From contig NZ_LT896716.1 of the NCBI RefSeq assembly GCF_900187405.1, positions 992,001 through 1,056,000 on the forward strand: 64,000 bases of DNA, read 5' to 3'. The translations under genes were made by a program, and so were the position numbers. The notes under the pieces are model-generated. The model made no database searches. It had not been told where the DNA came from and worked only from the letters and a program-made list of their open reading frames with translations. Below are positions 1-64,000 of this stretch, in pieces. The DNA is from Geobacter sp. DSM 9736. GTDB lineage: Bacteria; Desulfobacterota; Desulfuromonadia; Geobacterales; Geobacteraceae. Within the stretch, counting starts at the first letter, position 1. Each line of letters opens with the position of its first letter.

Positions 1-845
1 GGCTGCCGTACTAGCCACCACACCGCGAGGGCAGCAAATGTACTCAGAAGAAGCACGGCGAGAGCTTCCACCAAAATGAGGTGAAGCGAGAACCATCCAC
101 CTGCGGGTTCGACCGATAAAATCCACTGGCCATTTGGAACCTGGATTACCTGGCTGACTGGGTTCTTCAGGGTTCCGCCAGTTGAAGAGAAAACATCCTT
201 TTCTCCCGTGTCAGGATGTATGCGGTATAGCTCGTAGCTGCATCCTTTTTCGGAGAGCCGCTGTATCCTGGCTTCTCTCAAAAAGTCCTCGGCTTTCATC
301 AGGACGGCACTGAATCCCCAGAAGTATTCCGACCCGCTGTGGTCCCTTAGGAATATGGGTAAGCGTCCGACGGCGCCTTTCCCCCCCTGCACGAGCTCGA
401 ACGGACCCGCGAGGGTGAGTGCCCGTGTGTGCAGCGCAAGCAGGGCTTCTTTGTTGCGTCGTGTGTCTTCTAGGACATTATGCCCTATGGCCTTTTCGTT
501 TCCGTTCAGGGGAACGATGTCGGAAATTATGCCGTTTGGAGCGATCTGGAGGCTGCTGATGCTGCGGTATACCGCAAGGATGTCTCTCCCAAGCTGCTTA
601 AAGTTGGGGATCTTGCCGTTGCTCTGGCGGATTACCGCGGCGAGGGTATAGGTGGTGGAAAGAGAATGGTAAAGGTAGTCTCGAATGTCGCCGGAAACCT
701 GATTCGTCATATCCGCGACAGCCGCACGTCGTTTGTCCCTGCGGTTGGATTCGAGAACCCAGACCGATGTCCCCAGGACGAGCATCACAATGACAAAAGA
801 CCCGACAATTGGTGCTGTCGACTTGATCAGCCTGAATTTAGACAT
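1..845 (-). CDS. CHASE-domain membrane sensor, N-terminal part (runs off left edge)
   Basis: An open frame begins at an ATG at 845 on the - strand and continues without a stop to base 1, so only about 281 N-terminal residues are present. A hydrophobic segment near residues 10-31 is followed by an extracytoplasmic domain with the CHASE pattern (residues about 45-215, including LQIAPNGIISDIVPLNGNE and the following GHNVLEDTRRNKEA), then a second hydrophobic segment near residues 258-279 just before the edge. CHASE domains sense small ligands outside the membrane and feed histidine kinases or diguanylate cyclases; the output domain lies outside the window, so the type of signalling cannot be stated. 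The + strand frames over this region are shadows. The fold call is fairly sure, the function is not. Confidence 0.85.
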   Translation of the reverse strand, partial: MSKFRLIKSTAPIVGSFVIVMLVLGTSVWVLESNRRDKRRAAVADMTNQVSGDIRDYLYHSLSTTYTLAAVIRQSNGKIPNFKQLGRDILAVYRSISSLQIAPNGIISDIVPLNGNEKAIGHNVLEDTRRNKEALLALHTRALTLAGPFELVQGGKGAVGRLPIFLRDHSGSEYFWGFSAVLMKAEDFLREARIQRLSEKGCSYELYRIHPDTGEKDVFSSTGGTLKNPVSQVIQVPNGQWILSVEPAGGWFSLHLILVEALAVLLLSTFAALAVWWLVRQ

Positions 846-1183
846 ACGTTAAAATCCGGAGCTCTTGGTGCATGCTATACAGCTTCCTACCTCTTGAGTA
901 CACTATCCTATATTTTTCTCCAAAGCCAACCTGAAGTTTATTAAAATATACCCCCTGAGATGATCAGTTTTCCTGTCGGATGGGACTGTTTGTCGAATAA
1001 AAGAGGCAGCTGAACCGATTTTCACTGTAGAGCAGTCGGCAGGTCCTTCTTCTGTGTAAATAGCAAGGCAGATAAGGTGTTCTCAGGAATTGTGGGAGGC
1101 CCGTAGGTACAGAAACGGAGAAGGGGACAGGCAAATGCTGTCCCCTTCTTAGTTAAAACCCATCCAATCAGGTTTTCGAGCTG
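846..1183. other. intergenic region with one perfect hairpin
   Basis: This 338-base gap lies between the CHASE sensor gene and a small membrane peptide gene, both on the - strand. No convincing coding frame is seen. It holds the upstream region of the sensor gene, which is AT-rich near 930-955, and the perfect 12-bp inverted repeat at 1119-1149. Confidence 0.6.
1119..1150 (-). terminator. 12-bp perfect inverted repeat, probable terminator or repeat hairpin
   Basis: AGAAGGGGACAG (1119-1130) pairs perfectly with CTGTCCCCTTCT (1138-1149) across a 7-base loop. It lies 34 bases beyond the stop of the 42-residue peptide gene and could end its transcript, although no long T run follows on either strand. 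The GGGGACAG core also resembles dispersed REP-like repeats in other bacteria, so it may be a repeat and not a terminator. Confidence 0.5.
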
Positions 1184-1312
1184 TCAGTCTTCTCCTTCAT
1201 CTCCCGCCATCATGTCCACCGGATGCATGCCTCGATGACCGGTGTATCCCATGAATCCGAATCCCAGACCCAAGAGAGACATAAGGCTGAACAGTACGAT
1301 GAATGTTGTCAT
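1184..1312 (-). CDS. 42-residue membrane peptide, unknown function
   Basis: A short frame starts at an ATG at 1312 and stops at 1184. It encodes MTTFIVLFSLMSLLGLGFGF followed by a glycine/histidine/methionine-rich stretch and an acidic tail ending GDEGED, which suggests a single membrane helix (residues about 3-22) with a short soluble tail. Support for a real gene: a strong ribosome-binding site (AAAGGAGGG) at the right distance, a TG-extended -10 box (TATAAT on the - strand, 1353-1358) about 40 bases upstream, and a hairpin downstream. The longer 64-residue frame overlapping it on the same strand is in another frame and has no such signals. No family recognised. Confidence 0.6.
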   Translation of the reverse strand: MTTFIVLFSLMSLLGLGFGFMGYTGHRGMHPVDMMAGDEGED

Positions 1313-1352
1313 GACCAATCCCTCCTTTCATACTGCGTCCTGCTTTAATTAA

Positions 1353-1362
1353 ATTATAGCAC
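1353..1362 (-). promoter_or_regulatory. extended -10 promoter of the 42-residue peptide gene
   Basis: On the - strand the sequence reads TGCTATAAT, a consensus extended -10 element; the -35 position is poor. It sits about 40 bases upstream of the peptide's ATG at 1312. Confidence 0.5.
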
Positions 1363-1403
1363 TTCTGCAGGAAATGGGGAGAGTGAATCATGCCAAACTC
1401 ACC

Positions 1404-1432
1404 TTGACACCCCTTGCTTTTCTCACTATCGT
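1404..1432 (+). promoter_or_regulatory. sigma-70-type promoter of the OmpA-domain gene
   Basis: TTGACA (1404-1409) and TATCGT (1427-1432) are separated by 17 bases. Transcription would begin near 1439, which places the first usable start codon at 1470 and rules out the upstream in-frame ATG at 1374. Confidence 0.6.
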
Positions 1433-1469
1433 GATGCCCTTAGAAAAAACCCATAAGGGAGGAACCAGA

Positions 1470-1979
1470 ATGAGGAAATTTGTCGTGACGGGGACCGTGA
1501 TTGCGCTGCTTGCAGGAGGTACTGCCTACGCCGAGTTTGAGGGATTGAAGGCGCTTGGAAAGGAAGCGGGCAAATCGGTGGTTTCGGGGGCCAAGGAAAA
1601 TGTGCTGAACCAGGTTACCAAAAAACTGAAAAAAGTGCAGAACGAAAAAGGGCCGATCAAGTTCAAGACCGGAAAGGCCGAAGTGGACCCGGCCTGTGAT
1701 AAAACCATGACGTCCATCGCTGCGATAATGGCAGATTATCCTGGTTTCCATGTACAGGTGGACGGCCACACCGACAATGTCGGGAGGCCGGAGGCAAACC
1801 TCAAGCTGTCCCAGGAACGTGCCGAGGCGGTGGTATCATACCTTGTGGAGAAAAAAGGTGTAGAGGCAAAGCGGCTTTCGGCAAAAGGATTCGGAGACAC
1901 CCAACCCATTGCCGATAACAAGACGAAAAAGGGGCAGGCAAAAAACCGCAGGGTCGATTTTACCGTAACCAAGCTGTAG
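1470..1979 (+). CDS. small OmpA-domain envelope protein
   Basis: The 169-residue product starts with a signal peptide (MRKFVVTGTVIALLAGGTAYA) and carries a C-terminal OmpA-like peptidoglycan-binding domain (residues about 70-169). The typical motif VDGHTDNVG is followed by NLKLSQERAEAVVSYL and the terminal NRRVDFTV. Such domains hold the outer membrane or periplasmic proteins to the peptidoglycan. There is no N-terminal beta-barrel; the stretch before the domain is short and lysine-rich, so this is probably a periplasmic protein. The start at 1470 was chosen over 1374 because it follows AAGGGAGGAACC, begins a clean signal peptide and lies downstream of the predicted promoter. A terminator follows. 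Confidence 0.88.
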   Translation: MRKFVVTGTVIALLAGGTAYAEFEGLKALGKEAGKSVVSGAKENVLNQVTKKLKKVQNEKGPIKFKTGKAEVDPACDKTMTSIAAIMADYPGFHVQVDGHTDNVGRPEANLKLSQERAEAVVSYLVEKKGVEAKRLSAKGFGDTQPIADNKTKKGQAKNRRVDFTVTKL

Positions 1980-2010
1980 CCCACCACCATCCAAACTTCC
2001 ATCCGAAAAA

Positions 2011-2044
2011 GACGGGCCGGGTTACTCCTGGTCCGTTTTTTTTT
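2011..2044 (+). terminator. rho-independent terminator after the OmpA-domain gene
   Basis: ACGGGCCGG (2012-2020) can pair with CTGGTCCGT (2028-2036) using two G-U pairs, followed directly by a run of nine T. Confidence 0.75.
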
Positions 2045-2276
2045 GGTGGCCGTGCGGGGATTTAACACTAAGACTCTGACCACTAATCTCTCTAACGCAC
2101 GCTATCTTGCACATATCTCCGATATTTTTACTTGTAACTACAGTAGATTCAAAAATCACCGATGGAATCCGTATCCAGTATTCACTGCCTTGAGAAGAAG
2201 GTATATGAACTGCGGGGAGTTTAAGAGGTGCGGGCGCGAAAAGGGTGGAAAGAGGGTACCTAAGGGAGCAGGCACA

Positions 2277-2807
2277 GTGACCGATTTAATCGCTCAGGCG
2301 AAAAACATCATAGCCAAAATGGGACCCCGTGAAATTTTCACCCTCTTCGGGCTCCTTTTCATGCTACTACTCTTTATCGGTTCCCGTTCCTCAGGATGGC
2401 ACAAACTTGCAAAACAATACCCCAATCGGACCGGGTCCCACGCTGAGTGGATATCTATGCCCGATTTCTTCGACCGCCCAGGGAAGGGTGGAATGGTTGT
2501 CGATTTCAGCAACTGTGAGACTAACGCCATAAACCTCGGAGTGGATTATGAAGGAATGTACCTTTCCATGTCCATTCCGTTCCGCTTCTTTCACCCGCCG
2601 ATATTCGTTCCCTGGAGCGATATCAGAGGCGTTGCCCAAGGAGCCCCGTGGTCAAAGAAAAAACACGAGATCCGTTTTACTTTCGCCATGAGTCCGAACG
2701 TTCCCCTTGATGTCGACATGTCCGTCGCCCGGGAAATCGAGAAGCGCGCACTTGGACGATGGACAATCCCTGAAGATGATTATGTCACATCTCCTTTCTC
2801 ACCTTGA
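2277..2807 (+). CDS. hypothetical protein with one N-terminal membrane helix
   Basis: The 176-residue product has a hydrophobic segment (FTLFGLLFMLLLFIG, residues about 20-34) and a soluble C-terminal part with mixed alpha/beta character (VPWSDIRGVAQGAPWSKKKH, RFTFAMSPNVPLDVDM). A GTG at 2277 after AAGGGAGCA is the preferred start. The frame is open from 2043, but that part covers the upstream terminator and is unlikely to be translated; an ATG at 2205 is another possibility. No family recognised. It stands alone between a terminator and a 210-base gap. Confidence 0.6.
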   Translation: MTDLIAQAKNIIAKMGPREIFTLFGLLFMLLLFIGSRSSGWHKLAKQYPNRTGSHAEWISMPDFFDRPGKGGMVVDFSNCETNAINLGVDYEGMYLSMSIPFRFFHPPIFVPWSDIRGVAQGAPWSKKKHEIRFTFAMSPNVPLDVDMSVAREIEKRALGRWTIPEDDYVTSPFSP

Positions 2808-3019
2808 AACCTTACCCTGCACATTGTTGCCGATTTGGTGGTTGCGCCAGCCGTGTTCTAAACTAGACTTTTATCAGCTAAGATTTTTCGCGCTAGCAAG
2901 GGCTCCTGTCGTAGATTTGTCCACTGAACATACGGTACAGATCAAACAGGAAGTCTTGAGCCGGAAGCAAAGGCTGAAGCTCGGGTACAGGAAAGAGTGC
3001 CGGTTACAAGGAGGTGTAC

Positions 3020-3205
3020 ATGGCGAAATACGGGAAGAAAGCACAGGAGATGGTTGAGGAAACGATGGAGGAGTTCAAGAAGGGGGAATTGAAGAGCGGC
3101 AAGTCAGGGAGAAAGGTGACAGACAGGAAGCAGGCTGTGGCCATAGGTCTTTCGAAAGCCAGAAAAAAAGGAGCTAAGGTTCCGGAACCCCAGAAGCATG
3201 CGTGA
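3020..3205 (+). CDS. DUF6496-type small basic protein
   Basis: A 61-residue lysine-rich protein (MAKYGKKAQEMVEETMEEFK... then SGRKVTDRKQAVAIGLSKAR). The block around KVTDRKQAVAIGLSKARKKG is characteristic of the DUF6496 family, whose function is not known to me; the high charge and resemblance to small histone-like or stress proteins suggest nucleic-acid binding, which is inference. The second ATG (3020) is chosen because CAAGGAGGTGTAC precedes it; the ATG at 3014 lies within that ribosome-binding spacing. It is a single-gene unit, followed by a terminator-like hairpin before mutS. Confidence 0.75.
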   Translation: MAKYGKKAQEMVEETMEEFKKGELKSGKSGRKVTDRKQAVAIGLSKARKKGAKVPEPQKHA

Positions 3206-3313
3206 CATCGGGACCTCGGGGGGGAAGAGCATCACCAACGCAACGATAAGTCTCACAGAGTTTGGATGAGTTCATGCTTTGGTAAAGAATAATAAAAACA
3301 AGGTTTTACTTTC

Positions 3314-3348
3314 CAGGGTGGCCGTTTGAGCGACCCTGTTTTTGTTTT
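3314..3348 (+). terminator. terminator-like hairpin between the DUF6496 gene and mutS
   Basis: CAGGGT (3314-3319 region) pairs with ACCCTG (3333-3338), and T-rich sequence (TTTTTGTTTT) follows. It overlaps the upstream open part of the mutS frame, arguing that mutS does not start at 3326. Confidence 0.55.
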
Positions 3349-3400
3349 ACAAGGTGGGGTCTTTTTGTTAGGATGGCGCAGCCAGAAAAGGACCCTTCTC

Positions 3401-6010
3401 ATGTCTGAACAAACGCCGATGATGCGGCAATACCTGGAAATCAAGGCCGAGTACCCGGACGCAATCCTCTTCTTCCGCCTCGGAGATTTTTATGAAATGT
3501 TTCTCGACGATGCGGTCAAGGCTTCCCGCATCCTCGATATAACCCTCACGTCCCGCAACAAAAATGCTCATGGGAATGAGGTCCCTCTCTGCGGCATCCC
3601 GTATCATTCCTGTACCCCCTACATTTCGAAACTGATTGAAGCCGGCGAGAAAGTCGCCATCTGCGAGCAGGTTGAGGACCCCAAAGTCGCAAAAGGGATC
3701 GTCCGCCGTGAAGTCGTCAAGGTAATCACACCCGGTCTCGTGATCGATGGGGAGAGTCTTTCTCCCAAAGAAAACAATTTCCTCATGTGTCTCGTCTTCG
3801 GCGATCAATGGGGGATATCATCCCTGGATCTGTCAACAGGAGAGTTCAAAGTCACGCGGCTAGCAAGTCTTGCAGGGGTGAGTGCGGAAGTTGCATGCAT
3901 CAATCCGAAGGAAATCCTGCTGCCACGGGCCTTGCGCGATGACAGCATCCTTACCGAGCTGACTCCGGTTATTGCGGAAAGAATGCTTACCTTTCAGGAT
4001 GACTGGGCCTTTGATGAAGACTACTGCACAAGGCTTATACTCGGGCATTTTAAAATTGCTTCTTTGGCGGAATTAGGGTGCGGTGACATCCGGGAAGGGA
4101 TTTCCGCAGCAGGTGCAATCCTCCATTATCTCCAGCAGACCCAGATGAAAAGCGTGGGGCACATCCGAAGTATAGTGCCGTATACCACCAGCGAACATCT
4201 GCTCATGGATGAGGCAACAAGAAGAAATCTGGAGCTTACCTCTACCTTGGGTGAAGGGAAACGCAAGGGTTCCCTGCTCGGACTCATGGATCGAACCGCA
4301 ACTGCTATGGGAGGCCGTAAGCTGCGCAACTGGATCAGCTATCCTCTTATGAGAGCGAAGCGCATAAACGAACGTCTGGATGCCGTTGAAGAACTTGTTA
4401 ACGAGCAGACCCTTCGAAGGGAAATCGTCGCGCAGCTTCAGGGTATTTATGACCTGGAGCGCCTCAATGGCAGGATCAGCATGGCAAGTGCGAGTGCGAA
4501 GGATCTGGTGGCTCTCAAGGACTCGCTGCTGAAGCTTCCAGGAATCATGGCGCTGCTTTCGCGTTGCTCTACCCGCTTACTGCAGCATCTCATTCAGGAT
4601 ATCGACCTGTTGGAGGACGTGGTAAGCGTAATAGGTACCGGCATTGTCGATAATCCTCCCTTCATACTTCGAGAGGGGGGTATCATAGCTACGGGGTATA
4701 ATGCCGAACTGGACGAATTACGCACTATCAGTCGGACGGGAAAAGACTTCATCGCGGGTCTGGAGGCCCGTGAAAAGGCGAGAACGGGGATCAGCTCCCT
4801 CAAGATCAGGTACAACAAGGTCTTCGGCTACTACATTGAAATCACCAAGTCGAATCTTGCAAATATCCCTGATGATTATCAGCGTCGGCAGACGCTGGCA
4901 AATGCAGAACGGTTCATCACGCCGGAGCTGAAGGAGTATGAGGAAAAAGTCCTCGGTGCGGAAGAGCGGATCGTGGAGATGGAGTACTCACTGTTCCAGG
5001 AGATACGTCAGCAGGTCGCTTCCCAGGGAGAGCGTGTGAGCAGGACGGCGGATGCCCTGGCGACCCTCGATGTTCTTCTTTCCCTGGCAGATCTCGCCGA
5101 CGACCGGAACTACTGCAGACCATCAATAGATGAGGGAGACATTCTTGAGATTGTCGAAGGACGTCATCCTGTCATCGAGGCTCTGAATCTTGGAGAGCGG
5201 TTCGTCCCCAATGACGTTCTTCTCGACGGCAGCGAAAACCAGCTCCTCATCATAACCGGGCCGAACATGGCGGGTAAATCGACTTTTATGCGTCAGACGG
5301 CACTTGTAACGCTCATGGCGCAGATGGGAAGCTTCGTTCCCGCCCGGGAAGCGACCATAGGCGTTGTGGACAGGATATTCACCCGTGTCGGTGCGTCGGA
5401 CAACCTCAGCAGGGGGCAGTCCACCTTCATGGTTGAAATGACCGAAACAGCCAACATTCTGCGGAACGCCACACCGAAGAGTCTCGTTATTCTCGACGAG
5501 ATAGGCCGTGGCACCTCGACTTTCGATGGTGTTTCCATAGCCTGGGCGGTTGCCGAATATCTTCACGACAGACCCGAACTCTCACCCAGGACCTTGTTCG
5601 CGACCCATTACCATGAGCTGACTGAACTCGCGGTCACACGGAACAGGATCAAGAACTTCAATATCGCTGTCCGCGAGTGGAATGATCAGATCATTTTTTT
5701 AAGGAAGATAGTCGCAGGAGGAGCTTCCCACTCATACGGCATCCAGGTCGCACGATTGGCCGGAATTCCTGGTGATGTAATAGAGCGGGCCCGCGAGATT
5801 CTTCTAAACCTTGAGAAAGGGGAGTACGTCGAAGGAGGGGCACCGCGCATAGCGAGGAAGAAGGGGACTTCTTCACCGCAATCTCCTCAGCTGTCGCTTT
5901 TCGCGGAACAGAATGATCCTGTCCGCACGCGCCTGAAGGAGATAGATACGAGGGTGATGACGCCGCTTGAAGCATTGAATGTTCTCGATGAACTGACAAG
6001 GATGGTCTGA
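3401..6010 (+). CDS. mutS: DNA mismatch repair protein MutS
   Basis: This 869-residue protein binds mismatched base pairs and starts post-replicative repair. The mismatch-contact motif GDFYEMF is at residues about 28-34. The C-terminal ATPase has Walker [10 protein letters not shown], Walker [17 protein letters not shown] and the signature region LFATHYHEL. The length matches bacterial MutS (about 850-880). The frame is open from 3326, but the start at 3401 ([15 protein letters not shown]) fits the family N-terminus, has AAAAGGA upstream and avoids the hairpin at 3314-3348. The gene heads a tight + strand operon: the amidase gene starts 3 bases after its stop. MutL is not in the window. Confidence 0.97.
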
Positions 6011-6013
6011 AGC

Positions 6014-7411
6014 ATGCGACGCTTAGCGATGCTGGTCTCTTTTCTCTTCATGATGATCCTGCCGCTTGAGGGGATTTCTGCTGAAGAGAAAAAAGGGACA
6101 GGGAAGAAAGAGGCCAAATCAGCCGAAGCCAGAACCAAAAAAAAATCGACGCCCCGTAACAATGTCTCAAAGAGCGAACTCCAGAAACGGAAGGGGAAGG
6201 GGAAGGTTGAACCGAAGGAGTCGCGGGAAAAGCTTGCACCTCCGGTTCCTGAAGCTGATCCAGTTCCTGCCGTTCCACAGCAGGCAGTGGTCAAAGAGCT
6301 TCGTCATTGGTCGAACCCCGACTACACACGCATTGCTATAACCCTCGATAAAGAAGCCAAATTCGAATCTCACCGGCTTCCTGCTGGCAAAGATAAGGCG
6401 ATGCGTCTTTATTTCGATATAAAGGGTGCTCATGTAGCTCCTGGCGTAAAGGATCTCTCCATTGGCGACGGACTTCTCAATACGGCTCGAATAGCGCAAT
6501 TCAGGGCGGATACCGTAAGGGTGGTGCTCGATATCGGCAGCATCAAAGACTACAAAATTTTCACCTTTTCGGATCCGTTCCGCATTATCGTGGACGTCAA
6601 GGGAGATCACAGGGAGGAAATCGGGAAGCCTAAAGAAGAGGCTGTCATCAAGCAATCGCCCGTTCAACCCAAAGCTGTAGCCGCTGAAGAAAAACCGAAG
6701 GCTGTTACAAAAACTGGTCTCAGCAAGATCAGGCGCATAGTCGTGGATCCCGGGCATGGCGGCCATGACCCTGGTGCTGTCGGTCCCCATGGAGTCCGCG
6801 AGAAGGACGTCGTCCTGCAGATCAGTTTGAAACTGGCAAAAAAGCTTCGCGAGGAACTGGGACTAGATGTGGTTATGACACGCTCCACCGATGTTTTTCT
6901 CGAACTTCAGGAGAGGACGGCCATCGCCAATCAGGTTGGAGCCGATCTCTTCGTTTCAGTTCATGCTAATGCCGCCTTTAATCGTACATCATCCGGGATT
7001 GAGACTTACTACCTCAACCTTGCCAAGACCGAAAAGGCTGCCCAGCTTGCTGCAAAAGAGAACGGCACAAGTCTGGAAAAGGTGAGCCTTTTGCAGGCCG
7101 TCCTGTTCGACCTGATGGCAAACTACAAGATCAACGACTCGGCACATCTGGCTGAAGAGGTTCAGAAGGCGCTGCATCGTAAGGTTAATGCGCAGTATAC
7201 GGTTAAGAATCTCGGGGTAAAACAGGGCCCTTTTTATGTTCTAGTCGGCGCCACCATGCCGAGCATCCTCGTTGAGACAGCCTTCCTCAGCAATGAAAAA
7301 GAGGAAGAGCGGCTTACCGATGACGGGTATCAGGAGAGAACTGCGGAGGGAATCCTTGAAGGTATCAAGGGGTATATCTCTACCGTAAAGGTGGAGACGG
7401 CGAACAGGTGA
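6014..7411 (+). CDS. N-acetylmuramoyl-L-alanine amidase with AMIN domain (AmiC type)
   Basis: The 465-residue exported enzyme cleaves the bond between muramic acid and the peptide stem, needed for daughter-cell separation. A signal peptide (MRRLAMLVSFLFMMILPLEGISA) is followed by a lysine-rich linker (about residues 25-80), an AMIN targeting domain (about 95-200, containing YTRIAITLDKEAKFESHRLP) and an Amidase_3 catalytic domain (about 238-460). Zinc ligands can be assigned to VDPGHGGHDPGA, the Glu in GVREKDV and SVHAN, and the catalytic Glu to ILVETAFLSN. It is 3 bases after mutS and overlaps glnD by four bases (GTGA), so it is cotranscribed with them. The start context lacks a strong ribosome-binding site, consistent with coupling to mutS. 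Confidence 0.93.
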   Translation: MRRLAMLVSFLFMMILPLEGISAEEKKGTGKKEAKSAEARTKKKSTPRNNVSKSELQKRKGKGKVEPKESREKLAPPVPEADPVPAVPQQAVVKELRHWSNPDYTRIAITLDKEAKFESHRLPAGKDKAMRLYFDIKGAHVAPGVKDLSIGDGLLNTARIAQFRADTVRVVLDIGSIKDYKIFTFSDPFRIIVDVKGDHREEIGKPKEEAVIKQSPVQPKAVAAEEKPKAVTKTGLSKIRRIVVDPGHGGHDPGAVGPHGVREKDVVLQISLKLAKKLREELGLDVVMTRSTDVFLELQERTAIANQVGADLFVSVHANAAFNRTSSGIETYYLNLAKTEKAAQLAAKENGTSLEKVSLLQAVLFDLMANYKINDSAHLAEEVQKALHRKVNAQYTVKNLGVKQGPFYVLVGATMPSILVETAFLSNEKEEERLTDDGYQERTAEGILEGIKGYISTVKVETANR

Positions 7412-10128
7412 TCCGGAGTTCCATGGAATTCGATATTAACCGATACTTCCCCGACAGGACTCAATCACTGGGGGACGCGGGGAGGGCCTCCTTCGGAGAG
7501 AAGAGGCCGCTGTACCTTGCCGGCAGCAAGCACTTCCTTACCCACTACAGGGAACAGATAAAGAACATGCACCGCGGGGGGGCGCCGGGCTGGGAGGTGG
7601 TAGAGGCGCTCACGGCGATGACGGATACTCTTGTCAGAAAGCTGTTCAGATGCATCATCGACGACCTGGGTGAAGCAAAAAAATCCCGAGATCAATTAAC
7701 ACTCGTAGCTATCGGCGGCTATGGACGCGGCGAGCTCAATCCATTCTCAGACATCGACCTGATGTTTCTCCATAGGGGCAAGGACCCGCAGCTCATCGAA
7801 GACATCGCCCAGAAGCTCCTCTATTTTCTCTGGGATATGCGTCTCGATGTCGGGTATTCAGTCCGTACGGTCGGTGACTGTATCGAGATGTCAGCTGCCG
7901 ATACGACCGTTAAGACGGCTCTACTCGACAGCCGCTACATAGCCGGGAGCCGAGTCTTTTTCAAGGAGTTCCAAAAGTCGCTGGTAACCCAGATCGTGGG
8001 TAAGGGGTCCGACCCCTTCATCGCCCAGAAGCTGGAAGAGATGAAAAAGCGCCGTGAAAAATACGGTTCCTCGGTCTACATACTTGAACCGAACATCAAG
8101 GAGAGTGAAGGAGGTCTGCGAGATCTCCATTCAGCGCTCTGGGTTGCTAAGATCAAATACAAGGTGACCAACCAGCGGGAACTCATCATAAAAGGTGTCC
8201 TGTCAGAGGCTGAGTTGAACGCTTACAACGAGGCTCTCTCCTACCTGTGGCGCCTGCGGAATGAAGTGCATTATCTGGCGGGGAGAAAGAATGATCAGAT
8301 TTCGTTCGAGGCCCAAGCGAAGCTGGCAGAATTCTTCGGATATCAGGACCGCGGCAAGACCCTGGCTGTGGAAGATTTCATGCGGGATTACTATCTGCAT
8401 GCCACGAAGGTGGAGCATCTGTCCTCACTCCTCGTTTCCAGGTGCGTACGCCGCGATGAGGGCCCGCGAAAAATTCTCGGGTATTTTATCAGGCGTCCCA
8501 TTGGTGAAGGTTTTTACGTTATAAGAGGCGAGCTGGTGCTGCCGGATGAGTCGATCATAGAGAAAGATCCATCCAAGCTGATGAAGATCTTCGAGTATGC
8601 CCAGAATCAGGGAGTTTCGCTTCATATCAACGTCAAAAGCCTCATTCGAAAGAGCCTGCACCTCGTAAACGACCGTTTTCGCCGCAGCAAAGAAGTAAAC
8701 CATTCCTTCTTCAACATTCTTCGAGCTGAAAAAGGGGTGGCGGAAACCATCAAGTTGATGCACCACCTGGAGCTTCTCAACAAGTTCATACCTGAATTCG
8801 AGCACCTCTATTGCAAGGTTCAGCACGACCTCTATCACATCTACACGATCGACATGCATTCCCTGCTGGCTGTGGAAGAACTTGTAAACCTGTGGAAAGG
8901 GGAGCACGAAGAGTTGCGCCTTCTTACCCAGCTTGCGCGGGAAGTGGACAAGAGGGAACTGCTCCTGCTTGCAGTGCTGTTTCATGATATAGGAAAGGGA
9001 GAAGGGGGAGGGCACGCCGACAAGGGTGCAGACATGATGCCGACAATAGCCAGGCGCATGGGACTCAGCAAGGAAGACAGTGCACGTCTCGAGTTTCTTG
9101 TCCGCACCCACCTTCTCATGGCTCACATAGCCCAGCGCCGGGACCTGCACGACGAAAAAATGATAATCGAGTTCGCGAAGCAGATGCAGAACAGCGAGAA
9201 TCTCAAAATGCTTTACCTGCTGACGTACGCAGACATAAAGGCGGTGGGCCCGGATGTCTGGACGGATTGGAAAGCTTTGCTGCTTCAGGAGCTTTACGAG
9301 AAGGCCTTCCAGGTGCTCGAACGTGGCGATTTCAAGCTGGAGGCTCGCAGCGAAAGAGTGAAGGCTGTAAAGCGGAGGGTACAGGAGCTTCTTGAGGACG
9401 AATATCAAGGTGCACTGGTGAGGGAGGAGTTGCGAGCGCTTACGACCCGGCACCTTCTGTCCAATCAGCCGGCCATCCTGGCAGAACATGTGAGAATTCT
9501 TCTCGCTCTCCAGTCTCAGCCCCTAGTGATGCGGGTTGTACATCAGATGGACCTGGGGTACTCTACGTTCACGATCAGCACCTTCGACATTCCAGGTTTG
9601 TTCTCTATGATAACCGGGGTCATGGCTGCCAACGGCATGAACATTCTAGGTGCACAGGTGCATACGAGCAGCAACGGGAAAGCTCTTGATCTCCTGCAGG
9701 TAAATTCTCCTCAGGGATTTCTGGTTCTCGATGAAAGCAGATGGAAGAAGCTTGAAGAAGATATGCGCCTCGTTCTGGAGGGGAAAATTCAGGTGCGGGA
9801 CTTGGTCGAAAAGCGACAGCGGCCGACTCTGTTGCCTGAGAAGCCAAAACGGCGTCCCCCTTCCAGGGTCGAAATTGACAACGACGTTTCCGACGACTAT
9901 ACGGTAATCGACATATATACAAACGACAAGGTGGGCCTGCTCTATCGTATCACGAGCACTCTTACAGACCTCGGTCTCTACATTGGGGTTTCCAAGATAT
10001 CTACAAAGGTAGATCAGGTGGCGGACGTCTTCTACGTAAAGGACATCTTCGGCCAGAAAATCACGAGGGAGGAGAAACTGGAGGAAATCAAGACGAGGCT
10101 TCTTGCTGCCTGTGAGGACTGGAAATGA
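7408..10128 (+). CDS. glnD: [Protein-PII] uridylyltransferase / uridylyl-removing enzyme
   Basis: GlnD senses glutamine and adds or removes UMP on P-II, so it sits at the top of nitrogen control; its substrate P-II is encoded in this window at 26.6 kb. The 906-residue product has the nucleotidyltransferase motif GGYGRGELNPFSDIDLMF (residues about 102-119), an HD hydrolase domain with LFHDIGKGEGGGHADKG (about 523-540), and two C-terminal ACT domains (about 715-790 and 830-900). The annotated start is a GTG inside the stop of the amidase gene (GTGA overlap); an ATG 15 bases further in (MEFDINRY, 7423) is an alternative. xerD follows after 13 bases. Confidence 0.95.
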   Translation: MIRSSMEFDINRYFPDRTQSLGDAGRASFGEKRPLYLAGSKHFLTHYREQIKNMHRGGAPGWEVVEALTAMTDTLVRKLFRCIIDDLGEAKKSRDQLTLVAIGGYGRGELNPFSDIDLMFLHRGKDPQLIEDIAQKLLYFLWDMRLDVGYSVRTVGDCIEMSAADTTVKTALLDSRYIAGSRVFFKEFQKSLVTQIVGKGSDPFIAQKLEEMKKRREKYGSSVYILEPNIKESEGGLRDLHSALWVAKIKYKVTNQRELIIKGVLSEAELNAYNEALSYLWRLRNEVHYLAGRKNDQISFEAQAKLAEFFGYQDRGKTLAVEDFMRDYYLHATKVEHLSSLLVSRCVRRDEGPRKILGYFIRRPIGEGFYVIRGELVLPDESIIEKDPSKLMKIFEYAQNQGVSLHINVKSLIRKSLHLVNDRFRRSKEVNHSFFNILRAEKGVAETIKLMHHLELLNKFIPEFEHLYCKVQHDLYHIYTIDMHSLLAVEELVNLWKGEHEELRLLTQLAREVDKRELLLLAVLFHDIGKGEGGGHADKGADMMPTIARRMGLSKEDSARLEFLVRTHLLMAHIAQRRDLHDEKMIIEFAKQMQNSENLKMLYLLTYADIKAVGPDVWTDWKALLLQELYEKAFQVLERGDFKLEARSERVKAVKRRVQELLEDEYQGALVREELRALTTRHLLSNQPAILAEHVRILLALQSQPLVMRVVHQMDLGYSTFTISTFDIPGLFSMITGVMAANGMNILGAQVHTSSNGKALDLLQVNSPQGFLVLDESRWKKLEEDMRLVLEGKIQVRDLVEKRQRPTLLPEKPKRRPPSRVEIDNDVSDDYTVIDIYTNDKVGLLYRITSTLTDLGLYIGVSKISTKVDQVADVFYVKDIFGQKITREEKLEEIKTRLLAACEDWK

Positions 10129-10141
10129 AACGAGCAATGGG

Positions 10142-11026
10142 ATGCATCAGTTTCTTGATCTTTTTCTGAATTACTTGATAGTAGAAAAGGGGCTTTCAGA
10201 GAATACCATCGAAGCCTACAGTCGTGATGTCGGTTCCTACCTTGATCATCTTGACCGGTGCGGGTGCTCGTCGATCAAGGACGTACGGCCTCCGGATGTC
10301 GCCGGGCATCTTGCGTCACTGCATGAAGCGGGGCTCTCTCCTCGAAGCCATGCAAGGGCCCTTTCGGCGGTACGCATGTTCCACCGTTTTCTGATGATCG
10401 AGAACTATTCAACTGAGAATCCGACTGCGATAATCGAAGCTCCGAAAGCGGTGGGAAAGCTGCCTTCTGTCCTGAATTGCCGGGAGGTTGAACGGCTGCT
10501 GTCTGCCCCTTTTGGCGGAGATTTCACTGCGGCCCGTGATCGGGCGATGCTGGAGCTGTTATATGCTACCGGTTTGCGCGTCTCGGAGCTGGTATCGTTG
10601 CGCTATCAGGATGTGAACCTGGATGCTGGATATCTGCTTGCGTTCGGGAAGGGGAGCAAGGAGCGCCTTGTTCCTATGGGAGAGACCGCACGAAGTGCAG
10701 TAGTTGAATACCGGATGCTGGCCAGGGAGAAATTTCCGGATGGGGGGGAGGGGCACCTCTTTTTAACCAGGCTCGGAAGAAAAATGACCCGGCAGGCATT
10801 TTGGAATATGATCAAAAAACGGTCGAAGCAAGCAGGTCTCACTAAAACCATTTCTCCGCATACTTTGCGGCACTCGTTTGCAACTCACCTCCTGGAGAAT
10901 GGCGCCGACTTGAGAAGTGTTCAGATCCTGCTAGGTCATGCAGATCTTTCGACCACACAGATATATACCCATATAACGAAGGAACGCCTGAAAAAGCTGC
11001 ACGAGGATCTTCACCCTCGCGGCTGA
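10142..11026 (+). CDS. xerD: tyrosine recombinase XerD
   Basis: The 294-residue protein is a site-specific recombinase that resolves chromosome dimers at dif together with XerC. It has the N-terminal core-binding SAM-like domain (residues 1-90) and the catalytic domain with ATGLRVSEL (first Arg), the HTLRHSFATHLLE box, and LLGHADLSTTQIYTHI containing the nucleophilic Tyr. The spelling of the last block and the length are closer to XerD than XerC. The ATG at 10142 is chosen; the open frame upstream (from 10103) overlaps glnD. It lies 13 bases after glnD and 38 bases before the next gene, in the same operon. No XerC is in the window. Confidence 0.92.
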   Translation: MHQFLDLFLNYLIVEKGLSENTIEAYSRDVGSYLDHLDRCGCSSIKDVRPPDVAGHLASLHEAGLSPRSHARALSAVRMFHRFLMIENYSTENPTAIIEAPKAVGKLPSVLNCREVERLLSAPFGGDFTAARDRAMLELLYATGLRVSELVSLRYQDVNLDAGYLLAFGKGSKERLVPMGETARSAVVEYRMLAREKFPDGGEGHLFLTRLGRKMTRQAFWNMIKKRSKQAGLTKTISPHTLRHSFATHLLENGADLRSVQILLGHADLSTTQIYTHITKERLKKLHEDLHPRG

Positions 11027-11058
11027 ATCTGGAGGAACTTTTTAGTGACGGAAAGGAT

Positions 11059-12264
11059 ATGCAGATGAAATATGTAGTTCTTCTTGGTGACGGCATGTCG
11101 GATGTCAAACTCGACCAGCTTGGCGGCAAGACACCTCTTCAGGCCGCCAGAACTCCTCATATGGACTACATGGCTCAAAGAGGCAAAATGGGACTGGCCC
11201 GAACTGTGCCGGAAGGACTGCCACCAGGGAGCGATGTGGCCAACCTGTCGGTCTTCGGTTATGACCCGCGTTGCTGTTATACCGGCAGATCTCCTCTGGA
11301 AGCCGCGAGCATGGGAGTGGACCTTGGGGCCGATGATGTAGCCTTCAGGGTGAATCTTGTGACCCTGCTACCCCAGAGAGGACAGCTCCTTATGCAGGAC
11401 TATTCCGCTGGCCACATATCTACCGATGAGGGCAGGGTTCTGATCGAGGATATGCAGAAACACTTCGGCAACGCAGAGTTCCAGTTTTTCCCCGGAGTGG
11501 GGTATCGTCATCTTATGGTCTGGAGGTCGGGAAGGGAGAAGCTCTCAGCAAGCCCACCTCACGATATTACGGGAAAGAACATTATCGAATTCTTACCGAA
11601 AGGTGAAGGAGCCGAGCGATTAATAGATTTGATGAATTCATCGCAGATGCTCTTCAACAGGCACCCCGTAAACAAGAGCAGGGAAGAAGCAGGAAAGTTG
11701 CAAGCGAACTCCATCTGGTTGTGGGGGCACGGCAGATCTCCGAAAATCGATACTTTTTCGCAGCGATTCGGATTGACGGGGGCGGTCATTTCTGCCGTGG
11801 ATCTGATAAAAGGAATCGGGATTTGCGCTGGGCTTGATATTATCAACGTTCCGGGGGCGACGGGGTACATCGACACGAATTACCGCGGGAAAGCCGAAGC
11901 GGCTCTTAAAGCGCTCGAAGCCAGAGATTTTGTGTATCTCCACGTTGAGGCTCCTGATGAGGCTTCTCACTCCGGTAACTTGGAACATAAACTCAAGGCA
12001 ATAGAGGATTTCGATGAACTCGTGGTGGGGCCTGTACTGGAGGGGATCAGAAGGTTCGGCTCTTTCCGGATTCTTTGCACCCCGGACCACCCCACGCCTA
12101 TTCCTCTGATGACGCACACTGGGGAGCCGGTACCCTTCGTTATCTATAGCGGGGAGGAAACTGTTCATGGTGACGCATCCGGTTACGATGAGGCCGCTGC
12201 GCTTGCCACCGGACTGTATCTGCAGGAGGGGCACCGGATGATGGAGCTCATGCTGCGCGGCTAG
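11059..12264 (+). CDS. apgM: cofactor-independent phosphoglycerate mutase, archaeal (ApgM) type
   Basis: The 401-residue protein belongs to the metal-dependent alkaline-phosphatase superfamily, ApgM branch. Seen are the N-terminal MKYVVLLGDGMSD, ANLSVFGYDP (metal and nucleophile region), VEAPDEASHSGN and CTPDHPTPIPLMTHTGEPVPF (metal ligands). Known ApgM enzymes interconvert 2- and 3-phosphoglycerate, but this bacterial branch has also been proposed to act as homoserine kinase; the sequence alone does not decide. Start at 11059 or at the second ATG, 11065. It is the last gene of the mutS operon and ends in a four-base CTAG shared with the convergent lipoprotein gene. Confidence 0.85.
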   Translation: MQMKYVVLLGDGMSDVKLDQLGGKTPLQAARTPHMDYMAQRGKMGLARTVPEGLPPGSDVANLSVFGYDPRCCYTGRSPLEAASMGVDLGADDVAFRVNLVTLLPQRGQLLMQDYSAGHISTDEGRVLIEDMQKHFGNAEFQFFPGVGYRHLMVWRSGREKLSASPPHDITGKNIIEFLPKGEGAERLIDLMNSSQMLFNRHPVNKSREEAGKLQANSIWLWGHGRSPKIDTFSQRFGLTGAVISAVDLIKGIGICAGLDIINVPGATGYIDTNYRGKAEAALKALEARDFVYLHVEAPDEASHSGNLEHKLKAIEDFDELVVGPVLEGIRRFGSFRILCTPDHPTPIPLMTHTGEPVPFVIYSGEETVHGDASGYDEAAALATGLYLQEGHRMMELMLRG

Positions 12265-12809
12265 TCCCTCCTAAGCACCGGACCGACAGGCCGCGCCCGA
12301 TAACGATCGTCCGGGTAGCCCCAGTAGTAAGGGTTTTGCCGCTCCGACAGCAGGCGCTCGTCTTCGATGACATCGGGCCAGAGGGAAACTTCTTTTATGC
12401 TTAATACGGGCAAAATATGATCCGCATCCCCGAGTTTCACCTTCTTCTTTCCTTTTATTTCACCGATAACGGTCACCTGTCGACCTGGAACAAGCGGCTC
12501 AAGGTCGAGTCCAGGTGCGGCTGTAGTTGCAAGAAACCGGCCTCCTGACTGCTCTAGGACAAAAGGTACGCCATCCGGTGCGAGCTCGAATTGCGTTATT
12601 TCGAGAATCGTAAGCTCGGACTCACGGGTAACATTGACTACAATACCGCCAGCCATCACTGTTTTGCCGATGTGCCGGTCGGGATTCCTGAACAGTTCAG
12701 AAAAGGCAATGGATCGTTCTGCAGACTGCATTGTGCAATTGCTGAACCCATGGGTGCACCCTGATGCAAGGAGGAGCAGGAAAGAAAGGTATGCGATCAA
12801 TGCTTTCAA
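12261..12809 (-). CDS. Slp-family outer-membrane lipoprotein
   Basis: A 182-residue lipoprotein. With a TTG start at 12809 the product begins MKALIAYLSFLLLLASGC, a clean lipoprotein signal with the lipobox LASGC; GTGAGG lies six bases upstream. A GTG at 12821 is an alternative start. After the signal comes a starvation-inducible (Slp-like) domain: SELFRNPDRHIGKTVMAGGIVVNV, then RFLATTAAPGLDLEPLVPGRQVTVIGEIKG. The C-terminus is basic and tyrosine-rich (NPYYWGYPDDRYRARP). The frame is open to 13037, but that part crosses tRNA-Leu and is not coding. Role unknown beyond an envelope lipoprotein. It converges on apgM with overlapping stop codons. Confidence 0.82.
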   Translation of the reverse strand: MKALIAYLSFLLLLASGCTHGFSNCTMQSAERSIAFSELFRNPDRHIGKTVMAGGIVVNVTRESELTILEITQFELAPDGVPFVLEQSGGRFLATTAAPGLDLEPLVPGRQVTVIGEIKGKKKVKLGDADHILPVLSIKEVSLWPDVIEDERLLSERQNPYYWGYPDDRYRARPVGPVLRRD

Positions 12810-12873
12810 GGGTAACCTCACTGAAATGGTGGCATAGTAGAAAATGGCCGAGGCAAAAGGAATGTCGATACAA

Positions 12874-12903
12874 TAAAGGCCCGCGGAGATTCCGCAGGCC
12901 TTT
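12874..12903 (-). terminator. terminator of tRNA-Leu(CAA)
   Basis: On the - strand AAAGGCCTGCGGA and TCCGCGGGCCTTT form a 13-bp stem with one mismatch and a 3-base loop, followed by a T-rich tail. It lies just beyond the CCA end of the tRNA gene. Confidence 0.7.
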
Positions 12904-12910
12904 AGTTTAG

Positions 12911-12998
12911 TGGTGCCGGAGGCCGGGGTCGAACCGGCATGGGGTTGCCCCCGCTGGATTTTGAGTCCAGTGCGTCTACCAATTTCACCACTCCGGCA
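12911..12998 (-). tRNA. tRNA-Leu (anticodon CAA)
   Basis: The - strand folds as a class II tRNA with 7-bp acceptor stem TGCCGGA/TCCGGCA, anticodon stem CTGGA/TCCAG around loop CTCAAAA, a long variable arm and TTCGACC T-loop. CCA is encoded. It decodes UUG. Confidence 0.96.
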
Positions 12999-13062
12999 AT
13001 GCGTGTGGATTATAGAGCACGCGGTAAAAAGCGTCAAGGTCGATTTTCCTCTAAAAAAGCGG

Positions 13063-13091
13063 TTGACACCCCTAAGGGCATTTGGTATAAA
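13063..13091 (+). promoter_or_regulatory. sigma-70 promoter of tRNA-Ala
   Basis: Consensus TTGACA (13063-13068) and TATAAA (13086-13091) with exactly 17 bases between, 14 bases before the mature tRNA. Confidence 0.85.
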
Positions 13092-13104
13092 CCTAGGACT
13101 CGAA

Positions 13105-13180
<76 letters not shown>

Positions 13181-13186
13181 AACGTT

Positions 13187-13216
13187 AAAGGCCAGCGATT
13201 TTCGCTGGCCTTTTTT
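13187..13216 (+). terminator. terminator of tRNA-Ala
   Basis: AAAGGCCAGCGA (13187-13198) and TCGCTGGCCTTT (13202-13213) form a perfect 12-bp stem followed by T. The A-rich left arm lets it also act for the convergent mucR-like gene. Confidence 0.9.
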
Positions 13217-13232
13217 GTATCCCTTTGACAGA

Positions 13233-13733
13233 CTATGATTTCTTCTTTTTCGATGATGCACGTCCTGCCTTAGCCGGTTTTTCAGGCTGCGATTTACGCG
13301 ACTTCAGCTTGGAGGCCCTTATTTCGCGAGCTTTAGCAAGATTTTCCGCAAGTCCTCGATCCTGGGCCATCTGTCTTCGCGCTTCTGAAAAGTTTTTTGC
13401 CGTCAGGGCTTGGCTCCGGGGGATCCCGAACTGTTTCCTGTATTCACCCGGCTTCATGTTGTGCACCCTGCCGAGGTGTCTGGTAAGGGTCTTCATGCCT
13501 CCCTTGCCGCAAATCATGCAGAAGACCTGATCCGACTGAAACGCCTTCTTAAAGGATACTGAAGGCCCCTTGGCTTCAGGAGGTTCAATCTGTTCCGGCA
13601 TTGTGCCTTCCAGTTTTTGCAGAGAGGAGTATACCTTCTGAATTTCCTGCAAGAGCTCTTCACTGGACATCTCTGACATTGATGCATGTGAAGATACTAT
13701 ACTCGCTGTCAATTCCAGCAGTGTCGGGGCCAT
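13233..13733 (-). CDS. MucR-family zinc-finger transcriptional regulator
   Basis: The 166-residue protein has the MucR/Ros domain: a zinc-finger-like unit FCMICGKGGMKTLTRHLGRVH (C-x2-C and two His, residues about 71-91) then the family block GEYRKQFGIPRSQALTAKNFSEARR. The N-terminal half is acidic and helical, possibly for oligomerisation; the C-terminal 35 residues are lysine-rich. MucR proteins are DNA-binding regulators or H-NS-like silencers of envelope, exopolysaccharide and motility genes in alphaproteobacteria; the target here is unknown. Start ATG at 13733 is preceded by AGGAGGAATTG. The gene is monocistronic, between tRNA-Ala and the divergent oxidoreductase operon, separated from it by a 172-base AT-rich gap. 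Confidence 0.9.
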   Translation of the reverse strand: MAPTLLELTASIVSSHASMSEMSSEELLQEIQKVYSSLQKLEGTMPEQIEPPEAKGPSVSFKKAFQSDQVFCMICGKGGMKTLTRHLGRVHNMKPGEYRKQFGIPRSQALTAKNFSEARRQMAQDRGLAENLAKAREIRASKLKSRKSQPEKPAKAGRASSKKKKS

Positions 13734-13905
13734 ATCAATTCCTCCTTTGAATCATCTTAATAAATTTTGGTTATATTAAACGGCATTATTCTCCAAAATC
13801 AAGGATAAATAAGAATAAACATAAAATTTTGTCACAGGCACATCCAGAAGAGTTTGAAATAATCTTCAAAATAGGTGTGTTCACGACAGTACCGGGAAGG
13901 GATAC

Positions 13906-14109
13906 ATGGCAAAAGTAGTGATCGAGGAACTTCGTTGCAAAGGATGCGGGTTATGTACATTGGCTTGCAATCGTGAACTCATTGCCTTGAGCGACAGGTT
14001 CAACCTGCAGGGATATACTCCTGCTCTCGTCTCTGACATGACCAAATGCACCGGTTGCGCTCTTTGCGCAGAGATTTGCCCTGACGTCGCCATCACTGTT
14101 TTTAAATGA
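13906..14109 (+). CDS. korD: 2-oxoacid:ferredoxin oxidoreductase, ferredoxin-like delta subunit
   Basis: A 67-residue protein with two [4Fe-4S] cysteine sets: CKGCGLCTLAC and CTGCALCAEICP. It carries electrons from the thiamine-diphosphate site to external ferredoxin. As the first gene of a four-gene set (delta, alpha, beta, gamma in this order) it matches the Kor/Vor layout. Complexes of this type oxidise 2-oxoglutarate or branched-chain 2-oxoacids to acyl-CoA, or run in reverse for CO2 fixation. The exact substrate cannot be read from the sequence, so the Kor symbol is a best guess. Confidence 0.85.
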   Translation: MAKVVIEELRCKGCGLCTLACNRELIALSDRFNLQGYTPALVSDMTKCTGCALCAEICPDVAITVFK

Positions 14110-14179
14110 TTTGTGATCATTGGATTTACAAATTTATATCCTTATCCACTACTCCAGTCTCATTCAGGAGGATAGCGTA

Positions 14180-15253
14180 TTGAAACGTCTGTTTGTCAAA
14201 GGCAACGAAGCTGTGGCAATAGCAGCGCTAGAAGCAGGATGCAGATACTATTTCGGTTATCCAATCACGCCGCAAAGTGATATTCCTGAATACCTCTCGC
14301 GTGAGTTGCCCCTTCTAGATGGTGAGTTTATTCAGGCGGAAAGCGAGATTGCGGCTATCAACATGCTTCTGGGAGCTTCAGCAACTGGTGTTCGTGCGAT
14401 GACCTCTTCTTCAGGGCCTGGGATATCCCTCAAACAGGAGGGTATCTCTTATATGGCTGGTTCGGAGTTGCCGGGAGTGATAGTCAACATTTCCCGTTCA
14501 GGTCCTGGGCTCGGGGGAATAGACGCGTCACAGGCCGATTATTTCCAATCCGTTAAAGGCGGTGGGCACGGCGGTTATCGCATCGGCGTGCTGGCGCCTG
14601 CATCGGTCCAGGAAATGTATGACCTGACGCTGCTGGCATTCGATCTGGCCGATCTGTACAGAATGCCGATCATGGTTCTTGCCGATTCCGTTATCGGACA
14701 GATGAAAGAAGCATTGATCCCATACAGCAGATCCAATATAGAACTTCCCGTAAAGGACTGGGTTGTACGAGGTAAAGGCGATGCCGAGCAGCGCGTGGTG
14801 AAATCCCTTTACTTGGGTGATGGAGAGTTGGAAAACCACAACTGGAAACTGCACGCCAAATACCAATTGCTCAAAGAGCGGGAAACAAGATGGGAAGAAT
14901 TTGAGACGGAAGATGCGGAACTTTTAGTCGTAGCGTTCGGATCGGTGGCTAGGATCGTGGAGACTGCTGTAATGGCGGCAAGGCAATCGGGGTTGCGGGT
15001 TGGGCTCTTTCGCCCCATCTCACTCTTTCCGTTCCCTGCAAAGCCGCTACATGCACTGTCTGAACGGTGCGGAAAGATGCTGGTGATCGAGTTAAACACC
15101 GGACAGATGATTGAAGATGTGAAGCTGTCTGTGAGCAGAGATGCCGAGATACGGTTCTACGGAAGACCCCCCGGCACCGGGTCACTCCCTACTCCTGAAG
15201 AGCTCCTTGATCGTATCCAGACATCATTGTCAGAGGAGTGGATTACTCCCTAA
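14180..15253 (+). CDS. korA: 2-oxoacid:ferredoxin oxidoreductase alpha subunit
   Basis: The 357-residue product starts MKRLFVKGNEAVAIAALEAG and contains the pyrimidine-binding region YPITPQSDIPEYL, with SSSGPGISLKQEGISYMAGSELPGVIVNI typical of the KorA/VorB alpha subunit. The conserved C-terminal region has FRPISLFPFP. Start: a TTG at 14180 preceded by AGGAGG; the ATG at 14120 upstream has no ribosome-binding site and would add an unrelated 20 residues. It is 70 bases after korD, in the same direction, and followed by the beta subunit after 19 bases. Confidence 0.9.
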   Translation: MKRLFVKGNEAVAIAALEAGCRYYFGYPITPQSDIPEYLSRELPLLDGEFIQAESEIAAINMLLGASATGVRAMTSSSGPGISLKQEGISYMAGSELPGVIVNISRSGPGLGGIDASQADYFQSVKGGGHGGYRIGVLAPASVQEMYDLTLLAFDLADLYRMPIMVLADSVIGQMKEALIPYSRSNIELPVKDWVVRGKGDAEQRVVKSLYLGDGELENHNWKLHAKYQLLKERETRWEEFETEDAELLVVAFGSVARIVETAVMAARQSGLRVGLFRPISLFPFPAKPLHALSERCGKMLVIELNTGQMIEDVKLSVSRDAEIRFYGRPPGTGSLPTPEELLDRIQTSLSEEWITP

Positions 15254-15272
15254 TCAGCTAACGGAGACTTTA

Positions 15273-16016
15273 ATGAAGCAGGTATTTCATAGGCCTGAAA
15301 GTTTGAAAGATGTACAGACACATTTCTGCCCGGGGTGCCACCATGGGACAATCCATAGGCTGGTGGCTGAAGCCATAGATGAGTTTCAGGTTCAGAGCAG
15401 GACTATCGGAGTAGCATCAGTCGGATGTTCCGTCTTTCTTTACGGCTACTTTGATGTAGATGTGGTGGAATCTCCCCATGGGCGTGCAGCTGCAGTCGCC
15501 ACTGGTGTCAAGCGGGCCAGGCCTGATTCCTTTGTTTTCACCTATCAGGGAGATGGAGATCTCGCAGCGATAGGTACCTCTGAAATCATTCACGCGGCGA
15601 ATCGCGGCGAAGGCATCACAGTCTTTTTTGTGAACAACGCCATCTATGGTATGACCGGTGGCCAAATGGCGCCGACGACGCTTGTGGGGCAAACTACTTC
15701 AACTTCTCCCTATGGACGAAAGCAGGAAAAGGATGGCGCTCCCCTCAGAATGGCGGAACTGCTTGCTCAACTGGAAGGAGTAGCGTTTTCCGCTCGCGTA
15801 GCCGTCAATACTCCAAAGAATCTGATGGACGCAAAGAAGCAGATCAAGAAGGCCTTCCGGTACCAGGTGGAGAACCGCGGATTCTCCTTTATCGAGGCGC
15901 TTTCTGCATGTCCCACGAATTGGGGAATGTCACCTCTTGCGGCAAACGAGAGGGTAGGATCTGAGATGAGCGGATATTTTCCTTTGGGGACCTTTAAAAA
16001 CTCTGCCGATTTCTAA
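15273..16016 (+). CDS. korB: 2-oxoacid:ferredoxin oxidoreductase beta subunit (thiamine diphosphate)
   Basis: The 247-residue subunit binds thiamine diphosphate: the motif GDGDLAAIGTSEIIHAANR and the following NNAIYGMTGGQMAPTT are diagnostic. An N-terminal CPGCHHG supplies cluster-ligand cysteines (residues about 16-21), along with a further Cys in ASVGCSVF. The start ATG at 15273 lies after GGAGACTTTA; the open frame upstream overlaps the alpha gene in another frame and is not used. It acts as the catalytic partner of the alpha subunit. Confidence 0.92.
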   Translation: MKQVFHRPESLKDVQTHFCPGCHHGTIHRLVAEAIDEFQVQSRTIGVASVGCSVFLYGYFDVDVVESPHGRAAAVATGVKRARPDSFVFTYQGDGDLAAIGTSEIIHAANRGEGITVFFVNNAIYGMTGGQMAPTTLVGQTTSTSPYGRKQEKDGAPLRMAELLAQLEGVAFSARVAVNTPKNLMDAKKQIKKAFRYQVENRGFSFIEALSACPTNWGMSPLAANERVGSEMSGYFPLGTFKNSADF

Positions 16017-16035
16017 TTCTGTCTCAGGAGATTAC

Positions 16036-16611
16036 ATGCGTAGTGATCTGTTCATTTCCGGTTTCGGTGGTCAGGGGGTGCTGCTCGTAGGCAATCTCAT
16101 TGCCTATGCTGCGATTCACGAGGGTAAAAATGTTTCTTTCTTCCCTTCGTATGGGGTCGAAAAAAGAGGCGGCGCTGCCATGTGCACAGTCGTAGTCGCG
16201 GAGGGGAAAGTTGGCTCTCCGGTTATCGGCGCTCCCTCCGCCACAATCGTCCTCAATCAGGCATCGATGGAGAAATATGCAGAGCGTGTGCGTCAGGGGG
16301 GGCTACTCATCGTCAACTCGTCTCTCATAAATTATGAACCATTTACTCGAAACGACATTCGTGTGATTGCAGCTCCAATGAACGAGATCGCGATGGGGTT
16401 GGGGGATTCGCGCCTTGTGAATATGGTGGCCGCCGGCATCTACGCCTCCCGTACCAGCACAGTCGGTATCTCTTCATTGATTACAGCACTGTCGCAGGTT
16501 CTGCCTGAACGGAACCACAGATACATTCCGCTCAATGTGAAGGCTATCGAAGCCGGCGCGGCGTTTGACGGCGATTTAAAAGCGGCTACAATCTACAAGG
16601 ATAATGCTTGA
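16036..16611 (+). CDS. korC: 2-oxoacid:ferredoxin oxidoreductase gamma subunit
   Basis: The 191-residue gamma subunit has the family N-terminus SGFGGQGVLLVGNLIAYAA, followed by FFPSYGVEKRGGAAMCTVVVAEGKVGSPVI. This domain binds coenzyme A in the relatives of known structure. AGGAGATTAC precedes the start. Its stop codon overlaps the -35 box of the tRNA-Gln promoter, so the operon ends directly at the tRNA genes. Confidence 0.92.
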   Translation: MRSDLFISGFGGQGVLLVGNLIAYAAIHEGKNVSFFPSYGVEKRGGAAMCTVVVAEGKVGSPVIGAPSATIVLNQASMEKYAERVRQGGLLIVNSSLINYEPFTRNDIRVIAAPMNEIAMGLGDSRLVNMVAAGIYASRTSTVGISSLITALSQVLPERNHRYIPLNVKAIEAGAAFDGDLKAATIYKDNA

Positions 16612-16637
16612 CTGTGACTGAGTGTCTCTGCTATAAA
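16608..16637 (+). promoter_or_regulatory. promoter of the tRNA-Gln / tRNA-Glu pair
   Basis: TTGACT (16608-16613) and TATAAA (16632-16637) with an 18-base spacer. The -35 box shares bases with the korC stop codon (TGA at 16609-16611). Confidence 0.7.
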
Positions 16638-16650
16638 CCTTCACTGCTGA

Positions 16651-16724
16651 TGGGGTGTCGCCAAGCGGTAAGGCAACGGACTCTGACTCCGTCATCCTAG
16701 GTTCGAATCCTAGCACCCCAGCCA
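16651..16724 (+). tRNA. tRNA-Gln (anticodon CTG)
   Basis: A cloverleaf with acceptor TGGGGTG/CACCCCA, anticodon loop containing CTG in ACGGACTCTGACTCCGT, T-arm CTAGGTTCGAATCCTAG, encoded CCA. Decodes CAG. It lies 40 bases before tRNA-Glu and probably shares its transcript. Confidence 0.96.
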
Positions 16725-16764
16725 ATACTCTTATTAACAAATTCATGCCTTATATTAATTTTAT

Positions 16765-16839
16765 GGTCCCATCGTCTAGCGGTTAGGACACCGGCCTTTC
16801 ACGTCGGTAACAGGGGTTCAAGTCCCCTTGGGATCACCA
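16765..16839 (+). tRNA. tRNA-Glu (anticodon TTC)
   Basis: A 75-base cloverleaf: acceptor GGTCCCA/TGGGATC (one G-U), anticodon TTC in CCGGCCTTTCACGTCGG, T-arm GGGGTTCAAGTCCCC, encoded CCA. Decodes GAA and GAG. Confidence 0.97.
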
Positions 16840-16848
16840 TCTTTTCTG

Positions 16849-16889
16849 AAACAGTGATTCTTTTTATGAGAGTTGCTGTTTTTTTTTAA
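16849..16889 (+). terminator. weak terminator after tRNA-Glu
   Basis: AAACAG (16849-16854) can pair with CTGTTT (16876-16881), followed by a long T run. The stem is short and the loop long, so this is only a candidate. Confidence 0.4.
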
Positions 16890-16922
16890 GCTTAGAATTC
16901 TCTCAACTTTAAAGGCTGTTAA

Positions 16923-19838
16923 ATGAAAAACTTTTTTCGTTGCGCCGTTGTTTGCCTGCTTTTCTGTATGTCCCTTTCTTCTGCAGCCGCAGAACAAGCG
17001 ATCGGCTATGACGACCGTGCCGGTGACATGCGGCAGGGGGGACTTTTCGACGAGGCAGCAGGCCAGTTTCCACAGTTGGGGCAGCAAGAGGAAAGCATTT
17101 TCAATAGCGGGTCGAAGCCGTTCGCACCACAAAGGGGCGCCAATCCCGCTTTTCCTTCAGCCGGCCAAGGGGCGTCCCCTTTCGGTATTAGATCACAGGA
17201 AGAGGTGATACGGCAGTCCCAGGATCAGAAGCCTGCCTCACCAAAACCCAAAATCTTTCTCAAGGCTGAGGCTGGCGACGGACTCGCCTCTTTGGCGTGG
17301 ACCACGTCGGGTATACATCAGAAGCCGGGGATGGTCCAGCCGAAGTTTACCATTTATTACGGCATAGAAAGCGGCATATACAAAAAGAAGATAGAAGTTG
17401 GTTCCCTAACTGAGTTCAAGCTTCGCGGATTGAAGAACAGAGAGCTTTATTTCATCAAGGTTCAGGTGTCTATCAAGGGGGAGGATGCAGGCGATACTGG
17501 CGGTATGTCTGCCGATTTGGCGCTGTCTTCCAATGAAGTCAAAGTGATGCCCCTCCCGGAAGAAGATCTTGGGTCGATGCTCGAGCGCTCATTCAGGGAC
17601 AAGGGCGTCACACTGCAGGATAAGGCAGAGACGGAGGAATTCAAGCGTGACCTCAGGCAATTCGGCTACGAGTTTTTCAGGAACAGACTCAGTGGGGCTG
17701 TTTCCTCCGACGCTATTCCTGTTGGAGCCGACTATGTGATAGGACCCGGGGATACTTTGAAAGTCGAGCTCTGGGGGACGATTCAGGGCCGTCATGAATT
17801 GAGCGTTGATCGAAATGGTGAAATTTTTGTGCCGAGGGTTGGCAATGTGAAGGTCTGGGGGCTTAACTATGCCCAGGCGAAAGATACAATAGACAAGGCT
17901 ATTTCGCGCTATTTCAAGGGATATGAGCTGAATGTGACCCTTGGGCGCCTGCGCTCTATACAGGTATTTGTGGTCGGTGAAGTGGAAATGCCTGGGACCT
18001 ATGCAATTACCTCTCTTGGTACAGTAGTGAATGCCCTGTCCTTGGCAGGAGGACCTTCCAAAAACGGCAGCCTTCGCGGGATAACGGTCTCCCGCAGCGG
18101 GAAGGTCATTCAAGAGATCGACCTGTACGACATGTTCCTTGCCGGTGACCGCAGTAAGGACATTCGTCTCGAAAATGGCGATACGATTTTCGTGCCTGTC
18201 ATCGGTCCAGTGGCAGCAGTTGCAGGCGAAGTCAGACGCCCCGGCATTTACGAGCTGAAGGGTAAGACAACGCTCCCCAACCTTCTCTCAATGGCAGGAG
18301 GTATCTCAGCAGCCGGTGACCAGGGAAGAGTCCAGGTGGAGCGGATTGAAGGAAACAGCTCCAGGATCATTCTCGATTACGAGCCGAAGGGTCAGCGGTT
18401 CGAAGACTCCATGGCCGGAGTCGAAATGCAGGACCGGGATATGGTGAAGGTGTTTCCCGTACAAAAAGTTTTTCGCCGTGTCGTCAGTCTAGCCGGAAAC
18501 GTCGTGCGTCCTGGGGAATACCAGTTGAGGGAAGGAATGCGCATAAGTGACGTGCTTCCCTCATACGAGGCGCTTCTCCCCGACTCGTACCTCCATGCTG
18601 CCGAGATAGTCCGTTTGGTCCAGCCCGATTTTCACAAGGAAGCGGTTACTTTCAATCTCCAGAAGGCACTCGAGGGAGACCCGCAAGAAAACCTGCTCCT
18701 GCACGAACAGGATACGATCCGCATCTTCTCTCGAAACGAGATGGAAGAAGCTCCGGCCGTTGCGATCAATGGTCTCGTAGGGAAACCAGGCATCTATGAT
18801 TTCTATCCCAAAATGACGGTACGTGATCTCGTAACTGCAGCCGGCAATATAAAGAGGAACGCTTTCCTCGAAAGCGCCGAATTGACGAGGGTATCCATCG
18901 TCGGGGGAGGGGCGCGTACGATACGTACCAACTTCAACCTCGAAAAAGCCCTTAAAGGAGATCCTGAGCACAATCTCGCTCTGCAGCCTGACGATACGGT
19001 TATCGTGCGAGGGGTAGTCGAATGGGCTGAGTCGGTGGATCGTTTTGTGACCTTGGCGGGGGAGGTTAAGTTTCCTGGCGTCTATTCCATAACCAAAGGC
19101 GAGAAGCTCAGCTCGGTTCTCAAGAGAGCGGGAGGGTACACCGACAAAGCGTATCTGAAAGGTGCCAAGTTCACCCGGAAATCCGTACAGGAGATCCAGC
19201 AGAAGCGAATGAACGAGGTCATAGCCCGAACGGAGAACGAAATTCTGCAGAAGCAGGGTGAACTGTCCTCCCTTGCTTCATCCAAGGAAGAGCTGGAAGC
19301 AACAAAGGCCGCACTTGAAGGATTGATGAAGAGTCTTGAAAAGCTTAAGGGGATAAAGGCGGAGGGAAGGGTGGTTATGCGCCTAAGCTCCCTGGAAGAG
19401 CTGCCTAAAGGGCCATACGATCTGGAACTGACGGGGGGAGATGTCCTCGAGATTCCCCAGCGATCCAACGTCGTGAATGTAATGGGACAGGTATATAACC
19501 CGACTTCCTTCGTGTACGTTGCGAACCGAAACGTTTCTTCCTACCTGAAAAGTGCCGGCGGCCCGACACGTGACGCCGAAAAAGACGATATGTATGTCAT
19601 AGAGGCTGACGGTTCCGTGTCCAGCCGCCAGAACTCGTCGTTCGGCATTGCTTGGGATGATCACTCCCGCAGTTGGACCTTCGGCGGCTTTATGTCCCGC
19701 CCTCTGGAGCCGGGAGATACCCTTGTCGTGCCGCAGAAACTCGAAAGGATTGCCTGGATGAGAGAAATAAAGGACATTACAACCATTCTATCCCAGATAG
19801 CGCTTACCGCTGGCGTTATCCTAGCGGCCGGTTTATAG
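16923..19838 (+). CDS. SLBB-repeat polysaccharide export protein (Wza-like) with FN3-like domain
   Basis: The 971-residue exported protein starts with a signal peptide (MKNFFRCAVVCLLFCMSLSSAAA). Residues about 108-195 form a fibronectin-III-like strand pattern (AGDGLASLAWTTSG ... FTIYYGIESGIYKKKIEVG ... LKNRELYFIKVQVS). A Poly_export domain follows near 268 (ADYVIGPGDTLKVELWG), then about six SLBB repeats (GEVEMPGTYAI, GEVRRPGIYELKG, GNVVRPGEYQL, GLVGKPGIYDF, GEVKFPGVYSI, GQVYNPTSFVY). Residues about 758-811 are predicted coiled coil. The C-terminal 20 residues are hydrophobic (ILSQIALTAGVILAAGL). It should form the outer-membrane channel for an exported polysaccharide, partnered by the Wzz-type protein encoded 2 bases downstream. 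It is much longer than Wza (about 380 residues). Function in export is well supported by family; the glycan is unknown. Confidence 0.9.
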   Translation: MKNFFRCAVVCLLFCMSLSSAAAEQAIGYDDRAGDMRQGGLFDEAAGQFPQLGQQEESIFNSGSKPFAPQRGANPAFPSAGQGASPFGIRSQEEVIRQSQDQKPASPKPKIFLKAEAGDGLASLAWTTSGIHQKPGMVQPKFTIYYGIESGIYKKKIEVGSLTEFKLRGLKNRELYFIKVQVSIKGEDAGDTGGMSADLALSSNEVKVMPLPEEDLGSMLERSFRDKGVTLQDKAETEEFKRDLRQFGYEFFRNRLSGAVSSDAIPVGADYVIGPGDTLKVELWGTIQGRHELSVDRNGEIFVPRVGNVKVWGLNYAQAKDTIDKAISRYFKGYELNVTLGRLRSIQVFVVGEVEMPGTYAITSLGTVVNALSLAGGPSKNGSLRGITVSRSGKVIQEIDLYDMFLAGDRSKDIRLENGDTIFVPVIGPVAAVAGEVRRPGIYELKGKTTLPNLLSMAGGISAAGDQGRVQVERIEGNSSRIILDYEPKGQRFEDSMAGVEMQDRDMVKVFPVQKVFRRVVSLAGNVVRPGEYQLREGMRISDVLPSYEALLPDSYLHAAEIVRLVQPDFHKEAVTFNLQKALEGDPQENLLLHEQDTIRIFSRNEMEEAPAVAINGLVGKPGIYDFYPKMTVRDLVTAAGNIKRNAFLESAELTRVSIVGGGARTIRTNFNLEKALKGDPEHNLALQPDDTVIVRGVVEWAESVDRFVTLAGEVKFPGVYSITKGEKLSSVLKRAGGYTDKAYLKGAKFTRKSVQEIQQKRMNEVIARTENEILQKQGELSSLASSKEELEATKAALEGLMKSLEKLKGIKAEGRVVMRLSSLEELPKGPYDLELTGGDVLEIPQRSNVVNVMGQVYNPTSFVYVANRNVSSYLKSAGGPTRDAEKDDMYVIEADGSVSSRQNSSFGIAWDDHSRSWTFGGFMSRPLEPGDTLVVPQKLERIAWMREIKDITTILSQIALTAGVILAAGL

Positions 19839-19840
19839 CC

Positions 19841-21061
19841 ATGGGATCTGACAATAATATACAGAACAGAACAATGGCGGAAGAGGAAGAGATAAACCTT
19901 CTTGATCTTCTCAAGGTAGTGGTCAAACGGAAAATGCTGATTCTGAAGGCATGTGCCGTCGCTATTGCTGTTTCGGTGGTGTACAGCCTGACACTTCCGA
20001 ACATATATTCGGCTTCTGCCAAGGTCCTTCCTCCTCAAAAGGACTCTGGTGGTGGCTTGTCTGCTCTTCTCGGCCAAATGGGGGGGCTTGCTAGCTTGGC
20101 CGGCGGTATGGGCGGCTTGACGGGAAGCGGCGAACTTTTTTTGGGAATTCTCAAAAGCCGTTCGGTGGCGGATGCCGTCGTGAAACGTCTTGATCTGATT
20201 ACGATGTTCGAAGCTGAAACCGCTGACGATGCGCGCAGGACTCTTGCCGGAGCGGTACAGTCCAAGATAGGGAAGGACGGCATAATTACTGTCACTGCTG
20301 AACATACTGATCCGAAGGTTGCAGCGCAACTTGCCAATGCCATGGTAGAAGAGCTGGGAAAAAGAAGCGTGCAGCTCAACCTGACTAAAGCAGGAACCGA
20401 AAGGGTATTCCTCGAGAAACGGATTGATCTGGTCAAACAGGATCTAAAGCAGGCTGAGGATGCTTTAAGGTCATTTGCTGAACGAAACAAAACCATAAAG
20501 GTCGAGTCTCAGGCTTCGGCAACCATTTCGGGAGTCGCCAAGCTAAAAGCTGAGATTGCAGCTTTCGAAGTGCAACTGGCTGCGCTGCGAAGTTATCAAA
20601 CAGAAGAAAGCCCCGAGGTTAAGCTACTTAAGACCTCTGTCGCCAAGCTTAAAGGCCAGTTATCCACAGAAGAAGGGAGCGGTAGCGGCGGCTCGATACC
20701 GGGAGTCGGAAGAATACCGACCCTTGGACTCGACTATGCACGCCTTTTTCGTGAAGTGAAAATTCAGGAAGCAATATTCGAACAGCTCACGAAGCAGTAT
20801 GAAGCTGCGAAACTGATGGAGGCAAAGGACGCTTCCTCGCTCCAAGTGCTGGATGAAGCCGTAGTCCCAACAATAAAGAGTAAACCTAAACGATCCATTA
20901 TAGTAATACTTACCACCGTGACGGCCTTTGTCCTCGCCGTTTTTTTGGCTTTTCTCCTGGAGTACTTTGAAAAAATGCATCCGGATGATCGTGCTCGGTG
21001 GCAGGAAATAAAGAGCAGTATCGGCATCATGCGCAGAAAATCACTCCCTTATGATCAGTAA
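19841..21061 (+). CDS. Wzz/GumC-type polysaccharide chain-length protein
   Basis: A 406-residue inner-membrane protein with the Wzz topology: an acidic N-terminus, first membrane helix at about 33-55 (MLILKACAVAIAVSVVYSL), a large periplasmic coiled-coil part, and a second helix at about 352-374 (VILTTVTAFVLAVFLAFLLEY). A glycine-rich stretch after the first helix (LLGQMGGLASLAGGMGG) is unusual but is seen in relatives. No tyrosine-kinase domain is attached. The ATG at 19841 is only two bases after the exporter stop; the open frame back to 19673 overlaps the exporter. The 3' end overlaps the next gene by 11 bases. Confidence 0.88.
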   Translation: MGSDNNIQNRTMAEEEEINLLDLLKVVVKRKMLILKACAVAIAVSVVYSLTLPNIYSASAKVLPPQKDSGGGLSALLGQMGGLASLAGGMGGLTGSGELFLGILKSRSVADAVVKRLDLITMFEAETADDARRTLAGAVQSKIGKDGIITVTAEHTDPKVAAQLANAMVEELGKRSVQLNLTKAGTERVFLEKRIDLVKQDLKQAEDALRSFAERNKTIKVESQASATISGVAKLKAEIAAFEVQLAALRSYQTEESPEVKLLKTSVAKLKGQLSTEEGSGSGGSIPGVGRIPTLGLDYARLFREVKIQEAIFEQLTKQYEAAKLMEAKDASSLQVLDEAVVPTIKSKPKRSIIVILTTVTAFVLAVFLAFLLEYFEKMHPDDRARWQEIKSSIGIMRRKSLPYDQ

Positions 21062-22256
21062 CGGTACGTCAGGAAGATACTTCCAGCTTCCGGCCTGGAC
21101 TTTCCTGATATGCTGGATTGTCGGGTTAACGCTCTTATCACTCGTTCCATCTCCTCCGACACCGAATGTGGGGTTCCTCTCCTGGGACAAGTTTCAGCAT
21201 GCCGCTGCATTCGCCGTGTTGACGCTGCTTATTGCATTTTCCCTCGGTGAATGTGTCGCCGGCAGAACCCGCCGCTGGGCTTACGCGGCACTATTTGCAA
21301 TCGGATACGGCGCCGGCATCGAGATCGCCCAAGAGCTGTTTACTGTCACCAGGACGGCGGAATGGGGGGATCTTGTTGCTGATTTTGTGGGAGCAGGTTC
21401 GGTGGCCGTATCTGTAATGATTACAACAGCTCGGCCGAAGCGCAACCACCCCGCATGCATCGTTGGTCTTTCGGTGCTGCTTCTGACGGCAACGACGGTG
21501 CATGCCGAGGTTCCAAAGTTTTTCAACCTCTCCACAGTAAAGCGGGAGGCTGTCCGTATTAGGTCGGAAGCGGGTGAACTGGTCTCCTATCCGCTTGATA
21601 CCGAAGACGGAGGGGGATGGTGGATGCTTGCCGCCGCCGGCGCCACCGGACTTACATATCTTCTCGACTACGACATCAGGGACCGGGTTCGTGAACGCAA
21701 AAGCTCTTCACTGGACAAGGCTGCAAAGGTGGGGAGTGCTATCGGTAACCCGTTCGCTCATCTCGGGGTCGCCGCCGCTTTCTATGTCGGAGGGGCAGTG
21801 GCCGACTCTCCCAAATACCGGGAGATGGGAGAAATGCTCGGGGAGGCGGCGCTCTTGGCCGACGCCTCCACCCTTTTCCTTAAACAGATTATCGGCAGGG
21901 GACGACCTCTCGTAACGGAAGACAAGGGAAGTTTCAGGCCGCTCCACTTCAGGTCCGATTACGATTCCCTCCCCTCCATGCATACGTCCAGCTCGTTTGC
22001 CATGGCTTCGATTCTTGCGGCTGCCAGCGAAAGCTGGCTCACCAAGCTTCTCTACTACGGTTCAGCCACCTTCGTAGGGTTTTCCCGGGTCTATCAGGAC
22101 AAGCACTGGGCAAGTGATATCGTCCTTGGTGCAGCAATCGGGGAGTTGTGCGGGAGGGTCGTGATGGAGACGCATGTGAGGAAGGAAAAAGCTTTTTTTC
22201 TCTCCCCCGCTGTTTCGGGGGATGTCGTCACGCTGACGTTCGTCAGCCGATGGTAG
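21051..22256 (+). CDS. fused VanZ-like and PAP2 phosphatase membrane protein
   Basis: A 401-residue membrane protein with two parts. Residues 13-125 have the VanZ pattern (LSWDKFQHAAAFAVL, IEIAQELF, GDLVADFVGAGS). Residues about 185-370 are a type 2 phosphatidic acid phosphatase with all three motifs: K278-x6-R285-P286 (KQIIGRGRP), PSMHTS at 308-313, and S345-R346-x5-H352-x3-D356. Between them, residues 135-152 look like an internal signal peptide with an Ala-x-Ala end (TVHA then EVPKFF), as if a secreted PAP2 protein had been joined to VanZ. PAP2 enzymes release phosphate from lipid phosphates such as undecaprenyl diphosphate. It overlaps the Wzz-type gene by 11 bases, so a role in polysaccharide lipid-carrier recycling is plausible inference. 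Confidence 0.85.
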   Translation: MISNGTSGRYFQLPAWTFLICWIVGLTLLSLVPSPPTPNVGFLSWDKFQHAAAFAVLTLLIAFSLGECVAGRTRRWAYAALFAIGYGAGIEIAQELFTVTRTAEWGDLVADFVGAGSVAVSVMITTARPKRNHPACIVGLSVLLLTATTVHAEVPKFFNLSTVKREAVRIRSEAGELVSYPLDTEDGGGWWMLAAAGATGLTYLLDYDIRDRVRERKSSSLDKAAKVGSAIGNPFAHLGVAAAFYVGGAVADSPKYREMGEMLGEAALLADASTLFLKQIIGRGRPLVTEDKGSFRPLHFRSDYDSLPSMHTSSSFAMASILAAASESWLTKLLYYGSATFVGFSRVYQDKHWASDIVLGAAIGELCGRVVMETHVRKEKAFFLSPAVSGDVVTLTFVSRW

Positions 22257-22276
22257 CTCGGAAAGGGGCATAGTCT

Positions 22277-22963
22277 ATGCTTGCGGCGGTCATTTTCGAT
22301 TTTGACGGGATCATTGTGGACACCGAGCCAATACACTACAGGGCGTTCCAGGAGGTGCTCGTTCCTCTTGGTCTGGGTTACCCCTGGACGGATTATCTCG
22401 ACCGGTATATCGGCTTCGATGACCGTGACGCCTTTCGTGAAGCTTTTCGTGCACGTGGGGAATCTTTATCCGAGGATCATCTATACCAGCTCATCGGCGA
22501 GAAGGCGCGTGCTTTCAACCGGGTAATATCCTCCGGAGTCGAACCATATCCGGGTGTTGTGGAACTGATACTTTCACTTGTTGAAACGGTCCCGGTGGCG
22601 CTGTGCAGCGGAGCATTGCGCTCCGACATCGCCCCGATTCTGCAGCAGCTCAAACTTACGAATGCTTTCGGTGTAATCGTTACTGCCGATGATGTCCCGA
22701 CCAGTAAACCAGATCCGGCAAGTTACCGCCTCGCTTTGCAAAGGCTCATATCGCGGTTTCCGGATAGTAGTATATCTGCTGAGTCAAGCATCGCCATCGA
22801 GGATACTCCTGCAGGAATCGCCTCCGCTCGGGGTGCGGGTCTTCAGGTGCTGGGGGTGACGAACAGTTATCCCGCCGATAAGCTCAGTGGAGCGTGCAAA
22901 GTAGTTGAGACCTTGGCGGGCATAGATTATCCGGAGCTGAACAGCCTCCTTTCCCGCCCTTGA
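22277..22963 (+). CDS. HAD-family phosphatase (beta-phosphoglucomutase-like)
   Basis: The 228-residue protein has the HAD nucleophile motif FDFDGIIVDTEPIHYRAF at the N-terminus, the cap domain typical of the phosphoglucomutase/phosphoglycolate phosphatase subfamily, motif II (ALCSGA), the lysine motif (TSKPDPASYRLAL) and the acidic motif IEDTPAGIASARGAG. Substrate not predictable; sugar phosphates are common. Its stop codon shares one base with the hrpB start (TGATG), so it is translationally coupled to hrpB. It is 20 bases after the VanZ-PAP2 gene, extending that operon. Confidence 0.85.
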   Translation: MLAAVIFDFDGIIVDTEPIHYRAFQEVLVPLGLGYPWTDYLDRYIGFDDRDAFREAFRARGESLSEDHLYQLIGEKARAFNRVISSGVEPYPGVVELILSLVETVPVALCSGALRSDIAPILQQLKLTNAFGVIVTADDVPTSKPDPASYRLALQRLISRFPDSSISAESSIAIEDTPAGIASARGAGLQVLGVTNSYPADKLSGACKVVETLAGIDYPELNSLLSRP

Positions 22964-25482
22964 TGCAGACCCTTCCCATTCAGCAAATCCTCCCCGAAAT
23001 CAGCGCTGCGCTTTCTTCACACCCGGTCGTCATAGTTCATGCTCCCCCCGGCGCAGGAAAGACTACCTGCGTCCCGCTGGCGTTGCTTAACGCACCATTC
23101 CTGTCTTCACGCAAAAGAATCGTGATGCTCGAACCGCGCCGCCTTGCAGCTACCAATGCCGCACGCTGGATGGCCTCGCGACTCGGAGAGGAAGTCGGGA
23201 ATACCGTAGGCTACACCATACGTTTCGACAGAAAGATATCCTCCTCTAGCCGTATCGAGGTTGTCACCGAGGGGATACTTACGCGTCGCCTCCAGGATGA
23301 TCCGTTTCTCGATAACGTAGGCATCGTTATATTCGATGAATTTCACGAGCGCAGTATTCATACTGATGCTTCTCTCGCTCTCTGCCGCGACGTACAGCAA
23401 GGTCTTCGAGAAGACCTGAAAATAGTCATTATGTCAGCGACCCTCGATTGTGAACCCCTTGCGAGCCTACTTGGTGGCGCTCCAATCCTTTCGAGCCCTG
23501 GACGAACCTTTCCGGTTGAGATCCGTTACCTGGAAGACAAGGCGACGACTGGCATAGCTGAGGCAACTGCCGCGGGGGTGCGCCTCGCCTTGCGGGAGAC
23601 GGAAGGTGATGTACTGGTCTTTCTACCCGGAATGGCTGAGATCACAAAGTGTCAGCAGTTGATCAATGCTGAGGATTTCAGGGAACCGCTCCTCACTCTT
23701 CCCCTCTACGGCGACCTCCCATTTGCAGCCCAGGAGCGGGCGATTCTGCCCGGGAACGTACGCAAGGTGGTCCTGGCCACCAACATCGCTGAAACAAGCC
23801 TCACGATCGAGGGGGTGAGTGTGGTGGTCGATAGCGGATGGTACAGGCAACTCCGCTTCGATCCAGTTACCGGCCTCAACAGGCTTCAGACAGTACGGAT
23901 TTCCTCAGCCTCTGCTGAACAACGCTGCGGCAGGGCCGGCCGACTCGGCCCTGGCATCTGTTACAGGTTATGGGACGAGCATACTCAGCGAACACTCCTG
24001 CCTTTTTCTCCTCCCGAGATCAGGACTGCCGACCTTGCTCCACTTGCCCTTGAGCTTGCAAAATGGGGTGTAAACGATCCGGACAGCCTTACCTGGCTCG
24101 ATCCTCCGCCGGTATCTGCTCTTGCCGAAGGGAGGAAGCTCCTAATGGCGCTGGGTGCGCTTGACGCGAATGGAGGAATGACTTCCAGAGGCAAGGAAAT
24201 GGCAGCGCTCCCTGTTCATCCCCGGCTGGCTCATCTGTTGCTGGAGGGCAAGGATCGAGGAATGCCTGGAGTGGCGTCTGATCTTGCTGCAATTCTTTCC
24301 GAACGGGATATCTTTCGCGGGGGCTCCACCAAGACGATTACGACAAGCGAGAGTGACTTGACTGACCGTCTCGATGCTTTGATCTGCTGGCGGGAAAAAC
24401 GCTCTTCCATCGGCCTTGACGAACAGGCGTGCAGGATAGTGGACAGGGTTGCGACGTCATTTCGCCGATTACTGAAGGATCGGGAGGAGGTGGCTGCTGC
24501 CTCTTCTGAAATCGTGGGAATACTGGCAGCATCAGCTTTCCCCGACAGAATAGGTTTGCTGCGTTCTGCAGGTGGTGACCGGTACCTGCTCGCGAACGGC
24601 AGGGGTGCCAGGTTGTCCGGGCGGAGTGCGGTGAGAGGGGCGAAGTATTTGGTAGCCGTGGCAGTGGACGCGGGAGAGGGGGGTGAGGGTTTGATTCACT
24701 TGGCTACCATTCTGGAAGAGGCGAGCTTTCGCAGAGAGTTTTCCCCATTAATTGTTCGACAGAGGGTGGTGCGCTGGGATAGTGAAGAGGGAAGGGTGGT
24801 GGCCCGGGAGGAGGAGAGATATCTTTCCCTGACTCTCGGTTATTCCCCTGTGGTCCCTTCCGCCGATGAGGCACTTGTCGCAGTGATCGAAGGAATACGC
24901 CGTGAGGGGCTATCGATCCTTGCCTGGAATCAGCGGGCGTCACTTTTCCGGGATCGGATGAAATTTCTCTCCGCTTTCTTCCCCGATGACGGTTGGCCTG
25001 ATTTTTCGGAGGAACATCTTCTGCGGACCGTCGAGGAATGGCTTGGACCGTGGCTTTCGGGGGTGAGATCCCGTAGCGACCTTTCAAGATTAGACCTGCT
25101 CTCCCCCCTGCAGGGGCTTCTCGACTGGGAGCAGTTGAAGATGCTGGATGAGGGGGCACCCCCCCATATACAAGTGCCAAGCGGAGCGAAGATTCCTCTG
25201 CAATACGGTGCCGATGGACCCCCTGTTCTGGCCGTGAAGCTCCAGGAGATGTTCGGACTGGGGGAGACGCCGACCGTTGGGTGGGGAAGAGTGCCGGTGA
25301 TTCTGCACTTGCTGTCGCCAGCTCGCCGTCCACTTCAGGTGACTCAGGATCTCAAAAATTTCTGGAATACGACATATCAGGACGTTAAGAAAGAGATGAA
25401 GGGCCGATATCCGAAGCATCCATGGCCTGACGATCCCTGGCGGGCGTTGCCGACACGTCATGTGTCTAAACTTCGTAAATAA
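22963..25482 (+). CDS. hrpB: ATP-dependent RNA helicase HrpB
   Basis: The 839-residue DEAH-box helicase has Walker A (HAPPGAGKTTCVPLALL), a DEFHERS box (IVIFDEFHERSIHTD, family DEAH variant), motif III (IMSATLD), motif V region (ATNIAETSLTIEGV) and motif VI (SSASAEQRCGRAGRLGPG), followed by the HA2-type domain and the HrpB C-terminal domain (RYPKHPWPDDPW). Bacterial HrpB has a poorly defined cellular role. The ATG at 22963 overlaps the previous stop. The gene converges on the M23 peptidase gene with 9 bases between stops. Confidence 0.94.
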   Translation: MQTLPIQQILPEISAALSSHPVVIVHAPPGAGKTTCVPLALLNAPFLSSRKRIVMLEPRRLAATNAARWMASRLGEEVGNTVGYTIRFDRKISSSSRIEVVTEGILTRRLQDDPFLDNVGIVIFDEFHERSIHTDASLALCRDVQQGLREDLKIVIMSATLDCEPLASLLGGAPILSSPGRTFPVEIRYLEDKATTGIAEATAAGVRLALRETEGDVLVFLPGMAEITKCQQLINAEDFREPLLTLPLYGDLPFAAQERAILPGNVRKVVLATNIAETSLTIEGVSVVVDSGWYRQLRFDPVTGLNRLQTVRISSASAEQRCGRAGRLGPGICYRLWDEHTQRTLLPFSPPEIRTADLAPLALELAKWGVNDPDSLTWLDPPPVSALAEGRKLLMALGALDANGGMTSRGKEMAALPVHPRLAHLLLEGKDRGMPGVASDLAAILSERDIFRGGSTKTITTSESDLTDRLDALICWREKRSSIGLDEQACRIVDRVATSFRRLLKDREEVAAASSEIVGILAASAFPDRIGLLRSAGGDRYLLANGRGARLSGRSAVRGAKYLVAVAVDAGEGGEGLIHLATILEEASFRREFSPLIVRQRVVRWDSEEGRVVAREEERYLSLTLGYSPVVPSADEALVAVIEGIRREGLSILAWNQRASLFRDRMKFLSAFFPDDGWPDFSEEHLLRTVEEWLGPWLSGVRSRSDLSRLDLLSPLQGLLDWEQLKMLDEGAPPHIQVPSGAKIPLQYGADGPPVLAVKLQEMFGLGETPTVGWGRVPVILHLLSPARRPLQVTQDLKNFWNTTYQDVKKEMKGRYPKHPWPDDPWRALPTRHVSKLRK

Positions 25483-25491
25483 GGTTCCGAC

Positions 25492-26232
25492 TCATCGCGA
25501 ATTCGTGAGGATGACAGACCCGTCTTCCACAGCAAGTGTACCGGCTATGGTATCTCCGAGTCTTCCTCCGGGTTGGGAAATCCATTCCCGGAGCAACGAC
25601 GATGTGACGTTCACTCCCTTTTTCCAAGCCTCAAAATGTAGGTGAGGTCCCGTTGAACGCCCCGTTGATCCCGATAACGCAATAGGGGTATCCTGGCGGA
25701 CGTAATCTCCTTCCGCCGCTAAATTCACAGAGTTGTGACCGTAAAGAGTAGTTGTTCCATCTTCATGCTCGATAGCGACAACATTTCCGTATCCTGAGTG
25801 GTTACCGCTGAACGCCACTACTCCTCGTGCTGCAGCCCTGACCGGAGTGCCAGTAGGTACTGCAATGTCGACACCTTGGTGCAGACGCATCTTTCCATCC
25901 AGAGGGTCATGGCGATAACCAAAAACCGATGTCACGGTGCCTTCTACGGGAGCTATGAGTTTTTCTTCTGCGTAAGCTTCTCCATGGACCCGGAAAATGC
26001 TTCTTTTTTTAGCAGATCGGATTCCGGACCGGAGACCACCAATTACATCAGCCTGATGATCCCTTTTCGAGGGAAGCTTGTCGCTGAGTATTCTAACTGC
26101 TGGACGGGTAGGGGCGTCGGTGAAACAGATGCTACCGTTGTCGTCTACATAGCGGTAGATATCTGCAGAAGCATATGCTGCAAGCATGCTGATGCAAGTT
26201 ACCATAACTGCTGTTTCGATGGCTCGTTTCAT
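25492..26232 (-). CDS. M23 (LytM-type) peptidase with N-terminal DUF4124 domain
   Basis: The 246-residue exported protein starts with a signal peptide (MKRAIETAVMVTCISMLAAYASA), followed by a short DUF4124 motif (DIYRYVDDNGSICFTDAPT) and a C-terminal M23 metallopeptidase domain with HQGVDIAVPTGTPV (His and Asp zinc ligands) and STGPHLHFEAW. Such enzymes cut cross-linking peptides of peptidoglycan, or act as regulators where ligands are missing; here the ligands are present. A basic linker (GIRSAKKRSIFRVHG) joins the two. The gene is monocistronic and convergent with hrpB; upstream is the 328-base gap holding the glnBA promoter. Confidence 0.9.
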   Translation of the reverse strand: MKRAIETAVMVTCISMLAAYASADIYRYVDDNGSICFTDAPTRPAVRILSDKLPSKRDHQADVIGGLRSGIRSAKKRSIFRVHGEAYAEEKLIAPVEGTVTSVFGYRHDPLDGKMRLHQGVDIAVPTGTPVRAAARGVVAFSGNHSGYGNVVAIEHEDGTTTLYGHNSVNLAAEGDYVRQDTPIALSGSTGRSTGPHLHFEAWKKGVNVTSSLLREWISQPGGRLGDTIAGTLAVEDGSVILTNSR

Positions 26233-26899
<667 letters not shown>

Positions 26900-26933
26900 C
26901 CGCCTCTGAAGATACCCGAAAGGAGAAAAGTAG

Positions 26934-28346
26934 ATGACACCAAAACAGGTAGTGGAGTTCGCCAAAGAAAATGGCGCTCTGATGGTTGATTACAAATTCA
27001 TGGATTTCGTGGGTATATGGCAGCATTTTACCACCCCCGTTTCCGAGTTCAGCGAGGACACCTTTGACGACGGACTTGGCTTCGATGGCTCTTCAATTCG
27101 CGGCTGGCAGCCTATCCACGCGTCTGACATGATCATTCTTCCCGATCCTGCAACGGCAAAAATGGATCCGTTCACCGCGATCCCGACCCTGTCCCTGATT
27201 TGCAACATCTTCGACCCGATCACCAAGGAAGATTACTCCCGCGATCCACGCAACATTGCACGTAAAGCTGAAGCTTATGTCAAATCAACCGGCTTGGGCG
27301 ACACTGCTTACTTCGGGCCGGAAGCTGAATTTTTCATATTCGACGACGTCCGTTATGATCTGAGTGCAAACCAGTCTTTCTACGTGGTCGATTCCAGCGA
27401 AGGGATCTGGAATTCAGGTCGTGAAGAGTTCCCGAACCTCGGATACAAGCCGCGCCACAAGGAAGGTTATTTCCCGTGTTCCCCTACTGACTCACTGAAC
27501 GATCTTCGGAACGAGATGGTGATGGAGATGCAGAAGGTCGGTATAAGGGTGGAAGCGCAGCACCACGAGGTTGCTACCGGAGGACAGTGCGAGATCGACA
27601 TGCGCTTCGATTCTCTCGTCGCCATGGCCGACAAGCTCCAGTGGTTCAAATACATCATCAAAAATGTGGCCTATCGCAACGGCAAAACCGTAACTTTCAT
27701 GCCGAAGCCGCTATACGGTGACAACGGCTCCGGGATGCACTGCCACATGTCGATTTGGAAAGAGGGGACGAACCTCTTTGCAGGAGACAAGTACGGCGGT
27801 CTTTCGCAGATGGCCCTCTACTATATCGGCGGCATAATCAAGCATGCCCGAGCTCTGTGCGCCTTCACCAACCCCACCACCAACAGCTATAAACGTCTTG
27901 TGCCGGGATTTGAAGCTCCGGTGAACATGGCATACTCCAGCCGTAACCGTTCCGCCTCTATCCGTATTCCGATGATGAGCACCAACCCGAAGGCGAAGCG
28001 CATTGAATACCGTACTCCCGACCCTTCCGCCAACGGCTACCTCGCTTTTGCTGCGATGCTCATGGCTGGACTCGATGGAATCGAAAACAAGATCGATCCA
28101 GGGCAACCGCTTGACAAGGACATCTACGGCCTGTCCCCGGAAGAACTCGTTAATATCCCTTCGGCTCCAGGATCCCTTGAAGAAGCGCTCCTCGCTCTCA
28201 AGGATGATCATGAGTTCCTACTCAAGGGCGATGTGTTTACTCCCGATGTCATAGAAAAATGGATTGAATATAAAATGGAAGCGGAAGTGAACCCGGTTCG
28301 CATGCGCCCGGTTCCGCTCGAATTTGCTCTTTACTTTGACATCTGA
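26934..28346 (+). CDS. glnA: glutamine synthetase, type I
   Basis: The 470-residue enzyme makes glutamine from glutamate and ammonia. Visible are the N-terminal beta-Grasp part (FDGSSIRGW), [11 protein letters not shown] (metal ligands), the ATP-binding region [14 protein letters not shown], the adenylylation-site neighbourhood [13 protein letters not shown] with the Tyr in place, and [10 protein letters not shown]. The length is that of dodecameric type I-beta enzymes. AAAGGAG lies before the ATG. Likely under sigma-54 control via the promoter upstream of glnB. A strong terminator follows. Confidence 0.97.
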
Positions 28347-28371
28347 GCCGTCTCCTCTACGTCTGGTCTGG

Positions 28372-28400
28372 AAAGGCGGGATCATTCCCGCCTTTTTCTT
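28372..28400 (+). terminator. terminator of glnBA
   Basis: AAAGGCGGGA (28372-28381) and TCCCGCCTTT (28386-28395) form a perfect 10-bp stem with a 4-base loop, followed by T-rich sequence. Confidence 0.9.
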
Positions 28401-28423
28401 TGCAGTCTGCTTTCGGATGCCCC

Positions 28424-28450
28424 TTGACGTCCTGAGGGAATAATGATAAT
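28424..28450 (+). promoter_or_regulatory. candidate promoter of the L,D-transpeptidase gene
   Basis: TTGACG (28424-28429) and GATAAT (28445-28450) with a short 15-base spacer. It lies between the glnA terminator and the small hairpin at 28460-28480. Confidence 0.4.
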
Positions 28451-28459
28451 TGATTGACC

Positions 28460-28480
28460 AAGGGCATAAGCCCTTTTTTT
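28460..28480 (+). terminator. short terminator-like hairpin in the L,D-transpeptidase leader
   Basis: AAGGGC (28460-28465) and GCCCTT (28470-28475) with a 4-base loop and T run. It may be a second terminator for glnBA or a leader attenuator for the gene starting at 28509. Confidence 0.5.
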
Positions 28481-28508
28481 GTTCGCATACATCTGAAAGT
28501 AAAGAACC

Positions 28509-29366
28509 ATGTTTAAAAAGTTTGCTGTTATCCCTGTCTTCATCCTTTTCGCGGTAATTGTTATTCACAACCCTGAGGCAACGTCAGAGCCCGCTGCAAA
28601 TCCTCTTGATCCTGCCCGAGAGGATCTTGCCCGTGTCGAGTACCCGAGTCAGGAAAGTATTCCGTGGTATCCACATTTCATCAGACCGAATGAGACTCTA
28701 GAATCTCTTTTTGGGGATGACTGGGTCCTGGTTGCCAGATTCAATCGCATTGACAGACGCCACACTTATCCCGGCATGACACTGAAGGTGCCCCGGTACA
28801 TGGAGGATATTCGCCACTACACTCCAGTCCCGCGATTTTATGAACCGGCCAAACGTTACGAGAAATATATTCTGGTCGATCTGACTGAGCAGTGGATCGG
28901 GGCTTATGAATATGGGAAGCTGAAACTTTCGATGCCGGCAGCGACTGGCAGCAGGGGGCATGAGACCCCGACTGGCCTTTTTCGTGTTGATGCGCGGCAT
29001 CGATGGCATACATCATCACTGTACAAGACAGAGGATGAAACGGGGCAGTATCCTATGGACAACGCGTTCCGTTTCCACATCGGGGAAGATGATGTCTCGT
29101 ACTGGATTCATGCTCGTGATCTCCCTGGTCGTCCTGCTTCCCATGGCTGCATTGGGGTCTACGACGAAGAGATGCAGAACCGTGTTTACGGCATTCCGCA
29201 TAAACCAGTATTGAAAGATTCTCACCAACTCTATGATTGGGCAGTGGGTGAGAATGACTATGAAGATGATACGGGGGAACTTGAGGAGCTTGAAGATGGC
29301 CCCGTTGTAGAAATCAAGGGTAGTAATCCCCGATACCTTCCTGCTATGACCGCTTCTGCGCGATAA
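28509..29366 (+). CDS. L,D-transpeptidase (YkuD family)
   Basis: The 285-residue protein has a signal anchor (residues about 5-20), a short LysM-like stretch (FIRPNETLESLFGDDWVLVARFNRI ... TYPGMTLKVP), and a YkuD domain (about 118-235): ILVDLTEQWIGAYEYGKLKLSMPAATG and the catalytic motif PASHGCIGVYD with active Cys. Such enzymes make 3-3 cross-links in peptidoglycan or attach lipoproteins to it. A long acidic C-terminal tail (about residues 243-262: GENDYEDDTGELEELEDG) is unusual. The ribosome-binding site is weak (AAAGAA). Confidence 0.92.
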   Translation: MFKKFAVIPVFILFAVIVIHNPEATSEPAANPLDPAREDLARVEYPSQESIPWYPHFIRPNETLESLFGDDWVLVARFNRIDRRHTYPGMTLKVPRYMEDIRHYTPVPRFYEPAKRYEKYILVDLTEQWIGAYEYGKLKLSMPAATGSRGHETPTGLFRVDARHRWHTSSLYKTEDETGQYPMDNAFRFHIGEDDVSYWIHARDLPGRPASHGCIGVYDEEMQNRVYGIPHKPVLKDSHQLYDWAVGENDYEDDTGELEELEDGPVVEIKGSNPRYLPAMTASAR

Positions 29367-29424
29367 GGCTGCTTAGATTTTAACCGGCTTGAATAAGGGT
29401 TGATTCCAGCAAATGGAGGTGGAC

Positions 29425-30141
29425 ATGAAGAATCGGTTTTTGCTAACAAATTTGGTGCTTACAGGGGTGCTGGTCTTCGGACAGGTGGCGAACGCTGCTT
29501 CCGATCCCGCAAAGCCCGAAGCTGCCCTGCGCAAAGCCTTTCCGCAGCTAGCCTTCGACAGCATTCAGCCTAGTGAGATTCCTGGTCTTTACGAGGTGGT
29601 ATCGGGGCAGAATATTCTCTATTTTTATCCTGACAAGGAATACATTCTAGCTGGCGAGATATACACGAAAGACCGGCTAAGTCTTACAGCTGAGAAAAGA
29701 AAACAGCTGAGTGAAAGACTGATAAAGGATCTTCCGCTCGAAAAAGCAGTGAAGATGGGTAGTGGAAAAAATGTCGTAATAGAGTTTACCGATCCGGATT
29801 GCCCTTACTGCAGAAAGGCTTCTGAATTCCTAAAGATGCAAACCGGTGTTACCCGCTACGTCTTCTTTGCCCCGTTTGCCCATCCTGCTGCCATAGAAAA
29901 AGTACACTACATTCTTAATGCGGCTGACAAGGCGCAAGCCTACTCCGAGATGATGGAAAAAGGACTGCCGCTTCCTGCTCCTGTCCAGAATGAAGCCATC
30001 AAAGCTCTTGCCCAGGAACACATCGCACTTGCAAGGAAATTGGGTGTTCAGGGGACCCCAACCTTTTTTATAAATGGAAAAATGGTAGTAGGTGCCGATA
30101 CTAAACAGATTGAGCAGCTTTTAAAGGAGGGGGCGAAGTAG
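29425..30141 (+). CDS. DsbC-family thiol:disulfide isomerase
   Basis: A 238-residue periplasmic protein: signal peptide MKNRFLLTNLVLTGVLVFGQVANA, an N-terminal dimerisation-like domain (IPGLYEVVSGQNILYFYPDKEYILAGEIY), then a thioredoxin fold with the redox motif CPYC (FTDPDCPYCRKA, residues near 125-130) and the cis-proline region GTPTFFING. It would isomerise or reduce wrong disulfides in exported proteins. The start at 29425 is used, since ATG at 29413 overlaps its own GGAGGTGGAC ribosome-binding site. It sits 58 bases after the L,D-transpeptidase; a strong terminator follows. Confidence 0.92.
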   Translation: MKNRFLLTNLVLTGVLVFGQVANAASDPAKPEAALRKAFPQLAFDSIQPSEIPGLYEVVSGQNILYFYPDKEYILAGEIYTKDRLSLTAEKRKQLSERLIKDLPLEKAVKMGSGKNVVIEFTDPDCPYCRKASEFLKMQTGVTRYVFFAPFAHPAAIEKVHYILNAADKAQAYSEMMEKGLPLPAPVQNEAIKALAQEHIALARKLGVQGTPTFFINGKMVVGADTKQIEQLLKEGAK

Positions 30142-30173
30142 CCACCGTGATAAAAGGTTGTAGAGAAAAGAGA

Positions 30174-30201
30174 GGAGGAGCCGGGTGGCTCCTCCTTTTT
30201 T
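30174..30201 (+). terminator. terminator of the DsbC-like gene
   Basis: GGAGGAGCC (30174-30182) and GGCTCCTCC (30187-30195) form a perfect 9-bp stem followed by six T. It also faces the convergent CheX-type gene that ends at 30203. Confidence 0.92.
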
Positions 30202-30202
30202 G

Positions 30203-31063
30203 CTACCTAATGGTGATATATAGTTCGGAATGTTCTCCATCGGTATAGCAGACGGGAAAGCTTAATCCAGTTTCCCCGGGCTCGATCTTGACCATCTCGG
30301 GAGCTGCTACTATTTCCGGAGGATTTATTTCCATCCTTTTCCCGAACTGTGCTGCCCTCGCCGCTATGTTTCCACATACGACATTTATGAACTCCATGAC
30401 AGTGTCATCAAGAATCTCCTGAGGTTCTTCCCCCACATCTGCCTGATTCAGCATTGCCGCTGCAAGCTTCTTCTGGGCGAACCTGGAAATGGTGAACAGA
30501 TACCTTGCCTGTATGTCTCCTGAGAAGGTGATAACTGCGCCTATATCATTCGGTGCTGGATTAGGGGATAGAAGGCATTGCTCAGGGCGAAACGTGAGAC
30601 GTGCAACCCTCGTGAGCATTTTATATGTCAGGTCAGCGATAATTTCGCACATTTCAGGATGAGGAGTCCCGCTGGGAATCTTCACTCGTTCTGTCATGTA
30701 CGGTGCCTGGTCCTCCTTAAAATCTTCAAGGTGCCGGGGAAGATCGGCTTCGCTAAGTGCACCGACGCGGACGAGCGCTTCGCCTATGTAGAGATGTGTG
30801 CTCTTTTGTTGTACAAGCACCTGCTGGAGCCTGTCTTCCGTGAGCACACCTAGTTTGACGGCCAGATCTCCGAACCGTTCGTCTTGACTCCGTTGGGCTT
30901 GATTGACACGAACCACATCCTGCTGAGACATGTATCCCATGGCAATGGCTAGATCGCCAAAACTGAGGTTTACGGATTCCTGCAGCCGAATCGCCTCCAG
31001 CAATGACTCTCTTGAAACTATCCTCTTCTCCACCAGAAACTGACCAAAGAACTTAACAGCCAT
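30203..31063 (-). CDS. CheX-type phosphatase domain protein with MshEN-like N-terminal repeats
   Basis: A 286-residue protein. Residues 1-110 contain three related blocks (FGQFLVEKRIVSRESLLEAI, FGDLAIAMGYMSQQDVVRV and FGDLAVKLGVLTEDRLQQVL, with a fourth IGEALVRVGALSEADL), the pattern of MshEN/GspE-N type modules that in other proteins bind cyclic di-GMP. Residues about 130-286 look like a CheX/CheC-type phosphatase: FSGDIQARYLFTIS and the motif E-x2-N in TVMEFINVVCGN. CheX removes phosphate from CheY; a CheY gene lies 32 bases upstream in the same direction. The start at 31063 follows AAAGGAAC. The combination suggests a phosphatase that also senses a ligand; this is inference. Confidence 0.85.
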   Translation of the reverse strand: MAVKFFGQFLVEKRIVSRESLLEAIRLQESVNLSFGDLAIAMGYMSQQDVVRVNQAQRSQDERFGDLAVKLGVLTEDRLQQVLVQQKSTHLYIGEALVRVGALSEADLPRHLEDFKEDQAPYMTERVKIPSGTPHPEMCEIIADLTYKMLTRVARLTFRPEQCLLSPNPAPNDIGAVITFSGDIQARYLFTISRFAQKKLAAAMLNQADVGEEPQEILDDTVMEFINVVCGNIAARAAQFGKRMEINPPEIVAAPEMVKIEPGETGLSFPVCYTDGEHSELYITIR

Positions 31064-31095
31064 GACTGTTCCTTTCACGCATAAAAATTGCGGAA

Positions 31096-31455
31096 CTACA
31101 GTGTACGCAGAATACTCAGGACATTCTCCGCTTCAAAGGGTTTAGAGATAACGCTCCTTGCTCCCAGTTTCATGCATTCGGTAAATTTGTCGCCGACCCC
31201 CCCCAAGGATGTAATCATGACCACTTTGACCTCCCGGTCCAGAGCCACCAGGCTACGTAGAGCAGTGATACCATCCATTTGCGGCATGTTCATGTCCATG
31301 CAGATGATGTCAGGGTGTAACGTCTGGTGAAGTTTGATGGCTTCCAGTCCGTTTTTCCCGTGACCAGCCACTTCGAATTCGCCGCTGTCACAGATGATCT
31401 TTTCCAATTGACGTGCTACTGAAATGCTGTCGTCAACAATAAGAACCTTTTTCAT
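31096..31455 (-). CDS. CheY-like single-domain response regulator
   Basis: A 119-residue receiver domain with the acidic pair (IVDDS), the phospho-acceptor Asp in DIICMDMNMPQMDGI, Thr in MITSLGG (Ser/Thr position) and Lys in SKPFEAENVL. No output domain. With the CheX-type gene immediately downstream it forms a response-regulator/phosphatase pair; the histidine kinase is not adjacent, and the nearest is at 38.5 kb. The start follows AGGAGGATGGAGT. Confidence 0.95.
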   Translation of the reverse strand: MKKVLIVDDSISVARQLEKIICDSGEFEVAGHGKNGLEAIKLHQTLHPDIICMDMNMPQMDGITALRSLVALDREVKVVMITSLGGVGDKFTECMKLGARSVISKPFEAENVLSILRTL

Positions 31456-31555
31456 ACTCCATCCTCCTGTCGATGCCTTCCCCGTAACTGGTTAATGTTG
31501 TTTATATCGGGTTATTACAGTAAATCTTAAGAAGGATAGCAATATGGAGGTACTG

Positions 31556-34366
31556 CTATAAGAGCATGACACCCAGTATGAGGAGAGCTTGAGCTATCCC
31601 CATCACAAATTTCAGAAGAGGGTTCCTTTTTTCTTGTTGCTCGACGGGAACGACAGCGAAATCATCAGGAGGATTTTTAAGTTCTCTGTCATCATAGGGG
31701 GGTAAGGGTTCGGCAGGGGAAGAAGGGTCGAGGGGGGGAGTTGCCTTTGCAACCACCTTTTCCTGGGTGGAATCGTGCACTGTTTCTACCAACTCATTTC
31801 CCAGCAGGAGATCTTCTGCAGCGAATCTTTTAGGGGAAGGGGTAACAGTCAATCGTACAGAGCGTGGAATCTCACTGTTGCCCGATCTGTCCAGGCTCCA
31901 ATAAGTAAGCACATAGTCCCCCTTTGAAACGACACTGAATGGTACGCCGTCGGTTTCGACGCTATGTCCCGACAATTGATAATGAATCGCGCGCACGCCC
32001 GAAAGATTATCTGTCGCCGTAGGGGTAATAACCGTCTCTGTTTCGATATGCATTACCCCGTCGAGTTCACGCTTCGGTGTCCCGATACCCATCTCAGAGA
32101 GAGGAGGTGTTTTGTCCACGACTACGGAAACGGTTTGTACCGGCTCTTCATTTCCGCCTTTATCTTTAGAGCGGAAATGTAGAAGGAATTTACCTTCTTC
32201 CGAGAAGGTCAAGGGTTTGCTGTACTCCATCCAGCTCCCGTCTCCCAACCGGTACTCCGTCTTCGACACCTCCCAGGGCGTTCCTATCCCCTGTAGGGAT
32301 AAAGATTCCCGGTCCTGCAGGAACACATTTCCTTTGACCGGTGCCGGTTCACTGGTCCGACGTAACAAAGTGGAAGGAGGAGTATCATTGACCGTCACCA
32401 GAACCGAATACGGATGTTCCTGATTGCCTACGTTGTCAGTGCTGCGAAAATCCAGAAGATGTTTTCCAGGGGGGGTGACTGTAAATGGGGCGTATGGCTT
32501 CCATTCCCCGCCGTCCAGGCGGTATTCGGTAGATGAGATGCCTGACTCCGGGTCTGTAGCATGAAGTGTAAAGCGAGTGCTGGTCGTAACATGGAGCATC
32601 TCGTCTTTCTTCATTTTCGGAGATCCGACCTCCAGCTTTGTGGCGGGAGGGGTCTTGTCCAGAGCAATAGTTATTTTTTTCGGTTCTTCGCTATTTCCTA
32701 CGTTATCTATGCTTCGATAGAAGATGTCCTGTCGGTCGCCCTGCGTGATCCGGAAAGGCTCGAAGGACCGCCATTGTCCGCTTCCTATTCGATATTCAAC
32801 CAGCCGCACGCCTGATAAAGCGTCTGTCGCAGTGAGGCTGATGCTGGTGTCACCTTTGCGGTAAATTGTTGCTCCCGGTTCGGCTTTTTTGCCATCCAAA
32901 AGTGCAGTGGTAACCGGGGGGGTAGCATCGACCGTTACATGCTGGCTTTTCGATACTTCAGCGTTACCGATGGCGTCGATGGTGCGGTACTCGATAACAT
33001 GTTTTCCTTCCGGTTCGATTGTAAAAGGCTTGTACTCGGTCCATCTTCTGTTGTCAATGCGGTACTCGGTTCTTCCGACTCCGGCAACTGGGTTGCTGGA
33101 GCTTAACGTAAAGCTGGTGAGAGGAGATGCATAGAGCATCCTGTTATTCGCGGCTTCAAACTTGGGATTTCCGACTGATATCGAAGTTGCCGGTGGTTTC
33201 GCGTCGATCAGCACTCGCAGGGTCTTGGGTGTCTCCTTGTTCCCAAGCTTGTCGGTGCTTCTGAAGCGAACAACATGCGTACCTTCGCTGCCGATGCTGA
33301 AACGAGTTGCCTGCTCCCATGGCCCTTCGTCGATCTGGTATTCTGTCAAGGCTATACCGGATGCAGAGCCTGAGGCAAAAAGGGTGAAAATGGTTGATGG
33401 CGATGCGATAAATATTTCATCAGATCCGACCCGGTACGGAGAAGAAAGGGTGAGGGCAGTGACGGGCGCTGAGTTCTGAACAATAAAAGAAAACTTTTGC
33501 TCACTCTCCCGATTGCCTGCACGGTCGGTCGAGAAGCAATAAACCGTATGCATGCCATCGCTGAGACCGGAAAGACTTATGGGTGCGCGATATTGAAGCC
33601 AATCACCGGTGCCGTCGAGGCGGCACTCGATTCCGGAAATATCCGATGCTGCCATACCGGTGTCTTCTGCTGTAGCCGTTACAAGGGCATCTCCTTTAAC
33701 ATACACAGTACCTTCATTGTCCGAATAATGGGGGGCTGCATTCATCGATGTTGCAGGTGGCGTGGTGTCGATTAAGAAATCAATGTGAAGCTGGGTTGCA
33801 TTTCCAGCGGTATCTTCCGCTGAAATATCCAACAAGTAGCGACCTTCACCGGAGATGGCGGTATCGGGTGCTAAATCATGCCCATTGAGCAGCATTGTCT
33901 TCTTCTTGAGGTTTCTGTCCCTGATTGTAATACGAGGAGTTATGTCGCGGCTATAGAACCTATTGTGTTCGACGTTATGAACTGTAACGACAGGAGGGGA
34001 AGAATCGATCGTGAAGCGGATAGTCTGTTCAACCTCTTTACCGTTATCTCCAACGGCTACTGCCCGCAAAACATAATCACCTTCATCGTGTATAGGTGAC
34101 GAGTCATACGGTTTGTCATTGAGAACGATGCTGGTAATTCTTCCTTGGCTGACCGAGATTGTGGGCCGAACGGAGTCTTTGTAATGGGAGCTCTCCGCAA
34201 TCCCGTCAAATAATATGATGGGGGAAGGAGGTTTCGCCGGAGGCTCATCGGTTGTTGAGAAGGCGGTGAGGGGCGCTGCTAGGCAATGGGTAGCGGAAAA
34301 TATGCAGAGAGCAAGAAAAAGTGCGTTTGATATGACACGGACTCGATTACCCACGAACCTATCCAC
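31556..34366 (-). CDS. large Ig-like repeat (OmpL47-type) membrane-anchored periplasmic protein
   Basis: A 936-residue protein with a signal peptide (hydrophobic at about 12-30, ending CLAA), about nine tandem units of 85-100 residues from residue ~60 to ~880, and a single C-terminal membrane helix in the last 20 residues (VMGIAQALLILGVMLL). Each unit starts near TPPATS and ends GNxE...V.VD, with the core LTEYRIDxGxWxxYxPFxIxxEGxHxxxFRSTD, the pattern of OmpL47/Ig-like beta-sandwich repeats. Topology suggests an inner-membrane-anchored, periplasm-filling rod. The start is uncertain: the frame opens with GTG at 34366 and other GTG codons follow. The divergent/adjacent genes do not reveal a function. 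Confidence 0.8.
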   Translation of the reverse strand: MDRFVGNRVRVISNALFLALCIFSATHCLAAPLTAFSTTDEPPAKPPSPIILFDGIAESSHYKDSVRPTISVSQGRITSIVLNDKPYDSSPIHDEGDYVLRAVAVGDNGKEVEQTIRFTIDSSPPVVTVHNVEHNRFYSRDITPRITIRDRNLKKKTMLLNGHDLAPDTAISGEGRYLLDISAEDTAGNATQLHIDFLIDTTPPATSMNAAPHYSDNEGTVYVKGDALVTATAEDTGMAASDISGIECRLDGTGDWLQYRAPISLSGLSDGMHTVYCFSTDRAGNRESEQKFSFIVQNSAPVTALTLSSPYRVGSDEIFIASPSTIFTLFASGSASGIALTEYQIDEGPWEQATRFSIGSEGTHVVRFRSTDKLGNKETPKTLRVLIDAKPPATSISVGNPKFEAANNRMLYASPLTSFTLSSSNPVAGVGRTEYRIDNRRWTEYKPFTIEPEGKHVIEYRTIDAIGNAEVSKSQHVTVDATPPVTTALLDGKKAEPGATIYRKGDTSISLTATDALSGVRLVEYRIGSGQWRSFEPFRITQGDRQDIFYRSIDNVGNSEEPKKITIALDKTPPATKLEVGSPKMKKDEMLHVTTSTRFTLHATDPESGISSTEYRLDGGEWKPYAPFTVTPPGKHLLDFRSTDNVGNQEHPYSVLVTVNDTPPSTLLRRTSEPAPVKGNVFLQDRESLSLQGIGTPWEVSKTEYRLGDGSWMEYSKPLTFSEEGKFLLHFRSKDKGGNEEPVQTVSVVVDKTPPLSEMGIGTPKRELDGVMHIETETVITPTATDNLSGVRAIHYQLSGHSVETDGVPFSVVSKGDYVLTYWSLDRSGNSEIPRSVRLTVTPSPKRFAAEDLLLGNELVETVHDSTQEKVVAKATPPLDPSSPAEPLPPYDDRELKNPPDDFAVVPVEQQEKRNPLLKFVMGIAQALLILGVMLL

Positions 34367-34526
34367 GTGTTAGCATCTGCTTGATGAGGTACTTCGGAAA
34401 TATACGTTCTCGCAGGGGTATAAGGCAAGCTTTTTCGCGGGTAGATCTCATCATCATACAGATTAACAGGAGGGGGATGAGTCTGAAAAATTCATCCTAA
34501 GGTGGGATAGATACTGCTGAGCTTAA

Positions 34527-34566
34527 ACAAAAGAGGCTCCCGTTTTAACCGGGAGCCTCTTCTTTA
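34527..34566 (-). terminator. strong bidirectional hairpin ending the gap-tRNA-Leu transcript
   Basis: AAGAGGCTCCCG (34531-34542) and CGGGAGCCTCTT (34550-34561) form a perfect 12-bp stem with a 7-base loop, with T-rich flank on the - strand (TTTTGTTT). Confidence 0.9.
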
Positions 34567-34568
34567 TT

Positions 34569-34655
34569 TGGTGCGGTAGAATGGACTCGAACCATCACGC
34601 CCTTGCGAGCGCCAGCCCCTCAAGCTGGTGCGTCTACCAATTCCGCCACTACCGC
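34569..34655 (-). tRNA. tRNA-Leu (anticodon GAG)
   Basis: Class II tRNA: acceptor GCGGTAG/CTACCGC, anticodon stem CCAGC/GCTGG around TTGAGGG, long variable arm, T-arm with GGTTCGAGTCC, encoded CCA. Decodes CUC and CUU. It lies 73 bases downstream of secG in the same direction without an obvious promoter, so it may be cotranscribed with secG. Confidence 0.96.
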
Positions 34656-34728
34656 ATTGCTGCTGCGTTTCAAGAAGTAACTTTTTACCATCACCTCTTG
34701 TTTGTGTCAACCGTTTATTGCCGGTTGG

Positions 34729-35109
34729 TTAATTTTTAGGTGCCGTCGGTGCGGCCGGCGCTTGCGGTGTCGGCTGCTGTTCGGCTTTGGGCGCTGCCTG
34801 TGGGGTGGCAGGCGGTGTCGACTGGCTCGGTGCAGCCTTCTCTGCCGGTTTGACCCCCCGCATAATCGAAGAGCTTCCGGACTGTCCCGAAAGGTAGGCC
34901 AGCGTCAAGGAGGTGAGCATGAAGATGATTGCGGCACCAGTGGTCACCCGGCTCATGAAGGTGTTTCCACCTCCGGCTCCGAATACCGATTGGCTGCCGC
35001 TTGCCCCGAAGGAAGCTCCCATCTCGGCCCCTTTCCCGGATTGAAGAAGGACGACAGCTATCAGGGCTATGCATACCACAATGTGAAGAATTACAAGTAA
35101 GACGGTCAT
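34729..35109 (-). CDS. secG: preprotein translocase subunit SecG
   Basis: A 126-residue subunit of the SecYEG channel: helix 1 (MTVLLVILHIVVCIALIAVVLLQSGKGAEMGASFG), the conserved glycine-rich loop (GGGNTFMSRVTTGAAIIFM) and helix 2 (TSLTLAYLSG). The last ~45 residues are a Pro/Ala/Gln-rich tail absent from E. coli SecG. Start at 35109 (MTVLL) is preferred over the ATG at 35118 because GGAGGA lies 10 bases away; the upstream open frame is rejected. It follows tpiA and precedes tRNA-Leu, as in Geobacter genomes I recall. Confidence 0.92.
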   Translation of the reverse strand: MTVLLVILHIVVCIALIAVVLLQSGKGAEMGASFGASGSQSVFGAGGGNTFMSRVTTGAAIIFMLTSLTLAYLSGQSGSSSIMRGVKPAEKAAPSQSTPPATPQAAPKAEQQPTPQAPAAPTAPKN

Positions 35110-35189
35110 GCTGCGCATTCCTCCGACTGAACATGGCTGTGTGCAAAGCGGTACTTCTACCACATCAGCAAAAAAAAGACAATAGCTCA

Positions 35190-35945
35190 TCAGCCTCCAT
35201 AGTTAACAATGGAGGCAAAGGATTCAGCTTTAAGGCTTGCACCTCCCACAAGAGCGCCATCAATATCGGTCTGTGACATGAGCCCCCTGATGTTTTCAGG
35301 CTTGACGCTGCCGCCATAAAGAATCCGAGTAGACTCGGCGATGGTCCGGCTCCTCGTTTCGCAGAGTACGCTTCTGATAAAGGCATGTACCTCTTGTGCC
35401 TGTTGGTTGCTCGCAGTCTTCCCGGTGCCGATCGCCCATACAGGTTCATATGCTATTACGATGCGGGAGACGAGGTCATCGTGAATTCCAGCCAGACCTT
35501 TCTTCAACTGACGTCCTATCACTTCAAAGGTCTTGTCCGCTTCCCGTTCCTCAAGCGTTTCACCTACGCAGAATAGGGGGATCAGATCTGCGGCGAGTGC
35601 GGCCTTGAGTTTCTTATTGACCGTATCGTCGGTATCACCGAAGTATTGACGCCGCTCAGAGTGGCCGATGATGACATGGCTGCAGCCGGCATCAACAAGC
35701 ATTTTGGGAGAGACTTCCCCTGTGAAAGCTCCCTCCTCTTCCCAGAAACAATCTTGTGCTGCAAGACGGATGTTCGTTCCCTGCACAAGATCACGAACGG
35801 TGGCGAGGACGGTAAAGACCGGCGCAACCACCACATCGACGGTATCTGTACGGTTTACAAGCGGGAGGAGCGAACCTACAAGCTCACGGGCCTCAACGCT
35901 TGATTTGAATAGTTTCCAGTTTCCGGCAATCACTGGCCTTCTCAT
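35190..35945 (-). CDS. tpiA: triosephosphate isomerase
   Basis: A 251-residue enzyme interconverting dihydroxyacetone phosphate and glyceraldehyde 3-phosphate. Catalytic residues are visible: Lys in GNWKLFKS, His in VIIGHSERRQYF, and Glu in IAYEPVWAIGTGKTAS; the C-terminal phosphate-binding loop is GGASLKAESF. It follows pgk by 11 bases, the usual glycolytic operon. Confidence 0.98.
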   Translation of the reverse strand: MRRPVIAGNWKLFKSSVEARELVGSLLPLVNRTDTVDVVVAPVFTVLATVRDLVQGTNIRLAAQDCFWEEEGAFTGEVSPKMLVDAGCSHVIIGHSERRQYFGDTDDTVNKKLKAALAADLIPLFCVGETLEEREADKTFEVIGRQLKKGLAGIHDDLVSRIVIAYEPVWAIGTGKTASNQQAQEVHAFIRSVLCETRSRTIAESTRILYGGSVKPENIRGLMSQTDIDGALVGGASLKAESFASIVNYGG

Positions 35946-35956
35946 GATGATCTCCT

Positions 35957-37156
35957 TTACTTCGTTCCCTTCTCTTCCAATACCTTTATGCCTGGGAGCT
36001 TTTTCCCCTCGAGAAGTTCAAGAAACGCTCCTCCGCCAGTAGAGATGTAGCTGATCTTGCTTGCCTGCCCGCCACGTTGAACTGCCACGTCGGTGTCACC
36101 ACCTCCGACAATGGTGATTGCACTTGAATCAGCCACGGCAGAAACCATGTCGAACGTTCCCTTGGCAAATGCATCCATCTCGAATACCCCCATCGGGCCG
36201 TTCCAGACGATAGTCTCCGCGTCCTTTAACTCATCGCTGAAGAGCTTTACCGATGCAGGTCCTATGTCGAGGGCCATCCAATCCTGGGGTATCTCCTGGA
36301 CGGTGGTTATTTTTGTCTCTGCGTCGGCGCTGAATCGGTCTGCGACGACACAATCGACAGGGAGAAGAAACTTGATCCCTCTCTCACGCGACATATTGAG
36401 CACCCTCATCGCCGTGTCGATAAGTTCCTCTTCGACCAGGGATTTTCCTACATTGTTACCAAGCGCTTTGAGAAAGGTGAAGGCCATACCCCCGCCGATG
36501 ATAATCTTGTCTACCTTTGTGCAAAGGCTTTCCAGAACTTCCAGTTTGCCGGACACCTTGGCCCCACCCAGAATGGCTACGAGAGGACGGACAGGGTTCG
36601 TCATGACCTTCTCGAAGTAGGTCATTTCATTTTTCATGAGAAAGCCCGCTGTCACGACTGGAAAGAACCGTGTGATTGCCTCTACGGACGCATGTGCCCT
36701 GTGGGAAACGGCGAAGGCGTCGTTCACGTAGATCTCACAACCGTCGGCGAGAGCTCGTGCAAATTCTTCGTCATTCTTTTCTTCGCCGGGATAGAAGCGA
36801 ACATTCTCCAGCATGATTATGTCGCCCGGTTGCATGGCATCTGTCAGCCTTGCAACCTCATCTCCGATGCAGTCCGGTGCCAGGGTAACCTTCTTGCCCA
36901 ACAATTGGGATAGCCTTTCTGCTGCTGGAGCCATCGAATATTTGGATTTTCGCTCACCCTTTGGCCTGCCGAGATGGGAAGCCAGGACCACCTTGGCTTT
37001 TCGGTCGAGAGCATAGGTTATGGTAGGGAGGACCGCACGGATGCGTGTGTCTTCGGTAATGTTCTGGTTATCGTCGAGGGGAACGTTAAAGTCCACCCTC
37101 ATGAATATCTTCTTGCCGTTGAGGTTTTCGATCTGATCGATGTACTGAATTGCCAT
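35957..37156 (-). CDS. pgk: phosphoglycerate kinase
   Basis: A 399-residue monomeric glycolytic enzyme: N-terminal substrate-binding RVDFNVPL and SHLGRPKG, and the C-terminal nucleotide site [11 protein letters not shown] and [11 protein letters not shown]. The ATG at 37156 ([16 protein letters not shown]) follows AGGATTACC with GAGG-rich sequence; the open extension upstream covers the hairpin and is rejected. A long inverted repeat lies between gap and pgk. Confidence 0.97.
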
Positions 37157-37209
37157 GGTAATCCTCCGAAAGGGTTTTGCAGTGCAGAGCTTCGGATGAG
37201 CTGAAATGA

Positions 37210-37236
37210 GAAAGGGGGGATTCAATCCCCCCTTTC
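37210..37236 (-). promoter_or_regulatory. 13-bp inverted repeat between gap and pgk (processing or attenuation hairpin)
   Basis: GAAAGGGGGGATT (37210-37222) and AATCCCCCCTTTC (37224-37236) are perfectly complementary with one base between; the hairpin must open a few pairs for a loop. No T run follows on the - strand, so it is more likely an RNA stabilising or partial stop element than a full terminator. Confidence 0.55.
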
Positions 37237-37246
37237 GGAGCTACGA

Positions 37247-38263
<1,017 letters not shown>

Positions 38264-38296
38264 TTAGTTAATAAATTCTATAGCAAAACTTTCTGC

Positions 38297-38315
38297 TGTC
38301 CAGCACGGCTGGACA
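38297..38315 (-). promoter_or_regulatory. 8-bp palindrome in the gap promoter region (candidate operator)
   Basis: TGTCCAGC (38297-38304) and GCTGGACA (38308-38315) are perfectly inverted with a 3-base centre. On the - strand it lies just upstream of a TATAGA-like -10 box and overlaps the likely -35 zone of gap. Confidence 0.45.
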
Positions 38316-38501
38316 TATAAACAAAATATTAATGGGACGTCAACAAGTTTCCGAAAAGTAGGTAATCGTCCCAAAGCCTCAGGGGCAGCAGGGCGCACCA
38401 ACATTTTTATAGCCTACCAGGAGCTGTGTGTCTATAATGACCTGTCGCCCCTTCAGTAGGGGCAGCTCTTCAACAGCTACTGGAGAGAATCCTTCCCTGA
38501 C

Positions 38502-40577
38502 ATGAAAAACACACTCGAAAAAAGAATAATTCTCTTCGCATTCCTCATCCTCTTCCTGACAATTCTGGCGAACACCGGAATGGATATCGCCGCCTACCGC
38601 AGAGACTACCTGCATGCTCTCATTTTCAGCTCACAAAGTCTCGGAGCAGCACTAAAAGGGAATGTGGAAAAGGTCACCCGGCTCGGCATCGATGTCCGGG
38701 ATATTCCTGAAATCAACGATAAATGCCGCGAGGTGGTTGAAAGCAATCCACCTCTGGGCGACTACTGCATTATTACGGATGCTGAGGGAAGGGTGCTCTA
38801 CCTGAACGATCCGGATTTCAGGGATCTGCGATTTGAAAATGTCGTCAAATCTGTCAGGTCAGATTCAGCTAAACAGGTCAGGGTTATAAGGCGCGGAAGC
38901 GACCGCTTCTTCGATACCGTTACTCCTATCAGGACTGCTGAGGGTAAAGTAGTTGCAGTTGCTCATATCGGTTTTCCCGAAAGCGAGGTGACGTCGCGGG
39001 TCCAGACCATCGTTCTCCGTTCGCTACTTATACTGGCTTTTTCGTTCCTCGTTGCCTTCACGCTAGTCATCATATTCGTCAAGAGGAGTATCATCCAGCC
39101 GATATCGTCGCTTTTACATGGGGTGAAGAAGATCTCGGAAGGATCTTTCGATACGAGAATCGAAGAGGTGAAGGTTTACGAATTCAGTGAATTAGCAAAG
39201 AACATAAACTTCATGTCGGAATCTCTGAAATATCGTGAGGAGGAGATTCAGAAGAATTACAAGGAGCTTGAAGGGACCCACCAGAAACTTAGGACCTCTT
39301 ATCAGCAGCTCGAAAAGCTGAGCCTTGAGCTTGAACGATCGGAAGATCTTTACAAGTCGCTCATGGAGGATTCCAGCGACGCCATCCTAGTCGTAGGTGG
39401 CGACGAGCAGGTCAAAATGGTCAACAAAATGGCGGAGGATTTCTTCGGGTACACCGCACAAGAAGTCGTAGGCCTGCCCCTGACCAAGCTTCTCCTTCTG
39501 TTGAACATCGAGAATGTTCCTCGGATCCACAAGATATTTCGTGAGGGTCTGAATGGGAGGCATCTTGCCGACGAAATGCAGTTTGTTAAAAAAGGGGGGG
39601 AAGCAGTCCTTGGGCGAGTCAACATCAGTAGCATCCGGAGCGAGAGCCAGGCACTGGTGCAGGCAATTTTCCGTGACATCACCAAGGAACGAGAGATCCT
39701 CAACAACCTCGGGAAAAGTGCCGCCGATCTGGCAAGGCTCAACAAGATGAAGGATTCCTTTCTCGGCTTGGCATCGCACGAGCTGAAGACACCGCTCACA
39801 GTGATCATGGGATATGCGGAGCTTATTCTCACCGACATGGCGGACAAGATGGAGCCGACCGTGGTCGAAATGGTGGAAAATATAGCTAACGCAGCTTCAC
39901 GTCTCGATAACATTGTCAAGGATATGGTAGATGTCTCAATGATTGACGAGAAGAAGCTGCAGTTGAAGCTCGATGATGTAAACATGAACAGCATCATCGA
40001 AGCCGCAGCCGGCGAGCTGCGGTTCTTCTTTATGATGCGAAACCAGCATCTGAATCTGCAGCTCGATGATTCGATACCGGTTGTACGGGGTGATAGGCTC
40101 CGCCTGACACAGCTGATTTCAAACCTTCTAGGGAACGCCATTAAGTTCACTCCTGATGGAGGCACAATTACCGTCACGTCCAGTGCAAAATACCTGTTGC
40201 GGACCCGGCAGCAGGAATCCGAGGCGGTGCCGAAGGTTGTCAATATCGGCAAGGAGCATCATCTCTATGTGGAGATAGTGGTCAGGGACACCGGCATCGG
40301 AATAGATCTTGAGGACCAGCTTCGGATCTTCGAAAAGTTTTACGAGGTCGGCAAAATAGAGGAGCACAGCTCCGGCAAGGTAGCCTTCAAGGCGAAAGGG
40401 GCAGGGCTGGGACTCGCTATCGCGAAGGGCATTGTAGAGATGCACGGAGGGGAAGTATGGGTTGAATCCCCCGGGTACAACCCCGTGAAATACCCCGGCT
40501 CCTCCTTCCATATCCTACTTCCATTGAACCCACTTCTGGGTGATGCGACGCTTGATTACATGAACCTCTTACGATAA
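38502..40577 (+). CDS. membrane-bound PAS sensor histidine kinase
   Basis: A 691-residue sensor: membrane helix 1 (about 9-28), a Cache-like periplasmic domain (about 35-165, with IITDAEGRVLYLND and VTPIRTAEGKVVAVAHIGF), helix 2 (about 172-194), HAMP (about 195-247), a coiled coil (about 245-285), PAS (about 285-400, SSDAILVVGGDEQVKMVNKMAEDFFG), HisKA with ASHELKTPL (His near residue 426), and HATPase with N box (LLGNAIKFTPDGG), G1 (VRDTGIGID) and G2 (GAGLGLAI). No response regulator is adjacent, so its partner is unknown. The start at 38502 is preceded by a weak ribosome-binding site. Confidence 0.93.
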   Translation: MKNTLEKRIILFAFLILFLTILANTGMDIAAYRRDYLHALIFSSQSLGAALKGNVEKVTRLGIDVRDIPEINDKCREVVESNPPLGDYCIITDAEGRVLYLNDPDFRDLRFENVVKSVRSDSAKQVRVIRRGSDRFFDTVTPIRTAEGKVVAVAHIGFPESEVTSRVQTIVLRSLLILAFSFLVAFTLVIIFVKRSIIQPISSLLHGVKKISEGSFDTRIEEVKVYEFSELAKNINFMSESLKYREEEIQKNYKELEGTHQKLRTSYQQLEKLSLELERSEDLYKSLMEDSSDAILVVGGDEQVKMVNKMAEDFFGYTAQEVVGLPLTKLLLLLNIENVPRIHKIFREGLNGRHLADEMQFVKKGGEAVLGRVNISSIRSESQALVQAIFRDITKEREILNNLGKSAADLARLNKMKDSFLGLASHELKTPLTVIMGYAELILTDMADKMEPTVVEMVENIANAASRLDNIVKDMVDVSMIDEKKLQLKLDDVNMNSIIEAAAGELRFFFMMRNQHLNLQLDDSIPVVRGDRLRLTQLISNLLGNAIKFTPDGGTITVTSSAKYLLRTRQQESEAVPKVVNIGKEHHLYVEIVVRDTGIGIDLEDQLRIFEKFYEVGKIEEHSSGKVAFKAKGAGLGLAIAKGIVEMHGGEVWVESPGYNPVKYPGSSFHILLPLNPLLGDATLDYMNLLR

Positions 40578-40637
40578 TTCCAGGTCCAGTTTTGCCTTGA
40601 ATCTCCCCCCCGAATCCTGTATAAATTTCCGATGTCC

Positions 40638-40677
40638 CAACCTGCTATGTTCTCCTAGGCAGGGGCAGGTTGCCCCT
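40638..40677 (+). promoter_or_regulatory. two overlapping, mutually exclusive inverted repeats
   Basis: CAACCTGC (40638-40645) pairs with GCAGGTTG (40665-40672), while AGGGGCA (40661-40667) pairs with TGCCCCT (40671-40677) around a 3-base loop. The two cannot form together. They lie in the gap after the kinase gene, 105 bases before the next start codon. Confidence 0.4.
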
Positions 40678-40781
40678 AGCGTATCTTGATTTCTCTGGAA
40701 GTCGCATCAATCTCATGTAATCGAAAAAGAGTACGCTGCACCCGGGTGACCGGATACTGCAGCCGTGGATCAGGAGGAAAC

Positions 40782-41555
40782 GTGCGAGTGTGTCTGCTCG
40801 CCAGCGGCAGCAAGGGGAACGCCATCTTTGTGGAAACCGGCGACACCAGGCTGCTAGTGGATGCCGGACTTTCTGCTCGGGAAATCACTAGCCGGCTGGC
40901 ACAGATCGGTGTCTGCGGAGAGGACCTGGATGCTATTCTCATAAGTCACGAGCACTCCGACCACACCCGTGGAGCCGGCACTCTGGCCAGGAAATACAAG
41001 GTGCCGCTATTCATCAGCTATCCCACCTGCAGAGAAAGCGAGCGGGTACTGGGGGGAAAAGCTCCAAGGGTAGAATTCGAATCGGGGTACACATTCGGCC
41101 TGAAGGATATTCAGGTCGATCCTTTTCCAATTACGCATGATGCGTGCGACCCGGTTGGCTTTCTCATCGAAAGCTCCGAAGGGAGAATCGGAATCGCAAC
41201 CGACTTGGGGTGCGTTACCGCCCTCGTGAGAGAGAAACTGAAAAACTCACGGATGCTCGTTATCGAATCGAATCATGACGAAGAAATGCTCATAAAGGGT
41301 CCCTACCCGTGGCACCTCAAGCAGAGGATAAAGTCCCGTCATGGTCACCTTTCGAACATTGACTCCGTTACGTTGCTCGATGATCTCATTCATCCAGGGC
41401 TTGAAGCGGTATTTCTTGCCCACCTTTCGGAAGTAAACAATGATCCCGCTGTTGCCCTGGGAGTTGCCGAAGCTTTCCTCTCGGGCCAGAGCATATGTTC
41501 TCCCCGACTGGTCGTCGGGAATCAGTACCGGGTAAGTCAGGTAGTCACCGCATAG
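40782..41555 (+). CDS. metallo-beta-lactamase-fold hydrolase (YycJ/WalJ-like)
   Basis: A 257-residue hydrolase beginning MRVCLLASGSKGNAIFVETGDTRLLVDAG, with metal ligands in ISHEHSDHTRG and further His and Asp residues in FPITHDACDPVGF and IATDLGCV. Members of this branch (WalJ/YycJ) are probable exonucleases or mismatch-repair nucleases. The start is a GTG at 40782 after CAGGAGGAAAC; the upstream open frame from 40686 is not used. It precedes purB by 81 bases. Confidence 0.88.
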   Translation: MRVCLLASGSKGNAIFVETGDTRLLVDAGLSAREITSRLAQIGVCGEDLDAILISHEHSDHTRGAGTLARKYKVPLFISYPTCRESERVLGGKAPRVEFESGYTFGLKDIQVDPFPITHDACDPVGFLIESSEGRIGIATDLGCVTALVREKLKNSRMLVIESNHDEEMLIKGPYPWHLKQRIKSRHGHLSNIDSVTLLDDLIHPGLEAVFLAHLSEVNNDPAVALGVAEAFLSGQSICSPRLVVGNQYRVSQVVTA

Positions 41556-41636
41556 CCACCCCCGGGATGTTGCTTTGGTTGAAGCGATTCCGGCAGGATT
41601 ATCCTTAACGAATGTATAGCAGGAGGTAATAATTCA

Positions 41637-42932
41637 GTGATCGAACGTTATAGCCGCGCAGAAATGGCCCGCATCTGGGAACCGGAGAACCGGTTTCGAA
41701 AATGGCTGGATATCGAGATTTATGCATGCGAGGCCCATGCAGAACTCGGCAATATCCCAAGCGATGCGGTGGAGCGGATAAAGGGTAAAGCCTCTTTCGA
41801 CGTTGAGCGGATCGATGAGATAGAAAAGGTCGTAAAGCATGATGTAATCGCTTTTCTAACGTCAGTGTCCGACTACATCGGCGAAGATTCACGTTTCGTT
41901 CACCTCGGGCTCACTTCGTCTGATGTGCTCGACACCTCCTTCGCGATGCTGCTTGCCGAAGCGGCCGACATGATCATCGATGACATCAAGCGGCTTATGG
42001 AGGTCATCCGGAAGCGGGCCTTCGAACACAAGGTGACCCCTATGATCGGACGTTCCCATGGCATTCATGCCGAGCCGGTCACCTTCGGCCTGAAGATGGC
42101 GCTATGGCATGACGAGATGAAACGGAATCTTCGAAGAATGGAAGCAGCCCGTGAAACCATCGCCTACGGCAAGATCTCAGGTGCGGTCGGCACTTTCGCC
42201 AATATCGAGCCGTTTGTGGAAGAGTATGTCTGTAAAAAGGCCGGCCTGAAGCCGGCTCCCTGCTCTACTCAGGTAATTCAGCGCGACCGGCATGCCGAAT
42301 TTTTTTCGACACTCGCTATTGTCGCATCTTCCATCGAAAAGTTTGCAGTGGAGATACGCCACCTGCAACGGACTGAAGTGCTGGAAGCCGAGGAGTTCTT
42401 CAGCAAGGGGCAGAAGGGATCGTCGGCAATGCCCCACAAGCGGAACCCGGTCCTTTCGGAGAACCTTACCGGTTTGGCGAGGCTTATCCGCGGCTATGCC
42501 GTATCGGCCATGGAAAATGTGGCTCTCTGGCACGAGAGGGATATCTCCCATTCCTCGGTCGAGCGGGTGATAGGACCGGATGCAACTATACTCATGGACT
42601 TCATGCTGAACAGGACCATCGGCCTGATCGAGAACCTGGTGGTTTATCCGGAGAACATGCTGAAGAACCTGAACTTGATGGGTGGATTGTTCAACTCCCA
42701 GCGGGTATTGCTCAAGCTGGCCACGGCAGGAGCTTCCCGAGAGCGTGCATATGAACTGGTCCAGCGTAACGCGATGAAGGTGTGGGAGCAGAAGAAGGAT
42801 CTGATGGAAGAGCTGCTGGCCGATGCAGACGTACGTGCATTCCTCTCCGAACAGGATATCCGCGAGGCATTCGACCTCAACTACCATCTGAAGCACGTGG
42901 ATACAATATTCACGAGGGTATTTGGTGGATAG
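41637..42932 (+). CDS. purB: adenylosuccinate lyase
   Basis: A 431-residue enzyme catalysing two beta-elimination steps of purine synthesis. The fumarase-superfamily signature KGSSAMPHKRNPVLSENL is present, with conserved SSDVLDTSFAMLL and the HERDISHSSVERVI block. GTG start at 41637 with AGGAGGTAATAATTCA upstream. It overlaps the next gene by 8 bases, heading the purB-mscS-purL-purQ-purF-pyrE cluster. Confidence 0.97.
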   Translation: MIERYSRAEMARIWEPENRFRKWLDIEIYACEAHAELGNIPSDAVERIKGKASFDVERIDEIEKVVKHDVIAFLTSVSDYIGEDSRFVHLGLTSSDVLDTSFAMLLAEAADMIIDDIKRLMEVIRKRAFEHKVTPMIGRSHGIHAEPVTFGLKMALWHDEMKRNLRRMEAARETIAYGKISGAVGTFANIEPFVEEYVCKKAGLKPAPCSTQVIQRDRHAEFFSTLAIVASSIEKFAVEIRHLQRTEVLEAEEFFSKGQKGSSAMPHKRNPVLSENLTGLARLIRGYAVSAMENVALWHERDISHSSVERVIGPDATILMDFMLNRTIGLIENLVVYPENMLKNLNLMGGLFNSQRVLLKLATAGASRERAYELVQRNAMKVWEQKKDLMEELLADADVRAFLSEQDIREAFDLNYHLKHVDTIFTRVFGG

Positions 42933-44007
42933 CTTCATCGAGCTTTACCGGGTACAGCCCGGGGACAACCTCTACCTTTTCTGGCTCAAGGAGCTGCTGG
43001 TTGCGACACTCATCCTCTCGGCGTTCTGGATTGCCGCGCGAGTGTTGCGCAGGGTTGCTGCCACCTGGGGGGGAAGACTTACATCCTTCACTTCGACGGA
43101 TCTGGACGACAGGATTCTGCAACGTGTCATCCCCCCGGCTTCGCTGCTCGTCATTCTTGCCGGGCTGCACTACTCACTAAGGTCTCTTCCGCTCCCAGTC
43201 GGGCTGTTGAAAATAGCTTCTGGAACTATTTTCGTCGCAGCCATGGTCATCCTGACCAATGTGGCTTATCGGGCTGCGGACGAGACCCTCAAATGGTATT
43301 CCGGGCGTCTTTCAGAAGCCGAGAGCGGTGATGTTACCCGCCAGGTGATCCCGCTGGTCGAGAAGCTGATAAGTATATTTCTTGTCGGCACAGCGCTGAT
43401 CATCACTCTCAAGCATTTCAATTACGACATCCTTTCCCTGGTTACCGCTCTCGGCATCGGCTCCCTTGCAATAGGCATGGCTGCCAAGGACACTCTTGCC
43501 AACATGATTTCAGGGTTCACGATCATGCTGGACCGTCCTTTCCGTATCGGTGACCGGATCAAGCCGGGAAGCGACCTGATAGGGGACGTCGTGGATATCG
43601 GCCTGCGCAGCACGAAGCTCAAAACCCTTGACAACACTTACCTCATCATTCCCAACTCCACACTTTGCAACAGCAACGTTTTGAATCTCTCGCTCCCCAA
43701 CGTGAGAGGGACGGGGAGGGTGAATGTCGGAGTCGCTTACGGAACCGATGTGGAGAAAGTGAAGAGCTTGCTCGTTGAAGCGGCCATGGAGTTGCCGGAG
43801 GTGCTGCATGACCCTGCCCCCGCAGCCTTTCTGACGGCCTTTGGGGATAATGCCCTCCAGATGGCGCTGACCTTCTGGGCGGAGGACCAGACCAAGGTAT
43901 TTTCGATCACTGACATGATCAACACAAAAATCCTGAACCGTTTCCGCGACGAGGGAATTGTCATTCCCTATCCGACCAGAACGGTCATTATAGAAAAGGA
44001 ACTATGA
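42925..44007 (+). CDS. MscS-family mechanosensitive ion channel
   Basis: A 360-residue channel with about four hydrophobic segments (residues about 20-40, 70-90, 95-115, 155-175), then the pore-lining helix (LVTALGIGSLAIGMAAKDTLANMISGFTIML), the beta domain (FRIGDRIKPGSDLIGDVVDIGLRSTKLKTLDNTYLIIPNSTL) and the alpha/beta C-terminal domain. It would release ions when membrane tension rises. GTG at 42925 with GAGGG six bases upstream is chosen over a TTG at 42922. It overlaps purB by 8 bases and purL by four (or is adjacent), an odd place for a channel. Confidence 0.92.
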   Translation: MDSFIELYRVQPGDNLYLFWLKELLVATLILSAFWIAARVLRRVAATWGGRLTSFTSTDLDDRILQRVIPPASLLVILAGLHYSLRSLPLPVGLLKIASGTIFVAAMVILTNVAYRAADETLKWYSGRLSEAESGDVTRQVIPLVEKLISIFLVGTALIITLKHFNYDILSLVTALGIGSLAIGMAAKDTLANMISGFTIMLDRPFRIGDRIKPGSDLIGDVVDIGLRSTKLKTLDNTYLIIPNSTLCNSNVLNLSLPNVRGTGRVNVGVAYGTDVEKVKSLLVEAAMELPEVLHDPAPAAFLTAFGDNALQMALTFWAEDQTKVFSITDMINTKILNRFRDEGIVIPYPTRTVIIEKEL

Positions 44008-47003
44008 TGGTTCGCCGAATAGAAGTAGCATTGCGCGAAGATGTTCTGGACCCACGTGGTGAACGTATCAAGCGCGAGATCGAACATTTTCTCCATTACC
44101 CGGTGGCCGGTGTCCGTACTGTTGAGGTGTACACGGTTGACGCGGAACTTACGGATGCCGAACTGGCACAGGCTGCTTCAGGTCCGTTTTCAGATCCGGT
44201 TATCCAGACATGGTCAATAGATGCTCCTGCCGCTTCTGATTTCGACTTTCTCGTGGAGGTCGGATTCCGTCCCGGGGTAACCGACAATGTCGGCCGTACC
44301 GCGCGGGAAGCAATCGAATACATTACCGGCAGGCCGTTTCAGCCAGGGGAGGGGGTCTACACCTCCGTCCAATATCTCTTGAAGGGAGCTCTCCTCCGCG
44401 AGGACGCGGATGCCATCGCGCGGAAACTCCTCTGCAACACCCTCATCCAGCGTTTCACCGTGATATCTGCGGCCGAATTCAAGGCTCAGGGAGGTATCCC
44501 TGCTTTCGTGCCGAAGGTGGTTGCGGGGACGGTTGAAGCGGCGACGGTCCGGGAGATCGACCTGGAGGTTTCAGATGACGAACTGATGAGGATCAGCAGG
44601 GAAGGCGTTCTAGCCCTGACCATCGACGAGATGAGGATCATCCAGGCTCACTACCGCGACCCCAAGGTCAGGGAAGAGCGGGCACGCCACGGGCTTGGGG
44701 GGAAACCTACGGACGTAGAACTCGAATGCCTCGCCCAAACGTGGTCGGAACACTGCAAGCACAAGATATTCGCCGGCACTGTCCACTACGAGGACGAGCA
44801 GGGCAACCGCCAGGAGATCCACTCCCTCTTCAAATCGTTCATTCAGCGGACCACAAAGGATGTTCGGGAGAAGCTGGGAGCCCGGGATTTCTGCCTTTCC
44901 GTTTTTAAAGACAACGCCGGCGTCATTAGGTTCAACGACAACTGGTCCCTCGTCTTCAAGGTTGAAACCCATAACTCCCCATCCGCCCTAGATCCCTATG
45001 GCGGCGCGCTCACCGGCATCGTGGGGGTCAACAGGGATCCTTTCGGAACCGGGAAAGGCGCGAAACTCATATTCAACACAGATGTCTTCTGCTTCGCCGA
45101 TCCTTTTTACGACAAGCCGCTACCCAGCCGCCTTCTCCATCCACGCCGCATTTATGAGGGGGTCGTGGAAGGGGTGGAACATGGCGGCAACAAGAGCGGC
45201 ATCCCTACCGTTAACGGGTCGATTGTCTTCGATGATCGCTTCGCGGGTAAACCTCTTGTTTTCTGCGGTACTGCCGGATTAATGCCTGCCGAGATCAATG
45301 GCGAACCCGGATTCGAAAAATCGATAGAGCCGGGGGATCTAATCGTGATGACCGGCGGGCGGATCGGGAAGGACGGCATCCATGGCGCTACTTTCTCATC
45401 GGAGGAATTGAACGAAAATTCTCCAGTCACCGCAGTCCAGATTGGTGATCCCATAACCCAGAAACGCATGTTCGACTTTCTCATCCGCGCCAGAGACAAA
45501 GGGCTGTACCGATTCATCACCGACAACGGCGCTGGGGGGCTCTCTTCTTCGGTGGGGGAGATGGCTGGGGAATGCGGCGGATGCCGGATGGACCTGGCGA
45601 AGGCTCCCCTGAAATATCCGGGGCTCGCTCCGTGGGAAATACTCATTTCGGAAGCTCAGGAGCGGATGAGCCTCGCGGTTCCGCCCGAGAAGATCGAAGA
45701 ATTTCTCGCCATGGCACGCAACTTCGGCGTCGAGGCTACTGTCCTGGGGGAGTTCAGTGACAGCGGCATTTTTCATATCGTGTATGGCGACCGCACCGTA
45801 GCATATCTTCCGATGGAATTCATGCACGAGGGGCTTCCACCGATGCAGTTGCCGGCAAAATGGCAGCCGCCCCTGCATGAAGAGCCTGAAATAGAGGTGA
45901 AAAAGGATTATACGGCTGAACTGCTGGAACTTCTTTCATCCCTCAATATCTGTTCCAAGGAGTCGGTCGTCCGTCGTTACGACCACGAAGTCCAGGGTGG
46001 TTCCGTCGTGAAGCCGTTCACCGGAGTCGCCAATGATGGCCCTTCCGATGCCGCGGTGGTGCGCCCGATCCTTGATTCCTTTGAAGGAGTCGTTGTTGCC
46101 CATGGCATCTGTCCCCGCTATTCCGACATCGACACCTATCATATGACTGCCAATGCTGTTGACGAAGCGCTTCGAAATTATGTGGCGGTGGGCGGTTCTC
46201 TTGACATGGTGGCCGGTCTCGACAACTTCTGCTGGTGCGATCCGGTCCTTTCCGAAAAGACTCCTGACGGGGCATATAAGATGGCCCAACTGGTGCGTTC
46301 AAATCAAGCCCTCTACGATCTCTGCCTTGCGTACAACCTGCCACTCATCTCAGGCAAGGACTCGATGAAGAACGACTTTTACGACGGCTCAGTCAAGATA
46401 TCGATTCCTCCGACCCTCCTGTTTTCCGTGATCGGAAAGATCGAGGATGCAAGGCGCGCCGTCACCATGGACGTCAAGCGTCCGGGTGATATTGTCTACA
46501 TGCTCGGTACAACCGCAGCGGAACTCGGGGGCTCGGAATACCTGGCAAAATCAGGATTCGTTGGTAACAGAGTTCCTCTCGTCGATCCGGCATCTGCATA
46601 CCGTCGCTACACCGCATATCATAGGGCGGTAATGGCAGGGGCAGTTGCCTCCTGCCACGACCTTTCCGACGGCGGGCTTGCGGTGGCTGCCGCGGAAAGC
46701 GCATTCGCCGGTGGGTTAGGGATGAAGATTGACCTCCGGCAGATCCCGTGGCGGGGGGACCGCCAGGAAATGGGGGACGCCCAGCTCCTTTTCAGCGAAT
46801 CCGCCTCGCGGCTTCTTGTGACCGTCCATCCCGATTTCCGTAATGTTTTCGAAACATTCATGGCAGGCACTGATTTCGCGGCTATCGGCGAAGTTACGAC
46901 GGAGCCTGTACTGGAAATACTCGGGATGTCCGGGGGCTCGGTTGTGAAGACAGAGCTTGCGCATCTTAAGGAGGCATGGCAGGATCCGCTTCGGGACTTA
47001 TAG
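44007..47003 (+). CDS. purL: phosphoribosylformylglycinamidine synthase, large PurL without glutaminase domain
   Basis: A protein of 998-999 residues making FGAM from FGAR, ATP and ammonia supplied by PurQ. The N-terminal ~155 residues have two PurS-like halves (ALREDVLDPRGERIKREIEHFL; VGFRPGVTDNVGRTAREAIEYI). A linker with SEHCKHKIFAG (about 248) leads into the two FGAM synthase repeats: VETHNSPSALDPYGGA (about 320) and, in the second half, YDHEVQGGSVVKPF and SGKDSMKND. There is no C-terminal glutaminase, which is separate (PurQ, 47.2 kb). The start at 44007 has the better distance to AAAGGA; ATG at 44004 is an alternative, giving an ATGA overlap with mscS. Confidence 0.95.
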   Translation: MVRRIEVALREDVLDPRGERIKREIEHFLHYPVAGVRTVEVYTVDAELTDAELAQAASGPFSDPVIQTWSIDAPAASDFDFLVEVGFRPGVTDNVGRTAREAIEYITGRPFQPGEGVYTSVQYLLKGALLREDADAIARKLLCNTLIQRFTVISAAEFKAQGGIPAFVPKVVAGTVEAATVREIDLEVSDDELMRISREGVLALTIDEMRIIQAHYRDPKVREERARHGLGGKPTDVELECLAQTWSEHCKHKIFAGTVHYEDEQGNRQEIHSLFKSFIQRTTKDVREKLGARDFCLSVFKDNAGVIRFNDNWSLVFKVETHNSPSALDPYGGALTGIVGVNRDPFGTGKGAKLIFNTDVFCFADPFYDKPLPSRLLHPRRIYEGVVEGVEHGGNKSGIPTVNGSIVFDDRFAGKPLVFCGTAGLMPAEINGEPGFEKSIEPGDLIVMTGGRIGKDGIHGATFSSEELNENSPVTAVQIGDPITQKRMFDFLIRARDKGLYRFITDNGAGGLSSSVGEMAGECGGCRMDLAKAPLKYPGLAPWEILISEAQERMSLAVPPEKIEEFLAMARNFGVEATVLGEFSDSGIFHIVYGDRTVAYLPMEFMHEGLPPMQLPAKWQPPLHEEPEIEVKKDYTAELLELLSSLNICSKESVVRRYDHEVQGGSVVKPFTGVANDGPSDAAVVRPILDSFEGVVVAHGICPRYSDIDTYHMTANAVDEALRNYVAVGGSLDMVAGLDNFCWCDPVLSEKTPDGAYKMAQLVRSNQALYDLCLAYNLPLISGKDSMKNDFYDGSVKISIPPTLLFSVIGKIEDARRAVTMDVKRPGDIVYMLGTTAAELGGSEYLAKSGFVGNRVPLVDPASAYRRYTAYHRAVMAGAVASCHDLSDGGLAVAAAESAFAGGLGMKIDLRQIPWRGDRQEMGDAQLLFSESASRLLVTVHPDFRNVFETFMAGTDFAAIGEVTTEPVLEILGMSGGSVVKTELAHLKEAWQDPLRDL

Positions 47004-47164
47004 TGTTCGCACAATGGGGATTGCCAAGGATGTGCCGCAAAAAAAGGTGTCATCTTAAACCCAATCCTGACACAATAGGATGTCGCTTCGGTAACTGAGT
47101 CTTTGACGGATGTACTTTCCATCACACGTATTCCAACTAACAAGTACCTTTTGGAGCATAAAGA

Positions 47165-47986
47165 ATGTCAAAACTACGAGCAATCGTGATCACCGGCAAC
47201 GGCACGAACTGCGAGACCGAGGCGGCGCATGCCTGCCGGCTCGGCGGCTTCGATGAAGCGGTTATTGCACACATTGCCGAGCTACTTTCCGGTGACATCC
47301 GTCTCGACGATTTTCATTTTTTGAACCTTACCGGCGGATTTCTCGACGGGGATGATCTCGGTAGCGCCAAAGCGCAGGCCAACCGGCTCAAGCATGCCAG
47401 CGTAGCCAGCAATGCGGAGCCTCTGGTCGAGCAGTTCCTCCGGTTTATAAGGGATGGTAAGCCTATTCTCGGCGTATGCAACGGCTTTCAGCTGATGGTC
47501 AAGATGGGGCTTTTGCCGGCTTTCGACGGTAACCATCTCACACAGGTGGCAACTCTGACGTTCAATGACTGTGGCAGGTTTCAGGACCGCTGGACCTACC
47601 TCAAGAATGACCCGGCTTCCCCTTCGATTTTCACCCAAGGAATCGAACGCGGGATTTACCTCCCCGTTCGGCACGGCGAAGGGAAGTTCGTCGCAGGTCC
47701 TGAAGTCCTCGAGCGGATCGAGCGGGAAAACCTGGCGCCTCTTAAGTACGCCGATTCCGACTACCGCGAGACCATGGAATTCCCTCTCAACCCCAATGGT
47801 TCTGCCAATGCTATCGCCGGAATCTGTGACAAGAGCGGTCTCCTCATGGGACTTATGCCGCATCCGGAGGCCTTCGTCCACCGGATCAACCATCCGCGCT
47901 GGACAAGGGAAGAGTTGCCGGAGGAGGGGGATGGCCTTCTGCTGTTCAAGAACGCCGCCCGCTACGCTAGAGCAAACCTTCTGTAA
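47165..47986 (+). CDS. purQ: FGAM synthase glutaminase subunit PurQ
   Basis: A 273-residue class I glutamine amidotransferase that releases ammonia for PurL. The nucleophile Cys is in LGVCNGFQLMVKMG and the His/Glu pair in GLMPHPEAFVHR. At 273 residues it is longer than the small PurQ (~227) of PurSQL systems and resembles the C-terminal domain of large PurL. It starts 161 bases after purL; the gap has no gene and no obvious terminator. Confidence 0.95.
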   Translation: MSKLRAIVITGNGTNCETEAAHACRLGGFDEAVIAHIAELLSGDIRLDDFHFLNLTGGFLDGDDLGSAKAQANRLKHASVASNAEPLVEQFLRFIRDGKPILGVCNGFQLMVKMGLLPAFDGNHLTQVATLTFNDCGRFQDRWTYLKNDPASPSIFTQGIERGIYLPVRHGEGKFVAGPEVLERIERENLAPLKYADSDYRETMEFPLNPNGSANAIAGICDKSGLLMGLMPHPEAFVHRINHPRWTREELPEEGDGLLLFKNAARYARANLL

Positions 47987-48034
47987 AACATTCAGTGCCG
48001 GCCCAATGGGCCGCACAAGGAGTCTTTTCAAGAA

Positions 48035-49444
<1,410 letters not shown>

Positions 49445-49451
49445 ACGATTA

Positions 49452-50000
49452 ATGACGGAACGGGAAAGGCTGAAGGAAATCATCAAGGAGTTGTCGTACG
49501 AGAAGCGTAAGGTAACACTGGCATCCGGCAGGGAAAGCGATTTTTATTTCGACGGAAAGCAGACGACCCTCCACCCGGAAGGATCTTACCTGACCGGGAA
49601 GCTTTTTTTTGAGGCGGTTAAGGATGTAGAGGGACTGGAAGGTGTTGGTGGACTGACCCTCGGCGCCGACCCCATTGCCACAGCAACCTCGCTCGTAAGT
49701 TTCCTGGAAGGAAAGCCGGTTCCTGCCTTCATTATTCGAAAGGAGCCGAAAGGGCACGGCACGGGAGCCTGGCTTGAGGGGAGAAAAAATTTCAAGCCTG
49801 GGTCAAGGGTGGTCATCGTGGAGGATGTCGTCACTACCGGCGGTTCATCCATGAAGGCTATAAAGCGGGCGGAGGAAGAAGGGCTCAAGGTGCTGGGAGT
49901 GGTAACTCTCGTCGACCGGGAAGAAGGTGGTCGGGAGAATATCGAGCAGGAGGGTTACTGGCTCAAGGCCATATTCACTAAGTCAGATGTGCTTGCCTGA
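49452..50000 (+). CDS. pyrE: orotate phosphoribosyltransferase
   Basis: A 182-residue enzyme adding ribose phosphate to orotate in pyrimidine synthesis. The PRPP-binding motif is VVIVEDVVTTGGSSMKAI; SDFYFDGKQTTLHPEGSYLTG and FIIRKEPKGHGTGAWLEG are family landmarks. The ATG at 49452, 7 bases after purF, is used; the frame's upstream part overlaps purF. A terminator follows. Confidence 0.94.
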   Translation: MTERERLKEIIKELSYEKRKVTLASGRESDFYFDGKQTTLHPEGSYLTGKLFFEAVKDVEGLEGVGGLTLGADPIATATSLVSFLEGKPVPAFIIRKEPKGHGTGAWLEGRKNFKPGSRVVIVEDVVTTGGSSMKAIKRAEEEGLKVLGVVTLVDREEGGRENIEQEGYWLKAIFTKSDVLA

Positions 50001-50031
50001 GTTTAAATCCAGAACGACAGCCTGATACACC

Positions 50032-50065
50032 AAGGGCGGCGACCGGTTTCGCCGCCTTTTCTTTT
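50032..50065 (+). terminator. terminator of the purine-pyrE operon
   Basis: GGGCGGCGA (about 50034-50042) and TCGCCGCC (50049-50056) form a GC-rich stem followed by TTTTCTTTT. Confidence 0.85.
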
Positions 50066-50081
50066 GGAGGGCGCGGAGCGG

Positions 50082-50786
50082 ATGGATCTTTCATCTCTTG
50101 CCACCATAATAAACGCATATCAAGATCTCCTAGCTTCCGTGGATAAGTGGTTTGCAGTATGCACGGAGGCGGCGGCGGACGAGATCTCGTGCCGCAAGGG
50201 GTGCAGTGAGTGCTGTCGCGGCCTCTTCGACATAACGCTTCTCGATGCAGTCCTGCTGAAACAGGGCTTCGACCTGCTTCCCGACGAGGTGAGAAGAGTA
50301 GTGCTTGCGCGTTCGCAAGACCGGCTCAGGCATCTGCGATTCCTTTGGCCGGAGTTCTCACATCCCTATATCCTCAACTTGCGCCCCGAGGCGGATTGGG
50401 AGACCTTGATGCCCGATGATGATGAGACTCCCTGTCCCCTCCTCGGGGAGAACGGCTCGTGCCTGGTCTACAGCCATCGCCCAATGACCTGCCGGCTTCA
50501 TGGCCTGCCTCTGGTGGATCTTTCCGGCGAGGTATTGCACGAAGAATGGTGCACCCTCAATTTTACCGGGTCCACCCCACTTTTGCGCCCGGAGCTAAGG
50601 GGCGACTTCAATCGCTTCTTTCAGAAGGAAGTCTCGCTGCTCCAGGTATTTGCCCAACAACTCATAAAGAAAAAGTTGAGCGAGCTGGACACCTTCATAC
50701 CTACGGCGCTGATGATCGATTATGCAACCTTCGACTGGGAAGTGTGGGGCGCAAGCGCTCCCATAGTACCGAACGACCCCTGCTGA
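50082..50786 (+). CDS. YkgJ-type cysteine-cluster protein
   Basis: A 234-residue protein with cysteines arranged as in the YkgJ/CxxCxxCC family: SCRKGCSECCRGLF near residues 36-49 and later CPLLGENGSCLVYSHRPMTCRLHG. This set probably binds zinc or an iron-sulfur cluster; the function is not known. The ATG at 50082 is used; a TTG 18 bases upstream is less likely. It begins directly after the pyrE terminator and is followed 46 bases later by the aminoacylase gene. Confidence 0.82.
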   Translation: MDLSSLATIINAYQDLLASVDKWFAVCTEAAADEISCRKGCSECCRGLFDITLLDAVLLKQGFDLLPDEVRRVVLARSQDRLRHLRFLWPEFSHPYILNLRPEADWETLMPDDDETPCPLLGENGSCLVYSHRPMTCRLHGLPLVDLSGEVLHEEWCTLNFTGSTPLLRPELRGDFNRFFQKEVSLLQVFAQQLIKKKLSELDTFIPTALMIDYATFDWEVWGASAPIVPNDPC

Positions 50787-50832
50787 GGGGACAACCATGC
50801 ACAGCTGCAAATTCTGGTATCATTGGTAAACA

Positions 50833-52443
50833 ATGAATTCTTACCTTTTTCGTGGCGCTACTGTTGTCGATGGCTCCGGGAGTCCACCACAGGCACTTGA
50901 CGTGGCCGTCCGGAGCGGTCGCATTACCGCAGTCGGTCCTTGTCTGAGGGAACCCGAAGCTGAGCGCATAGATGTCTCGGGTCTTGTCCTCGCTCCTGGA
51001 TTTATTGATATTCACGGCCATTCTGATATTTCTGTTTTCCGCCACCATGGGGCGGAGAGCAAGCTTTTTCAGGGAGTGACGACGGAGGTAACGGGCAACT
51101 GCGGCTTGAGCGCTTTCCCGGTGGCTTCCACCCACGGGAAGGAATTGGCGGAATACCTGAAGGTACATGAATACATCCTCCCCGAAGAACCACTCCCTTT
51201 CTGCAGCTTCGATAATTATGCGAGATCAGTGGAAGGGGTGAAGCCGGGGATCAACCATGCTCCACTCGTGGGTCATGCGGCTCTGCGAATTGCAGTCATG
51301 GGGATGGAAGACCGGGCTCCCACAACAGGCGAACTAGCGGCTATGAGCGAATTGCTGCGTGTTGCCTTGGAGCAGGGGGCCTGGGGACTTTCAACAGGGC
51401 TCATTTACCCCCCGGGTAGCTACGCCGCAACTGAGGAGCTAATAGCGCTGGCGCGCATGGTGGCCAACTACGGAGGCCTCTGCACTAGCCATATCCGAAG
51501 TGAGGGAGATGGGCTGATGGCGGCGTTGGAGGAAGCAGCAGCCATTGCAGCCGAAAGTGGTGTTCGGATGCAGGTTTCCCATCTGAAGGCGCTCGGAAGG
51601 AACAACCGGGGCAGGGGACCGGAAGTTCTCTCCTTCCTTGCCTCAGCTCGGCAGCGGGGCATCGATATCGCCGCGGATCAGTATCCATATGATGCCTCCG
51701 CTACATCTCTCACTGCCGTGCTTCCAGCGTGGGCGCTTGCAGGAGGAGTCACCATGCTCCTGCAGCGGCTTGCGGACCAGCATCTGAGAGAACGACTACG
51801 GTCAGATATAGGGTTTGCAATTGCACAGCGGGAAGGTGCCGAAGGAATAGTCGTTACATGCAGGACGGAAATGAACAGACAACTCTCGGGCCTGTCTCTC
51901 GCTAGCATTGCACATTGCTGGCGCTGCTCTCCCGAAGATGCGGTGATGAGACTTCTCCTTGAGGAACAGGGGGAAGTGGGCGCCATCTTTTTCTGTATGG
52001 CTTCCGAGGATGTGGCTACGATTCTTTCCGACCCGCTGGTTGCGGTCGGTTCCGACGGACATGGCCTCACCGCCTCCGCTGCCGGTGACGCCACGCACCC
52101 CCGATCGTACGGCTGTTTTCCGAGGGTTATCGGCCGCTACGTTCGTGAAAAGAAACTGCTTGATCTTGCGACAGCAATCCGCAAAATGACGGCTCTTCCT
52201 GCCGGACGTATTGGATTACCCGACCGAGGGCTGATCAGGCCTGGCTACGTGGCCGACCTTACGATATTCGATCCTGAACGGATCACCGACGTTGCCGATT
52301 ATGTCGATCCACACCGTTATTCTACGGGCATAGTTCATGTCTACATGGAAGGACGCCCGGTGATCGAGAATGGGAACCTGACCGGACCTCGGATTGGGCG
52401 GGTGCTGCGCCGCCAGCCTCAGGCAAAGGAGGAGACGGGATGA
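50833..52443 (+). CDS. N-acyl-D-amino-acid deacylase (D-aminoacylase)
   Basis: A 536-residue amidohydrolase-superfamily enzyme: APGFIDIHGHSDISVFRHHG (metal-binding HxH), GVTTEVTGNCGLSAFPV (Cys ligand), SHIRSEG, QVSHLKALGRNNRGRG, and VGSDGHGLTASAAGDATHPRSYG. The C-terminal small domain has IGLPDRGLIRPGYVADLTIFDPERI. Known relatives cleave N-acyl-D-amino acids or N-acyl-D-dipeptides. It overlaps the following transporter gene by four bases (ATGA), suggesting a catabolic or peptidoglycan-recycling unit; the substrate is unknown. Confidence 0.9.
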   Translation: MNSYLFRGATVVDGSGSPPQALDVAVRSGRITAVGPCLREPEAERIDVSGLVLAPGFIDIHGHSDISVFRHHGAESKLFQGVTTEVTGNCGLSAFPVASTHGKELAEYLKVHEYILPEEPLPFCSFDNYARSVEGVKPGINHAPLVGHAALRIAVMGMEDRAPTTGELAAMSELLRVALEQGAWGLSTGLIYPPGSYAATEELIALARMVANYGGLCTSHIRSEGDGLMAALEEAAAIAAESGVRMQVSHLKALGRNNRGRGPEVLSFLASARQRGIDIAADQYPYDASATSLTAVLPAWALAGGVTMLLQRLADQHLRERLRSDIGFAIAQREGAEGIVVTCRTEMNRQLSGLSLASIAHCWRCSPEDAVMRLLLEEQGEVGAIFFCMASEDVATILSDPLVAVGSDGHGLTASAAGDATHPRSYGCFPRVIGRYVREKKLLDLATAIRKMTALPAGRIGLPDRGLIRPGYVADLTIFDPERITDVADYVDPHRYSTGIVHVYMEGRPVIENGNLTGPRIGRVLRRQPQAKEETG

Positions 52444-53750
52444 TTTTTGAGGCCGGAAGTGGTGTCTGGTGGGGGCTGCTTGGACTTGCACCACTCCTCG
52501 TGTACCTGGTGCTGGTGTTCCGGGATGTGGATATCCTTGCTGCGACCGCTATCTGTGTGATACTCGGCGCGCTCCTCAGCCATCAGACGCTCATTTCGTT
52601 CGGCGAAACCCTTGCGAAGAGTATGGGGTCGTTTCTTGCCCTCGTGGGGCTGATCATTATGCTCGGCAGAGGCCTCGGAGAGGTCCTCGCGGCAACCGGG
52701 GTTTCGCACACCATAGTCCACCGCATAATCCATACTATTGGGGTCGATTCGGAAAAAAAGGCTATCCTGGGGATTATGGCCGCCTGCCTGGTCATGGTGG
52801 GCCTGCTGGGAACCATGGCAGGCGGAAACGCGATCATAGCTCCCATCGTCGTGCCTGTAGCGGCAGCGGTAGGTCTTTCCCGCAGCACCGTCGGGGTGAT
52901 ATTTCAGGCAGTGGGGGAAGAAGCCCTCATCCTCGGGCCCTTCACGCCTCCCGTAGTCACACTGCTCGGTCTGACTGGAATCGGCTACGGCGAAATGCTC
53001 CTCTACGTATGCGGCCCCGTTGCCCTTATAACGCTGCTGGTTACCTGGTTCATGGTCCTGCGGATACAGCGCAGGACGCGGTGTTCATCCCCCTATCAAA
53101 CCGAAGAAGCTGTGCAGGTATTCGAGCCGACCCCTCAGAGCCGAAGGGCGACGGTTGTCTTCATAACCGCCTTTGCTCTGGCAGTTGTGTACGGCATTGC
53201 GGTTAAAGCGCCGACTGCATTCGTCGTGGTGATCATGCTCGGCCTTTCGCTGTCGACCGGTCTGACGGGGGGACTCAGTCTCACCTCCACCCTTGGCCAT
53301 GTAGTCAGAGGTATGGCGGGCAATGTAGGGCTTTTTCTCCTCTTTCTTCTCCTCGACCCCTTCATAGTTTTCATCGAGAAATCGGGTGGGTTTGCCGCCC
53401 TTGCCGCACTGCTCAAGCCTTTCATGGAGATGGGGGGAAAGCCTGCCATCGTCATCACCGGAGGGTTTCTCGGGGCCTTCGGCATAAGCGGAGCCACCGT
53501 GGCAACCCTCAAGCTCCTCCATGAGATGTTCCTCCCGCTTCTATCCGGCCACGGCGTCTCGATGCTTGCCTGGTCCCTTGCGCTGGTCGTTGCCACGAGA
53601 GTCCACAACTTCGTCTTCCCCGGCGCAAACATGGCAAGTTCCCTCGGCTTCGCCCAATCCACGGACATGAAGGCCATGCTTCGAAACGGCTGGGTCGTCG
53701 GCTTCTGTCAGCTTTTGTTCCTCGTCATCTTCAGCTTTGTCGCGGCGTGA
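52440..53750 (+). CDS. GntP/NhaC-like ion-coupled transporter
   Basis: A 436-residue membrane protein with about 11 hydrophobic segments in two related halves and loop motifs typical of ion-transporter superfamily carriers (GTMAGGNAIIAPIVVPVAAAVG and LILGPFTPPVVTLLGLTGIG in the first half, FGISGATVATLKLLHEM in the second). It may import the aminoacylase substrate or a product; substrate specificity cannot be read. Coupled by ATGA overlap to the aminoacylase, and 4 bases before the MATE gene. Confidence 0.8.
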   Translation: MIFEAGSGVWWGLLGLAPLLVYLVLVFRDVDILAATAICVILGALLSHQTLISFGETLAKSMGSFLALVGLIIMLGRGLGEVLAATGVSHTIVHRIIHTIGVDSEKKAILGIMAACLVMVGLLGTMAGGNAIIAPIVVPVAAAVGLSRSTVGVIFQAVGEEALILGPFTPPVVTLLGLTGIGYGEMLLYVCGPVALITLLVTWFMVLRIQRRTRCSSPYQTEEAVQVFEPTPQSRRATVVFITAFALAVVYGIAVKAPTAFVVVIMLGLSLSTGLTGGLSLTSTLGHVVRGMAGNVGLFLLFLLLDPFIVFIEKSGGFAALAALLKPFMEMGGKPAIVITGGFLGAFGISGATVATLKLLHEMFLPLLSGHGVSMLAWSLALVVATRVHNFVFPGANMASSLGFAQSTDMKAMLRNGWVVGFCQLLFLVIFSFVAA

Positions 53751-53754
53751 CGGC

Positions 53755-55110
53755 ATGAACCGCAGTCACGACCTTCTCAACGATCCGATACCGCAACTGC
53801 TCAAGACCCTTGCCATCCCCACCAGCATCGGACTCTTTTTCAACACCATGTTCAACGTGGTGGACACCTTTTTCGCAGGCTTTGTGTCAACCCAGGCCCT
53901 TGCCGCCCTTTCTCTCTCGTTTCCGATCTTTTTCCTGATTATTGCAGTGGGTGCTGGTATCTCCAGCGGCGCCACAGCTCTAATTGGTCATGCCGTGGGC
54001 GCAGGCGACGACACAGATGCCAGGAAGATGGCGGTCCAGGCTTTGTCATTCGGTCTGCTCCACGGGATACTCCTCACCCTTGTTGGCCGTCTGGTTTCGC
54101 CCGCACTTCTATCTCTACTCGGAGCGGCCGATTCATACATGGAGATGGCCCTGTCTTACATGGACATCATCTTTGCAGGGTCACTCTTTTTCATTGTCAA
54201 CTACGTCCTCAACGCAATTCTCAATGCTACCGGCGATACCAGGAGCTTCCGGAACTTCCTCGTTGCCGGTTTTTTCCTTAATCTGGTCCTCGACCCATGG
54301 TTCCTTTTCGGCGGGATGGGGCTTCCTCCCCTCGGTTTGAGCGGGATCGCATGGGCAACGGTTATCGTTCAGTTGTGCGGAAACATCTATCTCTTCTCAC
54401 GCGCCCGTCGTACCGGACTTCTGGATGACCTTGCTTGGCGGGCGATCTTCCCGGAGCGGCGCCCGTACATGTCGCTGGCGCGTCTCGGGTTTCCGGCAAG
54501 CCTGAACATGCTTACGGTGGCTATCGGGTTTTTCGTCATAACATGGTTCATCAGCCGGTTCGGAAAGGATGCCGTGGCGGCCTACGGCATAGGCACCCGC
54601 ATAGAGCAGGTCGTTCTTCTGCCAGTCATGGGAATGAATATAGCGACGCTTGCTCTGGTTGCGCAGAACAGCGGCGCGCGACGAATGGATCGGGTAAGGG
54701 AGGCAGTGTTCACGGCCCTCAAGGTCGGAGTGGGACTGATGCTTGTCGGAACAGCGGCCGTTTATGTTGCCGCTGAACCGCTGGTCGGGCTCTTCACGCG
54801 TGACGAAGCGGTGGTGCGCAGGGGGATTGAACTGCTCCGAGTCGAATCGCTTGTATTCCCGGCATACGTCATCCTTTACACGAGCGTTTATGCTCTCCAA
54901 GGGCTTAAAAGGCCGGCATTCGCAGTGGGCATAGGATTTTACAGGCAGTTCTTCGGGCTGCTGCCCTTCTTTTATCTCTTCGCGAACCATTTCGGGTGGG
55001 GGCTGAAAGGGGTATGGTGGGGGATTTTCGTCGTGACCTGGAGCGCTGCCGGGATAGCTGTGTGGTACATCCGCCGAGTGCTTCGCGAAATCGGATCGGA
55101 AGATGTGTAA
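53755..55110 (+). CDS. MATE-family efflux transporter
   Basis: A 451-residue protein with twelve predicted membrane segments in two homologous halves, and N-terminal MATE landmarks DPIPQLLKTLAIPTSIGLFFNTMFNVVDTFFAG and SGATALIGHAVGAGDD. It probably exchanges cations for small molecules or drugs. ATG at 53755 is used; the ribosome-binding site is weak, consistent with coupling to the preceding gene. It converges on the metalloprotease gene with a 12-base gap. Confidence 0.92.
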   Translation: MNRSHDLLNDPIPQLLKTLAIPTSIGLFFNTMFNVVDTFFAGFVSTQALAALSLSFPIFFLIIAVGAGISSGATALIGHAVGAGDDTDARKMAVQALSFGLLHGILLTLVGRLVSPALLSLLGAADSYMEMALSYMDIIFAGSLFFIVNYVLNAILNATGDTRSFRNFLVAGFFLNLVLDPWFLFGGMGLPPLGLSGIAWATVIVQLCGNIYLFSRARRTGLLDDLAWRAIFPERRPYMSLARLGFPASLNMLTVAIGFFVITWFISRFGKDAVAAYGIGTRIEQVVLLPVMGMNIATLALVAQNSGARRMDRVREAVFTALKVGVGLMLVGTAAVYVAAEPLVGLFTRDEAVVRRGIELLRVESLVFPAYVILYTSVYALQGLKRPAFAVGIGFYRQFFGLLPFFYLFANHFGWGLKGVWWGIFVVTWSAAGIAVWYIRRVLREIGSEDV

Positions 55111-55122
55111 CCTGGACGTGGG

Positions 55123-57513
55123 TCAGCGCACTGCTATCCCGTCGAAAACGGCCGTGCCGGCAGCGACGGTTGCAGACCCTGAAAACGTTGTGAATCCTGT
55201 ACGGACGACGAAGGATGCGTCGTACCCTCCTTGTATTGTTACGGTGATGGTGCGTCCGAAGGAGATGTTTTCTGCCAGTTCCCCTTCCCGCACGAGAACG
55301 GTTTCACCGTCGCCGGCGGCAGCATATGCTTCTGAAAAGGTGGCATAGCAATTAAATCCTACGCGGTACGTGCAGGACGGGACGGAGACGGACCAGGAAT
55401 GAACGGCTGCGGCTCCGGAGTTGGTGGCGGAATCGACCGCATATACAGCGAAAGTGTGGCTACCAGTTTCCAGGCCCGAATAGTGTAAGGGGCTCGTGCA
55501 GGCTTGCCACGGGCTGCCATCGAGAGAGCAGAAGAACTGTGCGGCTTCGGAGGCATTGAAGATGAAGTCGGCGTCGGGAGAAGATGAGACTGGCAGTGGT
55601 GCCCCGGTGATTGCAGTTACTGGCGCTACCGTATCGATAGTCCAAGAAGTCACCGGTGGATTTGCCTCCCGGTTCGCTAGCCCGTCAATGGCCTCCACGG
55701 CGAATGTGTGAGTGCCGTCGCTGAGCCCGGAAAAGGTGAATGGCGAGGTGCACGGTATCGTAGTAAGGCCGTCGAGCCTGCAGCTGAAGGATGCGCTTTC
55801 ATTGGCGATGAAGGTGATAATGCCCGAAGTTTGATTGGATAATGCAGGAGGGGACGCGGTGATAGTCGTAATCGGAGGAACCGTATCGATGAGGATGTCG
55901 ACGGACATGGACGTCGCTGTATCGCTGATGGCGGAAAGCTTGAATCCAGCTGAAGCTTCGTTATACAGCACGCTTGCGGGAGATGTCTCAGGGGTGACTG
56001 TCCGAATGAAGAGGGACCCGGGGAAGGGATCTGCTGCATCCCCCCGGTTTTGCTTCTTTTCCAGATTGTAGCTGTTATCAGCCTGAACCAAAGCTACACG
56101 GTAGTGGGAGGTGCAGCTGCTGCACCCCGGATACCACTCGCTCCGGTTGTTGGCTCTCGTCTCATCGATATGCCAGAGGAGCAGCCCTGAGCCGGGGAGT
56201 GCCTCATCGAATCCGATTTTCTGTCGGTTTTCCAGCAGGAAGTATTCGCCACTCCCTCCCTGGGCCGGAGTCCTGCCGAACTGCACGACCTCCCCGCCGG
56301 TTTCTACAGCTGTGAAAACTTTGTCAGTCTGTCCCTCGGGCAACCTTACCGGCGACGCCCAGCCAAGAACCATTTTGCTCCATGGATCAAGGTGACTGGG
56401 CCTGTCTCCGAGCCGTTCGACGCCTCCCCACGACCCGCTTCCCATGACGCTCCAGTTCCCGACTCCTTCCGATGAGCTGTCGGAATCATACAGGTCCATG
56501 AGACCGAGAGAGTGCCCGTACTCGTGGACGAACACTCCTATTGTGGTAATGGTTCCATCGAACATTTCGGGCATCATGATGTACTTGTCGACTATGACGA
56601 ACCGGGCCGGGTCCGCAGCGCACCGGTCGTTGGTGGCGTAGGGACCGTTGCGTCCCAGTCCGTAGGACCTGGTTACCGAAAGGGACCAGCTGTGGGACCA
56701 GATATCATTGGGGTTTCCCGTCGCCTCCTGGGCAGGACCCTGATGGACTATTGCCACCACATCCACATAACAGTCACCGTTCTGATCATAAGAGGAGTAA
56801 TCTATTGCCGTGTCCGACTGCTGCACCGCTTCGAAAACCAGATCGCCTGGAAGGGCATCGGGCGGGCCCCAACCGCTGGGCCTGCCGTAGTAATCGTGCG
56901 GATTTGCGGCGGTCGTCCACCCGGTAATCCCGACCGGGCCTGCCGAGACAGAAAGAGCACCGCCTGATGTTTCCTCATAATAATCCTTCATGCTCCATGT
57001 GCTGGTTCCGAACAGGAGGCTGGTAAAATCAGCTGGGGAATAGGTGGGGATGGTGTCGTTGAAATTGATGAGAATGACGGGGATGTTCTTCACGGAAGCT
57101 GCGCCTCCGGAAGTTTTGTCGACCTGCAATGCAGATGCTTGCTCTCCCGTCGGAGCAGGAGCCGGAGAAGTTTCCTCCATCAGTATCCTGCGTTTTGCGG
57201 GTCGGAGCCCTTTTCTGAGGTGCCCGGGAGGAGGCTCTTTTCCGACCTTGCGGCGTGAGCTCGTGAGATTCCCGTCTCTGTCGAGATCCGCGTAGGTCCA
57301 GCTTTCCAGGTCAGAATCGGAAACGATGGTGTATCCGTCTTCCGTCTCCCATCCTGCCATGGATTCGTCTCCCCACTGGCGCGCAAGAAAGGAAGTGGCA
57401 TCGGACTGTCTGAGCCGATGGGTGAGCGGCGCAGCCGGTACGGCCAAGGCAGTGTCCGGCGCCATTACTGCCAGCGTCAGAAATAACGGAAGGAGTGACC
57501 GGTAGCGCTTCAT
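55123..57513 (-). CDS. secreted M6 metalloprotease with Ig-like repeats and beta-helix-like tail
   Basis: A 796-residue secreted protein: signal peptide (about 1-25, ending ALA), propeptide region to ~110, an M6 (immune inhibitor A) peptidase domain with the zinc motif HEYGHSLGLMDLYDSD near residue 330 and the Met-turn SVMGSGSWGG, and two Ig-like repeats near 555-640 and 640-710 (TDTxPPITTITxSPP, FTFSGLSDGTHTFAVEAIDGLANRE). The last ~80 residues (YATFSEAYAAAGDGETVLVREGELAENISF ... QGGYDASF) resemble the first turns of beta-helix surface proteins. The start at 57513 has GGAGAACA upstream; the frame's GTG at 57516 is less likely. Confidence 0.9.
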   Translation of the reverse strand: MKRYRSLLPLFLTLAVMAPDTALAVPAAPLTHRLRQSDATSFLARQWGDESMAGWETEDGYTIVSDSDLESWTYADLDRDGNLTSSRRKVGKEPPPGHLRKGLRPAKRRILMEETSPAPAPTGEQASALQVDKTSGGAASVKNIPVILINFNDTIPTYSPADFTSLLFGTSTWSMKDYYEETSGGALSVSAGPVGITGWTTAANPHDYYGRPSGWGPPDALPGDLVFEAVQQSDTAIDYSSYDQNGDCYVDVVAIVHQGPAQEATGNPNDIWSHSWSLSVTRSYGLGRNGPYATNDRCAADPARFVIVDKYIMMPEMFDGTITTIGVFVHEYGHSLGLMDLYDSDSSSEGVGNWSVMGSGSWGGVERLGDRPSHLDPWSKMVLGWASPVRLPEGQTDKVFTAVETGGEVVQFGRTPAQGGSGEYFLLENRQKIGFDEALPGSGLLLWHIDETRANNRSEWYPGCSSCTSHYRVALVQADNSYNLEKKQNRGDAADPFPGSLFIRTVTPETSPASVLYNEASAGFKLSAISDTATSMSVDILIDTVPPITTITASPPALSNQTSGIITFIANESASFSCRLDGLTTIPCTSPFTFSGLSDGTHTFAVEAIDGLANREANPPVTSWTIDTVAPVTAITGAPLPVSSSPDADFIFNASEAAQFFCSLDGSPWQACTSPLHYSGLETGSHTFAVYAVDSATNSGAAAVHSWSVSVPSCTYRVGFNCYATFSEAYAAAGDGETVLVREGELAENISFGRTITVTIQGGYDASFVVRTGFTTFSGSATVAAGTAVFDGIAVR

Positions 57514-57601
57514 CACTGTTCTCCGGAAAATTTTTCCGTACGATAATGAAGGGGAGGGGAAAAGGCAAGAAGTTTACATGAGAGGGAGTTGATTGTATTT
57601 T

Positions 57602-59715
<2,114 letters not shown>

Positions 59716-60705
59716 TCAGCCGCAGCACTCCGAAATAGTGAGTTCCAGGTCCTTCAACATCTGCCAGTCTTCATCCGCCGGTCGGCCGGTGGTGGTCAGG
59801 TAGTTTCCAATCATGGTGCCGTTAGCACCCGCAAAGAATATCCACGACTGCAGATCCCGCAGGTTCTTCTCCCTGCCGCCGCAAACGGTGATCCTCTTTG
59901 TCGGCAGAATGAGGCGGAACAGGGCGATCGTCTTGAGGCACTCCAGCGGAGCCAGGTTGGAAGCTCCGGCTAGTCTCGTTCCTTCTATGGGGTTGAGGAA
60001 ATTTATCGGCACCGAATCGACACCAAGTTCAGCCAAAGTCATTGCAAGCTCCACGCGTTGAGCCGGAGACTCACCGAGGCCTATTATTCCTCCGCAACAG
60101 ACCTTCATGCCTGCCCGTTTCGCGAGGACCACAGTATCCACATCTTCTTCATAATCATGGGTGGTGCACACCTGGGGGAAGAAGCTGCGGGCGGTTTCAA
60201 GGTTATGGTGATAGGTTTCTACACCTGCCCCCCTAAGAGCTACCGCCGTTTGCAAGTCGATGATACCGAGAGAACAGGATGGAGTGATGGCCGTTTCTGT
60301 CTTGATCCTGCGGACGGCCCGGCAGATCCTGTCCAGTTCCTCCCCCTTTTTGATGCCGCTGCCGCTGGTGATAATGCCGTAACAGGAGGAACCATTTCTC
60401 TGTGCCTCCACTGCGCATTTCACCATCTGCTCTTCATCAACCAGGGGATACACCGGGGCGTCAGTCGCATGGTGCGCCGATTGCGCACAGAAAGAGCAGT
60501 TTTCGGAACAGCGCCCGGACTTGGCGTTGATGATTGAACAGAGATGAATCTGGTCACCGACGAAATGCTGCTTTACCCGGCTTGCCGCCAGAAAAAGAGC
60601 AAAAACTTCGTTTCCGGAAGCGTTAACGAGAGTCAGCGCCTCCTCCTCCGTAATTTTTCCGCCGGCAATGATCCGGGTGGCGATTGTGTCTATTGTTGCA
60701 GTCAT
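59716..60705 (-). CDS. bioB: biotin synthase
   Basis: A 329-residue radical-SAM enzyme that inserts sulfur into dethiobiotin. The cluster motif is RCSENCSFCAQS (C-x3-C-x2-C); further landmarks GSGIKKGEELDRICRAV, GIIGLGESPAQRVELA and PINFLNPIEGT. The ATG at 60705 follows GGAGGAAATC; the frame upstream runs across the BirA operator and is rejected. The promoter is overlapped by a BirA operator, so the operon should be repressed by biotin. Confidence 0.97.
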   Translation of the reverse strand: MTATIDTIATRIIAGGKITEEEALTLVNASGNEVFALFLAASRVKQHFVGDQIHLCSIINAKSGRCSENCSFCAQSAHHATDAPVYPLVDEEQMVKCAVEAQRNGSSCYGIITSGSGIKKGEELDRICRAVRRIKTETAITPSCSLGIIDLQTAVALRGAGVETYHHNLETARSFFPQVCTTHDYEEDVDTVVLAKRAGMKVCCGGIIGLGESPAQRVELAMTLAELGVDSVPINFLNPIEGTRLAGASNLAPLECLKTIALFRLILPTKRITVCGGREKNLRDLQSWIFFAGANGTMIGNYLTTTGRPADEDWQMLKDLELTISECCG

Positions 60706-60745
60706 GATTTCCTCCGAACCTGGAAATATCATACGGCTGGGATGA

Positions 60746-60777
60746 TTGTCAACCGAAGCGATCAGATTGGTTGACAA
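60746..60777 (-). promoter_or_regulatory. BirA operator upstream of bioB
   Basis: TTGTCAACC (60746-60754) and GGTTGACAA (60769-60777) are perfect inverted half-sites with a 14-base spacer, the known BirA layout. On the - strand a TTGACA -35 box (within the half-site at 60746-60752) and a -10 region near 60725-60732 put the operator over the bioB promoter. Confidence 0.88.
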
Positions 60778-60818
60778 TGGGTGCGAAAAACTGGAAGGGA
60801 TGGGGTCTTCAGGGAGTA

Positions 60819-61430
60819 TCAGCTGATGACGACGCGGCGACCCTCTACATGCAGACGGCCTTCAGCGAAAAGCCTGACGGATTCCGGGTAGATCCGGTGC
60901 TCCTCGACGAGAATCCGTGTGGAGAGTGACTCTTCCGTATCTTCCGGGAGGACGGGAACCGTTGCCTGCAGGATGATCGGGCCGGTATCGGTGCCTGCAT
61001 CTACGAAGTGGGTGGTACATCCGGCCACCTTTACTCCGTAGTCCAAGGCTTGCCGCTGGGCGTGTATGCCGGGAAAGGCGGGGAGAAGCGCGGGGTGTAT
61101 GTTCATAACTGCATGCTGAAAGGCGTCGAGAAAAACGGGTGTGAGTATACGCATGAAGCCGGCCAGCACGACGAGTTGGACGTCGTGCTCCCGAAGCGCC
61201 TCTACGAGAGCTGCATCGTATGATTCTCGCCCGGAATGGATACGGTGGTCCATGTGAAGTGCGGTAATGTTGTGTCGCCGCGCCCGCTCCAGGGCAAATG
61301 CACTCACGTTGTTGCTGATCACGCATGATATGCGTGCCGGCAGTACACCTTCCTCAATCCGGTCTATGATAGCCTGAAGGTTCGAACCATTCCCGGAGGC
61401 GAGGACTCCTATGGAGAGAGTTTTCCCCAT
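60819..61430 (-). CDS. purN: phosphoribosylglycinamide formyltransferase
   Basis: A 203-residue enzyme that formylates GAR from 10-formyl-THF. Signature residues: GVLASGNGSNLQAI (phosphate site), NIHPALLPAFPGIHAQRQALDYGVKVAGCTTHFVDAGTDTGPIILQ (catalytic Asn, His, Asp region). ATG at 61430 is chosen; upstream codons overlap purM. It starts 2 bases after the purM stop. Confidence 0.96.
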   Translation of the reverse strand: MGKTLSIGVLASGNGSNLQAIIDRIEEGVLPARISCVISNNVSAFALERARRHNITALHMDHRIHSGRESYDAALVEALREHDVQLVVLAGFMRILTPVFLDAFQHAVMNIHPALLPAFPGIHAQRQALDYGVKVAGCTTHFVDAGTDTGPIILQATVPVLPEDTEESLSTRILVEEHRIYPESVRLFAEGRLHVEGRRVVIS

Positions 61431-61432
61431 GA

Positions 61433-62479
61433 TCACACCAGTTCCACCGATTCCTTGCCCGCAGCACATTTGGCGATCTCCCCGATAACGAATGCCTGCT
61501 CGTTTAATCCGGAGAGTCGGATGAGGATCTCGTCAGCTTCACTTTCGGGAACCGAGAGCACCATGCCTATGCCGCAGTTGAAGGTGCGGAACATTTCCGG
61601 TTCAGCGACGTTACCGGCTTCCTGGAGGAGCCTGAAGATAGGGGGAATGTCCCAGCTTTTCCTGTGAATGACAGCCTTGCAGCCCTTGGGCAGCACACGC
61701 GGTACGTTTTCCAGCAATCCGCCGCCGGTGATGTGAGCCACGCCGTTAATGCGGAAGTCTCGACGCAGGTTGAGGATGCTTTTAACGTAGATCCTGGTGG
61801 GAGTCAGGAGTTCCTCGGCGACCGTCTTGCCGAGTTCTGGAATCTGAGCGTCGATGGCGAGCCCCATCTTCTCGAAAATGATCTTCCGGGCAAGTGAGTA
61901 GCCGTTGCTATGGAGCCCGCTCGACGCGATACCGATCAGCTTGTTTCCGACGGTGATGGTAGAACCGTCGATAATGTTGTCCCGCTCTACGACACCCACA
62001 GTGAAACCGGCAAGGTCATATTCTCCCTCGCCATAAAAACCGGGCATTTCTGCGGTTTCCCCGCCGATGAGTGCACATCCGGCCAGGACGCATCCTTCAG
62101 ATATACCCTTCACCACGAGCGCCGCTTTCTCAGGGTGCAGCTTTCCGGTGGCGAGGTAATCAAGAAAGAAGAGGGGCTCAGCACCCTGGACGACGATATC
62201 GTTGACACACATCGCCACCAGGTCGATCCCGACCGTTTCGTGCCTGTCCGCCATGAAAGCGATCTTGAGCTTCGTGCCGACGCCATCGGTGCCGGAAACG
62301 AGCACGGGGTTTTTGTACTTGTTGGTATTGAGGGAAAAGAGGCCTCCGAATCCACCGATGTCGGCTATGACTTCCGGCCGAGATGTGGCCTTCACGAGAG
62401 GCTTGATCAGTTTTACGAATTTGTTGCCGGCGCTGATGTCTACACCGGCTTCTTTGTATGTGGTTCCGGATTTTATCAA
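61433..62479 (-). CDS. purM: phosphoribosylformylglycinamidine cyclo-ligase
   Basis: A 348-residue AIR synthetase, next step after PurL. Motifs: [77 protein letters not shown] and [15 protein letters not shown]. The start is a TTG at 62479 with GGAGGATAAACC before it, giving [15 protein letters not shown]. It forms the unit purM-purN, about 15 kb from the rest of the pur genes. Confidence 0.97.
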
Positions 62480-62598
62480 GGTTTATCCTCCTGTACAGAA
62501 CTGATGTTTTTAAACCATAGGCTCGCAAAAGTCAAACCCATTATCCCTAGGAAAAAAGAGTTTACAAGGGCTGAGCCTTTGCATATGATACCGGCGGA

Positions 62599-63084
62599 AT
62601 GAAGGGGATGCTCTCGCAGATAACCATCTGTCCTATGTCCGAGGAAGATCTGAATGATGTCCTCCTCATAGAAGCGGCTTCATTCCCCCACCCGTGGAAC
62701 AGAACACATTTCCTGGATGAACTTAAATCACCCCATAGCTTCCCTCTGGTCGCTTTTGACGCCGGCGGACGGGTCGCCGGTTACATCTGCGCCATGCAGG
62801 TGCTCGATGAGGGGCACATACTTGATGTTGCTGTTCGCCCCGACCTGCGGGGCTGCGGAATAGGACGGCTTTTGGTGGAAAAGGTTCTCGGCATGTGCCG
62901 CCAGTCAGGAGCGGATTACGTCTCTCTTGAAGTGCGTCCTTCCAATCTTGCAGCTGTCGAACTTTACCGGCGGATGGGCTTCATCGTCACGGGGCGGCGG
63001 CCGCGTTACTACCATGACGGTGAGGATGCCCTGTTGATGGAGTTCATCTTTGGAGATAATGAGGAAGAAGGCGATGCAGTTTAA
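62599..63084 (+). CDS. rimI: ribosomal-protein-alanine N-acetyltransferase RimI
   Basis: A 161-residue GNAT acetyltransferase that acetylates ribosomal protein S18. N-terminal MSEEDLNDVLLIEAASFPHPWNRTHFLDEL, acetyl-CoA loop LDVAVRPDLRGCGIGRLLV, and SLEVRPSNLAAVELYRRMGF with the YHDGEDALLME tail. ATG at 62599 or at 62608 (MLSQIT); ribosome-binding sites are weak. Overlaps pyrK by 11 bases. Confidence 0.9.
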   Translation: MKGMLSQITICPMSEEDLNDVLLIEAASFPHPWNRTHFLDELKSPHSFPLVAFDAGGRVAGYICAMQVLDEGHILDVAVRPDLRGCGIGRLLVEKVLGMCRQSGADYVSLEVRPSNLAAVELYRRMGFIVTGRRPRYYHDGEDALLMEFIFGDNEEEGDAV

Positions 63085-63889
63085 ATCGATGGTCATCTCA
63101 AACCATGAAGTTTCACCGGGATACTACCGTATGCGCCTCACTGCACCGCGGGAGATGCGGGAAGCCAGTCCCGGGCAGTTCGTGATGGTAAAGGTGCATG
63201 ACGCCATCGATCCGCTGCTGAGGCGACCGTTCGGAATTTTCGATGTCGGAGTCATTCCCGCGGAATACGACGGGTGTGAACCTCAAACCTACCTTGAGAT
63301 GCTCTACCGGGTTGTGGGGAAGGGTACCGCCATGATGTCGTCGCTTCATCACGGGGACCGCCTCGACCTGCTGGCTCCTTTGGGAGCTGGTTTTGTACAG
63401 GGAGATCCTGCAGAGGAAAAGGTCCTTGTCGGTGGAGGCATTGGTCTTGCCCCGCTCTACTATCTGGCAAAGGAGATGGTGCAGCATTCGCGGGTTCGTC
63501 TTTTTATAGGCGGACGGACACGGGAAGACATCCTCTGCGTCACCGAATTCGAACGCCTCGGCATAGAGACCTACGTTTCGACCGACGACGGCACTCTCGG
63601 TGCCAGCGGACTCGTCACTGATGTGATGGAGCGCCATCTGACGGAGAATCCCGGACCGAAGACCATCTTTGCGTGCGGTCCGATGCCGATGCTTAAGGCT
63701 GTCGCCCAAATCGCTGGTCGGCGCGGAATAGCGTGTCAGGTCTCCCTGGAAGCGTATATGGCGTGCGGCATGGGAGCCTGTCTCGGCTGTGTGGTAAAGG
63801 GGCGCGAACACGCGGAAGGGCATCCTGATTACCGGTGTGTCTGCAAGGATGGCCCGGTATTTGATTTTGAACAGCTCCTCTGGATCTGA
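63074..63889 (+). CDS. pyrK: dihydroorotate dehydrogenase B electron-transfer subunit
   Basis: A 271-residue FAD/[2Fe-2S] protein that passes electrons from dihydroorotate dehydrogenase (PyrD) to NAD. An FNR-like domain with LLRRPFGIFDV, NAD-binding VLVGGGIGLAPLYYLAKEM, FACGPMPMLKAVA, and the C-terminal [2Fe-2S] cysteines in YMACGMGACLGCVVK with a later Cys in RCVCKDGPVFD. ATG at 63074 follows GGAAGAAGGCG. It precedes pyrD by 29 bases. Confidence 0.95.
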   Translation: MQFKSMVISNHEVSPGYYRMRLTAPREMREASPGQFVMVKVHDAIDPLLRRPFGIFDVGVIPAEYDGCEPQTYLEMLYRVVGKGTAMMSSLHHGDRLDLLAPLGAGFVQGDPAEEKVLVGGGIGLAPLYYLAKEMVQHSRVRLFIGGRTREDILCVTEFERLGIETYVSTDDGTLGASGLVTDVMERHLTENPGPKTIFACGPMPMLKAVAQIAGRRGIACQVSLEAYMACGMGACLGCVVKGREHAEGHPDYRCVCKDGPVFDFEQLLWI

Positions 63890-63918
63890 CCGGATAAAAA
63901 ACAATAGCGGAGAAAGAC

Positions 63919-64000
63919 ATGACCAGACCGGACATGTCGGTGGAGATAGCCGGCATCAAGCTGCGTAACCCCGTACTGACCGCATCCGGAACATTCGGAT
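63919..64000 (+). CDS. pyrD: dihydroorotate dehydrogenase B catalytic subunit, N-terminus only (right edge)
   Basis: An ATG at 63919 after GGAGAAAGAC opens a frame to the window edge: MTRPDMSVEIAGIKLRNPVL followed by TASGTFG, the N-terminus of class 1B dihydroorotate dehydrogenase, with LRNPVLTASGTFG typical of PyrD. Only 27 residues are present. It directly follows pyrK, the expected partner. Confidence 0.85.
   Translation, partial: MTRPDMSVEIAGIKLRNPVLTASGTFG

Follow-up and report, generated by a model that had tools for sequence, protein, structure and literature searches.

VanZ is a widespread protein family, tied to glycopeptide resistance and without proven activity. A 2025 paper (PMC12419801) places VanZ in the lipocone superfamily and predicts a reaction at lipid head groups. 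The predicted active site has a conserved frame: helix 2 (H2) contributes a His, H3 a Glu, and H4 an Asp along with a Gly close to its end. In most membrane families, the active-site aperture faces the outer side. VanZ families are tied to Wzz and polysaccharide genes, and polyprenyl-linked sugars are the predicted substrates. Specifically, VanZ is predicted to cut or transfer the head groups of polyprenyl-diphosphate sugars. Among membrane PAP2 lipid phosphatases, those of known topology have the active site in the periplasm (PMC6748449). In E. coli, the Und-PP phosphatases PgpB and BacA are coupled to the polymerase PBP1B, both physically and kinetically; coupling to PgpB relieves PBP1B product inhibition (PMC6053597). 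The main text of PMC12419801 names fusions to RDD, signalling, and other domains, and a VanZ-PAP2 fusion is not among them. Similarly, we found no paper on such a fusion in the open-access literature, where absence proves little. Both families are already known; their combination, and its repeated formation, is new and is not described in the literature searched.

We analysed a stretch of 64,000 nucleotides from Geobacter sp. DSM 9736, hereafter the window. A first-pass annotation of this DNA reported VanZ and PAP2 domains in a single chain, encoded by a gene overlapping a Wzz-type gene. Both observations were confirmed. The chain is encoded in one frame, from the ATG at 21051 to the stop codon at 22254-22256, and comprises a VanZ domain, a signal-peptide-like segment, and a PAP2 domain with three motifs (Table 1). 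At the local base composition, the chance of an open frame this long is about 5e-7. The stop codon of the Wzz gene (TAA, 21059-21061) lies beyond the fusion start, so that 11 nt are shared. An AF2 model of the full chain (mean pLDDT 86.8, pTM 0.65) defines the domains well but not the linker. We tentatively read this gene as a fusion of two enzymes that may both act at one lipid-carrier step in a Geobacterales operon for polysaccharide export of the Wza/Wzz type, a reading that we place not far short of probable.

Table 1. Features of the VanZ-PAP2 locus, in window coordinates.
Feature	Position	Strand	Basis
Poly_export/SLBB outer-membrane export protein (Wza-like), SLBB-rich, 971 aa	16923..19838	+	profile
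Wzz/GNVR chain-length protein, 462 aa; overlaps fusion by 11 nt	19673..21061	+	profile
VanZ-PAP2 fusion gene, 401 aa	21051..22256	+	frame; NCBIfam and Pfam profiles
VanZ domain, residues 8-127, four helices	21072..21431	+	NCBIfam vanZ_1; AF2 helices; alignment of 40 VanZ
W45-D46-K47-F-Q-H50, start of helix 2; D46, K47, H50 invariant	21183..21200	+	40-VanZ alignment
E91xxQ94, R101, D107 invariant, helix 3 to start of helix 4	21321..21371	+	40-VanZ alignment
TAATG: out-of-frame TAA (21415-21417) abutting in-frame ATG 21417 (residue 123)	21415..21419	+	sequence; compared with overlaps in split relatives
Signal-peptide-like segment, residues 135-152	21453..21506	+	sequence, alignment, hydropathy, AF2
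PAP2 domain, helical core residues 160-379	21528..22187	+	Pfam PF01569; fold match to 5jki, 6ebu
PAP2 motif 1, K278xxxxxxR285P286	21882..21908	+	alignment
PAP2 motif 2, P308-S-M-H311	21972..21983	+	alignment
PAP2 motif 3, S345R346xxxxxH352xxxD356	22083..22118	+	alignment
Predicted C-terminal beta-hairpin, residues 382-399	22194..22247	+	AF2
HAD-family hydrolase, conserved downstream neighbour	22277..22963	+	profiles; loci of relatives
HrpB helicase, conserved downstream neighbour	22960..25482	+	profile; locus of relatives

The VanZ domain has a four-helix membrane core (residues 8-31, 45-68, 72-97, and 105-127), in agreement with hydropathy; an AF2 model with a mean pLDDT of 90 places the helices at 12-31, 45-68, 72-97, and 105-126. 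It scores 31.8 bits with NCBIfam vanZ_1, above the cut-off of 20, and 22.3 with Pfam PF04892, below the cut-off of 30.1. We aligned 40 VanZ sequences from split and fused forms, seven of them fused. Ten positions are invariant in all 40 (L31, D46, K47, H50, E91, Q94, R101, D107, A110, and G114). The lipocone-type polar set is present, as H50 (H2), E91 (H3), D107 (H4), and G114 near the end of H4. The residues compared with the VanZ-2 pattern are DKxxH in H2 and D107xxxD111 in H4 (N in some relatives). With the VanZ domain alone, Foldseek gave no match with an E better than 0.3, and the best Z of the fold comparison was 9.1, in the range of unrelated helical bundles; this search found no solved lipocone, such as PTDSS1, as a fold match. 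Basic residues are located at the N-terminus, in the loop between helices 2 and 3, and at the C-terminus, with few in the first loop. Stand-alone VanZ proteins have a mean of 3.2 K/R within their last 14 residues. From this pattern we infer that both ends of VanZ are cytoplasmic (N-in/C-in). Hence, the signal-like segment would cross from cytoplasm to periplasm. The DK..H/E..Q/R/D pocket would face the periplasm. Furthermore, since VanZ should end in the cytoplasm, joining another protein behind it need not alter topology.

For the PAP2 part, Pfam PF01569 matches residues 264-377 (E 1.9e-19; 70.2 bits, cut-off 27.2). The first-pass annotation was right that the full triad is kept, and all three motifs are complete in every fused protein aligned. 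The best fold matches are B. subtilis PgpB (5jki, Z 18.9, rmsd 3.2 over 184 residues) and Aquifex LpxE (6ebu, Z 18.3). By sequence, the nearest solved structures are LpxE (6ebu) and a class A acid phosphatase (9htz). Equivalog models score far under their thresholds (25.7, against a cut-off of 229, and 25.5, against 250). Hydrophobicity of the core helices is moderate, between that of LpxE and a class A acid phosphatase. Family medians are 0.6-1.3, where the usual membrane threshold is 1.6, and at most 9% of family members reach 1.6 in any one core helix. Note that the N-terminus of membrane PAP2 lipid phosphatases of known topology is cytoplasmic. Here, a signal peptide would set the PAP2 N-terminus outside, so six crossing core helices would turn the active site to the cytoplasm. 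Such an orientation would be at odds with the known PAP2 lipid phosphatases (PMC6748449). Because the helices are only moderately hydrophobic, our preferred, but unproven, arrangement is a periplasmic domain that is soluble or peripheral to the membrane. The fused gene is the only VanZ match in its genome, which also encodes two other PAP2 proteins and one BacA. Hence, the fusion is not the sole candidate Und-PP phosphatase there.

Residues 135-152 read ACIVGLSVLLLTATTVHA, followed by EV and preceded by ARPKRNHP. The segment is built from a basic stretch (128-132), a hydrophobic core, and V-H-A before E153. If uncleaved, it would be a fifth transmembrane helix. The AF2 pLDDT falls below 50 at residues 148-154. 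While the signal-like segment noticed at first pass is present, its reading needed correction. Split PAP2 proteins start with a signal peptide, typically ending A-x-A; in fused proteins, the equivalent segment stands between the domains, at the homologous place in the alignment. On this comparison, the internal segment is best explained by a once-separate PAP2 gene whose export signal was kept. The TAATG in Table 1, whose TAA is in the +1 frame relative to the fusion, is probably a fossil of a stop/start overlap between two genes. Since the TAA abuts the in-frame ATG, a single upstream indel suffices for the join. In the fused frame, residues 123-133 finish VanZ helix 4 and supply the basic cytoplasmic tail typical of stand-alone VanZ; they double as the n-region of the signal peptide. 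An internal start at M123 was discarded as the general source of the product: Met is missing at that position from several other fused proteins, and no good ribosome site precedes 21417. In the window itself such a start may still be used.

Searches covered 147 relatives, then 141 genomes from the order and a phylum sample of 395 genomes; about 100 loci were read. Among named records, related loci belong to Geobacteraceae and Desulfuromonadales. Gene order is conserved (SLBB exporter, Wzz, a variable slot, HAD, and HrpB) and the slot contains VanZ alone, PAP2 alone, both as neighbouring genes, or the fusion. At least 8 of the 141 genomes have fused genes (G000, which is the window, G023, G049, G052, G064, G070, G111, and G130). 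Adjacent pairs occur in at least 14 (G007, G009, G018, G028, G050, G053, G067, G073, G075, G077, G091, G093, G099, and G133). The search proposed at first pass, for single-chain and separate forms near Wzz, thus recovered both. Absence of the fusion from all relatives, and a frameshift joining two genes, had been raised as objections; at least seven other genomes are fused, and the join is not unique to this one. Outside the order, the phylum sample had no match spanning both parts. With starts picked by hand, the VanZ stop and PAP2 start overlap in 10 of 14 split pairs (as ATGA, TTGA, TGATG, or by up to about 16 nt), are at most 1 nt apart in three, and are separated by 23 nt in one. In the fused genus designated g16 (loci L036, L084, L085, L091, and L092), the interval from the SLBB protein to the fusion gave no match to the Wzz profile used. 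At locus L103, the order is rearranged, with PAP2 upstream of SLBB and Wzz.

Trees of PAP2, of VanZ, and of both joined each need four state changes. In the joined tree, fused rows fall in four places. The window is beside split G007 (92/92), fused G023 is sister to split G018 (100/99), the four g16 genomes group together (100/99), and G111 with G130 (95/89) is beside split G067 and G093. A single clade of all fused rows was rejected (AU p 2.6e-45), as was one of the fused subset from families f1 and f3 (p 1.2e-4). Since fused rows are not one clade, fusion or fission occurred repeatedly. Judged by these trees, it is shown that the VanZ and PAP2 parts were joined or split more than once.

No kinase domain match was found in the Wzz/GNVR protein by profile search. 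Among the window ORFs scanned there was no glycosyltransferase, Wzx, or Wzy, and the export operon (16923-22256) looks orphaned. Hence, the polymer must be made elsewhere. The function of HrpB is probably unrelated to VanZ-PAP2. Elsewhere in the window are a 936 aa protein with many matches to bacterial Ig-like domains (31556-34366, minus strand) and, close upstream of the region, a ROS/MUCR-type regulator (13233-13733, minus strand). Outside the slot, neighbours of VanZ and PAP2 genes are mixed (one Wzi, one DAGK, several SLBB exporters, and many housekeeping genes), with no further consistent functional clue among them. The Wzi case is another polysaccharide link, with the gene for this capsule-assembly protein immediately before that for a stand-alone VanZ (L131:3142-5325).

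How might the fused protein work? Starting on the cytoplasmic side, after the basic ARPKR, the signal-like segment would take the PAP2 domain to the periplasm. It would then either remain as a transmembrane helix or be cut after A152. According to the prediction in PMC12419801, VanZ would act on the head group of polymer-diphosphate-undecaprenol, by release or transfer. PAP2 would take a phosphate off the diphosphate left behind; this would recycle the carrier and lift product inhibition at the Wzz/Wza site. Fusing the two would fix a 1:1 ratio and closeness. Most simply, then, the VanZ-PAP2 pair beside Wzz and a Wza-like exporter may be a release-and-recycle unit. Consistent with such pairing, both sets of catalytic residues are kept in the fused proteins aligned. 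That the genes occur side by side, and fused, in separate lineages suggests that VanZ and PAP2 work together. Note that some genomes have VanZ alone or PAP2 alone in the slot, so neither needs the other there. Note also that adjacent overlapping genes fuse readily by one indel, and repeated fusion is therefore weaker evidence of coupling than is apparent.

The chain could also be a polyprotein, cut after A152 by signal peptidase I, so that VanZ stays in the membrane with the signal peptide as its tail and PAP2 is set free in the periplasm. This concerns maturation, with fusion only fixing the expression ratio, and is compatible with release-and-recycle chemistry. At the homologous site, position -1 is A, G, or S in 7 of 7 distinct fused proteins, a pattern with a chance of about 3e-4 given the linker composition, and the basic and hydrophobic stretches are preserved. 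In the f3 genus, the linker is only 9-31% identical, compared with 52-58% for VanZ and 62-76% for PAP2; a fast linker between conserved domains is how signal peptides evolve. The loss of AF2 confidence is exactly at this place. However, position -3 is F at locus L097, in the alignment used for the chance figure, and the small residues may be inherited rather than selected. At the junction, a crude, home-made signal score did not exceed the highest values from other parts of the fused chains, and was low for L084 and L085; because it failed to separate the junction from other hydrophobic ends, it was given no weight. In the open-access literature, we found no paper on bacterial polyproteins cut by signal peptidase. 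We consider such cleavage possible, if doubtful. Unlikely, in our estimation, is a full lipid-carrier polyprotein: one chain, split by signal peptidase at the inherited signal peptide, yielding a polymer-freeing enzyme and a carrier-recycling phosphatase at 1:1. If true, the PAP2 substrate should be the VanZ product, providing a direct test of VanZ chemistry.

It is somewhat improbable that PAP2 works on another periplasmic phosphate, with VanZ modifying the same envelope molecule and no recycling of carrier lipid. The substrate might be lipid A, as for LpxE, the phosphate terminus that the released polymer carries, or some other phosphate ester. The nearest solved sequences, and helices less hydrophobic than is typical of membrane helices, are in line with this, and a TelC-like cut by VanZ (PMC12419801) would yield polymer-diphosphate, fitting a periplasmic phosphatase. 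Conversely, the operon is for Wza/Wzz export, not lipid A, and the top fold by Z is PgpB, tied with LpxE. Fusion might instead be neutral, overlapping neighbours having been joined by chance indels without functional partnership. One base change at an ATGA or TGATG junction is enough, and the window retains its TAATG; either gene may be missing from the slot, and both families are also found apart at other places. Against this, fused forms last as a four-genome clade in which both sites are conserved and the linker evolves fast. Adjacent genes are also seen repeatedly (families f1 and f4), as are fused ones (f1, f3, and f4). We deem a purely neutral origin improbable. Finally, a sequencing or assembly indel could have joined two truly separate genes in the window, since one base between about 21350 and 21414 restores a VanZ end at TAA 21415 and a PAP2 start at ATG 21417. 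This VanZ end would shorten helix 4 and drop the basic tail of other VanZ proteins. Moreover, one of the seven other fused genomes (G111) is a single-contig assembly, as is the source genome of the window (3.96 Mb, 99.99% complete). An artefact is therefore very improbable.

Returning to two enzymes acting on one lipid-carrier step, the partnership bears on VanZ itself. The first-pass suggestion that the fusion is a clue to VanZ function remains plausible, but VanZ is no longer wholly unexplained, given its lipocone assignment in PMC12419801. A repeatedly overlapping or fused partner of known chemistry class, a phosphatase often acting on lipid phosphates, narrows the likely VanZ substrate to one leaving or using a phosphorylated lipid or glycan beside the Wza/Wzz exporter. 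The locus also shows how a gene that encodes a signal peptide can be joined to the end of a membrane protein whose C-terminus is cytoplasmic, leaving topology unchanged.

Among known systems, the coupling of PBP1B to PgpB and BacA (PMC6053597) likewise joins a polymer-making enzyme physically to a carrier-lipid phosphatase. Those are separate proteins of peptidoglycan synthesis, however, and the likeness to VanZ-PAP2 is in principle only. Class A acid phosphatases (PhoC/PhoN, 9htz) have the same layout, a helical PAP2 domain behind a signal peptide (fold Z 12-14), but the present helices are more hydrophobic. The signature of that class is GSYPSGHT, whereas motif 2 here is DSLPSMHTSSSFA (DSLPSMHT). 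PgpB and LpxE have the same three motifs and fold, at 17-22% identity. They differ from the present family, whose stand-alone members open with a signal peptide, and from the present protein, which has an extra amphipathic helix (160-182), a predicted C-terminal beta-hairpin, and weaker hydrophobic helices. For VanZ, the comparison is with PMC12419801. In the present domain, KxxH in H2 and DxxxD in H4 resemble the VanZ-2 pattern, although its DKxxH differs from the RKxxH of that subfamily, and H3 has ExxQ, assigned there to Skillet families. Shared with the lipocone VanZ families described in that paper are the four helices, the same invariant His, Glu, Asp, and Gly, and a context of Wzz and export genes.
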